Positions 1 through 64,000 of a stretch of DNA of 64,000 bases are shown one piece after another; the stretch's first letter is position 1; the number at the start of each line of letters is the position of its first letter. The stretch covers positions 1,964,501-2,028,500 of the forward strand of contig NZ_CP014674.1 in assembly GCF_001787335.1 (NCBI RefSeq), read 5' to 3'. The DNA comes from Kozakia baliensis. GTDB taxonomy: Bacteria; Pseudomonadota; Alphaproteobacteria; Acetobacterales; Acetobacteraceae. The translations under genes were made by a program, and so were the position numbers. The notes under the pieces are model-generated. The model was given only the letters and a program-made list of their open reading frames with translations. It ran no database searches and was not told where the DNA came from.

Positions 1-114
1 ACGACCGTCATCGTCGCGACCCATAACGAAACCTTACTTCGGGAAGCGCCCGCCCCAGCCATCATCTTGCGCCAAGGCGCGCTGGTGAACGAGACGGACG
101 GGATGACGGCATGA
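1..114 (+). CDS. ftsE: FtsE, cell-division ABC transporter ATPase (3' end only)
   Basis: Only the last 37 codons are in the window, open at the left edge. The visible start TTVIVATHNE contains the H-loop ATHN of ABC ATPases, the switch histidine that follows Walker B. FtsE is the cytoplasmic ATPase that partners FtsX to control septal peptidoglycan hydrolases. The stop TGA (112-114) overlaps the ftsX start in an ATGA arrangement, which supports translational coupling. The assignment depends mainly on the H-loop and the ftsX neighbour, because Walker A and the signature lie outside the window. Confidence 0.85.
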   Translation, partial: TTVIVATHNETLLREAPAPAIILRQGALVNETDGMTA

Positions 115-1016
115 GAAAGCCAATCCCCGATGGGCTTCGCTTAGCCGGAAGAGATAAAAGCCTGGGCGCCGTCGTCGCGGCCATGAGCGCACTGGCGGCA
201 CTCGCCTTGGGCGGATGGGTGGCGGCGCGAAGCCTTTCCGCGCAATGGGAAGCCGGCGCGGCGCGACAGGTCACGATCGAAATCCCCGACGATAAGCACG
301 ATGCCCACGCGCAAGTCTTGGCACTCCTGCCCGTTCTGCGCGCCTCTCCCGCCGTGGAGAAGGCGGAAGAAGTGCCACCGGAAAAACTGCATCAAATCCT
401 TGCACCTTGGCTCGGCAAATCCGAAGGCGCGGCCATCGATCTGCCCGCCGTGATTTCCTTGACGCGCCGCGATGCGCAACCGGAAACCGATCTGGCGGCG
501 ATCGTGCGCCAATCGGCACCCGATGCCGTGATCGAGGAGAACATGCGCTGGGGCGGACGATTGCGCCTACTGGGGCAAAGCCTACAGGCCTGCGCCTGGT
601 TGGCTGTTTCGTTGGCCGCCGCCGCCGCCGTCGCAGTAACAGCACTTTCCGTGCGCATGACTTTGGCCGCGCGACGCATCCCCGTTGAAATCCTTCACGG
701 GCTGGGCGCGACGGACGGGCATATCGCTCGGCGCATCGCCCGACATAGCAGCCGGTTAGGGCTGGCGGGCGGTGTGGCAGGCGCTTTTCTCGCCTGGGGT
801 ATGCTCACGGTCCTGGCGCGGCTCGCCATGCCGTTTACCGACCATGTCTCCGCCGAGTCGATCTGGCCCGAAGATTTATCCGGCTGGTGGGAGACCGCCA
901 GCCATCTTCCGCAAAATCTCGTCCTGGCGTTGGCCAGCGTGCCGTTCCTGGCATGGTTGATCGGTTGGAGCGTGGCACAGATTAGCGTGCGCCGTTGGCT
1001 CAGGCGGCTTCCTTGA
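111..1016 (+). CDS. ftsX: FtsX, cell-division ABC transporter permease
   Basis: The 301-residue protein has the FtsX layout: a cytoplasmic N-terminus, one membrane segment near residues 22-43, a periplasmic domain of about 115 residues, and three more hydrophobic segments near 160-182, 210-235 and 270-290. With FtsE it forms a complex that in model bacteria couples ATP hydrolysis at the divisome to activation of periplasmic murein hydrolases. The ATG at 111 overlaps the ftsE stop by four bases. The periplasmic domain diverges strongly between phyla, so the call rests on topology, length and position after ftsE. Confidence 0.9.
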   Translation: MRKPIPDGLRLAGRDKSLGAVVAAMSALAALALGGWVAARSLSAQWEAGAARQVTIEIPDDKHDAHAQVLALLPVLRASPAVEKAEEVPPEKLHQILAPWLGKSEGAAIDLPAVISLTRRDAQPETDLAAIVRQSAPDAVIEENMRWGGRLRLLGQSLQACAWLAVSLAAAAAVAVTALSVRMTLAARRIPVEILHGLGATDGHIARRIARHSSRLGLAGGVAGAFLAWGMLTVLARLAMPFTDHVSAESIWPEDLSGWWETASHLPQNLVLALASVPFLAWLIGWSVAQISVRRWLRRLP

Positions 1017-1603
1017 AAACGCTGCGTCTGAGCATGCTTTTTCTGGCCATGCCGGGCTTGATCTGGCTAGCAGGGCTGCTGTGGTTCGGCCGTGATGCGC
1101 TTAGCGTCACACCGCATGCCGTAAAATGCGATGGGATCGTCGCGCTCACCGGCGGCAAGGATCGGATCGAGACATCGCTGGACCTGCTTCATCGGTCCTA
1201 CGGGCAGCTTTTGCTGATTTCCGGCGTAGGCTCTCATGCAACATTGGCGCAACTGGCCGGCAAATCTCAAGCCTTCCTGACGCCGGAACTCAGCGCCCGC
1301 ATTACACTAGGGCGACGCGCCGTCTCCACAGTGGGGAACGGGACGGAAACGGCCGAATGGGCGCACTCCAACCATCTTCACACGCTCTTGGTCGTCACCG
1401 CAGGATATCATATCCGCCGGGCAATGATGGAAATTCAGCGCGCCGCGCCGGATGTGGTTTTGCACCCCTATCCGGTTCGTCCGCCTGCCCTGCGCCGCCC
1501 TTTGGATAAGGCGACCGTCACGCTCCTGGTGCGCGAATATAACAAATGGCTCGGCGCTCAACTCGGCCTTTCCCGCGGCACCAATCTGACGCCTGCTGCA
1601 TGA
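1013..1603 (+). CDS. YdcF/SanA-like DUF218 family membrane-anchored protein
   Basis: The protein starts with a hydrophobic segment (about residues 5-25), then a DUF218 fold: VALTGGKDR early, LLISGVG, the NGTETAEWA region, and VVTAGYHIRRA. DUF218 proteins (YdcF, SanA, ElyC) are linked to envelope homeostasis; the reaction is not established. TTG at 1013 is preferred because AGGCGG lies five bases upstream and the TTGA overlap with the ftsX stop is compact. An earlier in-frame TTG at 995 has no ribosome-binding site. It is the third gene of an apparent ftsE-ftsX-ydcF-plsC run. Confidence 0.8.
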   Translation: MKTLRLSMLFLAMPGLIWLAGLLWFGRDALSVTPHAVKCDGIVALTGGKDRIETSLDLLHRSYGQLLLISGVGSHATLAQLAGKSQAFLTPELSARITLGRRAVSTVGNGTETAEWAHSNHLHTLLVVTAGYHIRRAMMEIQRAAPDVVLHPYPVRPPALRRPLDKATVTLLVREYNKWLGAQLGLSRGTNLTPAA

Positions 1604-1671
1604 GCTTCCCTTGTGCCGGGCGGATTTTTCTGGTCAGCAGAAGGCCCCGGCCCGCTTGAGAGAAAAGAGGC

Positions 1672-2415
1672 ATGATTCAACTCCGCGCCGTTTTGTTCGC
1701 TGTTTATTTCTTTTTCCTGACGCTGCTCATGGGTATCGGCGCTTTTCCGATCCGCTGGCTCAAAAAGCGCGGTCTGGCGCTTCACTACGCGCAGCTTTGG
1801 GCAAAGCTGACCCTGGCGGGACTAACGCGCATCTGCCGTATCGAGATCGATATTTCCGGCTTGGAGAACATTCCCGCCGGGCCGTGCCTGATCGCCTCTC
1901 AGCATCAATCTTATTTCGACGGTTTCGTCTGGATGAATCTGTCGCAACGTCCTGCCTACATCATCAAGCAAGAACTAACGCGCATTCCCTTGGTCGGCCC
2001 GATGTTATTACTGGCAGGAATGGTGCCGGTGGAGCGCGCGGCGGGCGCCAAAGCGTTGCGCGACATGATGCGCCGGGCCCAGGAAAGTTTCGCCGAAAAT
2101 CGTCAGATCATCATCTTTCCCGAAGGAACGCGCACGCTGCCCGGCGAACGCGTCCCTCTTCAGCCCGGTGTCGTGGCGTTGGCCAAGCAGAGCGATGTGC
2201 CGATCGTGCCGGTCGCGACCAATTCCGGCGCACATTGGCCACGGCAGGGCTTCCTCAAATATCCAGGCCGAATCGTCATTGCCATCGGCAAGCCCATCCC
2301 GACGCAAGCAGGGCGCGGCGCGCTGATCGGTGCGATCACACAAGCCTGGGAAGGATTGAGCCATGCGAACAACTTACCCATCCCTGTGGATAACTCTGTG
2401 GGTGGGACGCGCTGA
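1672..2415 (+). CDS. plsC: 1-acyl-sn-glycerol-3-phosphate acyltransferase PlsC
   Basis: PlsC transfers an acyl chain from acyl-ACP or acyl-CoA to lysophosphatidic acid to give phosphatidic acid at the inner membrane. The 247-residue protein has an N-terminal hydrophobic anchor (about residues 5-25), the catalytic H-X4-D box as HQSYFD (H78, D83), and the substrate-binding FPEGTR motif (about 149-154). Length is normal for the family. The start ATG at 1672 follows AGAGGC. A hairpin with a T-run lies about 60 bases after the stop, suggesting that the ftsEX-led transcript ends here. Confidence 0.95.
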   Translation: MIQLRAVLFAVYFFFLTLLMGIGAFPIRWLKKRGLALHYAQLWAKLTLAGLTRICRIEIDISGLENIPAGPCLIASQHQSYFDGFVWMNLSQRPAYIIKQELTRIPLVGPMLLLAGMVPVERAAGAKALRDMMRRAQESFAENRQIIIFPEGTRTLPGERVPLQPGVVALAKQSDVPIVPVATNSGAHWPRQGFLKYPGRIVIAIGKPIPTQAGRGALIGAITQAWEGLSHANNLPIPVDNSVGGTR

Positions 2416-2473
2416 AGGGTGAGGATGAAACACGGACAAACGTGAATTCTTTGAAATCAACGCGTTTCGCGCC

Positions 2474-2500
2474 GAAGCGAAGAAAGTGATCGCTTCTTTT
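2474..2500 (+). terminator. Rho-independent terminator after plsC
   Basis: A perfect 7-bp stem (GAAGCGA at 2474-2480, TCGCTTC at 2490-2496) with a nine-base loop is followed directly by TTTT. The stem is short and the T-run brief, so this is a modest-strength call. The rest of 2416-2669 holds no gene that I can support. Confidence 0.5.
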
Positions 2501-2669
2501 GGATCAATAAGCGCGAAGACGTCAAAAATCGCGAAAATGCAAAGGTTTCACGCCGGTTCATGGCAGTGGGGCTGGCCATCTAGCACATGAGTCTCGCTCT
2601 TCCTAGTCCCTTTTCTGGAATTGCTCTCCCACGCTGTGAGTTTCCTCGAATCCGTTGGGGATAAGTTTC

Positions 2670-3746
2670 ATGACCCATACCCGCCCTTTCCATCGGCTTC
2701 GGCAAATAATCGCATCATCCTTGATTGGGAAAACTGTTCATCACCATCCGCTCAGAGCAGTCCTCGCGCTAATCGGGATAATGCTGGCCGGTTTGTTACT
2801 GAATGCTCTCTACTGCCTGCATGCGGATAGGCTGCTGGAGCGGCAAGTTTCAGAACAGATCGCAGCCCTTAAATCGCATGGCTTCAAGGTGCGCACTGCC
2901 GGAATCGTCCGAACTGGATGGCCGCTACGGGCAGCGATATCGGTCCAGCATCCTATCATCGAAGATGAAACGGGCCATGGTTGGGGAGGTCAGCACCTCG
3001 AACTTTCTCTTTCTCCCTTTCATCCTCATCGGATCGCCTTGTTTTTCGATGGCGCGCAGATCGTCAAATTCTCCGATGACCTTGCATTATCCACACAGAC
3101 CATTCGCGCTTGGTTGCAACTGGATAAGAACGACATCAGGCTTTTCTTTCGTGCCCCTCGCCTGCAAGCCTCTTGGCCCCATGGCGCGCACGAGGCCGCC
3201 CTCACGCTGCTTCCGGTCGAAGGCCACATCTTGCTGCGCCCCGATGCAGGGCCGGACGAGACGAAACTCGCTTTGTCGCTCGATGCCAATGCGGCGTTGA
3301 TATCGCCACCTTCCCTGATTTTAGGCGAAATCCCGCAAGTTTGGGTTCCGGGCTGGCCGCCGCGCCGTGTTCATCTTACCGCCGTGGCGACGCAGGGCGA
3401 ACGAACGCAATGGCTCGCCTCCTCCGGCTATCGGCGCATCCTGCTGCAAAACATCTCGGCCGTTTTAGGGCCACTCGATCTTTCGGGCGCAGGGACATTG
3501 GACCATCAAGGAAGCGGTGGGCTGAGCGTGCATGCATCAGGCCTCCGAGAAACGGTGCGTTACTGGCTCGATCACCCGCCCATTTCCATCGATCAGCAAG
3601 ATGAAAACGGGATCGGACCATGGCTGATCAAGGCGCGCGCGCATCTCGATTCCATTCCCAATGCCGCCGATCTTCCCTTGCAAGTAACAAGAGGCGAGAT
3701 TTCGGACTTGGCCCCGATTATGGCAAAAATACTGCATGCCCAATAG
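2670..3746 (+). CDS. DUF2125 family protein, membrane anchored
   Basis: A protein of 358 residues with one N-terminal hydrophobic segment (about residues 29-46) and a large periplasmic part. The stretch GFKVRTAGIVRTGWPLRA matches the G-x-GWP-pattern that opens DUF2125 domains, a family found mostly in alphaproteobacteria and of unknown function. ATG at 2670 is chosen because GGGGATAAG lies just upstream; the frame is open a little further but without a better signal. Position after plsC suggests an envelope role, which is inference only. Confidence 0.75.
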   Translation: MTHTRPFHRLRQIIASSLIGKTVHHHPLRAVLALIGIMLAGLLLNALYCLHADRLLERQVSEQIAALKSHGFKVRTAGIVRTGWPLRAAISVQHPIIEDETGHGWGGQHLELSLSPFHPHRIALFFDGAQIVKFSDDLALSTQTIRAWLQLDKNDIRLFFRAPRLQASWPHGAHEAALTLLPVEGHILLRPDAGPDETKLALSLDANAALISPPSLILGEIPQVWVPGWPPRRVHLTAVATQGERTQWLASSGYRRILLQNISAVLGPLDLSGAGTLDHQGSGGLSVHASGLRETVRYWLDHPPISIDQQDENGIGPWLIKARAHLDSIPNAADLPLQVTRGEISDLAPIMAKILHAQ

Positions 3747-3775
3747 GAACTTCCCACTCCCGAAACGCATTGAAT

Positions 3776-3788
3776 GTAAATGGTTTAC
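3776..3788. promoter_or_regulatory. Possible operator upstream of cydA
   Basis: GTAAA-TGG-TTTAC is a perfect 5+3+5 inverted repeat about 80 bp before the cydA start codon, in the only sizeable gap before the oxidase operon. It does not match the FNR/ANR half-site TTGAT. A role in oxygen or redox control of cydAB is inference; a repeat this short can occur by chance. Confidence 0.25.
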
Positions 3789-3865
3789 TGCGGCGCTTGG
3801 CGCTGCGCGTATGATGGCGGCCAAATAGAGACTGCCGCGACAATGCTCGAATTCGGGGAAAGAAC

Positions 3866-5275
3866 ATGCCGGAGTTTACAGCTTTAAGCCTTGCGCGCGC
3901 GCAATTCGCTTTTACGGTGGGCTTTCACATCGTCTTTCCAGCCTTTTCCATCGGCTTAGCGGCCTATCTGGCCGTGCTGGAAGGATTATGGCTCAAAACC
4001 GGGCGCGCAGCCTATATCGATCTGTTCAAATATTGGCTGCGGGTTTTCTCCATCGTGTTCGCGATGGGGGTCGTCTCCGGTTTGGTCATGTCCTACGAAT
4101 TCGGCACGAATTGGTCTCAATTCGCGCAGAAAGCCGGGCCGATTTTGGGGCCTATGTTGGCTTATGAGGTTATGACCGCGTTCTTTCTGGAAGCGGGCTT
4201 CCTTGGGGTCATGATGTTCGGCCTCAACCGCGTCGGGCGTGGTTTGCATTTCGCCGCCACCTGTATGGTGTCGATCGGCACACTGATCTCAATGAGTTGG
4301 ATTCTTGCTTCCAACTCATGGATGCAAACGCCCCGCGGCTATACCATCGAGCCGGGTACCGGCCGCTTCCTTCCGGCAAATTGGTGGGAAATCGTCTTCA
4401 ACCCCTCCTTTCCGTTCCGTCTCGTGCATATGGCTTTGGCGGCCTTCCTCTGCGTTGCGTTCATCGTAGGGGGCGTCGGGGCTTGGCATTTGCTCAAGGC
4501 ACGCCGTCTCGGGCGCGAACCGACGGAACCGGTGCGTTTGATGTTCTCCATGGCGATGTGGATGGCGGCGCTCGTCGCGCCGATCCAGATTTTGGCGGGC
4601 GATGCGCATGGGCTGAACACCTTAAAGCACCAACCTGCCAAAATCGCCGCTATGGAAGGCGATTGGGAATCCAAAGGCCGCGCGCCGGAACTGCTTTTCG
4701 GCATCCCGGACATGAAGAACGAGACCACACATTATAAGGTGGAAATTCCATTGGTCGGTTCTCTGATCCTGACGCATAGCCTGGACGGAAAAGTTCCGGG
4801 ACTGAAGGATTTTCCGAAGGACCAGCGCCCGCCAGCCTATATCGTGTTCTTCTCATTCCGCATCATGGTGGCGATCGGCATGTTGATGGCGCTGATCGGG
4901 TTCTATTCGCTATTCCTGCGGTGGCGCGGCAAATTCTATACCGACAAATGGCTGCATCGCGCGGCGTTGATCATGACGCCCGCCGGTTTCATCGCCCTCC
5001 TTTGCGGTTGGGTGACGACAGAAGTCGGGCGGCAGCCTTTCACGGTCTATGGCTTGCTGCGCACGGCCGACAGCGTCGCGCCGATCTCATTGACGAACAT
5101 GGCGGCGTCCATGACGGGCTTCGTGGTAATCTACTTCATCGTGTTCGCTGCGGGCATTGGCATTTTAGTGCGTAATTTCGCGGAAGAACCACATAAAGGC
5201 CAAGAAGGGCCGCCGGATCATCAACCCCATCGCGCGGCGGGCACTACCCAAGTTTCCCACAACCCGGCGGAGTAA
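3866..5275 (+). CDS. cydA: Cytochrome bd-type quinol oxidase subunit I (cyanide-insensitive oxidase type)
   Basis: Subunit I carries the quinol site and the haems of the bd oxidase, reducing oxygen to water in the inner membrane without pumping protons. The 469-residue protein has about nine hydrophobic segments, the haem-ligand region VGFHIVFP near residue 19, and the conserved GRQPFTVYGLLRT stretch near residue 392. The Q-loop is short, which is typical of the cyanide-insensitive (CIO) subgroup common in acetic acid bacteria and pseudomonads. ATG at 3866 follows GGGGAAAGAAC. cydB begins seven bases after the stop. Confidence 0.97.
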   Translation: MPEFTALSLARAQFAFTVGFHIVFPAFSIGLAAYLAVLEGLWLKTGRAAYIDLFKYWLRVFSIVFAMGVVSGLVMSYEFGTNWSQFAQKAGPILGPMLAYEVMTAFFLEAGFLGVMMFGLNRVGRGLHFAATCMVSIGTLISMSWILASNSWMQTPRGYTIEPGTGRFLPANWWEIVFNPSFPFRLVHMALAAFLCVAFIVGGVGAWHLLKARRLGREPTEPVRLMFSMAMWMAALVAPIQILAGDAHGLNTLKHQPAKIAAMEGDWESKGRAPELLFGIPDMKNETTHYKVEIPLVGSLILTHSLDGKVPGLKDFPKDQRPPAYIVFFSFRIMVAIGMLMALIGFYSLFLRWRGKFYTDKWLHRAALIMTPAGFIALLCGWVTTEVGRQPFTVYGLLRTADSVAPISLTNMAASMTGFVVIYFIVFAAGIGILVRNFAEEPHKGQEGPPDHQPHRAAGTTQVSHNPAE

Positions 5276-5282
5276 GAGCATC

Positions 5283-6311
5283 ATGAGCAATGCTGCCTAC
5301 TGGTTGCCGATCGTCTGGGCCGTGCTCTCGGCGCTGGCGATCTTCCTCTATATCTGCCTCGACGGGTTCGATCTGGGTATCGGCATTCTTTTCCTGGGTG
5401 AAAAAGACCAGGGCCACCGCAATACGATGGTCAATACCGTAGCGCCTGTCTGGGACGGCAACGAAACCTGGATGGTCTTCGGCGGGGCCGCGCTCTACGG
5501 CGTATTTCCCGTAGCGTATGGCACGATCTTGCCCGCGCTTTATCTGCCGGTCCTGTTCATGCTGCTAGCGCTTATCCTGCGCGGGGTCGCGTTCGAATTT
5601 CGGTTCAAGGCCGAAGTGCACGGATTGCTCAATCGCTCTTTCTGGGACACGGCATTCTGTTTCGGCTCATTGGTAGCAGCCATGGCGCAAGGTATTATTC
5701 TCGGCGCTTTGATTATGGGCATTAAGATCCAGAACCATACCTTCGTCGGCAGCGCGTGGGATTGGTTTGCGCCGTTTCCGCTCTTTTGTGGCGTCGCCGT
5801 CGCCTTTGGTTATGCCTTGCTGGGCGCAACATGGCTGATCTGGCGAACGGAGACCGATCTGCAAACCACCATGCGCAGGCTGGCCGGGATACTGGGCATC
5901 AGCATGTTGGTCCTGATCGCCATCGTTTCGTTCTGGACGCCTTACCTCCACGCGACCTATATGCAGAAATGGACGGTCTGGCCGCGTATTCTGTTCGTGG
6001 CGCCGGTGCCGGTCGCCGTCGTTGCGGTCGCCGCGACGTTCTTCCTCTCGCTGCGCGGCAAGCGTGCGAAACTGACGCCGTTCCTTTGCGCTTTGGCTTG
6101 GTTCTTCCTGTGCTTTTCGGGGCTTGGAATCAATATCTGGCCCTATATCGTCCCCCCCACTATGACGATCTGGGACGCTTCGGCACCGCCCACTAGCCAG
6201 ATTTTCCTATTGGTCGGCGCCGCAATCCTGTTGCCGATCATCATGAGCTATACGGCCTATTCCTATTACGTCTTCCGCGGCACGGTCACCGCGGACCAGA
6301 ATTACCATTGA
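5283..6311 (+). CDS. cydB: Cytochrome bd-type quinol oxidase subunit II
   Basis: The partner subunit of the bd oxidase, 342 residues with about eight membrane segments. The N-terminal LDGFDLGIG and the WDGNETWMV motif are hallmark CydB sequences. The gene follows cydA by seven bases, and its stop TGA shares one base with the start of the small gene at 6311, so all three are likely one transcript. Length fits the CIO-type CydB (about 335-340 residues) rather than the longer E. coli type. Confidence 0.97.
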   Translation: MSNAAYWLPIVWAVLSALAIFLYICLDGFDLGIGILFLGEKDQGHRNTMVNTVAPVWDGNETWMVFGGAALYGVFPVAYGTILPALYLPVLFMLLALILRGVAFEFRFKAEVHGLLNRSFWDTAFCFGSLVAAMAQGIILGALIMGIKIQNHTFVGSAWDWFAPFPLFCGVAVAFGYALLGATWLIWRTETDLQTTMRRLAGILGISMLVLIAIVSFWTPYLHATYMQKWTVWPRILFVAPVPVAVVAVAATFFLSLRGKRAKLTPFLCALAWFFLCFSGLGINIWPYIVPPTMTIWDASAPPTSQIFLLVGAAILLPIIMSYTAYSYYVFRGTVTADQNYH

Positions 6312-6442
6312 TGGCCATGCCCGAACCCAGCCCCTCGCCGCTGATCCGTATCCTATGGTTCGTAGGATTATGGGCGGCAGGGGTTCTGACGGTCGGGATC
6401 GGGGCGGAACTGCTGAAGCTGATTATTTTCCGTCAGTGGTGA
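6311..6442 (+). CDS. DUF2474-like small membrane protein of the bd oxidase operon
   Basis: A 43-residue protein, MAMPEPSPSP followed by one strongly hydrophobic segment (about residues 11-40) and ending RQW. Small single-pass proteins of the DUF2474 family sit directly after CIO-type cydAB and are proposed counterparts of CydX, which stabilises haems in E. coli bd oxidase. The start overlaps the cydB stop as TGATG; a second ATG at 6317 is also possible. Its last 20 bases overlap the end of the convergent HAD gene. Identification rests on size, topology and position. Confidence 0.75.
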   Translation: MAMPEPSPSPLIRILWFVGLWAAGVLTVGIGAELLKLIIFRQW

Positions 6443-7025
6443 ACGGGCGTACGTCCACGACTTGCATGCCCGCATTCCTGGCGGCTTCCAGCCCTTCATC
6501 GCTATCTTCGAAAACCAGGCAATCCTCAGGGGATGTATTCAAACGCTTGGCAGCCAGCAAAAACAGATCCGGCGCGGGCTTGGGACGTTGAACCTCCTCC
6601 ACTGTAACGACCTGATCGAAAAGATCACGCAAGCCGATCGTCTTGAGCGTCGCCTCGACGATGGCGCGCTGGCCCGCTGAAGCGACGGCCATGGGAACGC
6701 GCCCGCTCTCATGCCGTGCGATATCGGCCACGAAGCGGTTCTCGGTCACGCGGTCGATATGGTCCCGATAAATTTTCTCACTCTTCGACGCCATTTCGTC
6801 GGAATCGAATTCCGTATCTTTCTCCTGCCGGAATGCGTCGAAAAGCTTACCGCGCGACAAACCTGCGCGTTGGCGATACCAATCCTCAGGCATATCGAGG
6901 CCAATGTCATTAAAGGCATGGCTGAAGGCCAGATAATGCACTGGGCCGGTATTGGCCAAGGTGCCGTCGCAATCGAAAATAATGGCACGGAATTTATAGG
7001 CACCGATATCGAATTTATCGCTCAT
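6423..7025 (-). CDS. HAD-superfamily phosphatase/phosphomutase-like hydrolase
   Basis: A 200-residue HAD protein of the beta-phosphoglucomutase/phosphoglycolate phosphatase type. Motif I FDCDGTL gives the nucleophile D18 and acid/base D20; motif II is VASAG, motif III includes KPAPD, and motif IV FEDSDEG. A helical cap domain (about residues 25-90) follows motif I. These enzymes dephosphorylate small sugar phosphates or similar metabolites; the substrate cannot be told from sequence. The gene lies 15 bases after gloB on the same strand and converges on the oxidase operon, with a 20-base overlap. Confidence 0.88.
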   Translation of the reverse strand: MSDKFDIGAYKFRAIIFDCDGTLANTGPVHYLAFSHAFNDIGLDMPEDWYRQRAGLSRGKLFDAFRQEKDTEFDSDEMASKSEKIYRDHIDRVTENRFVADIARHESGRVPMAVASAGQRAIVEATLKTIGLRDLFDQVVTVEEVQRPKPAPDLFLLAAKRLNTSPEDCLVFEDSDEGLEAARNAGMQVVDVRPFTTDGK

Positions 7026-7040
7026 GGATCGCTCTCTTAC

Positions 7041-7760
7041 TCAGAAATTGTCTTTCTCGCGGCGTAGCCGGGCAAATTCTTCTACTGTTTTGGCGCGTAG
7101 GAAGGGGTTGGCGGCGCGTTCCTCGCCCAGGCGAGACGGCACAGTAGGGCATAAAGCAGCGCGCAGACGTTCAACTTCCGCTGCGCGCGCCTTTAAAACG
7201 CTATTGTCGGGATCGACATAACGGGCGAAAGCCGCGTTGGATTTGGTATATTCATGCCCGCAATAAACGAGCGTATCGTCCGGCAACCGATCATACCGAT
7301 GCAGAGACTCGAAAAGCTGCGCCGCACTGCCCTCCAGCAAGCGCCCGCATCCCAGGCTGAACAAAGCATCGCCACTGAAAAGCGCCGGGACCGAAGCAAA
7401 ATAATAGGAGATATGGCCATCCGCATGGCCAGGCGTGGCGATAACTTCCCCACGCTCCGCCCCGATCATCAACGTATCGCCGTCAGAAAGCGCCAGATCG
7501 AGTTGCGGCAGCCGCCGCCGTTCGGATGCTGCCCCCGCTACGCGCGCGCCATAGCGACGGCGCAATGCGTCGGTTCCAGCCGTATGATCGGCATGGTGAT
7601 GGGTAAGCAAAATCCAATCCAGTTGGGCGTCACCCAGAACAGATTCGATCGGCCCGGCCTCGCCAGGATCGACGATAGCGCGCACATTTTGTGCCGTATC
7701 GTGCAAAAGCCAGGCATAATTGTCCGAAAGAACGGGAATAGCTTGAATGTTGAGCGTCAT
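7041..7760 (-). CDS. gloB: Hydroxyacylglutathione hydrolase (glyoxalase II)
   Basis: Glyoxalase II hydrolyses S-lactoylglutathione to D-lactate and glutathione, finishing methylglyoxal detoxification. The 239-residue protein has the metallo-beta-lactamase motif THHHADH (H54, H56, D58, H59 for the two metals), PGHADGH further on, and CGHEYTKSN near residue 165, typical of GloB. Its product, D-lactate, could be oxidised by the D-lactate dehydrogenase encoded at 25219-26958. The gene diverges from the methyltransferase at 7827. Confidence 0.95.
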   Translation of the reverse strand: MTLNIQAIPVLSDNYAWLLHDTAQNVRAIVDPGEAGPIESVLGDAQLDWILLTHHHADHTAGTDALRRRYGARVAGAASERRRLPQLDLALSDGDTLMIGAERGEVIATPGHADGHISYYFASVPALFSGDALFSLGCGRLLEGSAAQLFESLHRYDRLPDDTLVYCGHEYTKSNAAFARYVDPDNSVLKARAAEVERLRAALCPTVPSRLGEERAANPFLRAKTVEEFARLRREKDNF

Positions 7761-7826
7761 GTCTATCGGCCTCTTTCGTAAGACGGCACGTTTACCGAAC
7801 GACGTGCCAGGCGTTAGCGTCTCGTC

Positions 7827-8609
7827 ATGTTAATGCGTTCCGACCCAAACCGTCTCCTCGACGCCGCAGCTTTTTACGAAAGTCTTCGCGGAAGGCGAGC
7901 AACTCATCTCGTCACCGAGCGACTGAAAGCGCTTCTACCCGATCCCGCCCGTAAACGTATTTTAGGGCTGGGATATGCACAGCCCTTCCTAGCGCATTGG
8001 CCTGGACTCGCCAGCGCGGGGTGGGTCGGCTCCGCACGGCTGAAAACCTCCATGACGCAGCGCCCACCACGGCTGCCCGATGCGGATTGGATGCGGCGCG
8101 ACTGTATAGTCGCCTCGGATTGCCTGCCGTTCGACGATCTGAGCCTGGATGTCATTCTCGTCGTGCATGGGTTGGAATTGGCCGGGCAAGCGCCCTTGCT
8201 GCGCGCGGCCTGGAAGGCGTTGGCGGATGATGGCGTGATGATCCTGGTCGTGCCCAATCGCTCGGGCTTTTGGGCGCATGACGATTCGACACCTTTCGGA
8301 TACGGAACGCCCTATTCGGCGGGCCAACTCGACCGCCTGCTGGCGCGCGCCATGTTCCGGGCTGAACAAACCGCCACGGTCCTGGCCGTGCCGCCGCCGA
8401 TTTTACGCCTGGGCAAACGAACGGCAGGGTTTATCGACCGTATCGGATGCGTGGCGGGACGCCGCTTGGGCGGCCTGCATCTGGTGGTGGCGCGTAAGGA
8501 TCTTTACGCGGGCTTACCGTTGCAGCCGGAAAAGGCTACATTACCTTTGCCGCGCCAAGTCGCGGATATGGCGCATGCGCGCCGCTGTTCCATGCGCGAA
8601 CATTCTTGA
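7827..8609 (+). CDS. SAM-dependent methyltransferase (type 11-like), substrate unknown
   Basis: A 260-residue protein with a degenerate class I methyltransferase core: KRILGLGYAQPFL replaces the usual glycine-rich SAM loop, and LPFDDLSLDVILVVHGLEL resembles motif II of Methyltransf_11 proteins. The divergent pairing of such a gene with gloB recurs in alphaproteobacteria, but its substrate is not known to me. The glycine loop is weaker than in typical enzymes, so activity is not certain. The next gene, psd, begins 31 bases after the stop. Confidence 0.75.
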   Translation: MLMRSDPNRLLDAAAFYESLRGRRATHLVTERLKALLPDPARKRILGLGYAQPFLAHWPGLASAGWVGSARLKTSMTQRPPRLPDADWMRRDCIVASDCLPFDDLSLDVILVVHGLELAGQAPLLRAAWKALADDGVMILVVPNRSGFWAHDDSTPFGYGTPYSAGQLDRLLARAMFRAEQTATVLAVPPPILRLGKRTAGFIDRIGCVAGRRLGGLHLVVARKDLYAGLPLQPEKATLPLPRQVADMAHARRCSMREHS

Positions 8610-8640
8610 CCCCAAACACTGGTATCGTAAGACTGGCCTC

Positions 8641-9318
8641 ATGTCGCTGATCCAATCCATCAAATCCGTCCTCTCGCCTCCGCATCGCGCGGCATTGCCT
8701 TTTCTGGCCATCACCGGCGGCGTAACGCTGCTCGGACGCGCGACGCCTTGGCGCGTGACACGCTGGATCGGCAATATCGCGCTGGCCGGTTTCGGCTTCT
8801 GCCTCTATTTCTTCCGCGATCCGAAGCGTTTCCCGCCGCCGCGCGCCGATCTGGCGTTGGCCCCTGCGGATGGCCGCGTCGTCTCCGTGGAACTGGCTAC
8901 CCCGCCAGCATCGCTCGGCATGGGCGCCGAGCCGGTATGGCGCGTGGCAACGTTCCTTTCCGTGCTGAACGTGCATATAAACCGCATGCCCGCCGCCGGA
9001 CGCGTGACGAAAATCTCCTACCATCCGGGGCAGTTCCTCAACGCCAGCCTGGATAAGGCATCGGACCTCAACGAACGCAACGAGGTGCTTCTAACATTGC
9101 AGGACGGACGCCAGATGGCGGTGGTGCAGATCGCCGGGCTGATCGCGCGCCGCATCGTCTGCTACGTCGAGGAAGGCACGCCGGTAGAAGCCGGAGAACG
9201 TTTCGGCCTGATCCGCTTCGGGTCCAGAACCGATCTGTATCTTCCCCCCGGCGTCACGCCGCTGGTGAGCGCAGGGCAGATCATGATCGGCGGCGAAACC
9301 GTCATCGCGCATCTGTAA
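8641..9318 (+). CDS. psd: Phosphatidylserine decarboxylase proenzyme
   Basis: Psd converts phosphatidylserine to phosphatidylethanolamine. The 225-residue form is the short class found in alphaproteobacteria. It has an N-terminal hydrophobic segment, the FRDPKRFPP and APADGRVV motifs, and near the C-terminus FGSRTDLYLPP, where the G-S bond is the expected self-cleavage site giving the pyruvoyl group. ATG at 8641 is chosen; the frame stays open upstream through the methyltransferase gene but without family similarity. pssA, the preceding step, follows 16 bases downstream. Confidence 0.95.
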   Translation: MSLIQSIKSVLSPPHRAALPFLAITGGVTLLGRATPWRVTRWIGNIALAGFGFCLYFFRDPKRFPPPRADLALAPADGRVVSVELATPPASLGMGAEPVWRVATFLSVLNVHINRMPAAGRVTKISYHPGQFLNASLDKASDLNERNEVLLTLQDGRQMAVVQIAGLIARRIVCYVEEGTPVEAGERFGLIRFGSRTDLYLPPGVTPLVSAGQIMIGGETVIAHL

Positions 9319-9334
9319 ATCGAAAACGCCCTCA

Positions 9335-10258
9335 GTGCCTGACACGAATCTTTCTGCCGAACCGCCTGCGCCTCTCAAGCGCAAGCGGCGCATCCGTCGC
9401 CTGCGTCGTATCCGCCCGAAGCGGACGCGCGTGCGCGGACCTTCGTTTAACCGCGTCATCCCGAACATGCTAACCATGCTAGGCCTCTGCGCGGGGCTGA
9501 GCGGCATACGTTTCGGATTGGAACATCGCTTTTCCCACGCCGCCGTGGCGTTGCTGATTGCAGCCTGCATCGACGGGCTGGACGGGCGTATCGCGCGGAT
9601 GCTGCACGGAACCTCGCGTTTCGGGGCAGAGTTCGACAGCCTTTCGGATTTCGTCTGCTTCGGCGTCGCCCCCTCTTTCCTGCTGTTTTTATGGTCGCTG
9701 GATCATAGCGGGCGCTACGCTTTCGTGCCGTGCGTGATGTTCACCGTCTGCATGGCGCTGCGTTTGGCGCGATTCAACGCCAGCCTCGACGATGAGGAAA
9801 AGCCGGAATATTCCTATAATTTCTTCACTGGCGTTCCAGCGCCCGCAGGAGCGGGACTAGCGATGTTTCCGATCTTCTTAGGGTTGGAGTGCAAAAAACT
9901 CGGCTGGGAAAATCTGGAAGCCTTCGCGCGTGCGCCAATCGTGGCTGCGGTATCTCTCACACTGACGGCGGCTTTGCTCGTTTCTACGCTGCCGGTGTGG
10001 TCGTTCAAGAATTTCAAAATCCCCTCCCCTTATGTGTTGCCCTTGATGTTGGGGACAGGAATTTACGCGGCGGTTCTCGTGGCCGACCCATGGGGCGCAT
10101 TGGCGGCGGCAGGCGTAATTTATCTGGCCATGCTCCCATTCAGCCGCCGCAGCTTCCACCACCTCAGGGCCGAGGCGGAAGCGATGAGCGAGGATGTGGA
10201 GGAAGACGTGCCCGAATCCTCCGCCCGGCCTACGCTACAGCCGGAACAACGGGCGTAA
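9335..10258 (+). CDS. pssA: CDP-diacylglycerol-serine O-phosphatidyltransferase
   Basis: PssA makes phosphatidylserine from CDP-diacylglycerol and serine. The CDP-alcohol phosphotransferase signature is clear: DGLDGRIAR, then G and FDSLSD spaced as in D-X2-DG-X2-AR-X8-G-X3-D-X3-D (about residues 78-107). About six to eight hydrophobic segments follow. The N-terminal 40 residues are rich in Arg and Lys and the C-terminus is acidic. The start is GTG at 9335. Together with psd it forms a two-step phosphatidylethanolamine operon. Confidence 0.95.
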   Translation: MPDTNLSAEPPAPLKRKRRIRRLRRIRPKRTRVRGPSFNRVIPNMLTMLGLCAGLSGIRFGLEHRFSHAAVALLIAACIDGLDGRIARMLHGTSRFGAEFDSLSDFVCFGVAPSFLLFLWSLDHSGRYAFVPCVMFTVCMALRLARFNASLDDEEKPEYSYNFFTGVPAPAGAGLAMFPIFLGLECKKLGWENLEAFARAPIVAAVSLTLTAALLVSTLPVWSFKNFKIPSPYVLPLMLGTGIYAAVLVADPWGALAAAGVIYLAMLPFSRRSFHHLRAEAEAMSEDVEEDVPESSARPTLQPEQRA

Positions 10259-10335
10259 TTTCAACCCGCCCCAACTTCCAGCCAGGACGAAGATCGCAAG
10301 AAGCGCGCTGGCTAGTCTGTTATTTAGGTTTTTGG

Positions 10336-10380
10336 ACAGTATATCTTTGGAAATCATATTTTAATTTCTAGATATACTGT
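10336..10380. repeat. AT-rich inverted repeat after pssA
   Basis: ACAGTATATCT (10336-10346) and AGATATACTGT (10370-10380) form a perfect 11-bp inverted repeat with a 23-base loop, followed by TAATTTTCTTTG. It could terminate pssA transcription or be part of the AT-rich foreign stretch at about 10320-10470. Base composition is far from the flanking genes. Confidence 0.5.
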
Positions 10381-10441
10381 TAATTTTCTTTGAAATTGAA
10401 AATATTAGGTTCGCAAACAAATTTTTACTGCGAAATCCGGT

Positions 10442-10633
10442 TTTTATTCAAAACTTCCATTTGAAAGAATTTTTGACCGACCGCGCAGAGGCTTTACCAC
10501 CCAACTTCATGTTCAGTGTGATGCGAGAGAGCGCCAGCGCTGGTGCCGGTATGACAAAACCAAGGAGTCCTACTTCGGATTTGGCGCAATCGCCGCAGTC
10601 AAACTATGGATACCTTTTGTCCACGAAGCCTAA
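10442..10633 (+). pseudogene. IS5-family transposase 3' remnant
   Basis: Reading codons from 10442 gives LPFERIFDR, later RWCRYDKTKESYFGFGAI and AAVKLWIPFVHEA before the TAA at 10631-10633. ERxFxR followed by RYDKTxESYxxF and a hydrophobic end resembles the C-terminus of IS5-type (IS427/IS1031-like) transposases, which are common in acetic acid bacteria. The segment between the two motifs is scrambled, there is no start codon context, and the N-terminal two thirds are missing. It lies in the 440-base gap after pssA, next to the AT-rich repeat. Confidence 0.55.
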
Positions 10634-10698
10634 TCAAGAATGTCGAAAGTATCTCACGGATGATATGCGACAGCATCAAACAAACCATTTGAAATGTA

Positions 10699-11679
10699 TT
10701 AACTCTGACGAGCGGTTTCCTGCTCGATATCGTGGAAACGAGCATAATCGACAGCCAAGCCGCCATCGGGGCGCACGTCGATAATGTCCACGAAGCGGTG
10801 GTCGTGCAGGACGCGGTCGAAGCTATAGGCTGTGCGCGCCAGAACGCCCTGCCCTGTGGCTTCGTCCGTTCCGGTGACGGTGACAACGATTTCGGCCTCA
10901 TCCGTCTCCAATTCACTTGCCGTTCGCCCATAGAGCGGGCTTTGTTCATCAATCACATGCGCCAGGACGAAGGCGAAGCGCAGCACGGGCACGTGCGATT
11001 GGAGCAAAGTCATCGGAATGAAGCGCCGCACCGGATGGCTGTTCTCCCCCATAACCAGCCGAGACAAGGCTAATTCCACATCGAGCGACAGCACCATGCT
11101 TTTGCGGCAATTCGCGATACGGATGCATAAGGCGGGCGTGTTGTTCTCGGAACTGATGACGGCTTGGCGGCTGAAAATAATCCGTGCCCTGGGCCGGGAA
11201 AAGCGCGCGAATACCGCACCGGTCGCCAAGGCGTTGATCATCATGCCACCTAGCGCTTCGACAGAGACGATGGTGTTGGCGACCCGGCCAACCGGGGCCA
11301 TGACGCCATAACCCACGGTCGAAAGCGTCTGCACGCTGAAGAAAAACAGATCGAGCAGATTATGATCGGGCACCCCGGTGATGTTGGCCGAGGTGATACG
11401 ATAAAGCAGGGCGAAGACTAGGTTGGTGCTCAGATAGAGCAGAACGGACCAGCCGATGAACTCGCTCCACGAGGCAGTCAGCGTATGATGGTAGAGATCG
11501 GTCCAGATACTGTCCGCCAAGCCAGTGCGGATAACGTCCTGCTGGCCGCCGCGCTCTTGCAGAACATGAGCGCGGAAGCGGCGCTCGGCATCGATCGCGC
11601 CGCCCTCTGTGCCGCTTTCTTCGAGGCCGTTGCGCCGCGCGAACCATTTGCCGCGCACCTGCCCGAAGCGTTGCCGCAC
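10699..11679 (-). CDS. Inward-rectifier-type potassium channel (KirBac-like)
   Basis: A 326-residue protein with two membrane segments (about 75-95 and 132-155) around a pore loop with the potassium selectivity filter TVGYG (residues 121-125), then a cytoplasmic immunoglobulin-like Kir domain (about 165-310). These channels carry K+ through the inner membrane. The start is GTG at 11679, supported by a strong AGGAGG eight bases upstream. Only 13 bases separate it from the gltX stop, so it is probably expressed from the gltX transcript. Confidence 0.93.
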   Translation of the reverse strand: MRQRFGQVRGKWFARRNGLEESGTEGGAIDAERRFRAHVLQERGGQQDVIRTGLADSIWTDLYHHTLTASWSEFIGWSVLLYLSTNLVFALLYRITSANITGVPDHNLLDLFFFSVQTLSTVGYGVMAPVGRVANTIVSVEALGGMMINALATGAVFARFSRPRARIIFSRQAVISSENNTPALCIRIANCRKSMVLSLDVELALSRLVMGENSHPVRRFIPMTLLQSHVPVLRFAFVLAHVIDEQSPLYGRTASELETDEAEIVVTVTGTDEATGQGVLARTAYSFDRVLHDHRFVDIIDVRPDGGLAVDYARFHDIEQETARQS

Positions 11680-11692
11680 TGCCCTGTCCTCC

Positions 11693-13027
11693 TTATTGGC
11701 TCACGGCTTCTTGCAGCCGTTGCAAGACGCGGGCGCGGCCCATAAGCTGGATCAGGGCGTGCAATTCCGGCCCGGCTTCCTCGCCGGTCAGCGCCAGACG
11801 CAGCGGACGGAACAAATTTTTTCCGCTACGACCCGAGACTTCCTTGAGTTTGGAAGTCCATTCCTTCCAGGTCTGCGCACCCCACGGTTCTTCGGGCAGG
11901 ATTTCGGCCGCTTGAGTGAGGAAGGCGGAATCGTCCGGCATGGAAGGCGGCACGATGTCGCCCTGCACCACAGTCCACCAATGACCGATCTCGCTCGTCA
12001 AATCGATATTGCCGCGAATGGCCTGCCAGAACGCCTCCGTCGCACCCTCGGGCAAACGCGTGCGAATTTCCTCGAACGGCATGTCATGCAGCATCTTCCG
12101 GTTCAGGCCCAGAAGCTGATGCATGTCGAACCGTGCGGCGGAACGCGAGATATGGGAGAGATCGTAGCTGTCGATCGCCTGTTGCAGCGTCATGGGCGTC
12201 GGGTCTTCCGAGCTGCCGATGCGTGAAAGATAGGAGACGACGGCTTCCGGCTCCATGCCATCATGGCGCAGGGCGCGCAGGGAAAGCGCATCGAAACGTT
12301 TGGAGAGCTTACCGCCACCTTCATCGAGCAAGAGCGGCAGATGGGCGAAAGTGAATTTCTTGGACTTGCCGCCCAACGCTTCGATGATGTCGAGCTGCAC
12401 ACCGGTGTTGGTGACGTGATCCTCTCCACGGACAATGTGGGTCACGCCCAGTTCGATATCGTCCACGACCGAGGCCAGAGTGTAGAGCACGGTGCCGTCG
12501 GCACGCACGAGCACGGGATCGGAGATGGCGGTGAGCTTCACAGAACACTCGCCCATCACCAGATCGTTCCATTTTTTGCTGCCGTCGCTCAGCTTGAAGC
12601 GCCAGTACGGCACTTTGCCGTTGGCTTCGGCGCGAGAACGCTGTTCCGGCGTGAGTCTCAGCATGGCGCGATCGTAGATTGGCGGTTTACGGGCGCGCAG
12701 ACGTGCTTCGCGCTTGGCCGCCAGTTCCTGCTCGCTCTCAAAGCAAGGATAAAGCCGACCGGAGACTTTCAGCGCTTCGATCGCAGCCGCATAGCGGTCC
12801 AGCCGCTGGGACTGGTATTCCAGTTCGTCCCAATCCAGCCCGAGCCATTGCAGATCGGTTTTAATTCCTTGTTCGTATTCCGGTTTCGAACGACCGGTGT
12901 CCGTATCGTCAATCCGAAGGAGGAATTTTCCGCCATGACGGCGGGCGAACAGGGCATTGGCGATGGCCAGACGGGCGTTGCCAACGTGCAGATAGCCGGT
13001 AGGGCTGGGAGCGAAGCGCAGTTTCAT
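11693..13027 (-). CDS. gltX: Glutamyl-tRNA synthetase
   Basis: A class I aminoacyl-tRNA synthetase charging tRNA-Glu (and possibly tRNA-Gln in bacteria using the amidotransferase route). The 444-residue protein begins MKLRFAPSPTGYLHVGN with HVGN as the HIGH motif, and KLSKR near residue 240 is the KMSKS-type loop. ATG at 13027 is chosen because the catalytic domain starts there; the frame extends upstream without similarity. Many alphaproteobacteria carry two gltX copies, and this window cannot show whether another exists. Confidence 0.95.
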   Translation of the reverse strand: MKLRFAPSPTGYLHVGNARLAIANALFARRHGGKFLLRIDDTDTGRSKPEYEQGIKTDLQWLGLDWDELEYQSQRLDRYAAAIEALKVSGRLYPCFESEQELAAKREARLRARKPPIYDRAMLRLTPEQRSRAEANGKVPYWRFKLSDGSKKWNDLVMGECSVKLTAISDPVLVRADGTVLYTLASVVDDIELGVTHIVRGEDHVTNTGVQLDIIEALGGKSKKFTFAHLPLLLDEGGGKLSKRFDALSLRALRHDGMEPEAVVSYLSRIGSSEDPTPMTLQQAIDSYDLSHISRSAARFDMHQLLGLNRKMLHDMPFEEIRTRLPEGATEAFWQAIRGNIDLTSEIGHWWTVVQGDIVPPSMPDDSAFLTQAAEILPEEPWGAQTWKEWTSKLKEVSGRSGKNLFRPLRLALTGEEAGPELHALIQLMGRARVLQRLQEAVSQ

Positions 13028-13145
13028 GCCTTCTCTATGCCGCGCTCTGCAGAAACTTTCCAGACATGTCGCGACACGATCAGGAGACGATGTAAAAATC
13101 GGCGCGCCGTCGTTCAAACAACGCGCCTTATGAGCAAGGCTTCGC

Positions 13146-13517
13146 TTAGAGTTCCGCCTCGTCATCCTCGACGAGTCGGCGCGGGTCGATCGCGCGCCAA
13201 TCACGCTCCATCGGCGTCGCAGGGGTAGCCGCGAACTCATCCAGTTCGTTGGCCGATTTCCAGCCTTCGTCCTCGGCATCGACGACGATCGCATCTTCAC
13301 CGAAGGCGAACCAGTTTTCGAGCACTTCGCGGCCAACGGCCCCGCCCACGCGTCCGCGCTCGATGCTGTCGCGCACATAGGCGCGCGCAAAGGCGTTGGC
13401 ATGCAGGATGTCTTGGAAATCCTTTATCTCTTCCACGATATCGTCTTCCGACGCGCCCGAATGATCGATGATCCGCACGACCCAGCCGCGATCTTCCGCT
13501 TGTGGCGTTTCGCTCAT
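13146..13517 (-). CDS. Hypothetical acidic protein, 123 residues
   Basis: I do not recognise a family. The protein is soluble, rich in Asp and Glu, has no signal peptide, and contains a central segment FARAYVRDSIERGR followed by VGREVLENWFAFGEDAIVVD. The start codon lies one base after the stop of the upstream phosphoribosyltransferase, so it is very likely translated from the aroG transcript. Codon use resembles the neighbours, which supports a real gene. Confidence 0.7.
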   Translation of the reverse strand: MSETPQAEDRGWVVRIIDHSGASEDDIVEEIKDFQDILHANAFARAYVRDSIERGRVGGAVGREVLENWFAFGEDAIVVDAEDEGWKSANELDEFAATPATPMERDWRAIDPRRLVEDDEAEL

Positions 13518-13518
13518 A

Positions 13519-14718
13519 TTATTGTCCCTTCCGCCGGGCTTCGGCTTGCGTGAGCAAGAATTCGCGCCCGACCTTCACGCGCGGAACGCCTTCATAGGCA
13601 ACCACATCCGCCGTGGCATAGGTTTCATTCCATTGGCTCGGAATGAAGGAGCCAGACCCGACCACATCGATCGGAGCGTGCGCATCGCGCATCGCCATGC
13701 ATTTTTCAATGCCAAAGCCAGAAGAAACGATGATCTTCACCGCTTCGAAACCCTCTTCGTTCAAAGCTTCGCGCATCCGCCAGATCGCTGCGGCGGAAAC
13801 GCCGGTGCCCACCAGATCGCGTAGTTCCCGGTCCGACCGGTAACGCCGGATAGTACCCGGCGTGTGGCGTTCCAAGACGGCATACGAACTTTGCGGGTCC
13901 AGGGTTTCGAGGAAGCGCCCGCCATGCGTGTCGAGCCGCACGTTAATGCGCCCCTGAGAGGCCAGATCGGGAAAGCGACGGCAAACCGCAAGGGCGTCGG
14001 TAATTTCCTGGCCGAAATAATCGACCAATATCGTCAGGGCATCATCAGGAAACACCTCCCGATACATTTCCGCCGCCCGTACCGTGCTCCCGGCATAACC
14101 GATCAAAGCATGAGGCATGGTGCCCAGCCCGTGCTCAATGCCGAAAAAGGCGGCGGTGGCGTCGTTGGCGTTGCCGATGAAGCCGCGCGCGCCTTCTCCT
14201 TTAGCGGCATCGGACCCCACGGCTGCGGCATATGCCATCATCTCCTGCATTTCAAAACCAGCGCAATGGCGCGCTTCCATCGCCAAAAACGCCACATGCG
14301 GCAACGCCAACGCCATCTGATAGGCGTTATGCGCAGCAACACAGGCCGCACCGAGTTTTTGCAAAAGCAGGGTTTCCAGCGGCGCTAACGCGGTGAAAGA
14401 ACCCGTCAGATAGAAAAGCGGCTCACCCGCCCCTACCCAAGCGCCTTCCTCGAACACGGGCACGATCTCAAAATCGAAACCCTGCTTTTGGGCGACATTT
14501 TCCAGCCAACGCTGCATCAACCCATACGCCGCCACTACGGGGCGACGTATGAAAAACGCATAAGTGACGCGACAATCACCGTAATGGGCGACGATATCCC
14601 GCGTTCGGTTGAAGTATGAATCCGTGCGCGCGGCGATCTCGGACTCGGTCAGCGATTTGTGCGGGCCGAATGCCTGATCCAACGCGCGCTCGATGCCGAG
14701 ATGCCGCGCGCCGCTCAT
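13519..14718 (-). CDS. pncB: Nicotinate phosphoribosyltransferase family protein
   Basis: The family joins nicotinate to PRPP to form nicotinate mononucleotide in NAD salvage. The 399-residue protein has [10 protein letters not shown], then [14 protein letters not shown] and IDVVGSGSF, which correspond to the phosphate-binding end of the NAPRTase barrel, and FARTDSYF-like N-terminal sequence. ATG at 14718 overlaps the aroG stop as ATGA, so the start is well supported. NAPRTase and nicotinamide-specific relatives are hard to separate, hence a family-level call. Confidence 0.82.
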
Positions 14719-16109
14719 GCCGTGGTTTCTCCCGCCGTGCGATAATGCCCGGTCAGTTCTTCCGCCAGAAGGAATGCCATTTCCAAAGATTGCTCCGCAT
14801 TGAGTCGTGGATCGCAGAATGTTTCGTAGCGGCCGGCAAGATCGGCCTCCGTAAGACATTGAGCACCACCGACACATTCCGTCACGTCTTGGCCAGTCAT
14901 TTCAATGTGAATACCACCAGGCCGCAGGTTGGCCTCCTGGAACACATCGAAGAAACCGCGCACCTCGCCCAGAATGGAATCGAAGGAGCGTGTTTTGACC
15001 TTGTCCGCCGTGGAAATGGTGTTGCCGTGCATCGGGTCGCACAGCCACGTCACGGTGCGGCCGCTGCGGCGAACGGCGTCGAGCAGGGGCGGCAGATGGT
15101 CCCGCACTTTGTTCACGCCCATGCGCGAGATCAACGTAATGCGGCCCGCCTCATCCTTCGGGTTAAGGATATCGAGCAGCTTTTCCAGATCCTCGATGGT
15201 GGAGGACGGACCGACCTTGATGCCGATTGGGTTGTGCACGCCGCGTAGGAATTCGACGTGTGCGCCCTCCGGCTGGCGCGTGCGATCGCCGATCCACAGG
15301 AAATGAGCCGAGCAATCGTACCATTGGCCGCTGAGGCTATCGACGCGCGTCAGGGCCTGCTCGTAAGGCAGCAAAAGCGCTTCGTGCGAGGTGTAGAATT
15401 CGGTCTCGTTGATTTGCGGCGCGCTCTGGTTGAAACCGCAGGCTCCCATAAAGGAGAGCGTTTCATCGATGCGCTGCGCCAGATCGCTATAGCGCGCCGC
15501 CAGCGGAGAGCGCTCGACGAAGCCGAGATTCCAACGATGGACTTCGTGAAGATTAGCGTAGCCGCCGGACGCAAAGGCGCGCAGCAGATTCATCACGCCC
15601 GCGGATTGGAAAAATCCGGTTTCCATGCGCGCGGGATTGGGAATACGTGCTTCCGGCGTGAATTCCGGCCCGTTGATGATGTCTCCACGGTAACAAGGCA
15701 GCGTCACGCCGTCTTTCGTTTCCGTATCGGACGAACGCGGCTTGGCGTACTGCCCGGCCATGCGGCCGATCTTGATAACCGGCACCTTAGCAGCGAAGGT
15801 GAGCACGACGGCCATCTGTAGCAGCACGCGGAACGTATCGCGCACGATGTCGGCGGTGAATTCGTTGAAGCTCTCAGCGCAGGCGCCTCCCTGCAGCACG
15901 AAGGCCTCCCCGCGCGCCGCCTTCGCCAGTTGCGCTTTCAGGCGGCGGGTCTCACCCGCAAACACCAGAGGTGGGTATCGACGCAGACGCGCTTCAACGG
16001 CGTCTAGAGCGGCGGCATCCGTATAGTGCGGTGCTTGGCGGATCGGGTGCGACCGCCAGCTCGACGGCGTCCAGCCGGCGTGCGATGCGGGTTCGCGGGT
16101 CGGGTGCAT
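14715..16109 (-). CDS. aroG: 3-deoxy-7-phosphoheptulonate synthase, class II
   Basis: This enzyme condenses phosphoenolpyruvate and erythrose 4-phosphate in the first step of aromatic amino acid synthesis. The 464-residue protein is of the plant-like class [12 protein letters not shown] near residue 75, [14 protein letters not shown], and [10 protein letters not shown] for metal binding. Start chosen at the ATG at 16109 (MHPTREP), which has AAGGA 11 bases upstream; an ATG 12 bases earlier is too close to that site. It leads the aroG-pncB-hypothetical run. Confidence 0.95.
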
Positions 16110-16150
16110 TGGAAGGACCATCCTTAATCTCTGGAAAACTGGATCGAACT

Positions 16151-16837
16151 TTATGAAGGCAAATCGACCTTTGGCATAGGTCTGATTGCGTGACGGATAC
16201 GCCTAAAGGTTAGATTATAACGCAGAGCGCCCGTCAGGGAATGCATGGCGGCCTTAATCGGTGCCACGCCATGATAGAACAGGCGCGATGCGCCGCCCCA
16301 CACCACGACATCCCCATGTTCCAAAGTAAAGGACTGCGTAAGGTCGGAACGGTGCATCCCCCCAAACAGAAATTTCGCCGGAACGCCGAGTGAAACCGAA
16401 ACGATAGGCGCATCCAACGCTTCTTCGTCTCGATCCTGGTGCAATCCCATTCTCGCGCCGGTCGCATAACGGTTGATCAGGCAGGCTTGCGGATCGAAAC
16501 CGGTATGCCCGGCGTGCTGCGCCGCCCGCTGCGCAAGACGACGAAACAAGGGCGGCATGACGGGCCATGGTTTCCCGCTGAGCGGATCGCTCGATTCATA
16601 CCGATATCCGGCGCGGTCGGAGTGCCATCCCAGTATGCCACAATTTGTCATCTCCGCAGAAAGCGCTCGGCCACCAGGCGTATGCAACCGCCGAAACGGT
16701 GCTTCACGAGCGATGAGCATGATCTGTTTTATTAGGCTTTCAGCCTCCTCCAGCGCGAAGCCGGGCAGCAACATCGCATCGGGTCCGATACGTTCCGGCC
16801 TGCGAAGCGAACTTAACAAATCGTTCATGTTTTCCAT
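16151..16837 (-). CDS. alkB: AlkB-like 2-oxoglutarate/Fe(II) dioxygenase
   Basis: AlkB-type enzymes reverse methyl lesions in DNA or RNA by oxidative demethylation. Visible motifs are the iron-binding HQDRDE (H-X-D), a later histidine in FYHGVAPI, and NLTFRRIR giving the 2-oxoglutarate-binding arginine. [13 protein letters not shown] matches the AlkB core. Several start codons are close together (16837, 16828); SD-like GGA precedes both, so the N-terminus is uncertain by a few residues. Length (about 228) is near the 216 of E. coli AlkB. Confidence 0.9.
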
Positions 16838-16940
16838 GATCCTTGCCGCTGTCTTTGCCACGGACTACTTGGAGATTTGTATTCGTTGGCGCCCTATTCG
16901 GCGCCAGACCAACCGGCCTCGCCGCTTTAACGAGGCGCAA

Positions 16941-17348
16941 ATGCAAAGGATCGCACTTATGGCGATACTTCGTCGCGGTGCGCTAGTCGCCGCCGTTTTC
17001 TTGGCCGCCCCAGCCGTTCCGGCGCTCGCTCAATCCCTAACGCAAGTCCCTTCAGCTTCACCTTCCAACTCCAATAACGGCAACGGTCAGAAGCCGGGCG
17101 TGGAATATCAGGGCCGTGGCGAGCATTATACGGCGCATGGACGCCACTCCCTGCCGCCAGGTTATCAGGATACGCCCTCGACCGAATTCAACCATGGTCC
17201 AGACCCGGATCATGAAGATAACATTCAGCGCGATGCCGTAACCGGTGCCGATTTGAGCAAATTCGGCACCGCCTACTCCAACAGCAGCCCGACCCAGAGC
17301 GGCCAACTTGGCGACGCCACTGGCAATGGCTGGGTCGCGCCCCGCTAA
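16941..17348 (+). CDS. Hypothetical secreted protein
   Basis: A 135-residue protein with a Sec signal peptide: RRG near residue 10, a hydrophobic core, and a likely cut after PALAQ. The mature part is low-complexity and hydrophilic, with SNNGNGQKPG, HGPDPDHED and a Gly/Ser/Asn-rich end. I know no function. A second ATG at 16959 has AAAGGA upstream and could be the true start. A 9-bp hairpin follows the stop. Confidence 0.7.
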   Translation: MQRIALMAILRRGALVAAVFLAAPAVPALAQSLTQVPSASPSNSNNGNGQKPGVEYQGRGEHYTAHGRHSLPPGYQDTPSTEFNHGPDPDHEDNIQRDAVTGADLSKFGTAYSNSSPTQSGQLGDATGNGWVAPR

Positions 17349-17359
17349 TTCAACGTCTC

Positions 17360-17386
17360 CCGCCGATCTTAACGCATGATCGGCGG
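17360..17386 (+). terminator. Hairpin after the secreted-protein gene
   Basis: CCGCCGATC (17360-17368) and GATCGGCGG (17378-17386) form a perfect 9-bp stem with a nine-base loop, 12 bases past the stop. No T-run follows, so it may be a weak terminator or an mRNA-stabilising hairpin. Confidence 0.45.
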
Positions 17387-17452
17387 AACTCCCGACGTGG
17401 CGCGTTGTTCTTCTGATATCCGCCCTTCCAGGCTCAACAGGAGTGATCAGAC

Positions 17453-18289
17453 ATGCCATTCGTGACGACCCGCGACGGGACCAATCTGCATTACAAGGAC
17501 ATGGGGTCCGGTCGCCCTGTCGTGCTGATCCACGGTTGGCCGCTCACCGGCGATATGTGGGAATATCAAACTGTTGCACTGCTGGAAGCAGGCTATCGCG
17601 TCATCACCTACGACCGTCGTGGTTTCGGCCAGTCCAGTCATCCGCTTGAAGGCTACGATTACGATACGCTGACCCACGACCTCGCGACGTTGATTGATGA
17701 ACTTGATTTGGTCGACGCCACGCTGGTGGGCTTCTCCATGGACGGCGGCGAAGTCGCGCGCTATCTGTCCCTCTATGGCAGCGCGCGCCTCAAGAGCGTG
17801 GCGTTGATTTCCTCGGTCGTACCGGGCCTGTTGAGAACGCACGACAATCCGGACGGTATCGCGATCGATACGTTCGCTGAAATCAAAAGCCAGATCCGCA
17901 AGGACCGTTTCGAATTTCTGACAGAGTTCGCTAAGAAATTCTACGGTTTTGGTGTGCTCCACAAGCCAGTAAGCCAAGGCCTGCTGAATTGGAGCTTCAC
18001 GCTTGCGATCATGGCCAGTCCGATGGCCACACTGGATTGCGTCGATTCATGGGGCACAACGGATTTCCGTCCGGATCTTGCGGCGTTCAACGTGCCGACG
18101 CTGATCGTGCATGGCACGAGCGATGAGACGGTGCCGCACAAAGTGACCGCTAAACGCGTAGCGGAAGCGCTGCCGAATGCGCACTACATCGAATATGAAG
18201 GCGCGCCCCATGGCCTATTCGCCACGGCGCACGAACGCCTCAATCAGGATCTGCTGGCATTTTTGGAGAAATATCCAGCCGTCGCCTAA
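17453..18289 (+). CDS. Alpha/beta hydrolase (non-haem chloroperoxidase/arylesterase-like)
   Basis: A 278-residue alpha/beta hydrolase closest in pattern to cofactor-free haloperoxidases and aryl esterases: HGWPLTGDMWEYQ for the oxyanion region, a nucleophile elbow with S95, the acid in VHGTSDETVP, and the histidine in GAPHGLF. The elbow reads GFSMD where the family normally has GFSMG, a single-base change (GGC to GAC) at a position that normally needs a small residue. The gene converges with gor and overlaps it by four bases. The natural substrate is unknown. Confidence 0.85.
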   Translation: MPFVTTRDGTNLHYKDMGSGRPVVLIHGWPLTGDMWEYQTVALLEAGYRVITYDRRGFGQSSHPLEGYDYDTLTHDLATLIDELDLVDATLVGFSMDGGEVARYLSLYGSARLKSVALISSVVPGLLRTHDNPDGIAIDTFAEIKSQIRKDRFEFLTEFAKKFYGFGVLHKPVSQGLLNWSFTLAIMASPMATLDCVDSWGTTDFRPDLAAFNVPTLIVHGTSDETVPHKVTAKRVAEALPNAHYIEYEGAPHGLFATAHERLNQDLLAFLEKYPAVA

Positions 18290-19674
18290 TTTTGTTTCTC
18301 GACATGGCGTGTCGGAGTTCGCATCGTCACGAACTCCTCCGCCGTGGTCGGATGGATGCCGATCGTCCGGTCGAAATCTTGCTTGGATAGCTTGGCCGTA
18401 ACGGCAATCGCCAAACCTTGCATCAGTTCGGCTGCGGCATCGCCCATCATGTGTACGCCCAACACGATGTCGGTTCTGGCATCCACGATCAGCTTCATGA
18501 AAGTCTTGCGTGATCGGCCGCTGATCGTCTGACGCATAGGGCGGAACTGCGCCGTGTAGATAATCAGCGATGTTTTCCGGCGCGCCTCTTCTTCCGTCAG
18601 CCCGACCGTCGCCAAAGGCTCGGAGAAGAAAACAGCTTTCGGCGTGGTGGAGAAAGACCATTCGCGCTCGGATTTGGCGAAAAGCTTCTCCGCCAGCATG
18701 TGGCCTTCGGCAATGGCGACAGGCGTAAGATTGATCCGGTCCGTCACATCGCCGATGGCATAAATGCCAGGGATATTCGTGGCGGACTCGCGATCGACCG
18801 CTATGCGTCCATCCTCCACCCTCACTCCAGCAGCCTCAAGACCTAGAGACGCGATATTGGGCTTACGTCCGGTCGCGAAAAATACGCAGTCCGTTTCGAC
18901 GGTCTGCCCACTGTTCAGTTCGACATCCAATGCCCCGTCCGGACGACGGCGAACGCGTTGTGGCGATGTCGCGATATGAGAGCGGATACCGTAATCGGAG
19001 AAGGCATTGCCCAGATGCATCCGCAATTCTTCATCGAAACCGCGCAAGGGTAGAGGCTGGCGGTAAACCAGATCGACCTGCGAGCCTAATCCGGCGAAGA
19101 TGCCCGCAAATTCCACGCCGATATAACCGCTCCCGACGATACAGATCCGTTTGGGACGTTCTGGCAGATGGAACGCATCATCGGAGACGATGCCAAGCTC
19201 TGCGCCTTCGATAGGCAGCCGCTCCGGTGCAGAGCCGGTAGCGATAACGATGTTCTTGGCCGTGATGCGCTGCGGGGTCGCGTCCGTATCGAGCGGACCC
19301 GGACCGATCTCCACCGTATGTGCGTCGATGAACTTGGCGCGGCCGGTAAACAGGGAAACCCCCGTTTTCTCCAGCATTGAAACATAGACATGATTGAGCC
19401 GCTCGATCTCGCGATCCTTAGCGACGATCAGTTTTTTCCAATCATGCGCGCCAGCCTGCATCTCCCAACCATAAGCGCGCGCATCCGCCGCCATGTCGCC
19501 ATACTCGGCGGCATAGACCATCAGCTTTTTCGGCACGCAGCCAAGATTGACGCAGGTGCCGCCCCAATGGCGGCTTTCCGCGATACCGACCTTCGCCCCG
19601 TGCTGCGCGGCGATACGGGCGCAGCGAACGCCGCCGGAACCGGCGCCGATCACGAACAGGTCGAATTCTTGCAT
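18286..19674 (-). CDS. gor: Glutathione-disulfide reductase
   Basis: This FAD flavoenzyme reduces oxidised glutathione with NADPH. The 462-residue protein has the FAD motif VIGAGSGG, the redox-active disulfide GTCVNLGCVP (C41, C46), an NAD(P) motif IVGSGYIGVEF, and the C-terminal GIHPTTAEEF with the catalytic histidine. ATG at 19674 is preferred: GGAAAGAG lies eight bases upstream, whereas an upstream ATG at 19692 coincides with the fpr stop. It follows fpr, giving a small NADPH-linked redox pair. Confidence 0.95.
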   Translation of the reverse strand: MQEFDLFVIGAGSGGVRCARIAAQHGAKVGIAESRHWGGTCVNLGCVPKKLMVYAAEYGDMAADARAYGWEMQAGAHDWKKLIVAKDREIERLNHVYVSMLEKTGVSLFTGRAKFIDAHTVEIGPGPLDTDATPQRITAKNIVIATGSAPERLPIEGAELGIVSDDAFHLPERPKRICIVGSGYIGVEFAGIFAGLGSQVDLVYRQPLPLRGFDEELRMHLGNAFSDYGIRSHIATSPQRVRRRPDGALDVELNSGQTVETDCVFFATGRKPNIASLGLEAAGVRVEDGRIAVDRESATNIPGIYAIGDVTDRINLTPVAIAEGHMLAEKLFAKSEREWSFSTTPKAVFFSEPLATVGLTEEEARRKTSLIIYTAQFRPMRQTISGRSRKTFMKLIVDARTDIVLGVHMMGDAAAELMQGLAIAVTAKLSKQDFDRTIGIHPTTAEEFVTMRTPTRHVEKQN

Positions 19675-19691
19675 CGCGAAATCTCTTTCCA

Positions 19692-20576
19692 TCAGCGTTC
19701 GGCGAACGCTTTTTCCACTACGTAAGAGCCTTGATGGCTCATATTGCCTTCCTGGAAGCCCATGGAGACCAGGAGCTTTTCGGTATCGGCCAGCATTTCC
19801 GGTGAACCGCAGATCATCACGCGGTCATGCTCCGGGTCCAGCTTCGGCAGGCCCAGATCCTCGAAAATCTTGCCATTCTGGATCAAGGTGGTGATGCGAT
19901 CGGTCACCTCAAAGTCTTCACGCGTGACAGCCGGATAGTATTTCAACTGCTTGGCCACGTATTCACCCAGGAATTCATGCTTCGGCAGATCGTGGCGGAT
20001 ATGGTTCAGGTAAGCTAGTTCGCCGGAAACGCGCACGGTGTGGCTCAGCACCACGTTTTCGTAACGCTCATAGCATTCCGGATCTTCGATCAGGCTCATA
20101 AACGGCGCAAGACCCGTGCCGGTGGAGAGGAAATACAGATTGCGACCCGGCTTCAGGTTGTCGAGCAGCAGAGTGCCGACCGGCTTACGGCCAACCAGCA
20201 CGGTGTCTCCTACCTTGACGTGACGCAGGCGCGAGGTTAGCGGCCCGTCTTCCACGGCGATGGAGAGGAATTCCAGATGTTCCTCGTAATTGGCGGAGGC
20301 GATGGAATAGGCGCGCAACAACGGCTTTCCGTCCACTTCGATGCCGATCATGGTGAACTGACCATTCTCGAAACGCAGGCCTGGGTCACGTGTGCAGGTG
20401 AAACTGAACAGGCGGTCGGTCCAGTGATGAACGCTCAGAACTTCGCAAGCGTGCAGATGGCCGTATTCCTTGCTCGGCGGCGCAAGGCGAAATTGGCCGA
20501 CATGCCCTTCAAGCGGCACCAAACCGGAAATCGGATGGGAGATGGTCGGCATAGGAAGCGAAACAGGCGCGTTCAT
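19692..20576 (-). CDS. fpr: Ferredoxin-NADP reductase
   Basis: Fpr moves electrons between NADPH and ferredoxin or flavodoxin. The 294-residue protein shows the FAD-binding RAYSIAS, the NADPH-binding STGTGLAPFMS, CGSPEML, and the C-terminal GSYVVEKAF typical of bacterial Fpr. The N-terminal 30 residues are longer than in the E. coli type. ATG at 20576 has GAGAGA upstream. gor follows 17 bases after the stop. Confidence 0.93.
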   Translation of the reverse strand: MNAPVSLPMPTISHPISGLVPLEGHVGQFRLAPPSKEYGHLHACEVLSVHHWTDRLFSFTCTRDPGLRFENGQFTMIGIEVDGKPLLRAYSIASANYEEHLEFLSIAVEDGPLTSRLRHVKVGDTVLVGRKPVGTLLLDNLKPGRNLYFLSTGTGLAPFMSLIEDPECYERYENVVLSHTVRVSGELAYLNHIRHDLPKHEFLGEYVAKQLKYYPAVTREDFEVTDRITTLIQNGKIFEDLGLPKLDPEHDRVMICGSPEMLADTEKLLVSMGFQEGNMSHQGSYVVEKAFAER

Positions 20577-20691
20577 CGTATCTCTCTCATAGTGGATGGA
20601 CATGACGCGGCGGAAGTCGCGCCGAAAGCGGCGGGTTTTCTAAAACATCCTGACGTCTCATGAAAGCCCGCACACGATCGTATCAGCAACA

Positions 20692-22302
20692 TTACGACGA
20701 TTTTGGATGCGTTCTTGCAATAAACTGCACCACGTTATCGTGCATCTGATGAAGCGCGGGCGCATGGGCGTAAACCATATGGCCGGACTGATATTGTTTG
20801 ATTTCAATATTCTTCGCCAATTCACGCGGGATCGGCAAATGCCGCATTTCGTAGATACCCTCGAAATAGGGCGTCCCCAGATCGAAATACCCCTGATTGA
20901 GCATAATCTGCAGCGCGGGGTTCGCCTTCATGGCGGCGGCAAGATCCGGCAGGACGTTCGGCTCGCCACGCGCTTGGCCTTTTTGGTCGGGCTGCTTATG
21001 CAGGAAGGTCCAGCGATCGAGATTATGGAGGAAGATTTTATATTCCTCGTAGCCATCTCCGAAAGCGGGATCGCCGCCGAAATGAAGCGTGTTGCGGGCA
21101 TAGTCGTTGAACGCGGAGACGTAAGCCGCTTCCATGGCGGCAGATTGTGGATCGTAATCGGGGCGTTGGGAGAGCGGGTCCATGCTCGGGCCTGCGAAGC
21201 GGCTATCGAGGCGACCGGTATCGATACCGTCTCCGCCCAGAAGGGTTTTCTCGAATTCGCCGCCATTGACGCGCAAATTGGCGCGCTTGAGATAATCGAC
21301 AGGCAAGCCTGTGTAGAGATGAAGTTTCTCTGCAATGGCATCCAGCTTTTCATCTGAGATGGAGGTGCCTTCCTGAAGAGCCTCGGTATAGTCGGTCAAC
21401 GCGAAATGCTCCACTTCGCGCAGGAAGGATGTAAGGTTGGCGGATTCGTCGGGCAGTTTATGGTGATACCAAGCCGTGGCCGCGTAACTCGGCAGGGCCA
21501 GCACGTAAGGTTGGTCCATGCTCGGGTTGGTTTGAGGGCGGTCGATGCTGTTGGCATAGTCCAGAATTTGGGACAGTAGGATCACGCCGTTGAGGTCGAT
21601 GCCCTTCTTTTCCGCCAGCATATTGGCGATGATGGCCGAACGCGTGGTGCCATAGCTTTCCCCGAATAGATATTTCGGCGAATTGTAGCGGCCATGGCGC
21701 GCCAGGAATTGGGCAATGAAATTAGTGAAGGCTTCGGCATCCGGATCGGTGCCGTAGAACGCCTTTTCACGATCCTTACCCGTGATGCGCCCGAAGCCGG
21801 TGCCAGGAGCATCGATAAAGACGAGATCGGTCGAATCCAGCAGGGAATCGTCGTTATTGACGAGTTGATAAGGCGCGGCAGGGGTGTGGCTGTCATCCGT
21901 CGTCACCACGCGTTTCGGCCCGAACGCGCCCATATGCAGCCATAGCGTCGCGGAGCCGGGCCCACCGTTATAAACGAAGGTGATGGGGCGGTTTTCCGCC
22001 TTCGCGCCTTTTTTGAAATAGGCGACGTAGAAAATGGAGGCCGCAGCGTCCGGCGCTTTCGCATCTGGGTTGGCATCGTCCCAGGCGGCGGGATGGACGA
22101 TCAGCGTACCGCTTTCGGCGCGATAGGGAATGGCTTGCCCGTGGATCGTGACGGAACCTTCCGACATGACTTGCTGCGGCTTGGTGAAGAAAGCAGGCGG
22201 TTTGTCGTCTTTTTTCTCATCGGGAGCGGCCAATGCCGTGCCTACCGTCAAAATACCCAAACCTGCTGCAAGAGCGGCTTTGGACCATCGCCCATTCTTC
22301 AT
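20692..22302 (-). CDS. S10 family serine carboxypeptidase, exported
   Basis: A 536-residue protein with a Sec signal peptide cut near ALAAP. The S10 catalytic triad is visible: GESYGT with Ser216, the aspartate in GYFDLGTP, and the histidine in QSGHMVYAH; YNGGPGSA forms the oxyanion region. These enzymes remove C-terminal residues from peptides at acidic pH, and secreted S10 peptidases are frequent in acid-tolerant acetic acid bacteria. It is preceded by a divergent helicase gene and stands alone as a transcript. Confidence 0.93.
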   Translation of the reverse strand: MKNGRWSKAALAAGLGILTVGTALAAPDEKKDDKPPAFFTKPQQVMSEGSVTIHGQAIPYRAESGTLIVHPAAWDDANPDAKAPDAAASIFYVAYFKKGAKAENRPITFVYNGGPGSATLWLHMGAFGPKRVVTTDDSHTPAAPYQLVNNDDSLLDSTDLVFIDAPGTGFGRITGKDREKAFYGTDPDAEAFTNFIAQFLARHGRYNSPKYLFGESYGTTRSAIIANMLAEKKGIDLNGVILLSQILDYANSIDRPQTNPSMDQPYVLALPSYAATAWYHHKLPDESANLTSFLREVEHFALTDYTEALQEGTSISDEKLDAIAEKLHLYTGLPVDYLKRANLRVNGGEFEKTLLGGDGIDTGRLDSRFAGPSMDPLSQRPDYDPQSAAMEAAYVSAFNDYARNTLHFGGDPAFGDGYEEYKIFLHNLDRWTFLHKQPDQKGQARGEPNVLPDLAAAMKANPALQIMLNQGYFDLGTPYFEGIYEMRHLPIPRELAKNIEIKQYQSGHMVYAHAPALHQMHDNVVQFIARTHPKSS

Positions 22303-22406
22303 TTTTCGCCTCGGATTTCAATTCGATCGCAAATAGTTTCGCAGATTGCCGCCATCGGGCAAGAGGCCCATTGCGACAAGGCGCTTCGTGCCCCACAAAC
22401 GTCATT

Positions 22407-24848
22407 ATGGACCTAGCTGCTTCTCCCGCCGAACGCGCCCTTGCTCATGCCGCCGAGGAAACCGGCCTGACGCCGAGTTCGCGCGAATTGCCACGCCTGA
22501 CGCGCTTGGTGGCCCGCGCGCTGACGCCGGGCGCGGACACGATTTCCGCCTCGGAATATGAACGTCTCGTTTGCGACGTGCGCCGAAAGGAATGGGCCTC
22601 GCAACTGATGAACGCAACGCGGCGTGCGGGAGAACTGTGGATCGGTAAGGCCGACATGCTGGAAGCGGTCTCCCGTATGCACGACCCGCGCGCAACGCCG
22701 GAAGCGCTGCGCCGCCTGCTGGACGATGTGGTGGCCGAACGCCTGCGCGATTTGGGCGATACGCCGCGTGACGTACTGGAAGCCGTTCAGGCGGATTTGT
22801 CCGATGGCGGGCAATTCCTCTCCGGCGGTCAGGTGGACCGACTGGCGCAGACGATCGCACGCGCCTTCGGCATCGAAGATTTGGGCTTCGAGGAAGAATT
22901 GCTGGCCCAGGAGCGAGCCAAGCGAGACGAGGAAGCGCGGATCGAGGCGCGTGCCGAAGCGCGGCGGCGGCGTGAGAACGAACGCCTCAAGGCTTGGGAA
23001 GATAGCCTGGTTCCTTTCGCCAAGGTGCCGTCAATCCTGCATTGCAGCCCGCGCGAAGCACTGCGTTGGATTGCGGAAAACCGCCTCCCCGTCGCGCGGC
23101 GTACGCCGCAGCCGGACGGCACGGAGCTTTATGAGTTCGACCCGGCTGAACTTAAGGGTTTGCGTCATTCCCTTCCTGAATGGCGGCGCGCTTCCGGATT
23201 GCGGGAACGTGAAGCGGAGGGTGCCAATCTCGGCAACCGCAAGGTCGGCAATGCCGTGATTGCGCGCGTGGCAGCGCTGGATCGCTACGCCGCGCATTTC
23301 CGCACCGCGCGTTCCTTGAAGCGGCGCATCACGCTTGTGACGGGACCGACGAACTCCGGCAAATCCTATACCGCGTTGAATGCGCTGGCGGAGGCCGAAA
23401 GCGGATTGGCGCTCGCCCCATTGCGTTTGTTGGCGCATGAATTCCGTGAAGCTCTGCTTTTACGCGGAGTTCCCGCTTCGTTGGCCACGGGGGAAGAACG
23501 CATCACCATGCCCGGCGCGCGCCATCTCGCGGCCACGGTGGAGATGTGCCCGTTTCATAATCCGGTCGATGTGGCGATCATCGACGAAGCGCAGATGCTG
23601 GCCGACCCGGACCGCGGCGCGGCGTGGACGGCGGCGATCATGGGTGCGCCGGCGCGGCATCTTTTCATCCTTGGCGCGCCGGATTGCATTCCCCTGGTGC
23701 GGCGCATCGCCGAACTTTGTGACGACCCGCTCGATGAGATCAGCCTGGAGCGTAAAAGCCCGCTGCGTGCGGCTTCTACGAGTGTCAAGCTGCGCGAACT
23801 GGCGGCGGGCGATGCAGTGATTGCGTTCTCGCGCCGGGAAGTGCTGGATTTACGCGCTGAACTGCTCACGCTCGGCCGGCGCGTGGCGGTGGTGTATGGC
23901 GCGCTCAGCCCGGAAGTGCGGCGCGCCGAGGCCGCACGCTTCAATGACGGCGATGCGGAAATTCTGGTGGCGACGGATGCCATTGGCATGGGGCTGAACC
24001 TCTCGATCAAGCGCGTGGTGTTCAGTGCCCTGCGAAAGTTCGACGGCAAGCAAACGCGTGACCTGAACGTTCAGGAAATCAAGCAGATCGGCGGGCGCGC
24101 CGGGCGTTACGGCAAGCATGAGGATGGCGTGGTGGCCGTGCTCTCCGAGGCCGGAAGCCCCGCGCATATCCGGCGGATGCTGGCCGCACCGCCCGAGCCG
24201 ATTTTGGAATTGCGGCCTTTGGTGCAACCTGATTCCGATATCGTGCGGGCCGTGGCCGAGGAAATCGAGACGGACAGTCTTTATGGCGTGTTGTCGCGCA
24301 TCAAGCGCGCGGTGCTGCGCACGGATGACCCGAATTACCGTCTGGCCGATATGGATCAGGCTTTCGAAATCGCTTCCGCTTTGGAAGGTGTGGAGGGACT
24401 CGACCTGACTCAGCGCTGGACTTATGCGATGTGCCCGGTCGATGAGCGCGATAACGGCATTATCCGCCTGACGCATTGGGCCGCCGATCATGCGGCGGGG
24501 CGTCCGGTGCCGCCGCCCGGCACGGGCCGCTTGCCTCAACCCGTGCAAGCGGGACGCGAGGAATTGGAGCGTGCCGAGAAGCGACATAAGCGGTTGGTGG
24601 CGTGGCGTTGGCTTTCCCTGCGCTTCCCAGAGGCCTACCCGGCGCGCGATGCGGCGGAATCGAACAGCGCCATGCTCAATGATTGGATCGAAGCGGTCTT
24701 GCGGCAGCAAAGCCGCGTGCGCGAGCATCAGCGCCAGGAGCGCGGACCCCGACGCGGGCGTGGAGCGCCCACGCGGAGTGCATCGCCCCCGCCGCGCGGC
24801 AAGGCGGATTCCAAGCGCTCTAATTTCGGGAAAAAGCGACGTTCTTAG
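22407..24848 (+). CDS. SUV3-like DEAD/DExH-box RNA helicase
   Basis: An 813-residue protein. The helicase core resembles mitochondrial SUV3: Walker A GPTNSGKS (residues 313-320), DEAQ (393-396), a motif VI-like QIGGRAGRYG, and a SUV3 C-terminal region. The first 300 residues hold a helical, charged segment specific to the alphaproteobacterial branch, and the last 45 residues are Arg/Gly/Lys-rich, likely RNA-binding. SUV3 unwinds RNA for decay in mitochondria; the bacterial role is not settled. ATG at 22407 is chosen; the frame is open upstream into the divergent peptidase gene. Confidence 0.88.
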   Translation: MDLAASPAERALAHAAEETGLTPSSRELPRLTRLVARALTPGADTISASEYERLVCDVRRKEWASQLMNATRRAGELWIGKADMLEAVSRMHDPRATPEALRRLLDDVVAERLRDLGDTPRDVLEAVQADLSDGGQFLSGGQVDRLAQTIARAFGIEDLGFEEELLAQERAKRDEEARIEARAEARRRRENERLKAWEDSLVPFAKVPSILHCSPREALRWIAENRLPVARRTPQPDGTELYEFDPAELKGLRHSLPEWRRASGLREREAEGANLGNRKVGNAVIARVAALDRYAAHFRTARSLKRRITLVTGPTNSGKSYTALNALAEAESGLALAPLRLLAHEFREALLLRGVPASLATGEERITMPGARHLAATVEMCPFHNPVDVAIIDEAQMLADPDRGAAWTAAIMGAPARHLFILGAPDCIPLVRRIAELCDDPLDEISLERKSPLRAASTSVKLRELAAGDAVIAFSRREVLDLRAELLTLGRRVAVVYGALSPEVRRAEAARFNDGDAEILVATDAIGMGLNLSIKRVVFSALRKFDGKQTRDLNVQEIKQIGGRAGRYGKHEDGVVAVLSEAGSPAHIRRMLAAPPEPILELRPLVQPDSDIVRAVAEEIETDSLYGVLSRIKRAVLRTDDPNYRLADMDQAFEIASALEGVEGLDLTQRWTYAMCPVDERDNGIIRLTHWAADHAAGRPVPPPGTGRLPQPVQAGREELERAEKRHKRLVAWRWLSLRFPEAYPARDAAESNSAMLNDWIEAVLRQQSRVREHQRQERGPRRGRGAPTRSASPPPRGKADSKRSNFGKKRRS

Positions 24849-25121
24849 GGGAGAAAAACTTTTTTACGATTTTGAAGCAAAAAGTTCTTCCATTCTTCAT
24901 AAAGGTCGCGCTAGCTTTTCTTTGCGGCAACCGAATTAGCCTCACTTCCTCAGTATTCACTGAGGTGAAGGACAGTATAGTTCGGCCAACGCGAAATAGT
25001 GCGCATCTCGCGCCATGTGAAGAAGGAATACCGATATGCTATCTGGTTTTTCCGTAAGCACATTCCGTCGCAAACCTAGAAGCTTTAGCCGGGTTGCGCA
25101 TGTCACCCTCAATCACCGGGG

Positions 25122-25133
25122 GGTGGATCCACC
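25122..25133. repeat. Perfect 12-bp palindrome
   Basis: GGTGGATCCACC is self-complementary over all 12 bases and lies 20 bases from the large hairpin at 25152-25209, in the gap between the helicase and dld genes. The rest of 24849-25121 shows no gene or recognisable site. Confidence 0.5.
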
Positions 25134-25151
25134 GTAAAACCGTGAATTCAT

Positions 25152-25209
25152 AGCGGCTCTGTATGTTTGATCATTTGGGTTTTCCCCCAATGAGCATATC
25201 AGAGCCGCT
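25152..25209. repeat. Long bulged hairpin between helicase and dld
   Basis: AGCGGCTCTG (25152-25161) pairs with CAGAGCCGCT (25200-25209). The stem continues with TATG/CATA across a one-base bulge, and then an inner stem (TCATT/AATGA plus GGG/CCC) closes on a short loop. The element lies ten bases beyond the dld stop. It may be a terminator for converging transcripts, though the flanking T-run is weak, or a dispersed palindromic repeat. Confidence 0.6.
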
Positions 25210-25218
25210 CCCTCTTTC

Positions 25219-26958
25219 TTATACGCTTTCCGCGACCCATTTAGCGCGCTTCGTCGCCTTCCCGATCCCTGGATTGAAGCAATTGCAGGGGTCCAACGTG
25301 CGATAATGCTCCAACATTTCCTGTGGCGCTTCATAGAGATGGCCGACATTATGTTCGGCTGGATATCTCGCCCCGCGCTTGTCCAGCCCCGGCAACATGC
25401 TGTGTGCGACCGCCATCGCGTCGAAACCCTTCTTCACCACATAATCCTGGTGCATCACGTGGCAGAAGAAATGCCCGTAATAGAGTTTGACGATCAGCTT
25501 ATCTTCAATCTCTTGCGGTAATGTTTCGAACCATTCACGGTCGTTGCGTCTGAGTGCCACATCCAATGCGACGATATCTTCGGCCTCTTTCGGATGTATG
25601 GCGCGATAACGCACCGCCGCACCCGCCGCCGCGAAACGATGAAGAAAAGCCTTCGCACCCTCATCCGGCGTGCATTCGAAATAATCGCCCGAAGCTTGCG
25701 AAAAGAACTCCTTGAGATAATCGCCAATCGGGCCAGCCATTTCGGCGGAAACCTTGAGCATGAGATGGTGCTCGAAACGATCGCGATAGTCGCACATGCG
25801 CTGCGGTAATTGCTTGGGCAAAACTTTGCTGAGCGCTTGCATCACCACATCGCTGGTATTGTGAGGCAGAAAGCCGAAACGCTGCGTCAGAATATCGAAA
25901 CGCGATTTCATGGCGAAGAATTTCGGCAGGAAGCGCGTTCCCAAAAGACGGATAATCGCGAATGTGTCCTTGCCGTATTTCTCCGCAATATTGAATGCGT
26001 CTCGGTGGATATACTCACCCGCGATCGGCAGTTCTTCGAAGCTGGTCAGAATATGGCGGCGCAGTTCTTCCAATTCATCGGTCTTATTGGTGCCAATATA
26101 GAAAACCTTCGGATTTTTATGCGCCGGGAACGTATCGAGCCGAACGGCGAAAACCACGAGCTTTCCTGCGCAGCCCGCCGCTTCATACCAACGATTCGGA
26201 TCGGCATTGAAACGCGCGGGCGTATCGGCGTCCACATCCCGCACATGTTGCGCATAATTGCCGTCATGCCCGCGCCCGGCCTCCCAGTTGATGTCGCTTT
26301 CCGAGAACGAACCGTCTTCGAGTTTGTTCAGGATCGTTTCCGGGTCGTTGCCCAGTTGGATGCCAAGGTGATTAACGAGACGCAGTTGGCCATCCTGACC
26401 GATCTGCCCGAAAACGGCCATTTCCGTAAAGGCCGGACCGCGCTGAACCAGCGCACCACCCGAGTTATTGCTAACGCCGCCGAGAACGGACGCACCGATA
26501 CAGGAAGAACCGATAACGGAATGCGGCTCCCGTCCGATTTTGTTCAATTCGCCTTCAAGTTCATGCAGCGTCGCGCCCGGAAGGCAGACCACTTGCTTAC
26601 CGCCGCCGATCAGATGGATTTTATCCAGCCGTTGCGTGCTGATGAGGACGATATCGCGATCGTAATTATTGCCATCCGGCGTAGAGCCGCCGGTAAGTCC
26701 GGTATTGGCGGCCTGCATGATGACGATCTTCCCCGCCTTGGCGCAGGTCTGGGTCACACGCCATAGCTCGATCAACGATCCCGGTCTGACCACTGCCAAC
26801 ACATTACCCATACCGAACCGGTAGCCACGCCGGAAGCGATACGTCGCGCTCGGTTTGGTGAGAACATGATTTTTGCCGGAAATATCACGTAATCGCGCAA
26901 TAAATGCGCCGTTACCGGGATAGTTTTCCTGAGACAGACCAGACGCTTGAGCCGACAT
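25219..26958 (-). CDS. dld: Quinone-dependent D-lactate dehydrogenase
   Basis: A 579-residue membrane-associated FAD enzyme that oxidises D-lactate to pyruvate and passes electrons to ubiquinone. Length and sequence match E. coli Dld (571 residues): an FAD-binding PCMH domain with NTGLTGGSTPDGN and SSCIGASVLGGVSNNSGGALVQRGP, then a large cap/membrane-binding part and a C-terminal HNVGHLY. The gene is alone, with about 260 bases of upstream non-coding DNA. Electrons could reach the bd oxidase at 3866-6311. D-lactate can come from GloB. Confidence 0.96.
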   Translation of the reverse strand: MSAQASGLSQENYPGNGAFIARLRDISGKNHVLTKPSATYRFRRGYRFGMGNVLAVVRPGSLIELWRVTQTCAKAGKIVIMQAANTGLTGGSTPDGNNYDRDIVLISTQRLDKIHLIGGGKQVVCLPGATLHELEGELNKIGREPHSVIGSSCIGASVLGGVSNNSGGALVQRGPAFTEMAVFGQIGQDGQLRLVNHLGIQLGNDPETILNKLEDGSFSESDINWEAGRGHDGNYAQHVRDVDADTPARFNADPNRWYEAAGCAGKLVVFAVRLDTFPAHKNPKVFYIGTNKTDELEELRRHILTSFEELPIAGEYIHRDAFNIAEKYGKDTFAIIRLLGTRFLPKFFAMKSRFDILTQRFGFLPHNTSDVVMQALSKVLPKQLPQRMCDYRDRFEHHLMLKVSAEMAGPIGDYLKEFFSQASGDYFECTPDEGAKAFLHRFAAAGAAVRYRAIHPKEAEDIVALDVALRRNDREWFETLPQEIEDKLIVKLYYGHFFCHVMHQDYVVKKGFDAMAVAHSMLPGLDKRGARYPAEHNVGHLYEAPQEMLEHYRTLDPCNCFNPGIGKATKRAKWVAESV

Positions 26959-27179
26959 CTTCGTAAAGGCTCCCTTTCATTACATCGTGCTCTCTATCTA
27001 AAGTAACCAAGGCGCAAAGTCCTTGTTCGATATCAATCCTGCACGGGATTGTGTTGTGATATAACTTTAGGAAGCGCTTTCCATATCTTCTGCGAATACC
27101 ATCGGGAGTAGTTTCTTTTGCGAAACTCACTTCAAAGCACCGCATTTTCCCTAATAATGGCATGACCAATATCGTTCCT

Positions 27180-27209
27180 CCTCGGATGGTGCCGGCGCTC
27201 CATCCGAGG
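27180..27209 (-). terminator. Hairpin after serS
   Basis: CCTCGGATGG and CCATCCGAGG form a perfect 10-bp stem with a ten-base loop, starting ten bases after the serS stop. No T-run follows on the minus strand, so it is either a weak intrinsic terminator or a 3'-end protecting hairpin. The rest of 26959-27179 shows no further gene. Confidence 0.5.
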
Positions 27210-27218
27210 GGCAGAGAT

Positions 27219-28481
27219 TTAGCCGATCTGTTCGATACCCGCCATGTAAGGCCGCAGAGCATCCGGCACGATAATGGCACCCGTTTCCATCTGATAATTT
27301 TCCAGCACGGCAATCAATGTGCGCCCAACGGCGAGGCCTGAACCGTTGAGCGTATGAACGAAAGCAGGGCCGTTCTCGGCACGGTAGCGCGCATTCATGC
27401 GGCGCGCCTGGAAATCGCGCGTATTGGAGCAGGATGAGATTTCGCGCCAAGCTTGCTGGCCCGGCAGCCAACCTTCCAGATCGAACGTTTTCGCCGCACC
27501 GAATCCCGTATCGCCCGCGCAAAGCAACAGCCGCCGATAAGGGATTTCCAGGCGTTCCAGAATAGTTTCGGCACAGCGCGTCATGCGCTCATGCTCGGCT
27601 TCGCTCTCCTCCGGCGTGGTGACGGAAACGAGTTCGACCTTGCTGAACTGATGTTGGCGCAGCATGCCGCGCACGTCGCGCCCGGCGGAACCCGCTTCAG
27701 AGCGGAAACAGGCGGAAAGCGCCGTCATACGCAGCGGAAGCGTTTTGGCATCGAGAATATCGCCCGCCACGCTGGCCGTCAGCGGGACTTCGGCCGTGGG
27801 AATTAGCCAACGCCCATCTTCGGTGCGGAAGGAATCCTCGGCGAATTTCGGCAATTTATCGGTGCCATACATAGCGGCATCGTTCACCAAGAGCGGTACA
27901 CTGGTTTCGCTGTAACCGAATTCTTGGGTATGCACGTCGAGCATGAACTGGCCCAACGCGCGCTCCAACCGAGACAACGCGCCGCGCAGCACGGTAAAGC
28001 GTGCGCCGGAAAGCTTGGCGGCGGTGGGGAAATCCATCAAGCCAAGCGCTTCGCCTAGCTCGAAATGCTGTTTCGGCGTGAAGCTGAAATCGCGGCGTGT
28101 GCCCCATTCTTTGATGGTGACGTTTTCGGTCTCGTCCTTACCGTCCGGCACGCTGTCATCGAGACGGTTGGGGAGCGTGGCCAGCACGTCGGAAATGCTG
28201 CGCTCGATTTCATTGGCGCGGATTTCCAGCGTGGCGATCTCGTCGCGCAATTCCACCGCGCGCGCTTCCAGATCGGAAGTATTGACCTGGGCGCGCTTGC
28301 CCTGTCCGATTTCCTTGGCCAGATTCTTACGCTGGGCCTGCCGCTCCTGAAGCGCTTGCAACGTGGTGCGGCGCTCTTCGTCTCGCGTTACGAGCGACGA
28401 CGCGACCGGCGCGATGCCGCGACGAGCGAGGGCAGCGTCGAAAGAAGCGGGATCGGCGCGGAGCGCGCGCAAGTCGTGCAT
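27219..28481 (-). CDS. serS: Seryl-tRNA synthetase
   Basis: A class II synthetase of 420 residues charging tRNA-Ser. The N-terminal coiled-coil arm (about residues 30-105) is followed by the catalytic domain with motif 2 [21 protein letters not shown] and motif 3 [15 protein letters not shown]. It is the last gene of the collinear dgt-argS-...-tatC run and lies 17 bases after tatC. serS next to tatC is a common alphaproteobacterial arrangement. Confidence 0.97.
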
Positions 28482-28498
28482 GAGAGAGGTCCTAAAAA

Positions 28499-29293
28499 TC
28501 AGTCTTCGGAAACGGTGCGCGGCTCGACCATGCGGGCCGTGAGGATGGAGATTTCATACAGCCCCAACAACGGCACGGCGAGGCCGATCTGGGTGATGAC
28601 ATCCGGCGGAGCGAGGACAGCGGCGACGACGAAAGCACCGACATAAGCATAGCGGCGGAATTTCTTCAGTCCGGCGGAATTGACGATGCCGACCCGCGCC
28701 AGAAGCGTGAGCACCACAGGCAATTCGAACGCCACGCCGAACGCCAGAATCAGCTTCATCACCAAGGCGAGATATTCGGAAACCTTAGCTTGTAGTTCGA
28801 TATGCAGGCCGTTCGCGCCGGTCGGGCCGGTTTGGAACGAAAGGAAGAAGCGCCAGGCGAAGGGAAAAATGAAATAATAAGCCAGGGCTGCGCCCAGGAA
28901 GAACAATACCGGCGTTGCAATCAAGAACGGCGCGAAGGCGCGTTTTTCGCTTCGGTACAGGCCCGGTGCGATAAAAATCCAGGCCTGAATGGCGATCATG
29001 GGGAAGGACAGGAACGTCGCACCGAAGAAAGCGACCCGCACATAGGTGAAAAATGCCTCATACAGCGCGGTGTAGATCAGATGCGGTTCTTCGCCCTGCT
29101 GGCGCATGATGTTGCCCAGCGGTTCCGCCAGGAACAAATAAATGCGCCCGGCGAAATGATAGCAAACGGCGAAGGCGATCGCGAAAGTGGCCATCGACCA
29201 AATCAGGCGTTTGCGCAGTTCGACCAGATGGTCGAGCAAGGGCATGGGCTGGTCGTTGATCGTATTGTCGTCCAGGGTTTCGTTTCCCGACAT
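28499..29293 (-). CDS. tatC: Sec-independent translocase subunit TatC
   Basis: TatC recognises twin-arginine signal peptides and with TatB forms the receptor of the folded-protein export system. The 264-residue protein has six membrane segments; [14 protein letters not shown] is the conserved N-terminal signature, and [19 protein letters not shown] lies in the second and third segments. The gene begins two bases after tatB stops, so they are translated together. Confidence 0.97.
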
Positions 29294-29295
29294 GA

Positions 29296-29820
29296 TTACC
29301 GAGCCTCGGAGGGCGGATCGATGGCCACGCGTTTGCCGTTATGGATAACGCGCAAAGGCGGCAGAATGGTGGGCGGATGCCAGCGCGGGCGTTCGCGGTT
29401 TAGGCGTCGGGCCGTGGTGGGCGGCAAAATGGCAGGTGCCGGAAGATCGGCCTCGGAGGTGTGTTCCAGCGCTGGCTCGTTGTAGGAAGGCGCCACGGGC
29501 GAAGATTGTGGCGGGCTGGACAGCGAAGGCGGCGGCTCGAATTTGAAGCTATCGCGAATAGCGTTATCGCCATCGATGGCTTTGGTGACGCGATCACGAA
29601 AATCCAGGCGTTTGAGGTCTCGGAACTGCTCCCGCGCCTCCCCCAGATCGGCCTCGCGCACCATATCGTCCACATGAGACTGAAATTCGGACGCCATGCG
29701 CCGCACGGCCTTGATGCCGCGGCTAAGCGTGCGGATCGCGACGGGCATATCCTTCGGGCCGATGAATACCAGCGCGACGACCACGATCAACGCGATCTCG
29801 GACCAACTGAAATCGAACAT
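29296..29820 (-). CDS. tatB: Twin-arginine translocase subunit TatB
   Basis: A 174-residue protein beginning MFDFSWSEIALIVVVALVFIGP, the TatB membrane helix and hinge, followed by an amphipathic helix and a long hydrophilic tail. TatB works with TatC in substrate recognition. ATG at 29820 is chosen by family alignment; the frame runs upstream through the scpB end without similarity. A separate tatA is not found next to it; TatA or a second TatA/B-like gene must be elsewhere or TatB may be bifunctional. Confidence 0.93.
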   Translation of the reverse strand: MFDFSWSEIALIVVVALVFIGPKDMPVAIRTLSRGIKAVRRMASEFQSHVDDMVREADLGEAREQFRDLKRLDFRDRVTKAIDGDNAIRDSFKFEPPPSLSSPPQSSPVAPSYNEPALEHTSEADLPAPAILPPTTARRLNRERPRWHPPTILPPLRVIHNGKRVAIDPPSEAR

Positions 29821-29857
29821 ACGGCCAATCTTTACAGGACGGAAGCGTGCAGAGCTA

Positions 29858-30424
29858 TCATGACGACGCGCTTTGGGAAACCACGCCGGTTTCATGCCCG
29901 ACGGTCGCGGGATCGAGCAACAATTCCTCCCGGCGCGGCAATGCATTGAGATCCGGCAGGCCGAAACTGGCCAGGAAGGTAGAAGACGTGCCCCAAAGCA
30001 CTGGTCTTCCCGGCATTTCCTTGCGCCCTTTCGGCACGATCAGCGCATCTTCCAGCAACGCGTCCAGCACGCTCTGGCTCAACGCCACACCCCGAATACC
30101 TTCAATATCCGCACGGGTGCAGGGTTGGTGATAAGCGATGACGGCCAGCGTCTCCATCGCCGAACGGCTCAGGCGACGGGGCTTTTCGATCGTCGTCGTC
30201 AATGCCGGGGCGAGGGCTGTGCGAGTACGAAACTGCCAACCCTTACCAACTTCCACCAGTTCGACGCCATGATCGGCGTAGCGTGCCTGGATTTCATCCA
30301 ACAGAGCGCGAATATCGTTACCCTCGCGGCCCTGTTCGGCCAACAGCGCGCGCATGGCGTCTTCCTTCACCGGCTCCGCGCTCGCGAAGATCATGGCTTC
30401 GATCAATTGCGATAATTCTATCAT
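29858..30424 (-). CDS. scpB: Segregation and condensation protein B
   Basis: ScpB is the winged-helix partner of the SMC-ScpA condensin complex. The 188-residue protein has two tandem winged helices: LIEAMIFASAEPV near the start, ETLAVIAYHQPCTRADIEGIRG in the second, and RPVLWGTSSTFLASFGL near the end. It overlaps scpA by four bases (ATGA). tatB begins 37 bases after the stop, too short for tatA. Confidence 0.95.
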   Translation of the reverse strand: MIELSQLIEAMIFASAEPVKEDAMRALLAEQGREGNDIRALLDEIQARYADHGVELVEVGKGWQFRTRTALAPALTTTIEKPRRLSRSAMETLAVIAYHQPCTRADIEGIRGVALSQSVLDALLEDALIVPKGRKEMPGRPVLWGTSSTFLASFGLPDLNALPRREELLLDPATVGHETGVVSQSASS

Positions 30425-31224
30425 TCTGCCTCTCTCGCCGAAGCCGCGCGAAGCTTGATTTCCGAAAAAACGCCTTCCTGGCGCAGCTCCAACTGGCCGC
30501 CCTTCGCCATTTCCAGCCCCGCCACCAATGCGCTCGCCATGGCGGCGGCACGGGCGCGCGGCGTCTCATCCGCAATCGGCACGAAAGCGCTCAAACTATA
30601 CCATCCCGTAACATCGGGATGGTTCAACAGGCGCTGCAAGGCCCCAACGGCCTCCGTCACCGACCAATAGCGCAATTTCGGCGGCGCATAGACCCGTTTA
30701 CGGGAACGGCGGCGCGTTATGGCCAGATAAGCACCGATCAGGCTCGGCACATCAACGCGCAAGCCAGATCGGTCGATCTCGGTCAGATCCTCTTTCGCAC
30801 CGCGCACGAACACATCCACGCCCAAGCGCGGGCGCTTATTGAGCCAGCCGGACAAGGCGCGCACGGCATCGAGTTCGCGCAGGCGCTCCTGAAGCAGTTC
30901 GGCCGCATCTTCCCCCTCGCTATCGGGCGGATTTTCCGGCGGCAAAAGCAGCTTGGATTTCAACCATGCCAGCCATGCGGCCATGACGAGCCAATCCGCC
31001 GCGAGTTCCAGCTTGATGGTGCGCGCACGTTCGACGACGGCAAGATATTGCTCGACCAGTTGCAAAATCGAGATACGGGAAAGATCGACTTTTTGCGCGC
31101 GGGCCAGTTCGAGCAACAGATCGAGCGGCCCTTCGAACCCTTCCAGGGAGAGATGCGGCGCACGCAAAATATGCGCCGCGCTTTCCGATGGATGCAGATC
31201 GAAATTAAGCTCACCCTCCCCCAT
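30421..31224 (-). CDS. scpA: Segregation and condensation protein A
   Basis: ScpA is the kleisin that bridges SMC heads in bacterial condensin. The 267-residue protein has FEGPLDLLLELARAQKVDLS, the kleisin N-terminal signature, a central LLPP region, and a C-terminal winged helix. It begins six bases after the SPOR-domain gene and overlaps scpB by four bases. Confidence 0.95.
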   Translation of the reverse strand: MGEGELNFDLHPSESAAHILRAPHLSLEGFEGPLDLLLELARAQKVDLSRISILQLVEQYLAVVERARTIKLELAADWLVMAAWLAWLKSKLLLPPENPPDSEGEDAAELLQERLRELDAVRALSGWLNKRPRLGVDVFVRGAKEDLTEIDRSGLRVDVPSLIGAYLAITRRRSRKRVYAPPKLRYWSVTEAVGALQRLLNHPDVTGWYSLSAFVPIADETPRARAAAMASALVAGLEMAKGGQLELRQEGVFSEIKLRAASAREAE

Positions 31225-31230
31225 ACGGCG

Positions 31231-32334
31231 TTAGAACTGCGCCGGGGTGCAAGCGATGGCGCGCGCGTGAAGACGCACGCAGAACGCACGAGCGGCCTGA
31301 TTCGATTCGAACCCGCCGACACGCAGGCGATAGAAGCTATGCCCGCCATGATCCGTGCGTTCGAAAACCGGGCTGCGGCCACTGAACAAATCGGGCGCCT
31401 GATGAGAGAGCTTCTCCCATTCGTTATGCGCATCCGCTTCGCTTCCCAAAGCCGCAAGCTGCACCATATGGCCGCCGCTCGTCGCTGGCGCCTCAACCGG
31501 TTTCTGAGGCACCGGCGCTGGGCGCGTCGGTGCGGCGGGCGCTTCCGCCTTATGCGTCGGCACCGGCTTGGGAGCCGGCTCTTTAACCGGTGCCGACGCG
31601 GGTAAAGCCTTGTCAGCAGGCGCGGCGGATGGCGTGTCCGCCTTCGGTGCTTCCGCCGAAGGCGCAGCTGCATCTGGAGTGTTGGCGGTATCGCTCGGGG
31701 CGGCGGGAGTATCCGCCTTCGGAGCAGCCTCAGGCTTGGGCGCGTCGGCGGGCGGCTGGCCATATTGCGCCGCCAAGGCGTCCGGGCGCGGTTGCTCGGG
31801 CCCCGGTGCAAGATGCGCCTCGCTATGGCCGGTCGTATCCGACTCAGCCCCTTCCCCGCTCATGATCTGCATGCCGCCCGGATCGGCGGGAAGATCACGC
31901 ACCGGGCCCGGTGGCGGCCCCAGAACGGGAATACCACTCTGATGACCGCCGAGAAGCGTCCAACCGCCGACGCCGAGTATCAGCACGGCTCCTAACCCTA
32001 CCGCGCCATAACTCAGATATTGCGTCGCCTTATCCGTGCCGAGAAGTGCCGCGATGCCGCTTGGGCGACGGCGACGCTGCGGTGGCGGCTCCTCGTCGTA
32101 ATCGCTGCTCATCCGCTCACGGGCACGGTTGAGGCGCGCATCGTCCATACGTCCTGCCCCCACGCGTGGCTCACCCGCGCCGGGTGTAGGCGGGCGCGTA
32201 TCGGTAAAGCGCGGGTCCGCGCCGCGTGCGCTTGGTGCGCGTGGCCCGCGATCTTCCGGCCTACGATCTTCCGGGCCGCGCCCCTCAGGGCCACGCCCGC
32301 GTTCGCTACGCCAATCGGGTGTATCGTCGCTCAT
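31231..32334 (-). CDS. SPOR-domain protein (peptidoglycan-binding, septal)
   Basis: A 367-residue protein with a charged N-terminus, one membrane segment near residue 105-125, a long Pro/Ala/Lys-rich linker (about 170-290), and a C-terminal SPOR domain (about 290-365) with HMVQLAALGSEADAHNEW and FYRLRVGGF. SPOR domains bind denuded glycan strands at division sites. It overlaps argS by four bases (ATGA) and precedes scpA. In many relatives nagZ lies between SPOR and scpA; here the gap is six bases. Confidence 0.92.
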   Translation of the reverse strand: MSDDTPDWRSERGRGPEGRGPEDRRPEDRGPRAPSARGADPRFTDTRPPTPGAGEPRVGAGRMDDARLNRARERMSSDYDEEPPPQRRRRPSGIAALLGTDKATQYLSYGAVGLGAVLILGVGGWTLLGGHQSGIPVLGPPPGPVRDLPADPGGMQIMSGEGAESDTTGHSEAHLAPGPEQPRPDALAAQYGQPPADAPKPEAAPKADTPAAPSDTANTPDAAAPSAEAPKADTPSAAPADKALPASAPVKEPAPKPVPTHKAEAPAAPTRPAPVPQKPVEAPATSGGHMVQLAALGSEADAHNEWEKLSHQAPDLFSGRSPVFERTDHGGHSFYRLRVGGFESNQAARAFCVRLHARAIACTPAQF

Positions 32335-34136
32335 CGCATCTCCTCGACCGGCTCGACGCCGAGAATGGCGAGGCCGCAGCGCAGCACGCTGGCCACCGAC
32401 GCCACCAACGCCAGCTTCGCCATGCTTGCCGCGCGGTCGTTTTCATGAAGGAAGCGCAAGGTCGTGTCTTCGCGCCCCTTGTTCCACAAGGCATGGAAAT
32501 CCGCCGCCAGTTCGCCGCAGTAATAGGCGATGCGATGCGGCTCGCGCGCCTGAGCCGCCGCTTCCACCACACGTGGGAAAGTGGACATACGGCGCAGCAA
32601 CGCCAATTCCGTCTCCGAATCCAGACGCCCGATCTCTGCGCTCGTCAGCGCTTCCGGCGTGACGGATTCCTCACCAAACATCGTCTCCGCCGCGCGCAAC
32701 ACGGAGCGGCAACGAGCATGGGCGTATTGCACGTAGAACACCGGGTTATCGCGTGTTTGCGCCACCACGGCGTCCAGATCGAACTCCATCTGCGCATCGG
32801 CCTTGCGCGTGAGCATAGTGAAGCGCACGGCGTCCTTGCCCACTTCATCCAGCAAATCGCGCAGCGTGACGAAAGTGCCCGCACGTTTGGACATCCGCAC
32901 CGGCTCGCCGCCTTTCACGACGCGCACGATCTGGCACATCACGACTTCGAAGCCGGTTTTATTATCCGTCAGCGCACTGACGGCGGCGCGCATGCGCGAG
33001 ACATAACCGCCATGATCCGCACCCAGCACGTCGATCAGCACATCCGCTTCACGCGCTTTTTGAGCGTGATAGCCGATATCGTTGGCGAAATAGGTGTTGC
33101 TGCCGTCGGATTTGCGCAACGCACGGTCCACATCATCGCCAAATTGAGTGGCGCGGAACAGCGTTTGCGGGCGCGGCTCCCAATCTTCCGGTGCCTTGCC
33201 TTTCGGCGGTTCCAGCACGCCTTCATAAAGCAGGCCCTTGGCGTCCAATGCGGCAATGGCTTGATCGACCGCGCCGCCAGCGAGGATCTCGGCTTCGCTG
33301 GAAAAAACTTCGTGCTGGATACCCAGTGCCGAAAGATCTTCGCGAATTTGAGCCATCATCGCTTTAAGCGCCGCCGCGCGGACGATATCGAACCAGATTT
33401 CCTGCGGCGCGGCTTGTCCATCCGGCCCGGCCAACGCCTTGCCGTGTTCCTTGGCCAGGACTTCGCCGATCGGGATCAGGTAATCGCCGCGATATTGCAG
33501 GCCGGTCGGCGTAAGGGCGGAAAAAGCCTCTTCATCGACGTTCGTGCCGATGGCTTGCAGATAGCGCCAATAGGTGGCCCAGGTCAGCGCGATCACCTGC
33601 GCGCCAGCGTCGTTGATATAATATTCCTTGGTGACGCGATGGCCGGTTTTGGCGAGCAGGTTGGCCAAGGCGTCTCCCACCACCGCGCCACGGCAATGGC
33701 CGACATGCATCGGGCCGGTCGGATTGGCGGAGACATATTCGACATTGACGCGCTGGCCGTCGCCCAGGCGAGAATCGCCGAAGGATGCTCCTTCCCGCAG
33801 CACCGAAAGCGCTACGGACTGCAGCACTTCCGGCTTGAGCGCCAGATTGACGAAGCCCGGTCCGGCAGCTTCCGCCCTCGCAATTCCAGGCAGTTCGGCC
33901 AATTTTTCGGCCAAATCGCGTGCAATATCGGCCGGTTTGCGGCGCGCGATTTTCGCGGCCAGCAGAGCTGCGTTGGTGGCCATATCGCCATGAGCCGGAT
34001 CGCGCGCGGGCGTGACTTCCACGCGCGCGGCGACTTCATCCGGCAGGCCCGGCACCACGGCGCGCAGCGCGTCGCGCACCTGCGCCTGGTATCGCGCAAA
34101 CAGGCAATCCGTGGTGGGGGGCGAAGAGTCGGACAT
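32331..34136 (-). CDS. argS: Arginyl-tRNA synthetase
   Basis: A class I synthetase charging tRNA-Arg, 601 residues. ANPTGPMHVGH holds the HIGH motif, VRMSKRAG is the KMSKS loop, and the C-terminal helical anticodon-binding domain ends with LAILGV. ATG at 34136 is chosen over an in-frame TTG at 34160. The stop overlaps the SPOR-domain start. Confidence 0.97.
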   Translation of the reverse strand: MSDSSPPTTDCLFARYQAQVRDALRAVVPGLPDEVAARVEVTPARDPAHGDMATNAALLAAKIARRKPADIARDLAEKLAELPGIARAEAAGPGFVNLALKPEVLQSVALSVLREGASFGDSRLGDGQRVNVEYVSANPTGPMHVGHCRGAVVGDALANLLAKTGHRVTKEYYINDAGAQVIALTWATYWRYLQAIGTNVDEEAFSALTPTGLQYRGDYLIPIGEVLAKEHGKALAGPDGQAAPQEIWFDIVRAAALKAMMAQIREDLSALGIQHEVFSSEAEILAGGAVDQAIAALDAKGLLYEGVLEPPKGKAPEDWEPRPQTLFRATQFGDDVDRALRKSDGSNTYFANDIGYHAQKAREADVLIDVLGADHGGYVSRMRAAVSALTDNKTGFEVVMCQIVRVVKGGEPVRMSKRAGTFVTLRDLLDEVGKDAVRFTMLTRKADAQMEFDLDAVVAQTRDNPVFYVQYAHARCRSVLRAAETMFGEESVTPEALTSAEIGRLDSETELALLRRMSTFPRVVEAAAQAREPHRIAYYCGELAADFHALWNKGREDTTLRFLHENDRAASMAKLALVASVASVLRCGLAILGVEPVEEMR

Positions 34137-34175
34137 AAGAATTTGGGTTCCTGAGGACAATGATCTGAGCCTGTA

Positions 34176-35345
34176 TCAGCCTAGCACGGACAGTTCCGTC
34201 AACCGCCGATGTTCATCCATGGCGAAACGATCGGTCATTCCGGCGATATAATCCGCAACGATGCGTTTTTGCATCGCCTCATCCGCTTTTTTCGCACGCT
34301 CGCGCCAACCGTCGGGCAGAAGGCTGAGATCCTCGGTCAGAATACCGAAAATCTCCGTCGTGGCGAGGCGTGCCTTGCGCGTCATGCGATTGACGCGCCA
34401 ATGACGATACATGCGCGCATAAAGGAACTTGCGAATTTCCTTATTCGCTTGCGCCATTTCCTCACTGAAGGCGACCACGGCGAAGGGCGCATTCCGGATA
34501 TCGTCCGCGGATTGCGGGTTAAGGGCAGCGATATTGGCGCAGGTTTGCTGGGTGAGGTCCGTCGCCAGAACATTGATGACCCGGCGAATGGTTTCGTTGC
34601 GGATGCGGCGCTCGCGGTCGAAGCTTTCCGTCACCTTCGCGCCCAACCGCGCACGCGCCAGGGCTTCGCCGACGATGGGAAGATTTTCGACATCTTCCAT
34701 CTGAAGCAATCCGGCGCGCAAGCCGTCATCCAGATCGTGCCCGTGATAAGCGATATCGTCGGACATCGCGGCGACCTGCGCCTCAGCGGAAGCAAAGCTC
34801 GTTAGATCGAGATGATGGCGGGAATCGTATTCCGCCAAATAGGGCGTGGGGCGTTTGACCGGACCGTTATGTTTGGCCAGTCCTTCCAGCGTTTCCCAAG
34901 TCAGGTTCAGCCCGTCGAAATCATGATAGCGCGCTTCGAGCAGGGTCACGAGACGAATGGATTGGGTGTTGTGGTCGAACCCGCCCCAATCTTTCATGCA
35001 AAGCTTCAGCGCATCCTCCCCCGCATGGCCGAAGGGCGTGTGGCCAAGATCGTGCGCGAGAGCCAGCGCTTCCGTCAAATCTTCATCGAGGCGCAATTGA
35101 CGGGCGACGGAACGGGCGATCTGCGCGACTTCGAGGGAATGGGTCAGGCGGGTGCGAAAAAAATCGCCTTCGTGATTGATAAAAACCTGCGTCTTGTATT
35201 GCAGGGTTCGGAAGCCTGCCGAATGAAGAACGCGGTCGCGGTCGCGCTGCCAAGGCGAACGTGTAGGCGCTTCCGGTTCGGGGTAAAGTCGTCCCCGCGC
35301 CTGTTCGAGGCGGACCGCGTAGGGGGCGACATCCTGGCTTATCAT
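34176..35345 (-). CDS. dgt: dGTPase-like HD-domain triphosphohydrolase
   Basis: Dgt-type enzymes cleave dNTPs to nucleoside and triphosphate, affecting DNA precursor pools. The 389-residue protein has RTRLTHSLEVAQIARS, LAHDLGHTPFGHAGE and the HD metal residues, placing it in the Dgt-like branch of alphaproteobacteria. ATG at 35345 is chosen by similarity; the frame is open upstream across the erpA start. It diverges from erpA with 57 bases between starts, a shared promoter region. Confidence 0.95.
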   Translation of the reverse strand: MISQDVAPYAVRLEQARGRLYPEPEAPTRSPWQRDRDRVLHSAGFRTLQYKTQVFINHEGDFFRTRLTHSLEVAQIARSVARQLRLDEDLTEALALAHDLGHTPFGHAGEDALKLCMKDWGGFDHNTQSIRLVTLLEARYHDFDGLNLTWETLEGLAKHNGPVKRPTPYLAEYDSRHHLDLTSFASAEAQVAAMSDDIAYHGHDLDDGLRAGLLQMEDVENLPIVGEALARARLGAKVTESFDRERRIRNETIRRVINVLATDLTQQTCANIAALNPQSADDIRNAPFAVVAFSEEMAQANKEIRKFLYARMYRHWRVNRMTRKARLATTEIFGILTEDLSLLPDGWRERAKKADEAMQKRIVADYIAGMTDRFAMDEHRRLTELSVLG

Positions 35346-35402
35346 GCGGCATCTCCATTCGGCGCGCTTGAGAGCGCGTTGCGGCACATTATATGAAGAA
35401 CC

Positions 35403-35768
35403 ATGAGCCAGACCACGCCCCCCTCCCTTTCGCCCGCCCGATTCTCCGTTTCGCCCGGCGCGGCGGCGCGAATTACTGAAATCATCTCCCAGCAGCCCTC
35501 CTCGGACGGCTTGGCGCTGCGCGTTTCCGTTCTGGCGGGAGGCTGTAACGGTTTCCAATATCAGTTCAAGCTCGACAGCGCGCGCGCGGCGGACGATGTC
35601 GTGATCGAACGCGACGGAGCGGTGGTGCTGGTCGATCCGGTCAGCCTCGATCTGCTCGAAGGGGCGGAACTAGAATATGTCGATAAATTGATGGGCGCGC
35701 ATTTCACCATCGCCAACCCCAACGCCGCGTCATCCTGCGGCTGTGGCACGAGTTTCTCCCTCGCATGA
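35403..35768 (+). CDS. erpA: Iron-sulfur cluster insertion protein ErpA (HesB family)
   Basis: An A-type carrier that delivers Fe-S clusters. The 121-residue protein has the three conserved cysteines: C48 in GGCNGF and C112/C114 in SSCGCGTSF. Its last bases overlap the xthA start (ATGA). The erpA-dgt divergent arrangement with the argS cluster is common in alphaproteobacteria. Confidence 0.95.
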   Translation: MSQTTPPSLSPARFSVSPGAAARITEIISQQPSSDGLALRVSVLAGGCNGFQYQFKLDSARAADDVVIERDGAVVLVDPVSLDLLEGAELEYVDKLMGAHFTIANPNAASSCGCGTSFSLA

Positions 35769-36532
35769 GTCTGGTTTTTGCGAGTTGGAACATCAACTCG
35801 ATCCGTCAGCGCGAGGCTTTGGTTTCTGATTGGTTGGAGCGGCATCAGCCGGATGTGCTGTGCTTGCAGGAAATCAAGTGCGAGGAGCATCAATTCCCGG
35901 CAGTCTTTGCGGAGAAAGGGTATCAGACCGCGATCGTGGGGCAAAAATCCTACAATGGCGTGGCCATTCTCTCGCGCCATCCGATGAACGTGACGCATCG
36001 TCGCCTGCCCGGCTTCGGGCATGAAGCGGCGCGTTATGTGGAGGCCGAAATCCAAGGTATCGTTTTCGGTAACCTTTATCTTCCCAACGGAAATTCCGGC
36101 GGCGAGACCGGATACGACATCAAGCTCGATTTTTTCGATGCATTGACGCACCATGCCCGCACCATGCTGGCGGCGGAACGGGATTTCATTCTGCTGGGCG
36201 ATTATAACGTCTGTCCGACCGCAGAGGATCATGCACCGGACGCGTTGAGCCCGACCGATTCGCTCGTGCGTCCTGAGAGCCGGGCGGCTTGGCGACGGTT
36301 GGTATGGTCCGGGCTGACGGATGCGCAGCGTGTAGTGCAGCCGCAAGGGCGCGCTTTCACTTTCTGGGATTATCAGGGCATGGCGTTTCAGCGCGATTCA
36401 GGGCTACGGATCGACCATGCCCTGCTCTCGCCCCGGCTGGCCGAACGATTGGAGACCGTCCAGCCGGACCGGGAAGAGCGGGCGAAAAACCAACCTTCGG
36501 ATCATGTGCCGCTGATCGTTCGGCTTCAGTAG
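35765..36532 (+). CDS. xthA: Exodeoxyribonuclease III
   Basis: A Mg-dependent endonuclease/exonuclease/phosphatase-fold enzyme for base-excision repair at abasic sites. The 255-residue protein contains SWNINSIR, LQEIKCEE, GDYNVCPT, and near the end SDHVPLI with the catalytic histidine. It is translationally coupled to erpA and overlaps the convergent WXXGXW gene by seven bases. Confidence 0.96.
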   Translation: MSLVFASWNINSIRQREALVSDWLERHQPDVLCLQEIKCEEHQFPAVFAEKGYQTAIVGQKSYNGVAILSRHPMNVTHRRLPGFGHEAARYVEAEIQGIVFGNLYLPNGNSGGETGYDIKLDFFDALTHHARTMLAAERDFILLGDYNVCPTAEDHAPDALSPTDSLVRPESRAAWRRLVWSGLTDAQRVVQPQGRAFTFWDYQGMAFQRDSGLRIDHALLSPRLAERLETVQPDREERAKNQPSDHVPLIVRLQ

Positions 36533-36876
36533 CGATATTGGCGGTCCCAACGCGGGCGCACCCAATGGCCAGGGATCCAGACATAGCCGCGCGGCTCCCA
36601 ACGCCAGTATCCGCGTGTCCAAATCCAGTTGCGACGAGGCGGCGGTACCCGCTCCATGCGAAGCGGCGGCGGGGGCGGACGATTGCCCATATATCCCGGC
36701 CCGCCGGGACCGCCACGGTCGCCTCGGCCACGAGAATCCGGCCCGTAAGCGTTAGGGCCGTAAGAGCCTCGGTCATAATTCGGGCCTGGACCCATCTGCT
36801 GCGCCTGAGCGCTGGGCGTAACGACGGCTCCTGCCACCGTCAGACCTAAGCAAAGTGCGAGAAAAGTTTTCTTCAT
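36526..36876 (-). CDS. WXXGXW-repeat small exported protein
   Basis: A 116-residue protein with a Sec signal peptide (cut near AQAQQ), a Gly/Arg/Pro-rich middle, and a C-terminal aromatic repeat: WIWTRGYWRW and YVWIPGHW, the YXWGXW/WXXGXW pattern. Function is unknown; such proteins are often secreted or outer-surface. ATG at 36876 precedes the signal peptide. Confidence 0.78.
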   Translation of the reverse strand: MKKTFLALCLGLTVAGAVVTPSAQAQQMGPGPNYDRGSYGPNAYGPDSRGRGDRGGPGGPGYMGNRPPPPPLRMERVPPPRRNWIWTRGYWRWEPRGYVWIPGHWVRPRWDRQYRY

Positions 36877-37002
36877 TGTTTTCGTCCTCGGCGCTCGCAT
36901 TTCAAAAATGCTGAACTCAACGATCATAACGCGCCACGATACGGGCGGAGATATGGCGAATTTACGCCATCGAAAGGCGTGGAAGCTCGAATTGTAACAG
37001 AG

Positions 37003-37788
37003 CTAGTGCGGGCAATGCGCAGCGGGCAGAAGCGTTAGATCGCGCATGGCGCCATCCATAACGAAATCCCCGAAATCCATCCGCAGCTTGTCGGACAGAC
37101 CGTTATCGAAATAACGCGCGCTCAATTCGAAATCGGGGGTAATGCTGTCGGGTTTCATGGAGAAGAACGCCACGTGCACTTGTGCGGCAGGGACATGCGC
37201 CAGCGAGGCGCGAAAGGCGCCCTCATTATACTGCGCCCAGTTCCGTATCGTCACGAAAGTATAGAAAGCGCCGTCATCGGATGTGCCGTCGAATAGAAGC
37301 GGTGCGACCTGGCGCTTTCCTTGCCTGGCAGCGGAAAGGATAGCTTGGGTATGTTCCAAGGGAAAAAGCGTACCGCGCGGCAATGTCAGGCTTTTATCTT
37401 CCGGCGCGCGGAAATGAACCAGAATGCGGCCATCGCGCAGCCGATCCGCCTGCCCTTCGACATGGCTTTGCATCGTACCATCAACATTTTGCGTGGTGGT
37501 GAAAATAAGCCGCTGCCCGTCTTTGCTTTCCAACGTGGCGTAATCGGAGACCGTATCGGAATCTTCGCCTTCACGGTCGGTCACATGCAATGCCAGATGC
37601 TGCTGCATCGACCACGCATCGCACATATCCTCGACGTGATAGCTGACATCGCCCGATGCGCCTACGGCATTGCCGCTTCTGATCTGCACTAAGGACAAAT
37701 CGTAATGCGCAACATGCGGTATGAGCGGTGCGGCCTCCGCCGCGGCGACGGACGATGCCGCGCCGAGTAAAAAGGCCGCCAAGCGCAT
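37003..37788 (-). CDS. eipB: EipB family (DUF1849) periplasmic cell-envelope protein
   Basis: EipB is a periplasmic beta-spiral protein needed for envelope integrity in Brucella. The 261-residue protein has a signal peptide, then HYDLSL and the CDAW motif near residue 56, with a second cysteine at the C-terminus (HCPH), consistent with the disulfide described in the family. It lies five bases after aspS and is likely co-transcribed. Confidence 0.85.
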   Translation of the reverse strand: MRLAAFLLGAASSVAAAEAAPLIPHVAHYDLSLVQIRSGNAVGASGDVSYHVEDMCDAWSMQQHLALHVTDREGEDSDTVSDYATLESKDGQRLIFTTTQNVDGTMQSHVEGQADRLRDGRILVHFRAPEDKSLTLPRGTLFPLEHTQAILSAARQGKRQVAPLLFDGTSDDGAFYTFVTIRNWAQYNEGAFRASLAHVPAAQVHVAFFSMKPDSITPDFELSARYFDNGLSDKLRMDFGDFVMDGAMRDLTLLPAAHCPH

Positions 37789-37793
37789 CGAAA

Positions 37794-39596
37794 TCAGTCT
37801 TTCTGCGCCGTCGCTTTGGGTTTCGGCGGCAGGATCGCCAAAGATAGCTCTTTCAGACGCGCAGGCTCCACCGAAGCAGGGGCTTCCATCATCAAATCCT
37901 CGCCGCTCTGGTTCAGCGGGAACAGGATGACTTCGCGAATGTTCGGCTCATCGGCCAACAGCATGACAATACGATCCACGCCCGGAGCGGAACCGCCATG
38001 CGGCGGTGCGCCGTAGCGGAACGCGTTCAGCATGCCGCCGAAACGCGCCTCCACCACGTCCTCGCCGTAACCAGCGATTTCGAAAGCGCGGATCATGACG
38101 TCTGGCAGATGATTTCGGATCGCACCGGAAGAGAGTTCGATGCCGTTGCAGACGATATCATATTGGTAGGCTTTGATCGTCAGCGGATCTTGCTTGTTCA
38201 GCGCTTCCAGACCGCCTTGAGGCATCGAGAACGGATTGTGCGAGAAATCGACCTGCCCCGTTTCCTCGTTGAGTTCGTACATGGGGAAATCGACGATCCA
38301 GCAGAAGCGGAATGCGTCTTTTTCAATCAGATCCAGCTCCTGGGCAATGCGCGTGCGCACGAGGCCCGAGAATTTGGCGACTTCATCGCCCTGCCCGGCG
38401 GCGAAGAACACGGCGTCTCCCGCCTTCAAGCCGCAAATCTCGCGGATTTTTTCGACCCGCTCCGGCTCCAGGTTTTTGGCGATCGGGCCTTTGCCACCTT
38501 CTTCGGCGAAGGTGATGTAGCCCAAACCACCCGCGCCACTTTCGCGCGCCCAGCTATTGAGCTTGTCGAAGAAACCGCGCGGACGGTCTCCCGCTCCCGG
38601 AGCGGGAATGGCGCGCACTTCGCCGCCCGCCGCCGCAATTTTGGAGAAGAGGCCAAAACCGGAATTCGCGAAGGCTTCGGTGACATTGCTGATCAGCAGC
38701 GGGTTGCGCAGATCAGGCTTGTCGGAACCATAAACACGCATCGCCTCATCATAAGGAATACGGCGGAACGGCGCGGCATCGACTTTACGGTTTTGGCCGA
38801 ATTCCGCGAACAGGCCGCTCAGCACATCTTCGAGCACGGCGAACACGTCTTCCTGCGTGGCGAACGCCATTTCGAAATCGAGCTGATAGAATTCGCCCGG
38901 GCTGCGATCAGCGCGCGAAGCCTCATCGCGGAAGCAAGGCGCGATCTGGAAGTAACGGTCGAAACCCGCCACCATCGCAAGCTGCTTGAATTGCTGCGGC
39001 GCTTGAGGCAACGCGTAGAACTTGCCCGGATGCAAGCGCGCGGGCACCAAAAAGTCGCGCGCGCCTTCCGGGGAAGAAGCCGTGAGGATCGGCGTCTGGA
39101 ATTCGGTGAAGCCGTGTTCCAACATGCGGCGGCGCATGCTGGCGATAACGTTGGAGCGTAGCAAGATGTTGCTGTGCATCTTCTCGCGGCGCAGATCCAG
39201 ATAGCGGTATTTCAGCCGCAGATCTTCAGGATAATGCTCATGGCCCGCCACCTGGAACGGCAGCACGGCGGCATTGGAGCGCACCTCGATTTCCTTGGCG
39301 CGCACTTCGATATCGCCAGTGGGAAGATGCGGGTTGCGCTGGCTGCCCTCGCGCACGACGACATCGCCCGTGACGGTGATAACGCTTTCAACGCGCAATT
39401 TATCGGCGGTTTCCAGCAATTCCGTCCCGGCGGGGATGACGATCTGGGTAATGCCGGTCTGATCGCGCAGATCGATAAATAGCAGGCCGCCGTGATCGCG
39501 CTTGCTATGCACCCAGCCTGACAATCTCACAGTCTGGCCAGCATCGCTTTCACGCAGGGCGCTACAACTGTGGGTGCGATAGGGGTGCATGGGCAT
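37794..39596 (-). CDS. aspS: Aspartyl-tRNA synthetase
   Basis: A class II synthetase, 600 residues. The OB-fold anticodon domain (about 1-110) is followed by QLDFEMAF, motif 2 [10 protein letters not shown], a bacterial insertion (GAD) domain, and motif 3 GVDRIVMLL. Alphaproteobacterial enzymes are often non-discriminating, but this cannot be told here. A second ATG at 39590 has a better-spaced AGGA upstream and may be the real start. Confidence 0.97.
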
Positions 39597-39676
39597 AAAT
39601 CCTGCTACGATGAAAGACGATGCGGGGCCTGCGCCCCGATAATGTGGGCGCAGGAAGCCGGGAGCGCCCTACTCTG

Positions 39677-41194
39677 TCAAGCGTCGTTGAAATTCACCGC
39701 CAATTTCGCAATCTGTTTGGCTCGCCCCGCACCGATGACGCCGACGATTTTCCCCTCATGGCGTAGCTTCGCCAGGAAGTCGAAATTATCGAGATCGCCT
39801 TCGAAATCGATCGCATCGAATTTTTCGGGCCAGCCGACATATTCGAGCTTCTTGTCGTATTGCTGCGTCCAGAACCAAGGGGTCGGCAGATCATCGGCCG
39901 GCAGCCCGAGCATGGTGCGCGCCGCAAGCCGCGCCTGACATTGCGCCGTGCGCCAATGTTCGATGCGGTAGCGCTTTCCGTCATGCGGGAAATGCGCAAT
40001 GTCGCCAGCCGCATAAACTCCGGGGGCGACGCGCATGTGATCGTCCACATCGATTCCGCCATCCGTTGCGGCGTGGTGGTCTTTCACATAATCGGCGATG
40101 GGCTTCACGCCGATGCCCGCAATGACGAAATCGGCGTTCAGTTTCGTATCGTCATCCAGCAGAACCCATTCCACCTTCTCTCCGCCACCGATTTGCTTGA
40201 CCTCGCAATCCGGCACGAACGCCACACCGTTGGCTTCATGCAATTGCCGCATACGCGTACCGATTTCATGGCCGAACTTGGACTCGAACGGAATATTCTC
40301 GCGTGAGATGACCGTCACGCCGACCCCGCGTTTGCGTAGAGCCGCCGCTGCTTCCATCGTAATGAAACTTGCTCCGATTAGAACCGCAGTCTGGTCCGGC
40401 CCGGCTTCATCGACGATCACCTTGGCGTCCTTCGCCGTTCGGAGAACATGCACGCCCTTGAGGTCCGCGCCGGGGAGGTTGGGCCTCGTCGCGACCGATC
40501 CCGTCGCCAGGAGAATATGCTCTGCTTGGATCGGATCGTTCTCGTGAAGATAGACCGTGCGCGCGTCGATATCGATCCGGTCGATCTTGTCGGTCAGGCG
40601 TTCGATATTATTGGCTTCATACCATTCTTCGGAGCGAATCGGCGGGATCTTGAGATCTTCCGGTTTGCTGCCCAGCACCATCTTGCTCAAGGCGGTACGG
40701 TCATAAGGCAAATCGCTCTCGGGGCTGATCAGAACGATACGCCCAGCGAATCCCTCCTCCCGCAGCGTGACCACGGCCGTCACGCCTGCCGCACCCGCGC
40801 CGACAATCACGGCTGTCTCGCTATCGCGCATGGAATTAGGCGCTGGCAGTTCGCGCGGGACCGAACCGACAAGAACACGGCCATCATGGATTTCAACGGG
40901 GTAGGCAGGGAGCGGATCGAGCGCGAGCGGTTCGATCAACCTGCCGCTTTCAGCGGAAAAACACGCTTTGTGCCAAGGGCAGACGATCTGGCTAACGCCG
41001 AACTTGTCTTTACAAACCGCGCCCTGCTCCAACGGCGCGCCTTTATGCGGGCATTTGCCGCCAAACGCCCGGACCTCCTCGCCTGTGCGAAGGAGAACGA
41101 GCGGTGTTTCGCCAAGAGAAGCCGCCGTCAGGACATTGTCCTCAAGATCAGCAAGAGCCATGACATCGACCCAATGCTTTTCCGTCTCACTCAT
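39677..41194 (-). CDS. Rieske [2Fe-2S] / FAD pyridine-nucleotide-disulfide oxidoreductase fusion
   Basis: A 505-residue two-part protein. Residues 1-105 form a Rieske domain with CPHKG and CPWHKACF (C-X-H and C-X2-H ligands). Residues about 115-500 are a FAD/NAD(P)H oxidoreductase: VIVGAGAAG, GASFITMEAA, and GIGVKPIADY, with AGDIAH. This resembles AIFM3/nitrite-reductase-small-subunit-like reductases, which pass electrons from NAD(P)H to a partner iron-sulfur protein. The partner is not apparent nearby. ATG at 41194 begins MSETEKHW. Confidence 0.88.
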   Translation of the reverse strand: MSETEKHWVDVMALADLEDNVLTAASLGETPLVLLRTGEEVRAFGGKCPHKGAPLEQGAVCKDKFGVSQIVCPWHKACFSAESGRLIEPLALDPLPAYPVEIHDGRVLVGSVPRELPAPNSMRDSETAVIVGAGAAGVTAVVTLREEGFAGRIVLISPESDLPYDRTALSKMVLGSKPEDLKIPPIRSEEWYEANNIERLTDKIDRIDIDARTVYLHENDPIQAEHILLATGSVATRPNLPGADLKGVHVLRTAKDAKVIVDEAGPDQTAVLIGASFITMEAAAALRKRGVGVTVISRENIPFESKFGHEIGTRMRQLHEANGVAFVPDCEVKQIGGGEKVEWVLLDDDTKLNADFVIAGIGVKPIADYVKDHHAATDGGIDVDDHMRVAPGVYAAGDIAHFPHDGKRYRIEHWRTAQCQARLAARTMLGLPADDLPTPWFWTQQYDKKLEYVGWPEKFDAIDFEGDLDNFDFLAKLRHEGKIVGVIGAGRAKQIAKLAVNFNDA

Positions 41195-41293
41195 GCGGCT
41201 TCGTCCTCTATTCCCGAAATGACAAAATATCTTCCACAGCGAAACGCCGAAGAAGCAATCGGGTTGAACGCAGAGCGTGACATGAAGTGAAAT

Positions 41294-41322
41294 AAAAAAA
41301 CCCCAGCCCTGAAAAGCTGGGG
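41294..41322 (-). terminator. Intrinsic terminator of the DUF2076 gene
   Basis: On the minus strand CCCCAGC-loop-GCTGGGG forms a 7-bp GC-rich stem followed by seven Ts, 28 bases after the DUF2076 stop. Confidence 0.85.
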
Positions 41323-41349
41323 TTTCGAAAGCGCGCTCAGGCGTGAGGC

Positions 41350-42084
41350 TTAGAACGAATCGTCGCCCCAACCACCTCCATCGCCACCACCGCCGAAATC
41401 GCCGGCATCGTAATCGCCGCCAGCGTCCGTGCCGCCGCCAGCGAACGGATCGCCGCCAGCATCACCGTAGTTATTGTTGACGATGGTTTCGCCGCCACCG
41501 AAGCCGCCTGCCGCACCGGCGTCATGATGGCCGCTAAACAAGCCTTCCAACGCATTCGCCGCCAGCATACCGCCCGCAACGCCGGTCGCGGTCGTCAGAG
41601 CCGAGCCAAGGAAACCGGAGCCGCCCTGACGAAACATGCCGGGCGAATAACCCGGAGGGAGATTTGCCTGCGGCGGTGGCGCGTAACCGCCCTGTTGCTG
41701 GCCCCAGCCCGGCGGGGGTGCCGCTTGTTGGGGGCGTTGCTGGCCGGCACCGCCACCGAACAACCCGCCAAACAGCCCGCCGCCACCCGAAGGACGCTGC
41801 TGTTGTGTCTGCTGAAGCTGGGACTGCGCTTGCTGGAGTTGGAGTTCCAACTGCCGAATGCGATTCTGCGCCTCGGCAAGCGCCACTTCTTGCACCACGG
41901 CCATTTGCGTGACGCGATAACGCGCTTCAGGGTATTTCTGGAAGTTCTCGGCAATAAAACGATCGGCTTCCGGATCGATCGGCGGAAGGTTGGCGGGCGC
42001 TTGCGTACCGCCGAACCCGCCGCTGGGCGCGCCGCCGACGCGGGCGACGAAGCGGGAAATCAGATCGCGTTCTTGGTCGTTCAT
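41350..42084 (-). CDS. DUF2076 family protein
   Basis: A 244-residue protein with MNDQERDLISRFVARVG, the DUF2076 start, then a Gln-rich coiled coil (about residues 65-95), Gly/Pro-rich low-complexity sequence, a short hydrophobic stretch and an acidic Gly-Asp tail. Function is unknown; the family has been linked to periplasmic or ligand-binding roles without proof. ATG at 42084 follows GGAGG. Confidence 0.85.
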   Translation of the reverse strand: MNDQERDLISRFVARVGGAPSGGFGGTQAPANLPPIDPEADRFIAENFQKYPEARYRVTQMAVVQEVALAEAQNRIRQLELQLQQAQSQLQQTQQQRPSGGGGLFGGLFGGGAGQQRPQQAAPPPGWGQQQGGYAPPPQANLPPGYSPGMFRQGGSGFLGSALTTATGVAGGMLAANALEGLFSGHHDAGAAGGFGGGETIVNNNYGDAGGDPFAGGGTDAGGDYDAGDFGGGGDGGGWGDDSF

Positions 42085-42256
42085 GGGGATGGTCCTCCAT
42101 GGGAGCTAGGGATGCGCTATATGTGGCCCGCGCAATGAAATGCCGCAAGATGGGCGTCGGAATCAGCCAATATAACGCCGAGCACGCTCTAGGTTTGCGC
42201 GACGTGTGCTTGATAGTAAGAAAAGACACTGAAATTCAGTCTGGAGCCTGCCAATT

Positions 42257-43150
42257 TTGACCCCCGAGCCCGCGAATGGCGAACGCCCGCTTTCCTTTCA
42301 GGATCTGATCCTGCGTCTTCACCAGTTCTGGTCGGCGCAGGGTTGCGCCATCCTGCAGCCCTACGACACCGAACTCGGCGCCGGAACGCTTTCTCCGCAT
42401 ACGACGTTGCGCGCGCTCGGACGCAAGCCGTGGAAGGCGGCTTACGTGCAGCCTTGCCGCCGCCCTTCCGACGGGCGCTACGGCGAGAACCCCAACCGGC
42501 TCCAGCATTATTACCAATATCAGGTGCTGATGAAGCCGACGCCGGAGGACAGCCAGCAGCTTCTGCTCGACAGTTACCGCGCCATCGGCATCGATCCGAA
42601 CAAGCATGACATCCGTTTCGTTGAGGACGATTGGGAAAATCCGACCATCGGCGCATGGGGGTTAGGCTGGGAAGTCTGGTGCGACGGCATGGAAGTGACG
42701 CAGTTCACCTATTTCCAGCAGGTTGGCGGTATTCCTACCGTGGTGCCCTCCACCGAACTGACCTACGGCCTTGAACGGCTTGCCATGTATGTGCAGGGCG
42801 TCGAGAACGTTTACGATCTCGATTTCAATGGCCAAGGCCTGACTTACGGCGATGTGTTCCTGCGTGCCGAGCGCGATTATTCCCGCCATAATTTCGAACT
42901 GGCCGACACCGACATGCTGATGCGTCATTTCAAGGACGCCGAACACGAATCCATGCGTCTCGCCGAGGCCAGCGTGGCTCAGCCTGCCTACGACCAGTGC
43001 CTCAAGGCCAGCCATTTGTTCAATCTGCTGGATTCGCGCGGCGTCATCTCCGTGTCCGAACGCGCCTCCTATATCGGCCGGGTGCGCAACCTTGCCAAAA
43101 CCTGTTGCGAAACTTGGCTCGCCGGTGAGGAGGAGAATTCCAATGGCTGA
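42257..43150 (+). CDS. glyQ: Glycyl-tRNA synthetase alpha subunit
   Basis: The catalytic subunit of the heterotetrameric bacterial GlyRS, 297 residues. [28 protein letters not shown], and [19 protein letters not shown] are GlyQ hallmarks. The start is TTG at 42257 with GGAG about ten bases upstream. The stop overlaps glyS by eight bases. Confidence 0.97.
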
Positions 43151-45212
43151 ATTGCTGCTCGTTCTCGATAGCGAGGAAATCCCCGCACGCATGCAGGAAG
43201 CTGCCGCCAAGGAACTGGCGCGCGGTTTGAGCGCCGCGCTCGATGGCCTGAACCCGCGCGATGCCGCCCCGTTCTGGGGGCCGCGCCGCATTGCCGTCAG
43301 CCTCAATGTGGATGCCGAAATTCCGGCCAGCACCAAATCAGAACGCGGACCACGCGAGTCCGCGCCGGAACAGGCGTTGGCGGGTTTCTTGCGCAAACAT
43401 GGCGCAATCCGCGACGATTTGGTGTTGGAGAGCGGATTTTGGGTGTTGAACCGCGCTACGCCGCCAGTGAAAGCGGCCGAGCGGATCGCGCAAGCCGTGC
43501 CGGAATTGCTCTGGCGCTTCCCCTGGCCGAAATCCATGCGCTGGGGGAAGGGCAGCAATTTTACCTGGGTGCGCCCATTGCGCCGTATCGTATGCTTGCT
43601 GGATGGCGCGCTGGTCCCGTTCGCGCTGGCGACGGATCATGACGACGCCCACGGCCTTCGCTCCGGCACGACGACGGAAGGCCATCGTTTCATGGCGCCG
43701 GAACCGTTTGAGGTGACTTCCGCCGCGCAATGGCAGCGCGAACTCGCCGAGCGCAAAGTGGTCGTGGACGCGACGGAGCGGGCAGACCGAGTCGTGAGCG
43801 GCGTGGCGGAACAAGCGCAAAAGGCTGGGCTGAAACTCGTACCGGATGTTGGCTTGGTGGACGAGGTTGCGGGGCTGACGGAGTGGCCAGTCGCACTGCT
43901 GGGGCGCATCGACGATGCGTTCATGGATCTGCCGCCGGAAGTGATGCAGGTCTCCATGCGCATCAACCAGCGCTATTTCGCGCTGCGTGATGCACAAGAC
44001 AAAGCCGCACCGTTCTTCGCCTTCGTTGCGAATATGGATTTCGCCGATGGTGGCGCGCTCACTATCGCCGGTAACGAGCGCGTCCTGCGCGCCCGCTTCG
44101 CCGATGCGCGTCATTTCTGGGATCTGGATCGCAAAATCAAGCTGGTGGATCGTGTCGGTGCGCTGGATGCGGTGACGTTCCATGCCAAGCTCGGCAGCCA
44201 GGGGGCGCGCGTGGCGCGGATCGAAAAATTGGCGGCGGAGATTGCACGCGCCATGGCCCTTTCCGACCAACAGATCGTCGACGCCGCCCGCGCCGCGCGC
44301 TTGGCGAAGGCGGATTTGACAACCGGCATGGTCGGCGAATTTCCGGAACTTCAAGGCGTCATGGGCGGGTATTACGCGCGTCATGACGGCGAGACGGAAA
44401 ATGTGGCGCAGGCAGTGGCCGAGCATTACATGCCGCGCGGCCTGAATGACGACACGCCGCGTGCACCGGTTTCCGTAGCCGTCGCCTTGGCGGATCGGAT
44501 CGATCTGTTGGCGGCGTTCTTCGCCATCGGCGAGACGCCAAGCGGTTCGGGCGATCCGTATGGATTGCGTCGCGCCGCATTGGGCGTGATCCGCATCATT
44601 CGCGATAACGGACTGCGACTGGATCTGAACGGCTTGTTCGAACAAGCTGCCGCCAATCTGCCCGCAAACCTATCGGAAGGCGGCGAGTTGCCTGCCCTGC
44701 TCAGCTTCATCGCCGAGCGCCTTCGCGTGCAGTTGCGCAATGAAGGCGAGCGCCACGACGTGCTGGCCGCCATTTTGGCGGGTGGATTGGATGGCGATCT
44801 CGTGCGCCTTCTGGCCCGCACCGAAGCACTGGCGCGGATGCTAGGTTCGGAAGATGGCGTCAATCTTCTCGCCGCTTCCAAGCGCGCCGCGAATATTCTG
44901 CGTATTGAGAACAAAAAGGACGGCCCGCATGACGGCGTGCCCGATCCGGCACTTTACGTGCAGGACGAGGAGCGCGCTTTGGCCAGTGCACTCGATGATG
45001 CGCACACCACCATTCGGGTCGCGCTCGTCGAAGAACGTTTCACAGACGCCATGCGCGACGCGGCGGCCCTGCGTCCGACATTGGACCGCTTCTTCGATGC
45101 CGTAACGGTCAACGATCCAGAACCGGAGCGTCGGCGCAACCGCCTGCGTCTTCTCAACCGGATCGGCGAGACCTTGGCTGGAATTGCCGATTTCGGTCAG
45201 ATCGAAGGCTGA
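43143..45212 (+). CDS. glyS: Glycyl-tRNA synthetase beta subunit
   Basis: The 689-residue beta subunit binds tRNA-Gly. The N-terminal [32 protein letters not shown] and later [18 protein letters not shown]-like sequence ([16 protein letters not shown]) are typical. ATG at 43143 follows GAGGAG and overlaps the end of glyQ, so the two are coupled. The C-terminal DALR-type anticodon region is present to the end. Confidence 0.97.
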
Positions 45213-45216
45213 TTTC

Positions 45217-45336
45217 TCAATCTCCAAGCCAGCGTCGCCAAAAAGCGGCGTCGGCCTGGAAGAAGCTCACCACCATCAAATCATTACCCGCCAATGCTTT
45301 GATGGCGGCCCGAACGAAGACCTTTCTAGCCTCTAA
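45217..45336 (-). CDS. Possible small ORF or gene remnant after the DUF3293 gene
   Basis: The minus strand here encodes LEARKVFVRAAIKALAG then NDLMVVSFFQADAAFWRRWLGD before a TGA at 45217-45219. Codon use and the amphipathic pattern look coding, but no ATG lies at the front; the best start is TTG within IKALAG or the ATG of DLMVV. It could be a 25-35 residue protein or the C-terminal relic of a larger gene. It converges with glyS. Confidence 0.3.
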   Translation of the reverse strand, partial: LEARKVFVRAAIKALAGNDLMVVSFFQADAAFWRRWLGD

Positions 45337-45357
45337 ACTTGCTTAGATTTTCCAGGA

Positions 45358-45744
45358 TCAGGCGAGCCAGACCAGAAAGGCCGCACGTCCAGGCCGCAAC
45401 GCAACGACGGCGTTCTGACCGAAACGGCGGGCTAATCGGCATGCCGGTGCCAGAGGCATCGCGGCGGCGAATAATGCTTCAGACCACTGCCCTAGCCGCC
45501 CCTCGCCCAAAAGATGCGGAACGTTGCGCAACGCATCTTCCAACAAACCCATCCGGTGCGCGTTAACGTCATCGGGCAGCCGCACGCCGGCTGGATTGCA
45601 CGCGCTTAATAAAACAATGCTTCGGCCCGGAAGCGGCCAGCCGCAAGGGCGACGACCGATCCGCACCCTTAGCCCGGGTGCGCGATAGAGGCTTCGAACA
45701 TAAGCGCTTCTTGCCGCCGGGCTCGGCGGGCGCACTGTGTTCAT
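45358..45744 (-). CDS. DUF3293 family protein
   Basis: A 128-residue protein with LLSACNPAGVRLPDDVNAHR, the core DUF3293 motif, then a helix and a short beta segment FLVWLA. DUF3293 proteins are small, soluble and uncharacterised. The ATG at 45744 overlaps the rodA stop as ATGA, so it is part of the rod-shape operon transcript. The upstream part of the same frame lies inside rodA and is not coding for this protein. Confidence 0.75.
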   Translation of the reverse strand: MNTVRPPSPAARSAYVRSLYRAPGLRVRIGRRPCGWPLPGRSIVLLSACNPAGVRLPDDVNAHRMGLLEDALRNVPHLLGEGRLGQWSEALFAAAMPLAPACRLARRFGQNAVVALRPGRAAFLVWLA

Positions 45745-46895
45745 TCCGCAACGTCGCTGGTAGGGCGGTCTTTCTCGTTGCGATGAACCCAGGTGGAGAG
45801 CAGCAAGCCAAAGCCGAACATCATCGTCAGCATGGCCGATCCTCCATAGGAGACCAGCGGCAGAGGCACGCCGCCAACGGGAATGACGCCCATGACCATC
45901 GACAAATTGACGGCGCAATACATGAAGAAATCGACCGAGATCCCCAGCGCCAACAGCCGACCGAATTGATTGCGGCTGCGCAAGGAGATCAACATTCCGC
46001 CTAAAACGAGAATACCCAACAACGCGATAACAGAGACCGCCCCGGCATATCCCCACTCTTCACCGATCATGGTGAAAATGAAATCCGTCTGCTTTTCCGG
46101 CAAGAAGTTCAGTTGCCCTTGCGTACCGCGCAGATAGCCCTCGCCCCACATACCGCCCGAACCCAGCGCGATTTTCGATTGGATGATATTGTATCCCGCG
46201 CCGAGAGGATCGTGCTCGGGATGCAGGAAGGTATCGATCCGCGCTTTCTGGTAATCGTGCAGGTGGGCGTAGACGAACTTGCCGAGAAACGGGATCGGCG
46301 CGACCAGGATCAGAATCTGCCACAGCCTCATCCCGGCCGAGAAAAACATCGTCGCGCCGATCACGCCGATAATGACGCCCGTGCCGAGATTAGGCTCTTT
46401 GAGAACCAGCGCCACCGGCAGCAACACCATGAGCGCTGGCGGGATGAGGCGCAGCGGATTGCCCATGCGCACCGGGTCGATCCGATAGAACCAACTCGCC
46501 AACGCCAGAACGAGCGCGATTTTGGCGAATTCCGAGGGCTGAAATTGCATGCCGCCGAGCGAAATCCAACGTTCCGCGCCTTTACCGACATGCCCCATAC
46601 GCAGCACCAATCCGAGCAGCGTGATGGATAGCAAATAAATCGGCACGGAAAGCCAGCGCAGCACGCGTGGGCTGAGCAGGGCCACCAGCACCATCATCAA
46701 CAAGCCAAAACCAAATCGGACGGCTTGCGGCCCGGCGAACGGCTTGGCCGAGCCGCCACCCGCCGAATAAAGCGCAAGATAGCCGACGCCAGCCAAGGCG
46801 CAGATCAGCAATACGTAAAGCCAGTTCACCTGAAGCAGCTTCGCCATTAGGCGAAAGCTCGATTCCGGTCTCCAAAGACGTTTTTGCCAATTCAT
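45741..46895 (-). CDS. rodA: Rod-shape SEDS glycosyltransferase RodA
   Basis: RodA is the peptidoglycan polymerase of the elongasome, working with PBP2. The 384-residue protein has about ten membrane segments, with GGMQFQPSEFAKIAL, and the SEDS signatures GTQGQLNFLPEKQTDFIF and VSYGGSAM. ATG at 46895 shares one base with the mrdA stop. Partners MrdA, MreC, MreD and MreB are encoded just upstream. Confidence 0.97.
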   Translation of the reverse strand: MNWQKRLWRPESSFRLMAKLLQVNWLYVLLICALAGVGYLALYSAGGGSAKPFAGPQAVRFGFGLLMMVLVALLSPRVLRWLSVPIYLLSITLLGLVLRMGHVGKGAERWISLGGMQFQPSEFAKIALVLALASWFYRIDPVRMGNPLRLIPPALMVLLPVALVLKEPNLGTGVIIGVIGATMFFSAGMRLWQILILVAPIPFLGKFVYAHLHDYQKARIDTFLHPEHDPLGAGYNIIQSKIALGSGGMWGEGYLRGTQGQLNFLPEKQTDFIFTMIGEEWGYAGAVSVIALLGILVLGGMLISLRSRNQFGRLLALGISVDFFMYCAVNLSMVMGVIPVGGVPLPLVSYGGSAMLTMMFGFGLLLSTWVHRNEKDRPTSDVAE

Positions 46896-48826
46896 CAGTC
46901 CGCTTCCGCGACGGTCTGGCCCGGTTCGTGAATGTGGTTGACCGGATCGCGCATCAAGGCATCCGTCATGATATCCCGCGCCAGAGGAGCGGCGGCGTCC
47001 GCACCCGCATTGCCATGTTCGATCACCACTGCCACGGCGTAACGCGGCGCATCGTAAGGCGCAAAGCAGATGAACAGAGCGTGCGGGCGATCTTCCCACG
47101 GCAAGGCCATGGAATTGAAGTGCCCGCTTTCACGTAATGCGCGCGAGACGCGGCGCACCTGGGCCGAGCCGGTTTTCCCGGCCATCTGCACGCCCGGAAT
47201 ATTGAGCTTCGCTTTAGGCGCGGTGCCGCGATGAGCGTTCACCACGTCAAACATGCCCTGACGAATGACGTTGAGGTGCTTGGCTTCCACATCCATCGGT
47301 GGGGCAGCATCGAGAGCCGTTTTATCAGATGCGGTTTCGTTCACGCGCCGCACGAGATGCGGTTCAACGTTCCGGCCGGAAGCGATGCGCGAGACGTAGG
47401 TAGCCAATTCAAGCGGTGTCACTTGCACGAAGCCCTGCCCAATACCGGCATTGACCGTGTCGCCACCGTTCCAGTGGAAGCCGTGCTTGCGCCGCCAATC
47501 GGGCGTGGGGATAACGCCAGGGCGGATATGGGGCAATTCGATACCGAGCTTCGTGCCGAGGCCGAAACCGTTGGCCATGTCTTTGATCGGGTCCATCCCG
47601 ATTTTACGCGCGGCCTGATAGAAATAGACGTCGCACGAATACATCAGGGCTTGCTGCATATCGATGCTGCCGTGCCCCCAGCGCGACCAACAATGGAAGC
47701 GCACGCCGCCCATATCGTAATGACCGGGGCAGAAGAATCGGTCCTGCGGAGACAACCCGCCGGATTTCAACGCCGCCAGCGCCACGGCCGGTTTGAAGGT
47801 CGAACCGGGCGGATAAACACCCGATACGGCCTTGTTGATCAACGGTGTGCGTTCGTTGTTGGTCCATTCGATCCATTGTGCGTGGCTGACGCCTGAATCG
47901 AACAGAGACGGATCGAAAGAAGGCGTGCTGACCATCGCCAACACTTCGCCGTTGCGGCAATCCATCACCACCGCGCTGGCGGATTGATCGCCGATGCGGT
48001 TAAGCACCATCTGCTGCAAACCGGCATCGATGGTCAGGGCAATTTCATCGCCCTGCTGACCATCCACGCGATCCATCTCGCCCATGACGCGGCCGAGCGA
48101 ATTGACTTCCATTTCCACCGAGCCGGGCTGGCCACGCAATGCCAAATCTTGCGTTTGCTCGATCCCAGCGCGCCCGGCGCGCATGCCCGGCAACGCCATC
48201 ATCGGGCTTGTGGCGACGTCATGTTCGTTCGGAGGCGCAACATAGCCGACGATATGCGCGAGCAACGGCCCCAGCGGGTAAAGCCGTGTCGAACCCACAT
48301 CCACCAGCACGCCAGGCAAGCTCGGCGCATTGAGTTCGATGCGGGCCATGTCGTCCCAGGTAAGGAAGTCTTTCAGCGCAACCGGCACATATTTGCGCAC
48401 ATGGCGCAGATCGCGCTCGATGCGAGCGTGGTCGCGCTCATCCAGCGGCACGATCTGGTTGAAGCGCGCGATAGTCGCCTGGATGTCGGTCGTCTCTTCC
48501 GGCATCAACAACGCGCGCCAATTTTCTTTATTGCCGGCGAGTTGCACGCCGAAACGATCGCTGATCAGGCCGCGCGCGGGTGCGAGAAGGCGTTTGCTTG
48601 TGCGGTTGCGGGCCGCCAATTCCTTAAGATGGCCACCATTGACGACTTGCAGATCGTAGAGCCGCTTGCCCAAAACGCCGAGCACGCCCGCCTGCGCGGC
48701 CAGGACGATTAAGGCCCGACGCGTGAAAATCCCGCGCGATGGCTTGACCGGCTGGCGTTTGAGCATCAGGCGATTTGTTTGTTTACGCCGAAATTTCATC
48801 CCCGCAGACGATCCGTCCGCAAGCAT
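46895..48826 (-). CDS. mrdA: Penicillin-binding protein 2 (elongasome transpeptidase)
   Basis: PBP2 cross-links peptidoglycan during side-wall growth. The 643-residue protein has a cytoplasmic start, one membrane anchor (about residues 35-55), a pedestal domain, and the transpeptidase motifs STFK (in YPPGSTFKP), the S-X-D/N motif YSCDVYF, and KTGS. ATG at 48826 has AGGGAG eight bases upstream. It lies 81 bases after mreD. Confidence 0.97.
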   Translation of the reverse strand: MLADGSSAGMKFRRKQTNRLMLKRQPVKPSRGIFTRRALIVLAAQAGVLGVLGKRLYDLQVVNGGHLKELAARNRTSKRLLAPARGLISDRFGVQLAGNKENWRALLMPEETTDIQATIARFNQIVPLDERDHARIERDLRHVRKYVPVALKDFLTWDDMARIELNAPSLPGVLVDVGSTRLYPLGPLLAHIVGYVAPPNEHDVATSPMMALPGMRAGRAGIEQTQDLALRGQPGSVEMEVNSLGRVMGEMDRVDGQQGDEIALTIDAGLQQMVLNRIGDQSASAVVMDCRNGEVLAMVSTPSFDPSLFDSGVSHAQWIEWTNNERTPLINKAVSGVYPPGSTFKPAVALAALKSGGLSPQDRFFCPGHYDMGGVRFHCWSRWGHGSIDMQQALMYSCDVYFYQAARKIGMDPIKDMANGFGLGTKLGIELPHIRPGVIPTPDWRRKHGFHWNGGDTVNAGIGQGFVQVTPLELATYVSRIASGRNVEPHLVRRVNETASDKTALDAAPPMDVEAKHLNVIRQGMFDVVNAHRGTAPKAKLNIPGVQMAGKTGSAQVRRVSRALRESGHFNSMALPWEDRPHALFICFAPYDAPRYAVAVVIEHGNAGADAAAPLARDIMTDALMRDPVNHIHEPGQTVAEAD

Positions 48827-48907
48827 GACGCACGCTCCCTGTCCCGCATTTTATGGCGATCGAAACCCTTGCAATGGCGGCAGAGCTTTCGTTTCAAGAC
48901 AGGGCCT

Positions 48908-49474
48908 TCAGGCTTTCTCCGGATCCGCGACTGTGCGGCGCGCCCAGACGAATAATGCATTTAAGCTAGGATAAATACCGATTGTTAAGGCCGCTTGAAA
49001 GAGACTCGGCGCGGGCGACAACAAATTGAGCGCTCCGATACACGCCATGACCCACTGAAACAATGATAAAATCAGAGCCAAACCAGCCAGCAATCCCCAG
49101 GCGAAAACAAAATTGATCCGGCTTAATCCGTAGCGCCATGTATGGGCCACGCCATGAGCGACCAGCACTGAAAACAGTAAGGTTCCGGGCGGCCCGAAAC
49201 TCAACAGATCGACAATAACGCCCACGATGAACACCATCGGCGCGGTCATGGAGGCAGGCCGGTTGGCGGACCAGAAATACACCGTTCCGAACGCGACGCC
49301 GAAAATCAGTTCCGCCTGCCCAGGAACGTCGAACGGCGCGGACAACAACAAAGCACACAGCACAATGAAGATGCTCGGCAGGAATGTGCGGATCGCCATA
49401 TCGACACGGCGGCGCAATGTCGGCTTGGGAGCGATGCCCGGATGGGCCTCCGGGCGCGAGTGCTCGGCGACCAT
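48908..49474 (-). CDS. mreD: Rod shape-determining protein MreD
   Basis: A 188-residue membrane protein with about five hydrophobic segments, part of the MreBCD elongasome scaffold. Sequence conservation is low in this family, so the call rests mainly on topology, length and its place between mreC and mrdA. It begins three bases after mreC ends. Confidence 0.9.
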   Translation of the reverse strand: MVAEHSRPEAHPGIAPKPTLRRRVDMAIRTFLPSIFIVLCALLLSAPFDVPGQAELIFGVAFGTVYFWSANRPASMTAPMVFIVGVIVDLLSFGPPGTLLFSVLVAHGVAHTWRYGLSRINFVFAWGLLAGLALILSLFQWVMACIGALNLLSPAPSLFQAALTIGIYPSLNALFVWARRTVADPEKA

Positions 49475-49477
49475 GGC

Positions 49478-50428
49478 TTATCCTTGCTCACGCGCCGGAT
49501 GGTTGAACGGCATGGCGGGCAACGGCAAAGAGGGTGCGAGCGGCGGCGCAGGAAGCCGCTTCACACGGCCAGGCGCCTGCGGACCAAGATGATCGGCCGT
49601 TGCGTAATCGAAAACACGCACGATATCGGGACGCGCCAGGGCACCATCCGGCACGACGACCGGCGCGCCAGGCCGCAGATAATGCACGGTGCCGATCGGC
49701 AAGCCGCCAGGAAAACCCGGAACATCGCTCTCGGCGCGGTCGCCGGGCGCGTTTTGCTCTCCAGTAACAACGCGCTCCCCTTCGACGGGGTGATTATCTT
49801 GAGAATAATAGATCAGCCGCGGGTAGGGGCTACCGTCTCCGGCCATGATGGCATTGCCATGAGAGGCGGTGAAGGAGACGGGAATACGGCTCGCTTCATC
49901 GTTGATCAGCAGGATTCGGACCGTGCGTTCGCCCACTTCCGTCACGCGGCCGATCAATCCCGCCGCATCGAGCGCGACATCGCCGACATGCACGGAATGG
50001 CCTTCGCCGACCGCGAGCAGGACGGAGCGTGCGTAAACGCCGCCCGCATCGCGAATGGCATGGCCGGTGACGAAACTCGGCGCATTATCGGGAATCCAAT
50101 GCAGGCTGGCTTTAAGCTGGGCATTCTCATTGGCAAGCGCGACCGCGACATCGTACCAACGGCGCAGCTTCGCGTTTTCATCCCGCAGCTTGGCGTTTTC
50201 CGACGCCAGATGGGTCAGACCTTGGAAATTCTGTGTCAGCGCCTTCAACTGCTCGCCCGGTGTCGCCATGAGGCTGTAAGCGGGCGCGAGAATATCGGCG
50301 ACTTCCATCCGCACGGAATCGATGAGCGGCCGCCGGGTCAGACCCAAAAGAATGATTCCAACCGCCAACACGAACATGAACGGCAGCAACAACTTGGCAA
50401 GCGCCTGCCGCGCCTGAATCGAGAGCAT
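49478..50428 (-). CDS. mreC: Rod shape-determining protein MreC
   Basis: A 316-residue bitopic protein: a membrane helix (about residues 12-30), a periplasmic coiled coil (about 65-110, NAKLRDENAKLRRW), and a beta-barrel pair with DAAGLIGRVTEVG. MreC organises PBP2 at the elongasome. A Pro-rich tail follows the barrels. It lies 21 bases after mreB. Confidence 0.95.
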   Translation of the reverse strand: MLSIQARQALAKLLLPFMFVLAVGIILLGLTRRPLIDSVRMEVADILAPAYSLMATPGEQLKALTQNFQGLTHLASENAKLRDENAKLRRWYDVAVALANENAQLKASLHWIPDNAPSFVTGHAIRDAGGVYARSVLLAVGEGHSVHVGDVALDAAGLIGRVTEVGERTVRILLINDEASRIPVSFTASHGNAIMAGDGSPYPRLIYYSQDNHPVEGERVVTGEQNAPGDRAESDVPGFPGGLPIGTVHYLRPGAPVVVPDGALARPDIVRVFDYATADHLGPQAPGRVKRLPAPPLAPSLPLPAMPFNHPAREQG

Positions 50429-50449
50429 GAGCCGCCGCCCCCGCCCGCG

Positions 50450-51496
<1,047 letters not shown>

Positions 51497-51672
51497 TCAA
51501 GCCTCCTGGCCGAAAAAATAAACTGCGCGCAGCGGGGGACCATACGAACAAAACGGCGCGGCGGAACAAGCGCGATGTATCACGTGGCCCGCGCAGGGCT
51601 TAGCGACGGGCGCACGCCGGGGCAAGAGGATGTTGGGACAATTTCCGAGAAAGCGCCCTTTGTTGTTCCTTT

Positions 51673-51689
51673 TGTAACTTAACGTTACA
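51673..51689. promoter_or_regulatory. Palindrome in the mreB / lipoprotein divergent region
   Basis: TGTAAC-TTAAC-GTTACA has perfect six-base arms and a five-base spacer, a typical operator shape. It lies about 180 bases upstream of mreB and about 160 upstream of the lipoprotein gene at 51847. It overlaps no gene. Nothing else is recognisable in 51497-51846. The regulator is unknown. Confidence 0.35.
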
Positions 51690-51846
51690 TATCGCCGCAA
51701 ACCTAACACCGCCCCGCCATCGTTCCATACCACATGGAAGTGTTGCTTCCGGAACACGACGAAACGTGAACAAGGAAACTGCATCTTTCCTTTCCCGTTT
51801 CAATCTGGCTTGGCCGATGGGCCGTTTATCGGTTCGGAGATTCGAC

Positions 51847-52113
51847 ATGAGTGCTTCAACAGGGAAACCCACGATGCGTATGGCTTTAGCAGCCACAGCC
51901 TGCCTCGGCATGCTATCCCTAGCCGGATGCGGTGACCCTTACGATCCCGGTGCGCGCGCTGGTTCGGGCGCTTTGATCGGTGCAGGCGGCGGCGCCGCGA
52001 TCGGTGCGTTGGCCGGTGGTGGACGTGGTGCCGCCATCGGCGCACTGACCGGTGGCGCAGTCGGTGCGGCGGGCGGTGCGGCAACTACACCGAACAGACG
52101 CCCTAACTATTAA
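51847..52113 (+). CDS. Glycine-zipper lipoprotein (copy 1)
   Basis: An 88-residue lipoprotein with lipobox LAGC followed by GDPYDPGARAGSG and two GAAIGALAGG-type glycine-zipper repeats, ending TTPNRRPNY. Glycine zippers pack transmembrane helices and occur in outer-membrane lipoproteins such as the 17-kDa/SlyB-type families. ATG at 51847 follows GGAG. It lies 23 bases before a near-identical paralog, suggesting tandem duplication. Confidence 0.8.
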   Translation: MSASTGKPTMRMALAATACLGMLSLAGCGDPYDPGARAGSGALIGAGGGAAIGALAGGGRGAAIGALTGGAVGAAGGAATTPNRRPNY

Positions 52114-52136
52114 AATATCTATTATCAGAGGCAAAA

Positions 52137-52577
52137 ATGAACGCCCCAGCAACAGTTATGCGACGCAATAAATTTCGGGCCGTCGCGGTTTGCGGCCTTT
52201 CGGGAACGCTTTTCCTGCTCGCAGGATGCGGCAGCCCCTATGACCCCGGCGCGCGTGCGGGTTCCGGCGCTCTGATCGGTGCAGGCGGCGGCGCGGCGAT
52301 CGGCGCTTTGGCCGGCGGCGGGCGTGGCGCGGCGATCGGCGCTTTGGCTGGCGGTGCCCTCGGCGCGGCGGGCGGTGCGGCCACCACGCCGAATCGCAAC
52401 AGCAACTATAATCGCAATTATAACCAAGGCGGTTATTACAACCGTGGCTATGGACAAAGCTACGGGAACGGCAATGGTTACGCTCAGCCGAACTACCCGA
52501 ACGGCAATTACCCACAGCAGAACAACTATCAGGGCCCGCCACCGCAATATCAGCAAGGCTACAATAACGGCTACTGA
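52137..52577 (+). CDS. Glycine-zipper lipoprotein (copy 2) with Asn/Tyr/Gln-rich tail
   Basis: A 146-residue paralog of the preceding gene. Lipobox LAGC is followed by GSPYDPGARAGSG and the same glycine-zipper block, nearly identical to copy 1. After TTPNR it has about 60 extra residues rich in Asn, Tyr, Gln and Gly (repeats like YNRGY, NGNGY, PNGNY), a low-complexity, prion-like composition. AGAGGC lies just before the ATG. A strong terminator follows. Confidence 0.82.
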   Translation: MNAPATVMRRNKFRAVAVCGLSGTLFLLAGCGSPYDPGARAGSGALIGAGGGAAIGALAGGGRGAAIGALAGGALGAAGGAATTPNRNSNYNRNYNQGGYYNRGYGQSYGNGNGYAQPNYPNGNYPQQNNYQGPPPQYQQGYNNGY

Positions 52578-52582
52578 GAACG

Positions 52583-52615
52583 AAAAAGCCCCGCCAAACC
52601 AGCGGGGCTTTTTTT
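52583..52615. terminator. Bidirectional intrinsic terminator between the lipoprotein and leuA genes
   Basis: GCCCCGC-loop-GCGGGGC with seven Ts on the plus strand and five As at the front forms a strong stem usable in both directions. It ends the lipoprotein transcript and can also end leuA, whose stop lies four bases away. Confidence 0.9.
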
Positions 52616-52618
52616 ATT

Positions 52619-54190
52619 TTAGGCCGAGAGCGCTTCCGGCTCAGCGCGTGTTCTTTTCACCAACAATTTGTTCAGCGCATGGACATAAGCGCGCACGGCG
52701 GAAACCACCGTATCGGCATCCGCGCCCTGCCCGTCCACGAGTTTGCCGTTTTCTTCCAAACGCACCGTCGTCCGCGCCTGCGCATCGGTGCCTTCCGTCA
52801 CGGCGGCAACGGAGAACAGCGCCAGAGTGGCATCGTGCGGGAAAATTTCCTGTATCGCGCGGAATGCCGCATCGACCGGACCATTGCCCGTCACCTGCGC
52901 TTGGCGAACCTCACTATCGACATTCAGTTCCAGCGTCGCCTGCGCCGGATGTTTCGAGCCGGAAACCAGTTCCAGAGAAACGAACTTGATCCGCTCATGG
53001 TCGCGCGTTTCATCATCCACCAGAGCGCGAATATCGTCGTCAAAGACGGTTTTCTTCTGGTCCGCCAAAATCTTGAAACGTTCGAAAGCCTGCTGAACGG
53101 TCACATCGTCCAGATCGTAACCGAGCGCCTTCAGCTTATCGCGGAATGCCGCGCGCCCGGAATGCTTGCCCAACACCAGCGAGGTCTTGGTCCAGCCCAC
53201 GCTTTCCGGCGTCATGATTTCATACGTCGCCGCATTCTTCAGGATTCCATCCTGATGAATGCCGCTCTCATGCGCGAAGGCGTTCCGGCCGACGATGGCT
53301 TTGTTCGGCTGCACGTCGAAGCTGGTGATATTGGCCAACATGCGCGAAACACTCAGCAAACGTGGCGTTTCGATATTGTTCTTGAACGCCAGCTTGTCAT
53401 GACGCGTGCGGATCGCCATCACGATTTCTTCTAACGCGGCGTTGCCGGCTCGCTCGCCGATACCGTTGATCGTGCATTCGATCTGGCGCGCGCCACCGGC
53501 CAATGCCGCCGCCGTGTTGGCGACGGCCAAGCCGAGATCGTTATGGTTGTGCGTGGAGAAAACAACATTTTCCGCACCCGGAACGCGCTCGCGCAGCATA
53601 GCGAAAATAGCTTGCAACTCGTCCGGCGTGGCGAAACCGACCGTATCGGGAATATTGATGGTGTTCGCGCCATTCTTGATCGCCACCTCAACGCAACGAC
53701 ACAGAAAATCCGGCTCGGTACGGGAACCATCCTCGGCGGACCATTGCACGTCGTCCGTAAATTGACGCGCCGCCTGATTGCCGGAGGCGATCAGATCCAG
53801 CACCGTCTCCGGCTCCATCCGCAGCTTGTATTTCATATGCAGCGGCGAGGTTGAGATGAAATTATGAATGCGGCGGCGCTTGGCGGGGGCGATAGCCTCC
53901 CCCGCCGCTTCGATATCGCGTTTGCCGCCGCTGCGCGCCAATCCGCAGACGACAGCTTCCTTCACCGTCTCGGCAATGCGCTGCACGCTCTCGAAATCGC
54001 CAGGCGAAGCAACGGGGAAACCCGCCTCGATCACATCGACGCCCAGCTCCTCAAGCGCCTTCGCCATACGCAGCTTTTCGTCCAGATTCATGGAGAACCC
54101 GGGCGATTGCTCTCCATCGCGCAATGTGGTGTCGAAAATAATAACGCGATCGTCGTCGATACGACCGAAAGAAGGGTGTTCGATGCTCAT
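52619..54190 (-). CDS. leuA: 2-isopropylmalate synthase
   Basis: The first committed enzyme of leucine synthesis, joining acetyl-CoA and 2-oxoisovalerate. The 523-residue protein has FDTTLRDGEQSPG with metal-binding Asp, NTINIPDTVGFATP, STHNHNDLGLAVANT with two metal-binding histidines, and a C-terminal regulatory (LeuA dimer) domain that mediates leucine feedback. A leucine-rich leader ORF lies 83 bases upstream, so attenuation is likely (see 54274-54375). Confidence 0.97.
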   Translation of the reverse strand: MSIEHPSFGRIDDDRVIIFDTTLRDGEQSPGFSMNLDEKLRMAKALEELGVDVIEAGFPVASPGDFESVQRIAETVKEAVVCGLARSGGKRDIEAAGEAIAPAKRRRIHNFISTSPLHMKYKLRMEPETVLDLIASGNQAARQFTDDVQWSAEDGSRTEPDFLCRCVEVAIKNGANTINIPDTVGFATPDELQAIFAMLRERVPGAENVVFSTHNHNDLGLAVANTAAALAGGARQIECTINGIGERAGNAALEEIVMAIRTRHDKLAFKNNIETPRLLSVSRMLANITSFDVQPNKAIVGRNAFAHESGIHQDGILKNAATYEIMTPESVGWTKTSLVLGKHSGRAAFRDKLKALGYDLDDVTVQQAFERFKILADQKKTVFDDDIRALVDDETRDHERIKFVSLELVSGSKHPAQATLELNVDSEVRQAQVTGNGPVDAAFRAIQEIFPHDATLALFSVAAVTEGTDAQARTTVRLEENGKLVDGQGADADTVVSAVRAYVHALNKLLVKRTRAEPEALSA

Positions 54191-54232
54191 AATAAATGGT
54201 GCTCGCTGACTTGAAAACGAAACTCAAAACCT

Positions 54233-54280
54233 CCCCTGAACGCACCGGCTAGGAGCCGACGGAAAATCCGCGCTCAGGGG
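54233..54280 (-). promoter_or_regulatory. leuA leader structure (candidate attenuator)
   Basis: On the minus strand, CCCCTGA (54280-54274) and TCAGGGG (54239-54233) pair; a further CGC/GCG extends the stem past a mismatch. Two hairpins sit inside: CGGA-TTT-TCCG and CGGCT-CCT-AGCCG, making a three-way junction. The leader stop TGA is part of the 5' arm, so a ribosome there would block the stem. A weak T-rich stretch, AGGTTTTGAGTTTCG, follows. Confidence 0.6.
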
Positions 54281-54375
54281 CTGATAAGTCGAAGCGTCGC
54301 GAGAAGTCCCAAGCGTGCGTCGAGGCGCGCGAAAGCGCGGCCGTCAAAACGCAAAGAGGCTGGGCGAATGAACAT
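54274..54375 (-). CDS. leuA leader peptide
   Basis: A 33-residue ORF, MFIRPASLRF... ending LRLISP, with seven leucines, six of them in residues 18-30 (RLDARLGLLATLRL). It ends 83 bases before leuA and overlaps the stem described at 54233-54280. Leucine-rich leaders that couple translation to attenuation are known upstream of leu operons. The SD is weak (GGATAC-like), so expression is inferred from position and composition. Confidence 0.6.
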   Translation of the reverse strand: MFIRPASLRFDGRAFARLDARLGLLATLRLISP

Positions 54376-54444
54376 ACGGTATAGCGTATCCTATTCCAGC
54401 CGGGTTTGGCTAGATCGCAATAGCGATAAAATCCCGCGCAGCTT

Positions 54445-55341
54445 CTAACCGGCGCTCGCCATCAAGCCGGGCGCGCTGGCGAAATAGCGATGAACAGCAT
54501 CGCACATCGCACTCGCCACCTGTGTGCGGTGCACGGCCTGCCGCAAAGCCGCCTCATCCAGCCGGTTGGACATAAAGCCCATTTCGACAAGCACGGAGGG
54601 GATTTCAGCCGATTTCAGCACGACGAACGCCGCATGGCGGGAAGGATGCGTAAGAAGGCCGATACGCGGGCGGAATGACGACACCACGCTCGACGCCATA
54701 TGAGCAGAACCTCGCCGTGTTTCTTCCGACACCAAACTGGAGAGGATCTGCTGCACTTCCGGGGAAACGCCGTGGAAAGCAGGCCCGGCGAAACGGTCCG
54801 CACTGTTTTCTTTTTGCGCCAAGGCCGCCGTTTGCGCATCCGATGCGCCTCCGGCAAGCGTATAGACGCTGGCTCCACGCACGCCAGGATCGTGCAAGGC
54901 ATCGGCGTGCATGGAAATAAAGAGATGCGCCTTATGGGTTTGCGCCAATTCCACCCGCCCTTCCAGGGGAATGAACCGGTCGCTATCGCGTGTCATGACG
55001 ACGTTATATTGGCCGGACGCCAGCAATTGACGGCGCAACTCGCTCGCCGCCGCCTCTGCGATATGTTTCTCATACGTGCCGGAAATACCGATCGCGCCCG
55101 GATCTTTGCCGCCATGACCAGGGTCCAACATAATGACGGGCTTCGGCGATGGTGCATGGCGTGCGATGGCCGGGGCCGCCAATGTATGATGTGCGGCAGC
55201 ATGAGCATGTTTGACAACATGATGCCCATGGGCGGAGCGCGCCCAACCCGCGCCAGATGAACCTAACGCGGCCATCGCTCCCAGGCCTGTGCTGGCGCTG
55301 CGCAAAAGGCGGCGGCGGGCGGCGTTGACGGGTTCCATCAT
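54445..55341 (-). CDS. N-acetylmuramoyl-L-alanine amidase (AmiC/Amidase_3 type), exported
   Basis: A zinc amidase that cleaves the peptide stem from glycan during septal splitting. The 298-residue protein (from the ATG at 55341) has MLDPGHGGKDPGA (zinc His/Glu region), MTRDSDRFI, LFISMHADA and a C-terminal EMGFMSN. The N-terminus has AARRRLLRSAS followed by a hydrophobic run, close to a twin-arginine signal; TatB and TatC are encoded nearby. Several ATGs make the start uncertain. Confidence 0.88.
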   Translation of the reverse strand: MMEPVNAARRRLLRSASTGLGAMAALGSSGAGWARSAHGHHVVKHAHAAAHHTLAAPAIARHAPSPKPVIMLDPGHGGKDPGAIGISGTYEKHIAEAAASELRRQLLASGQYNVVMTRDSDRFIPLEGRVELAQTHKAHLFISMHADALHDPGVRGASVYTLAGGASDAQTAALAQKENSADRFAGPAFHGVSPEVQQILSSLVSEETRRGSAHMASSVVSSFRPRIGLLTHPSRHAAFVVLKSAEIPSVLVEMGFMSNRLDEAALRQAVHRTQVASAMCDAVHRYFASAPGLMASAG

Positions 55342-55678
55342 GGTGTCGTTCTCGCAATGAAGCGCGGGGGTGGTCATTATTTCGGATAATTCAACAGCAT
55401 GTCCGAAACGTGGCAAGCGGATATACTTGCAGTGGCCTGATTATTCAGCCATGCTATGGCATTGAAGGCCGGAAAGACGGTCGATGCTCTGACGATGTGA
55501 AAAACGAACACTTGTCGAACATCCCGTGTTCTTCCTTCTTGCGACGCCATGCCCCGCATGCGCACCCCCTCGATACGCCCAAAGCTGCCCGAGGGCTTGT
55601 GGCCTGTTGAGCGCGCGCGTCGAAAAATATTTTTTTGCAGAGGCCCTATGAGTTTCGCCAATTTCGCCACGTGGAGTT

Positions 55679-55724
55679 GCCACGGATCGGGAAAGACCCC
55701 GTTTCCGCTAGGCCTCTCCGTGGC
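55679..55724 (+). promoter_or_regulatory. Structured 5' leader of rne
   Basis: GCCACGGA (55679-55686) and TCCGTGGC (55717-55724) form a perfect 8-bp stem with an inner CGGG/CCCG hairpin, about 120 bases before the rne start. The whole 55342-55846 gap has no supportable gene, giving a possible long leader, as seen for rne in enterobacteria where leader hairpins mediate autoregulation. The parallel is inference. Confidence 0.35.
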
Positions 55725-55846
55725 CCGGCGTCTGATCGGTCTGCTGCCCCCTTCTAGAATTTGCGCCCCGCATCGTCATGCCCCAGCTTCGTTAAGCTTT
55801 GGGTCATGGGCGGCGTTCGCGGCGGCCGACCGGAGTGTTTTTATTG

Positions 55847-58693
55847 ATGCACAAGCGTATGTTGATCGACACCACACACGCGGAAGAAACCCGCGTTGTG
55901 GTAATGGATGGTGATCGGCTGGAAGATTACGACGTCGAGACGTCGAACAAGAAGCAGCTCAAAGGCAATATCTACCTTGCCAAAGTCATTCGCGTCGAAC
56001 CCAGCCTTCAGGCGGCCTTCGTCGATTACGGCGGGAACCGGCATGGATTTTTGGCTTTCAGCGAAATCCACCCTGATTACTTCCAGATCCCGGTCGCCGA
56101 TCGCGAAAAGCTGATCGCACTTCAGGACGAGGAAGCAAGGGCCGAAGAAGCGCGCCGCGATAGCGAAGATGAAACTTCCGTCGCTGAGGATGGCGAGGAA
56201 GACGAAAACGGCGCCTCCGAAGAAAATTCTCGCCCCGAAATCGTCGGCGGCGAACATGACACAGGCGATGAAAGCGCCGCGGCTCGCCGCACGGCGCGCT
56301 TCCTGCGCAACTATAAAATCCAGGAAGTCATCCGCCGCCGTCAGGTTCTGCTGGTGCAGGTCGTTAAGGAAGAGCGCGGTAATAAAGGCGCGGCACTGAC
56401 GACCTATGTCTCGCTGGCGGGCCGTTACTGCGTTCTGATGCCCAACGCTCTGCGGGGTGGTGGCGTTTCTCGCAAGATCACTTCCGATTCCGACCGCAAG
56501 CGCCTGCGCGACATTATTTCTGCGCTCGACCTGCCGCGCGGCATGGCGATGATCGTGCGCACGGCGGGCGCGCAACGCCCAGGCCCGGAAATCACGCGCG
56601 ATTGCGAATATCTCCTGCAATTATGGGATGATATCCGCAGCCATACGCTTTCTTCCGTCGCTCCCACGTTGGTTTACGAGGAAGCGAGCTTGATCAAGCG
56701 CGCGATCCGCGATCTGTTCAGCAAAGATATCGAAGAGATCGTGATCGACGGCGAACCGGCGTGGAAAAATGCACGCGAGTTCATGCGTCTGCTGATGCCG
56801 CATAACGTCAACAAGGTGAAGCTGTGGCGTGACCATGCGCAGAGCCTGTTCGCACGCTATCAGGTCGAAGGCCATCTGGACGCGATCTTCTCGCCGACTG
56901 CGCAACTGAGATCTGGCGGTTATATCGTCATCAATCAGACGGAAGCGCTGGTGGCGATCGACGTGAACTCGGGTCGTTCCACCGGCCAGCGCAACATCGA
57001 AGATACGGCGGTCCGCACCAATCTCGAAGCGGCGGAAGAAGTCGCCCGTCAGTTGCGTCTGCGCGATCTGGCCGGGTTGATCGTGATCGATTTCATCGAC
57101 ATGGAGAGCCGCAAGCACAATCATATGGTCGAGAAGCGCTTGAAAGAAGCGCTGCGCTCCGACCGTGCACGCATCCAGATCGGGCAGATATCTCATTTCG
57201 GCCTGTTGGAAATGTCGCGCCAGCGGCTGCGCCCCTCCATTGCCGAAGCGGTTCTAACACCCTGCCCCTATTGCCAGGGCACCGGTTATATTCGCGGCAC
57301 GGAAAGCGCGGCGCTGCATATTCTGCGCGCGGTCGATGACGAAGGCGCACAACAGCGAGCTGCTGAAATCGAAGTGCATGTCGCGCCGGGCGTGGCGTTG
57401 TATATCCTCAACAACAAGCGCGGCTGGCTGACGGATATCGAGCAGCGCCATCGCATGCAGGTCTTCTTCCAGGCCGATGAAGGCATGACGCCTTCCGATC
57501 TGCGTATCGAACGTATTCGCCCGCAGACGGCCCCCGCGCCGGAACCGCAAACCACGGTTCCGACGAACGTCATGGCGGGGCCTGGTCCTGCTGTTGCCGT
57601 GTTCGAAGCGGAACGCGAGGAGCCGCAAGCTTCGCCTTCTTCCAACGAATATTCCGAAGAAGGCCAGGAAGATCAGGGCCGCCGTCGCCGCCGCCGTCGC
57701 CGTCGTGGAGGTCGCCGGAACGACCAGCGCTTCGAGGACGATAACGGCACGGCGACGCCCGCCGAATATCGCGATCACAGCGCGGTAGAAGAGACGGAGT
57801 TCGACAACGCGGCAGCGGCCCCGGCGGCGCGCGCACCTACGCACGAACAGGCCGAAGAACCTGTTCAAACGCAGGAAGCGGCAATGATCATGCCGGGTCG
57901 TCGACGCACACGCACGCGGCGCGCCATCCGGGAAGATCGTCCGTCACGCGATCGTCAAGACCATGACAATCAACGCGAATATCAATATCGCGAAGAGCGT
58001 CAGCCTCAGAACCAGCGCCCCGTTTGGGTCGGCCCCACCCCGGCGGACCCGTTTGGCGGCGGCAGCTTCGACATTTTCGATGTGATCGAGCAGGCTGAGT
58101 TCGAGCAGGTTTCTGCGCCGCATCACGAACCGACTTCGGCACCGGTCACGCCGGAGAAGGTCGAGGTTCATGTCGAACCTGTGCCGCAGGTTGAGTCTTC
58201 TGCTCCCGAAACTCAGGCGAACGAAACGCCGGTCGTTGAGGTGCCGGTTGAGGAAGCGCCTGTCCCGCAAGCTGAAGCGACGGAAGCTGAAGTAACGGAA
58301 ACGCCTGCGGCAGCGACGCCAAAACCCCGCCGGCGCGGTCGTCCGCGTAAGACGGCCGCGGCTAAGGCCGAGGTGACGGAACCCGCGCCGACCGCGCCGG
58401 AACCCGCCGATGCGCAGCCTGTTGCTGAGGTGGAAGATACGGCCTCGGAGACAAAAGCGGCACCGCGCCGCCGTGGTCGCCCGCGCAAAACGCCGGCAGC
58501 GGAAAATGTTGCGGAAGTTTCCGAAAAAGCGGCAACCACCGCTCCGAAACCGAAGAGCCGCGCGCGCAGCAAGGCCAAGGTGAAGGAAGAAGCTCCCGCC
58601 GAGACGGATAACGCCGAGCAGCCGCTCGTGCAGCCGATCGACGTGGATAAAACGCCTCCCGCCAAACGCCGCACAGGCTGGTGGAAGCGTTAA
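55847..58693 (+). CDS. rne: Ribonuclease E/G
   Basis: The main mRNA-decay and rRNA-processing endonuclease. The 948-residue protein has an S1 domain with a large acidic insertion (about residues 80-150), the catalytic VAIDVNSGRST and VIDFIDMES aspartates, and the Zn-link CPYCQGTG. The C-terminal half (about 570-948) is disordered: an Arg-rich block RRRRRRRRGG near 615, then Pro/Glu/Val repeats and two RRRGRPRKT AT-hook-like motifs. ATG at 55847 is taken as the start, and a second ATG at 55859 is possible. Confidence 0.95.
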   Translation: MHKRMLIDTTHAEETRVVVMDGDRLEDYDVETSNKKQLKGNIYLAKVIRVEPSLQAAFVDYGGNRHGFLAFSEIHPDYFQIPVADREKLIALQDEEARAEEARRDSEDETSVAEDGEEDENGASEENSRPEIVGGEHDTGDESAAARRTARFLRNYKIQEVIRRRQVLLVQVVKEERGNKGAALTTYVSLAGRYCVLMPNALRGGGVSRKITSDSDRKRLRDIISALDLPRGMAMIVRTAGAQRPGPEITRDCEYLLQLWDDIRSHTLSSVAPTLVYEEASLIKRAIRDLFSKDIEEIVIDGEPAWKNAREFMRLLMPHNVNKVKLWRDHAQSLFARYQVEGHLDAIFSPTAQLRSGGYIVINQTEALVAIDVNSGRSTGQRNIEDTAVRTNLEAAEEVARQLRLRDLAGLIVIDFIDMESRKHNHMVEKRLKEALRSDRARIQIGQISHFGLLEMSRQRLRPSIAEAVLTPCPYCQGTGYIRGTESAALHILRAVDDEGAQQRAAEIEVHVAPGVALYILNNKRGWLTDIEQRHRMQVFFQADEGMTPSDLRIERIRPQTAPAPEPQTTVPTNVMAGPGPAVAVFEAEREEPQASPSSNEYSEEGQEDQGRRRRRRRRRGGRRNDQRFEDDNGTATPAEYRDHSAVEETEFDNAAAAPAARAPTHEQAEEPVQTQEAAMIMPGRRRTRTRRAIREDRPSRDRQDHDNQREYQYREERQPQNQRPVWVGPTPADPFGGGSFDIFDVIEQAEFEQVSAPHHEPTSAPVTPEKVEVHVEPVPQVESSAPETQANETPVVEVPVEEAPVPQAEATEAEVTETPAAATPKPRRRGRPRKTAAAKAEVTEPAPTAPEPADAQPVAEVEDTASETKAAPRRRGRPRKTPAAENVAEVSEKAATTAPKPKSRARSKAKVKEEAPAETDNAEQPLVQPIDVDKTPPAKRRTGWWKR

Positions 58694-58702
58694 GACGCTT
58701 TA

Positions 58703-58729
58703 TTGAGGCGGGAGATTTTCCCGCCTCAA
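58703..58729 (+). terminator. Rho-independent terminator after rne
   Basis: TTGAGGCGGGA and TCCCGCCTCAA form an 11-bp perfect stem with a five-base loop, followed by TTTATTTT, ten bases past the stop. Confidence 0.92.
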
Positions 58730-58750
58730 TTTATTTTGAATGCTGACTCT

Positions 58751-59110
58751 CTAGCGGCAAACGCTACGCGCGCCACTCGCTGAGATAAACGTGCCTGTCA
58801 AAGGCTGAAAACAAGCGTTCTGCGTACAGGGATTTCCCACCGCCAAGCCGTTACTATATATCCCCGTGCCCGTCTGAGCAGCTTCGCGCAGCGCCGTGCC
58901 ACAAAGTGGCGTGTTCAACGGTGCCGAAGGATCGTTCACCAATTGCGCTTCATTTGCCGGCGGCGTTTCTTCCGCCAGACCGGGCGCAAAATCCTGCGGC
59001 GGGATTTTTGCATGAGGCCGCGCTGCCACCGATTGGGAAGCACGAGGTTTTTCCTGGGCGCAAGCACTGAGCAGGAAAAACGGAACGGCGAAAAGAGCGA
59101 AACGACGCAT
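58751..59110 (-). CDS. Putative lipoprotein
   Basis: A 119-residue protein beginning MRRFALFAVPFFLLSAC, a signal peptide with a lipobox LSAC. The mature part is Pro/Ala-rich, then CGTALREAAQTGTG and a cysteine-containing end (NACFQPLTGTF, SVCR). Function unknown. It begins 14 bases after xseA on the same strand. ATG at 59110 is preferred to one further upstream inside xseA. Confidence 0.75.
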   Translation of the reverse strand: MRRFALFAVPFFLLSACAQEKPRASQSVAARPHAKIPPQDFAPGLAEETPPANEAQLVNDPSAPLNTPLCGTALREAAQTGTGIYSNGLAVGNPCTQNACFQPLTGTFISASGARSVCR

Positions 59111-59124
59111 AAGAACTCCGAAAA

Positions 59125-60561
59125 TCACAAACTAAATTCGCCCTGGGGAGGCTCATCCGATGAAGGATCGAGACGTCCCTTTCGCACGCCATCAGCGAAA
59201 CGCACGGATATTTTTCCGCCTTGAGGCAATGAGGCTGCCTGCGTTATTGGCTTGCCCGACGCATCCTGAACCAAAGCATATCCACGCGCCAGCACGGCCA
59301 AAGGCGAAACGGCCTCCAACCTGCCCACGCTGCCTTCCAACCGCGCCCGTTGCAGACGGATCGCCCCGAGCACGCTTTCCGGCGAAAGGCGCTGCCTCTC
59401 GAATGCATTTTGACGCGCTTGCATGAGGTGACGCACAGCGCCGCGTAGGGCATTCTCCCGAATTTCAACGATCGAACGACGGCGCTCGATCAGCAGCTCC
59501 GGCGCGGGAATACGGCGTTCGATCGCAACAAGCGCCGAGCGTGCGCGGGTTGCCACCATCGGCAACGCCAAATCAAGGCGCTGCCCGCGATCGTCCAGCC
59601 GCATTCGCGCGTTTTCCAATAAGGACGGCAAATCGGGAAGCTGCGCCACAGCACGATCGAACCTTCCCCGCGCCGCCTGGATTTGCCGCGCCAATGCACC
59701 CGTCAGCCGCGCCGTCCGGTGCGCCATATCCGCGATCAATTCCGAACGCAGCGGCACCGCCATTTCGGCAGCGGCAGTGGGTGTCGGAGCGCGGCGATCC
59801 GAGACGTAATCGATCAATGTCGTGTCGGTCTCGTGCCCAACGGCGGAGATCAACGGAATGGGACACGCGGCAACGGCACGCAAAACGCGTTCGTCATTGA
59901 ACGCCATCAAATCTTCGAGCGAACCGCCGCCTCGGGCGACGATCATGATATCGGGCCGTTGCGGCAGATGCGCGAAACCCTCGATGGCGGCGGCGATCTG
60001 CGCGGCGGCCCCTTCCCCCTGAACGGCAACCGGCCATACCAGCACCGAACGCGGAAAACGCCGGGCGATGGTGGTGCGGATATCGTGCAGCACCGCGCCC
60101 TGGCTGGATGTGACGACACCGATCAGGCGCGGCAGAAAAGGCAGCGGCTTTTTGCGTTCCGGGTCGAACAAACCTTCCGCCAGCAACGTTTGGCGAAGCT
60201 TTTCTATTTTTGCGAGAAGCGCGCCCTCGCCCGCAAACGATATACGGTCGATAATGAGTTGGTAGCTTGATCGCTCGCCATAAGCCGAGACACGCCCGGT
60301 GGCGATCACCTCGATGCCGTTTTCCGGTTTCAAGCCCAGGCGGGAGACGGAGCCGCGCCAGATAACGCCGGAAATCTTGCCGCCCTGATCTTTCAGCGAA
60401 AGATAAACATGGCCGGACGGATAACGTTTAAGTTCGGTAATCTCGCCACGCACGCGCACACGACCGAAACCGCTTTCCAGCGTGCGTTTGATGGCCCCGG
60501 AAATTTCCGACACCGAATATTCGGGAACATTGCTCGATAAGCTGTCGTCACTCTCACTCAT
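59125..60561 (-). CDS. xseA: Exodeoxyribonuclease VII large subunit
   Basis: XseA and XseB form a single-strand-specific exonuclease. The 478-residue protein has an N-terminal OB fold (VRGEITELKRYPSGHVYLSLKD), the catalytic region VVTSSQGAVLHDI, VARGGGSLEDL and HETDTTLIDYVSDRRAPTPTAAAE. The C-terminal third is helical coiled-coil. It diverges from purD with 58 bases between starts. Confidence 0.96.
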   Translation of the reverse strand: MSESDDSLSSNVPEYSVSEISGAIKRTLESGFGRVRVRGEITELKRYPSGHVYLSLKDQGGKISGVIWRGSVSRLGLKPENGIEVIATGRVSAYGERSSYQLIIDRISFAGEGALLAKIEKLRQTLLAEGLFDPERKKPLPFLPRLIGVVTSSQGAVLHDIRTTIARRFPRSVLVWPVAVQGEGAAAQIAAAIEGFAHLPQRPDIMIVARGGGSLEDLMAFNDERVLRAVAACPIPLISAVGHETDTTLIDYVSDRRAPTPTAAAEMAVPLRSELIADMAHRTARLTGALARQIQAARGRFDRAVAQLPDLPSLLENARMRLDDRGQRLDLALPMVATRARSALVAIERRIPAPELLIERRRSIVEIRENALRGAVRHLMQARQNAFERQRLSPESVLGAIRLQRARLEGSVGRLEAVSPLAVLARGYALVQDASGKPITQAASLPQGGKISVRFADGVRKGRLDPSSDEPPQGEFSL

Positions 60562-60619
60562 GGCGTCAGTCTATGCTACGGAACGGACAAAACGAACAGT
60601 CATCACAAGAGGATCGTCT

Positions 60620-61879
60620 ATGCGGGTTTTATTGGTCGGATCGGGCGGGCGCGAACATGCTCTTGCCGCATGCCTTGCCCGCTCGCCCCAGTTGGAGGCG
60701 CTTTTCATCGCGCCCGGCAATCCTGGCATGGCAGCGCTCGGCACGCTTACGCCGATCAAGGCCGATGATGTGGCGGGCCTGATCGCATTGGCCAAGCGCG
60801 AACGTATCGACCTTGTGGTGCCGGGGCCGGAAGCGCCGTTGGTGGCGGGACTGACCGATGCCTGCGTGGAAGCCGGGCTTCTCTGCGCCGGTCCGAGCCA
60901 AGCCGCGAGCGCGCTGGAGGGCAGCAAGACTTTCACCAAGGAGGTGGCGGATGCCGCGCGCATTCCGACCGCGCGTTGGGAACGTTTCGACGATGCGGAT
61001 GCGGCGCTGGAATTCGTGCGTCGGCGTGGCGCGCCGATCGTAGTGAAAGCGGATGGCCTAGCGGCGGGAAAAGGCGTTGTCGTCGCGCAAGACCTGCCTG
61101 AGGCCGAGACGGCGATCCGTGAGATCATGACCGACCGCAGCTTCGGTGCCGCGGGCGCGAGCGTGGTGATCGAGGAATGCCTGGTCGGGCGCGAAGTTTC
61201 GTTGTTTGCGTTCTGTGCGGACGACAAGGCGGTGCTGATCGGCGCGGCGCGCGACCATAAACGCATCGGCGAAGGCGATACTGGCCCTAATACGGGTGGC
61301 ATGGGCGCGATCTCGCCGCCTCCGGGCTTCGGGCGCGCCGAACAGGAGCAAGCGCTGGATCTGACCGTGCGCCCGATGTTGGCGGAGATGGTGCGGCGTG
61401 GCACGCCGTTTCGGGGCATCATTTTCGCAGGTCTCATGTTGACGGAAGATGGCCCGAAGCTGATCGAATATAATGTGCGCTTCGGCGATCCGGAGGCCCA
61501 GGCGCTGCTGATCCGCCTGCGTTCCGACTTGCTGCCGGTGCTGCACGCACTCGCGGAAGGCCGGCTGGACGACGCGGTCATCGATTTCTCCGACGATGCT
61601 TCGATCTCCATCGTTCTGGCGGCGCGCGGCTATCCCGGCAAGCCGCAAACCGGCGGCGTTATTCGTGGCATCGAGCGCGCGGAAGCGGTGCCGGGCGTAT
61701 CGGTCTTTCAAGCTGGCACCGCGTTGAAAGACGGGCATCTCGTGGCAGCGGGCGGGCGCGTATTGAGCGTCTGCGCTACAGCGCCCACAGCGGAAGAAGC
61801 ACGGCAACGCGCCTATCAAGGCGTTTCCGCCATCGAATGGGACGATGCAATCTGGCGTCGCGATATCGGGGCCGCCTGA
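60620..61879 (+). CDS. purD: Phosphoribosylamine-glycine ligase
   Basis: The second enzyme of purine synthesis, an ATP-grasp ligase of 419 residues. MRVLLVGSGGREHALA is the N-terminal motif; PSQAASALEGSK, KADGLAAGKGV and TGGMGAISPP are ATP-grasp signatures. ATG at 60620 follows AGAGGA. A perfect 10-bp hairpin lies 14 bases after the stop. Confidence 0.97.
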   Translation: MRVLLVGSGGREHALAACLARSPQLEALFIAPGNPGMAALGTLTPIKADDVAGLIALAKRERIDLVVPGPEAPLVAGLTDACVEAGLLCAGPSQAASALEGSKTFTKEVADAARIPTARWERFDDADAALEFVRRRGAPIVVKADGLAAGKGVVVAQDLPEAETAIREIMTDRSFGAAGASVVIEECLVGREVSLFAFCADDKAVLIGAARDHKRIGEGDTGPNTGGMGAISPPPGFGRAEQEQALDLTVRPMLAEMVRRGTPFRGIIFAGLMLTEDGPKLIEYNVRFGDPEAQALLIRLRSDLLPVLHALAEGRLDDAVIDFSDDASISIVLAARGYPGKPQTGGVIRGIERAEAVPGVSVFQAGTALKDGHLVAAGGRVLSVCATAPTAEEARQRAYQGVSAIEWDDAIWRRDIGAA

Positions 61880-61893
61880 CGATTTCGATGTAA

Positions 61894-61921
61894 GGAAGCC
61901 GGGATCAATGACCCGGCTTCC
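61894..61921 (+). terminator. Hairpin after purD
   Basis: GGAAGCCGGG and CCCGGCTTCC form a 10-bp perfect stem with an eight-base loop, 14 bases past the purD stop. No T-run follows, so termination strength is uncertain. Confidence 0.55.
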
Positions 61922-62012
61922 CTCCTCATGGCTTCGCTAAATCGTTCGAATTCGAAACATAATCATGCCGCATTGAAAAGGATAAATATCCTGCCACGCA
62001 GGAGAAGCAGAG

Positions 62013-63161
62013 TTGCGGCATGCTCTAAATGGAAGAAATGCCGGAATCGACCTGCTGCGTGGTCTTTCGATATTACTCGTCGTCACCCATCATATCAGCC
62101 TGCGCATCCCATTCGGGCAAACGCTTCTCGGGCAGCATCTTCCCGACTTCTTAGTGCGCCTTTTTTCCTTCGATGGGGGAGACGCCGTTGTGATGTTTTT
62201 CGTCATCTCCGGATTCCTTATCACGCGGCGCTGTGCGGAGCAGTTCGGCAGCTTGAAGGAGATCGATTGGCGCGCTTTCTATATTCATCGCGCGGGCCGC
62301 ATCATACCATGCTTGTTAGCGCTGCTCGCCGTATCCTCATTTCTTGCATTTTACGGACCGGAAGTTTTCCACTTTTGGCGTCCCGATCAATCCGTCGGCG
62401 GGGCAGTCGCTTCCGTTTTGACGTTCAGCTTCAACTGGTACGAAGGCCGCACGGGCTGGGCGCCCGCGAATTGGGATGTGTTGTGGTCTTTATCCATTGA
62501 AGAGGCGTTTTACTTCGCCTTTCCACTCCTTTGCATCATCGGACCTTGGCCGCGGTGTCTGCTTCTTCTGCTCGTTCTGATCGGACCGCTAGATCATCAT
62601 CTCTTACAACACGCAGCGGAGATATGGCAGGAAAAGGCCTATCTGCCCGGCTTCGGTGCCATCGCAACGGGCGTTTTGGCGGCAATGTTGTCGTGGCAGG
62701 TGCGGCTTAATGCAAAACTTGCGCGCCTCTCGGTTTTGATAGGCCTTACTTTGGCAGCGATTGAGCTTTTCGATAATGGATTTTTTTGGCGTCGCCTCAA
62801 TGATTGGACCATCTGGGCATTGTCTTTTGGAACCGCCGCCATGCTGCTCGGCTTCGATATGCTCGGTCGAAACAGGCAGCCCACGGCACCACGCTATGGC
62901 CTTGGGTGGCTGCAACAAGGCGGCAGACTCAGCTACGAAATCTATCTGACACATATGTTCTTCGTTTTGCCCGCCGTTGCGATTTACCAACATCTCGCCA
63001 ACCCACCTATTTGGAGTGGTGTGCTGGTTTATGCCTGCGTGCCGCCCTTATGCTGGTACGCGGCGGCCTTGCTGGCGCGCATATGGTCCCGCCCGATGGC
63101 GCGCCGAATAGATGGAATTATTTTCACGCATCAAGGCACTGGCAAAATTCAAGAAAGCTAA
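62013..63161 (+). CDS. Acyltransferase 3 family membrane protein
   Basis: A 382-residue membrane protein with about ten hydrophobic segments. RGLSILLVVTHHISLRIPF near the start matches the acyltransferase 3 signature (the conserved histidine in VTHH), and FFVISGFLITRR is the second conserved segment. The family O-acylates sugars in exopolysaccharides, lipopolysaccharides or peptidoglycan; the substrate is unknown. The start is TTG at 62013 with GGAGAA six bases upstream. No other sugar-modifying genes are nearby. Confidence 0.9.
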   Translation: MRHALNGRNAGIDLLRGLSILLVVTHHISLRIPFGQTLLGQHLPDFLVRLFSFDGGDAVVMFFVISGFLITRRCAEQFGSLKEIDWRAFYIHRAGRIIPCLLALLAVSSFLAFYGPEVFHFWRPDQSVGGAVASVLTFSFNWYEGRTGWAPANWDVLWSLSIEEAFYFAFPLLCIIGPWPRCLLLLLVLIGPLDHHLLQHAAEIWQEKAYLPGFGAIATGVLAAMLSWQVRLNAKLARLSVLIGLTLAAIELFDNGFFWRRLNDWTIWALSFGTAAMLLGFDMLGRNRQPTAPRYGLGWLQQGGRLSYEIYLTHMFFVLPAVAIYQHLANPPIWSGVLVYACVPPLCWYAAALLARIWSRPMARRIDGIIFTHQGTGKIQES

Positions 63162-63259
63162 ATAACAGGTTTTAAAGACGTAAACTTGATGAAAAGCATG
63201 GTTGCTTTCATGATGAGGGCCTTCCCCCCTTACATCTTATTTCATCGGGCCTCTCAAAC

Positions 63260-64000
63260 ATGAAACAACGTGAACTTGGTCGCACTGGCATTTTGGTCAG
63301 TGAGATTTGTCTTGGCACGATGACGTTCGGTCAACAAAACACCGAAGCCGAGGGCCACGCCCAACTCGATCTGGCACGCGACCATGGTATCAATTTCATC
63401 GATACGGCAGAACTCTACTCCATCCCGCCTCGGGCCGAGACATATGGCGCGACGGAGACCATCGTCGGAAGCTGGCTTAAGGCTCGCGGCGGTCGTGAGA
63501 ATCTGATTCTCGCCAGCAAAGTGGTCGGGCGCAGTTCTTTTCCATGGTTTCGCCCAGGCGGTGAGGAAGCACGGCTGACGCCACGCCAAATTCGCTATGC
63601 GCTCGAAAATTCCCTCCGCCGCCTCGGCACGGATTATATCGATCTCTACCAACTTCACTGGCCGGATCGTCAGGTCAATTTGTTCGGCAGCAACGGCACG
63701 ACATTCCGCGACCTACCGAAAACCGACGAAGTGCCGATCGAGGAGACGCTAGGCGTTCTCGGCGATCTCGTTACCGAGGGAAAAATCCGCCATGTCGGCC
63801 TTTCCAACGAGACGGCATGGGGCGTCTCGAAATTTCTGGCGGAATCGAAAACAGGGCTGCCGCGCATCGCTTCCATCCAGAACGCCTATAATCTGCTCAA
63901 CCGAACGTTCGAAATCGGGCTGGCGGAAATAGCGCTGCGTGAAAATGTTGGCTTGTTGGCCTATTCGCCATTGGCGCAAGGTTATCTAACCGGGAAATAT
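63260..64000 (+). CDS. tas: Aldo/keto reductase, Tas-like (5' part)
   Basis: The first 247 codons of an aldo/keto reductase cut by the window edge. LGTMTFGQQNTEAEGHAQLD, DTAELYSIPPRAETYG with the catalytic Asp and Tyr, KVVGRSSFP for the Lys, and DLYQLHWPDRQVN give the AKR fold. The pattern LPRIASIQNAYNLLNRTFEIGLAE closely fits E. coli Tas, an NADPH-dependent reductase of unsettled substrate. ATG at 63260 precedes MKQRELGRTG. Confidence 0.9.
   Translation, partial: MKQRELGRTGILVSEICLGTMTFGQQNTEAEGHAQLDLARDHGINFIDTAELYSIPPRAETYGATETIVGSWLKARGGRENLILASKVVGRSSFPWFRPGGEEARLTPRQIRYALENSLRRLGTDYIDLYQLHWPDRQVNLFGSNGTTFRDLPKTDEVPIEETLGVLGDLVTEGKIRHVGLSNETAWGVSKFLAESKTGLPRIASIQNAYNLLNRTFEIGLAEIALRENVGLLAYSPLAQGYLTGKY

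Follow-up and report, generated by a model that had tools for sequence, protein, structure and literature searches.

The leuA gene of Kozakia baliensis, which encodes 2-isopropylmalate synthase, is preceded by a short leucine-rich open reading frame (ORF) and a potential hairpin. This raises the question of whether the two together form a regulatory leader and, if so, how such a leader would act on leuA. We analysed the locus within a window of 64,000 nucleotides (the whole stretch of DNA considered here, to which all positions refer) and compared it with public genomes. On comparative sequence evidence, the leader ORF and hairpin are a conserved regulatory element that recurs across Alphaproteobacteria and that apparently has not yet been catalogued. 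Our preferred reading, with a probability of about 0.6, is of a leader-peptide attenuator that senses leucine, acts on leuA, is conserved across Alphaproteobacteria and is likely to be mainly translational. The pace of the cell's own ribosomes would probably serve as its gauge of leucine.

The leuA locus and its leader

The presumed regulated gene, leuA (52619..54190, minus strand), was identified by matches to NF002087 and TIGR00973 above their cut-offs. Its product is 88% identical to LeuA of Brytella acorum, and its nearest LeuA relatives are from Acetobacteraceae. The neighbouring genes encode an N-acetylmuramoyl-L-alanine amidase-like protein (54445-55416, minus strand; below NCBIfam cut-offs), the 3′ end of which (54445) sits 69 bases ahead of the leader ORF, and an Rne/Rng family ribonuclease (55799-58693, plus strand; TIGR00757 above cut-off).

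The preliminary description of this locus, made from the letters of the window, had reported a 33-codon ORF with seven Leu residues, six of them within 13 codons, ending in a TGA that is part of a 7-bp stem arm. The ORF translation bore this out: the leader ORF (54274..54375, minus strand; MFIRPASLRFDGRAFARLDARLGLLATLRLISP, stop TGA) has six of its seven Leu residues within codons 18-30, and 83 bases separate its UGA from leuA. The TGA lies, as described, within CCCCTGA (54280-54274), the complement of which, TCAGGGG, is found at 54239-54233. In the predicted fold, this stem lengthens to CCCCUGAGCGC paired with GCGUUCAGGGG, a hairpin we refer to as P2; its 5′ arm (54270..54280, minus strand) holds the leader stop UGA (54276-54274), and its 3′ arm occupies 54233..54243 on the same strand. 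The two small hairpins reported inside the stem were also present in the predicted fold, as GGA-UUU-UCC (54261..54269, minus strand), which is local to this genome, and UCGGCU-CCU-AGCCGG (54245..54259, minus strand).

Folding of the window sequence gave z-scores of -2.55 for 54185-54290 (2 of 200 dinucleotide shuffles as good), -2.15 for 54185-54420 (5 of 200) and -1.31 for 54225-54380 (24 of 200). Because single-sequence folding was just modestly better than chance, the case rests on conservation and comparison. The covariance models of Rfam 15, RF00512 (Leu_leader) included, gave no match at gathering threshold in the window. At E<=10, positions 54100-54500 yielded two plus-strand matches, both far below threshold, and none on the strand of the leader; at E<=1, six matches were obtained in 11 relatives, none of them at the leader. 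The preliminary description had matched the junction shape, with its embedded stop codon, to no named RNA motif.

Distribution and gene context

From the public genomes of Acetobacteraceae and near relatives, 80 leuA loci were compared, each with up to 1,500 bases upstream. The leader element was found 5′ of leuA in 79 of them, so the ORF is conserved in relatives, the absence of which would have spoken against the preliminary description; the exception (L066) has just 25 bases upstream. The upstream string was CGACTTA in 77 loci and CAACTTA in two (both Commensalibacter), followed by both hairpin arms, and in one locus (L070) the search for the arms needed a wider start.

A covariance model, R1, was built from 56 sequences (alignment A1, window included). 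The leader element was its sole real match in the window's own genome (E 2.9e-10), the other matches having E-values of 4.35 (at the same place on the opposite strand) and 5.96. At E<=0.1, R1 matched 267 of the 299 genomes searched from the window's family and 87 of 289 Alphaproteobacteria genomes. A second model, R2, built from 77 class-wide sequences (alignment A2), matched 121 of 385 Alphaproteobacteria genomes at E<=0.05, three of the 121 belonging to the window's family; the class samples searched with R1 (289) and R2 (385) overlap. In a phylum sample, R2 matched 57 of 299 genomes, comprising 56 Alphaproteobacteria and one other (E 0.024).

A LeuA-type match lay within 400 bases downstream in 112 of 114 class loci (29/29, 53/55 and 30/30), a set in which one genome is counted twice (L123 and L195) and L168 is a repeat of L051. 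The remaining two loci (L161 and L162) are without leuA and were taken as false matches. In L145, another small ORF lies between the leader and the LeuA-type gene. Among the 112 downstream LeuA-type proteins, 14 were just 25-36% identical to LeuA of the window. The only one of these 14 to be scanned (L122, 250 residues) had PRK03739 as its best profile, at 409 bits against a whole-protein cut-off of 455, and PRK03739 and TIGR00970 both scored far above TIGR00973. The low-identity set and the profile of L122 together indicate that the genes downstream of the leader encode at least two distant forms of 2-isopropylmalate synthase.

Two further observations concern the edges of this distribution. 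A pattern search of 337 genomes found four loci (L228-L231) with the leader end LRLIGP and a short GC-rich hairpin; this variant precedes a divergent LeuA homologue with 26-28% identity. A record labelled Terriglobia (L057) carries a leuA 74% identical to that of the window and the same leader, and is probably a mislabelled or contaminated metagenome-assembled genome.

Conserved codons at the leader end

The conserved codons of the leader are CUN-CGA-CUU-ANN-NNN-CCC-stop, which give the peptide end LRLxxP*. They contain the near-invariant CUUCGACUUA (54285..54294, minus strand; alignments A1 and A2), made up of the Leu-Arg-Leu codons and the first base of the next codon. These are the probable stall codons and probably part of the 5′ strand of the long-range helix P1 considered below. 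In 57 of 59 distinct Acetobacteraceae loci and 101 of 105 distinct class loci, a stop codon closes the CUU frame before P2 ends. Conserved Leu codons, which the preliminary description had proposed to look for in relatives, were present: the 101 closed class leaders have Leu at position -4 in 92 cases and at -6 in 89, with Pro as the last residue in 86 and UGA as the stop in 87. The last 14 codons held a mean of 4.4 Leu in the 57 distinct Acetobacteraceae loci and 4.6 in the 101 distinct class loci. CTT made up 155 of 251 Leu codons in this stretch in Acetobacteraceae and 242 of 464 in the class, compared with 14.5% in 43 ORFs of the window. As is general for leader-peptide attenuators, the predicted leader is a short ORF that lies 5′ of a biosynthetic gene and has many codons for the end product.

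The Arg-Leu pair and the final Pro-UGA are conserved beyond the need of a plain run of Leu codons. This would suit an arrest peptide, the LRLxxP-UGA end of which would detect free leucine within the ribosome and hold up termination, in the manner of TnaC, a tryptophan-sensing arrest peptide that stalls termination. However, 33 of 101 class loci have Leu, not Arg, at residue -5, and 16 of 57 Acetobacteraceae loci end in LRLxxPWA*, with the stop displaced downstream by two codons. Moreover, the codon after the second CUU opens with A in all aligned sequences (56/56 and 77/77), and it encodes Ile, Thr, Ser, Met or Arg; as the A is invariant whatever residue is encoded, the constraint at this codon is at the level of the base. 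We therefore regard an arrest peptide as very improbable.

Further upstream in the leader, variation by codon position gave weak support for protein-level selection, the third-position excess being slight or absent (23/23/23 variable sites in the window and two relatives). The leader is 14 codons long in Gluconobacter (MTFLSILSLRLIGP*) and Bombella and about 17-45 codons long in most other relatives, its start being uncertain where there are several in-frame ATGs. In Asaia astilbis and A. prunellae (L004 and L009), two and one C, respectively, are missing in the CCCC arm, and the leader frame runs on, which reflects either decay or sequencing error.

The hairpin P2 shows compensatory changes

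In alignment A2 (77 sequences), 95.2% of the positions in the ten-pair P2 stem formed standard pairs, a percentage that may have been raised because the sequences were selected by hand. Compensatory changes on both sides were present at 7 of the 10 pairs. Doubly changed cells numbered 43, compared with 5.9 after shuffling (0 of 500 equally high), and pairing fell to 28-60% when the arms were slid by one to three columns. For A2, we kept 25 of 79 Acetobacteraceae loci and dropped 22 of 81 class loci by name (near-duplicates, broken contigs and divergent or odd arms); of the 84 loci listed, 77 were used, with L037, L060, L064, L078, L081, L129 and L138 left out, and class loci found later are not part of the alignment. 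RNAalifold applied to A1 (56 sequences) returned nine pairs, four of them with double changes. Examples of compensated arms are CCUCUGA/UCAGAGG and CCCUUAGGCG/CGCCUAAGGG.

The base stem was present in the predicted fold of all 65 distinct Acetobacteraceae hairpins and of 105 of 106 distinct hairpins from the wider class. A single inner hairpin is the rule in relatives, and its sequence varies; two were predicted in just 2 of 65 and 2 of 106 of these hairpins, respectively, which makes the three-way junction a local feature. We therefore rejected the junction as the conserved core, and the preliminary description, which had taken it as the defining shape, does not hold on this point. Its proposal that all three stems be examined for covariation was borne out for the main stem, and the pair of inner hairpins proved not to be conserved. 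Leader attenuators in general have an RNA structure that overlaps the regulatory codons or the stop, and here the 5′ arm of the predicted P2 holds the stop in most members.

These results also bear on the idea that the leader merely boosts leuA through ribosome reinitiation, without sensing leucine. Such a general role has been proposed for leader genes (in the accessible part of PMC4833913). Specific Leu codons, a covarying P2 and the association with LeuA-type genes all argue against it, and we consider it highly unlikely.

Variants of P2 were seen by eye in two groups of loci. In L053-L057 and L080, a second copy of the 5′ arm (CCCCUGAGG or shorter) directly follows the 3′ arm, which could pair with either copy. 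Four Acidocella-like loci (L060, L072, L073 and L079) have AUAAGUC shortly after the stop, inside the hairpin; this complements GACUUAU of the leader and could compete with P2.

T-runs after P2 are rare

If P2 were a terminator, a ribosome stalled on the Leu codons would mask its 5′ arm and allow read-through, as in classical transcription attenuation. The geometry allows for this: the 5′ arm starts 4 bases after CUUCGACUUA, which places it inside the footprint of a stalled ribosome, given the size of that footprint. T-runs that would suit a terminator follow P2 in Commensalibacter, with T8 in L051 and L168 (the same genome) and T6 in L052, and in Bombella, with T6 in L030. By contrast, the T-run of the window is weak (UCAGGGGAGGUUUUGAG), as the preliminary description had stated, and a terminator scan of the window reported none at P2. 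At least four consecutive T within 12 bases after P2 occurred in just 7 of 64 Acetobacteraceae and 6 of 107 class loci, counts that include L173 and L214 at wrong coordinates (contig ends). The T fraction in the nine bases after P2 was 0.27 in Acetobacteraceae and 0.22 in the class, against 0.22 and 0.18 over the whole stretch to leuA. An intrinsic terminator is thus disfavoured as the general mechanism, as the window and most members are without a U-run, and we consider classical transcription attenuation unlikely overall.

In the three Commensalibacter loci (L051, L052 and L168), the motif is UUUCAACUUA and the hairpin is AT-rich except for CCCC/GGGG, so that it looks like an ordinary intrinsic terminator. 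In this AT-rich lineage, the same hairpin with its T8 or T6 run would act as one.

A strongly conserved hairpin and leader, with no T-run in most members, would also be compatible with termination by Rho. Here, Rho would reach the untranslated stretch and stop transcription once the leader ribosome has left, and a stalled ribosome or an open leuA ribosome-binding site would protect the transcript. This version is compatible with blocking of leuA translation by P1, and we consider it improbable.

A predicted long-range helix to the leuA ribosome-binding region

A second helix is part of the preferred reading, control of leuA translation. P1 would pair the Leu codons and the codons around them with the 5′ region or ribosome-binding site of leuA, closing P2; the two helices are nested. 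In the window, the best pairing joins GC..CGCU..GACUU (54286..54300, minus strand) with AAGUCAGCG.GC at -12.3 kcal/mol (RNAduplex) and covers the ribosome-binding region. The candidate 3′ strand, AAGUCAGCGAGC (54201..54212, minus strand), ends 10 bases ahead of the leuA start codon. This pairing is not distinctive for the window alone, where 30 of 79 partners taken from other loci do equally well. Other loci offer pairings recognisable by eye: in L101, the leader end CUUCGACUUAUUCGC pairs with GCGAAUAGUCGAAG before leuA, and in L113, CCCUUCGACUUAGGUG pairs with CACCU-AAGUC-GAAGGG, the last part of which is the likely Shine-Dalgarno sequence. In L166, GCUCCUUAU pairs with AUAAGGAGC.

For P1, we compared the pairing energy of the 21-base leader end with its own downstream region and with the corresponding regions of other species. 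Near-duplicates, uncertain leuA starts, divergent variants and broken contigs were dropped by name, which left 63 of 81 loci, or 85 of 111 with duplicate and spacer-length filters. In 25 class loci, own partners paired at -18.4 kcal/mol and swapped partners at -14.0 kcal/mol (p 2.4e-4). With row and column means corrected, 63 class loci gave a z-score of -8.8, against -2.0, -1.3 and -0.2 for controls shifted upstream by 25, 50 and 75 bases. The set of 85 class loci gave -9.6 (0 of 10000 permutations), against -1.0 for the reversed strand and -2.8 for a shift of -30. The excess went beyond 2 kcal/mol in 45 of these 85 loci, and in 22 of the 45 the partner ends no more than 12 bases from the leuA start. 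In 70 Acetobacteraceae loci, the z-score was -6.7, against -3.6 for the control shifted by -25. Across the class, these comparisons thus support P1 as a predicted helix between the Leu codons and the 5′ region or ribosome-binding site of leuA; for the window alone they do not, and in the window's own family P1 is weak. P1, the partner position of which varies, was not recovered when 31 loci were folded from an alignment.

We also considered P1 pairing as the sole cause of the invariance of CUUCGACUUA. It proved insufficient: the partner strand varies, and in 76 Acetobacteraceae loci the 10-base core had no advantage over shuffled downstream sequences (median p 0.33; two loci below 0.05), so that pairing would account for at most part of the invariance. 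The near-invariant sequence, its predicted pairing with the region before leuA and the class-wide distribution are observations beyond those of the preliminary description.

When folding was modelled with the Leu codons occupied by a parked ribosome, the predicted opening of the ribosome-binding site in 88 class loci rose from 0.39 to 0.46, compared with 0.40 for a control mask; the effect is small (p 8e-4 against the control mask). The change was not significant in 66 Acetobacteraceae loci (p 0.09) and went in the opposite direction in the window (from 0.53 to 0.32).

T-runs are rare after P2 and P1 would extend to the ribosome-binding region, which makes it most likely that the element generally acts by controlling leuA translation, in line with the earlier suggestion that translation may be controlled rather than termination. 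With ample charged tRNA-Leu, the ribosome would complete the leader and depart at the stop, upon which P2 and P1 could form and the leuA ribosome-binding region would be closed. When leucine is short, the ribosome would wait on CUU-CGA-CUU, covering the P1 strand and the 5′ arm of P2, and leuA would be translated.

A wider reading, which we put forward tentatively and rate at somewhat below even odds, sees in the element an ancient leucine switch of Alphaproteobacteria that is not yet catalogued and whose Leu codons (CUC and CUU) would themselves serve as an anti-Shine-Dalgarno sequence. A ribosome waiting for tRNA-Leu would keep leuA open and a finished leader would close it; the switch would have been kept with the function while the enzyme changed, and would have become a terminator in an AT-rich lineage.

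Relation to described systems

Vitreschak et al. reportedly described, in 2004, attenuators of branched-chain genes, with ilvIH in alphaproteobacteria. The enterobacterial leu operon leader, which we take to be the Rfam family RF00512 (Leu_leader), differs from the present element, for which no Rfam leader match was found and in which the U-run is missing in most members. According to the accessible passages of PMC6123439, the two share a Leu-codon leader peptide before leuA and attenuation, E. coli leuABCD being preceded by a 28-residue peptide with four Leu. The same passages report that branched-chain amino acid attenuators are widely predicted in Gram-negative bacteria, and these have in common with the element leader peptides for branched-chain amino acid genes.

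Of the described systems, the actinobacterial LEU element of leuA (Seliverstov et al. 2005, PMC1262725) comes closest, sharing the logic but not the fold, as far as the available part of that source describes it. Both lie upstream of leuA with a Leu-rich leader ORF. A base stem that joins the run of Leu codons to the Shine-Dalgarno box of leuA is proposed for the LEU element, and a comparable candidate helix is supported here across the class. Going by the description of the LEU element, which is that of a pseudoknot, the alphaproteobacterial element is set apart by its two nested helices, by a stop codon inside P2 and by the near-invariant CUUCGACUUA. If the present reading is true, Leu codons would close the leuA ribosome-binding site in a second phylum through a different fold. 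For Alphaproteobacteria, this would add a defined RNA element to the control of leucine synthesis, one that comes with a covariance model and with codons and a pairing that can be tested, and a regulatory leader would have been retained before two distant forms of 2-isopropylmalate synthase.

An open-literature search, which included PMC2704228 by its terms, returned no recognisable report of the alphaproteobacterial element in the text available, and the attenuator survey of Lopatovskaya et al. 2010 may mention leuA leaders of this class. The accessible passages of PMC6123439 and PMC10117765 describe no alphaproteobacterial leuA element with this motif.

Promoter-like sites and the 5′ end of the leader

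No promoter-like site was found in the window upstream of the leader ORF. The one promoter-like site of the window (54217-54189, with 0.3 expected by chance) would give transcripts that start inside leuA. Of 70 Acetobacteraceae loci, 54 have a TTGC/TTGA box and a loose -10 box that end 6-12 bases ahead of an ATG in the leader frame; the window and its relatives in Asaia do not belong to this group. Control positions gave such boxes in 2 of the 70, and the loci are related and so do not count as independent cases. In the wider class, the boxes were present in 13 of 97 loci, against 13 for the control. The position of these boxes just before the leader ATG suggests that many Acetobacteraceae leaders are probably translated from leaderless or nearly leaderless transcripts.

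A leaderless attenuator is described, in the available part of PMC10117765, for trpL of Sinorhizobium meliloti, the 14-residue leader peptide of which (peTrpL) has the length of that in some members here. The S. meliloti ORF stands at the 5′ end of the transcript, a position predicted here from the boxes in the 54 loci. The trpL system differs in responding to tryptophan and in acting by transcription attenuation that gives a released sRNA.
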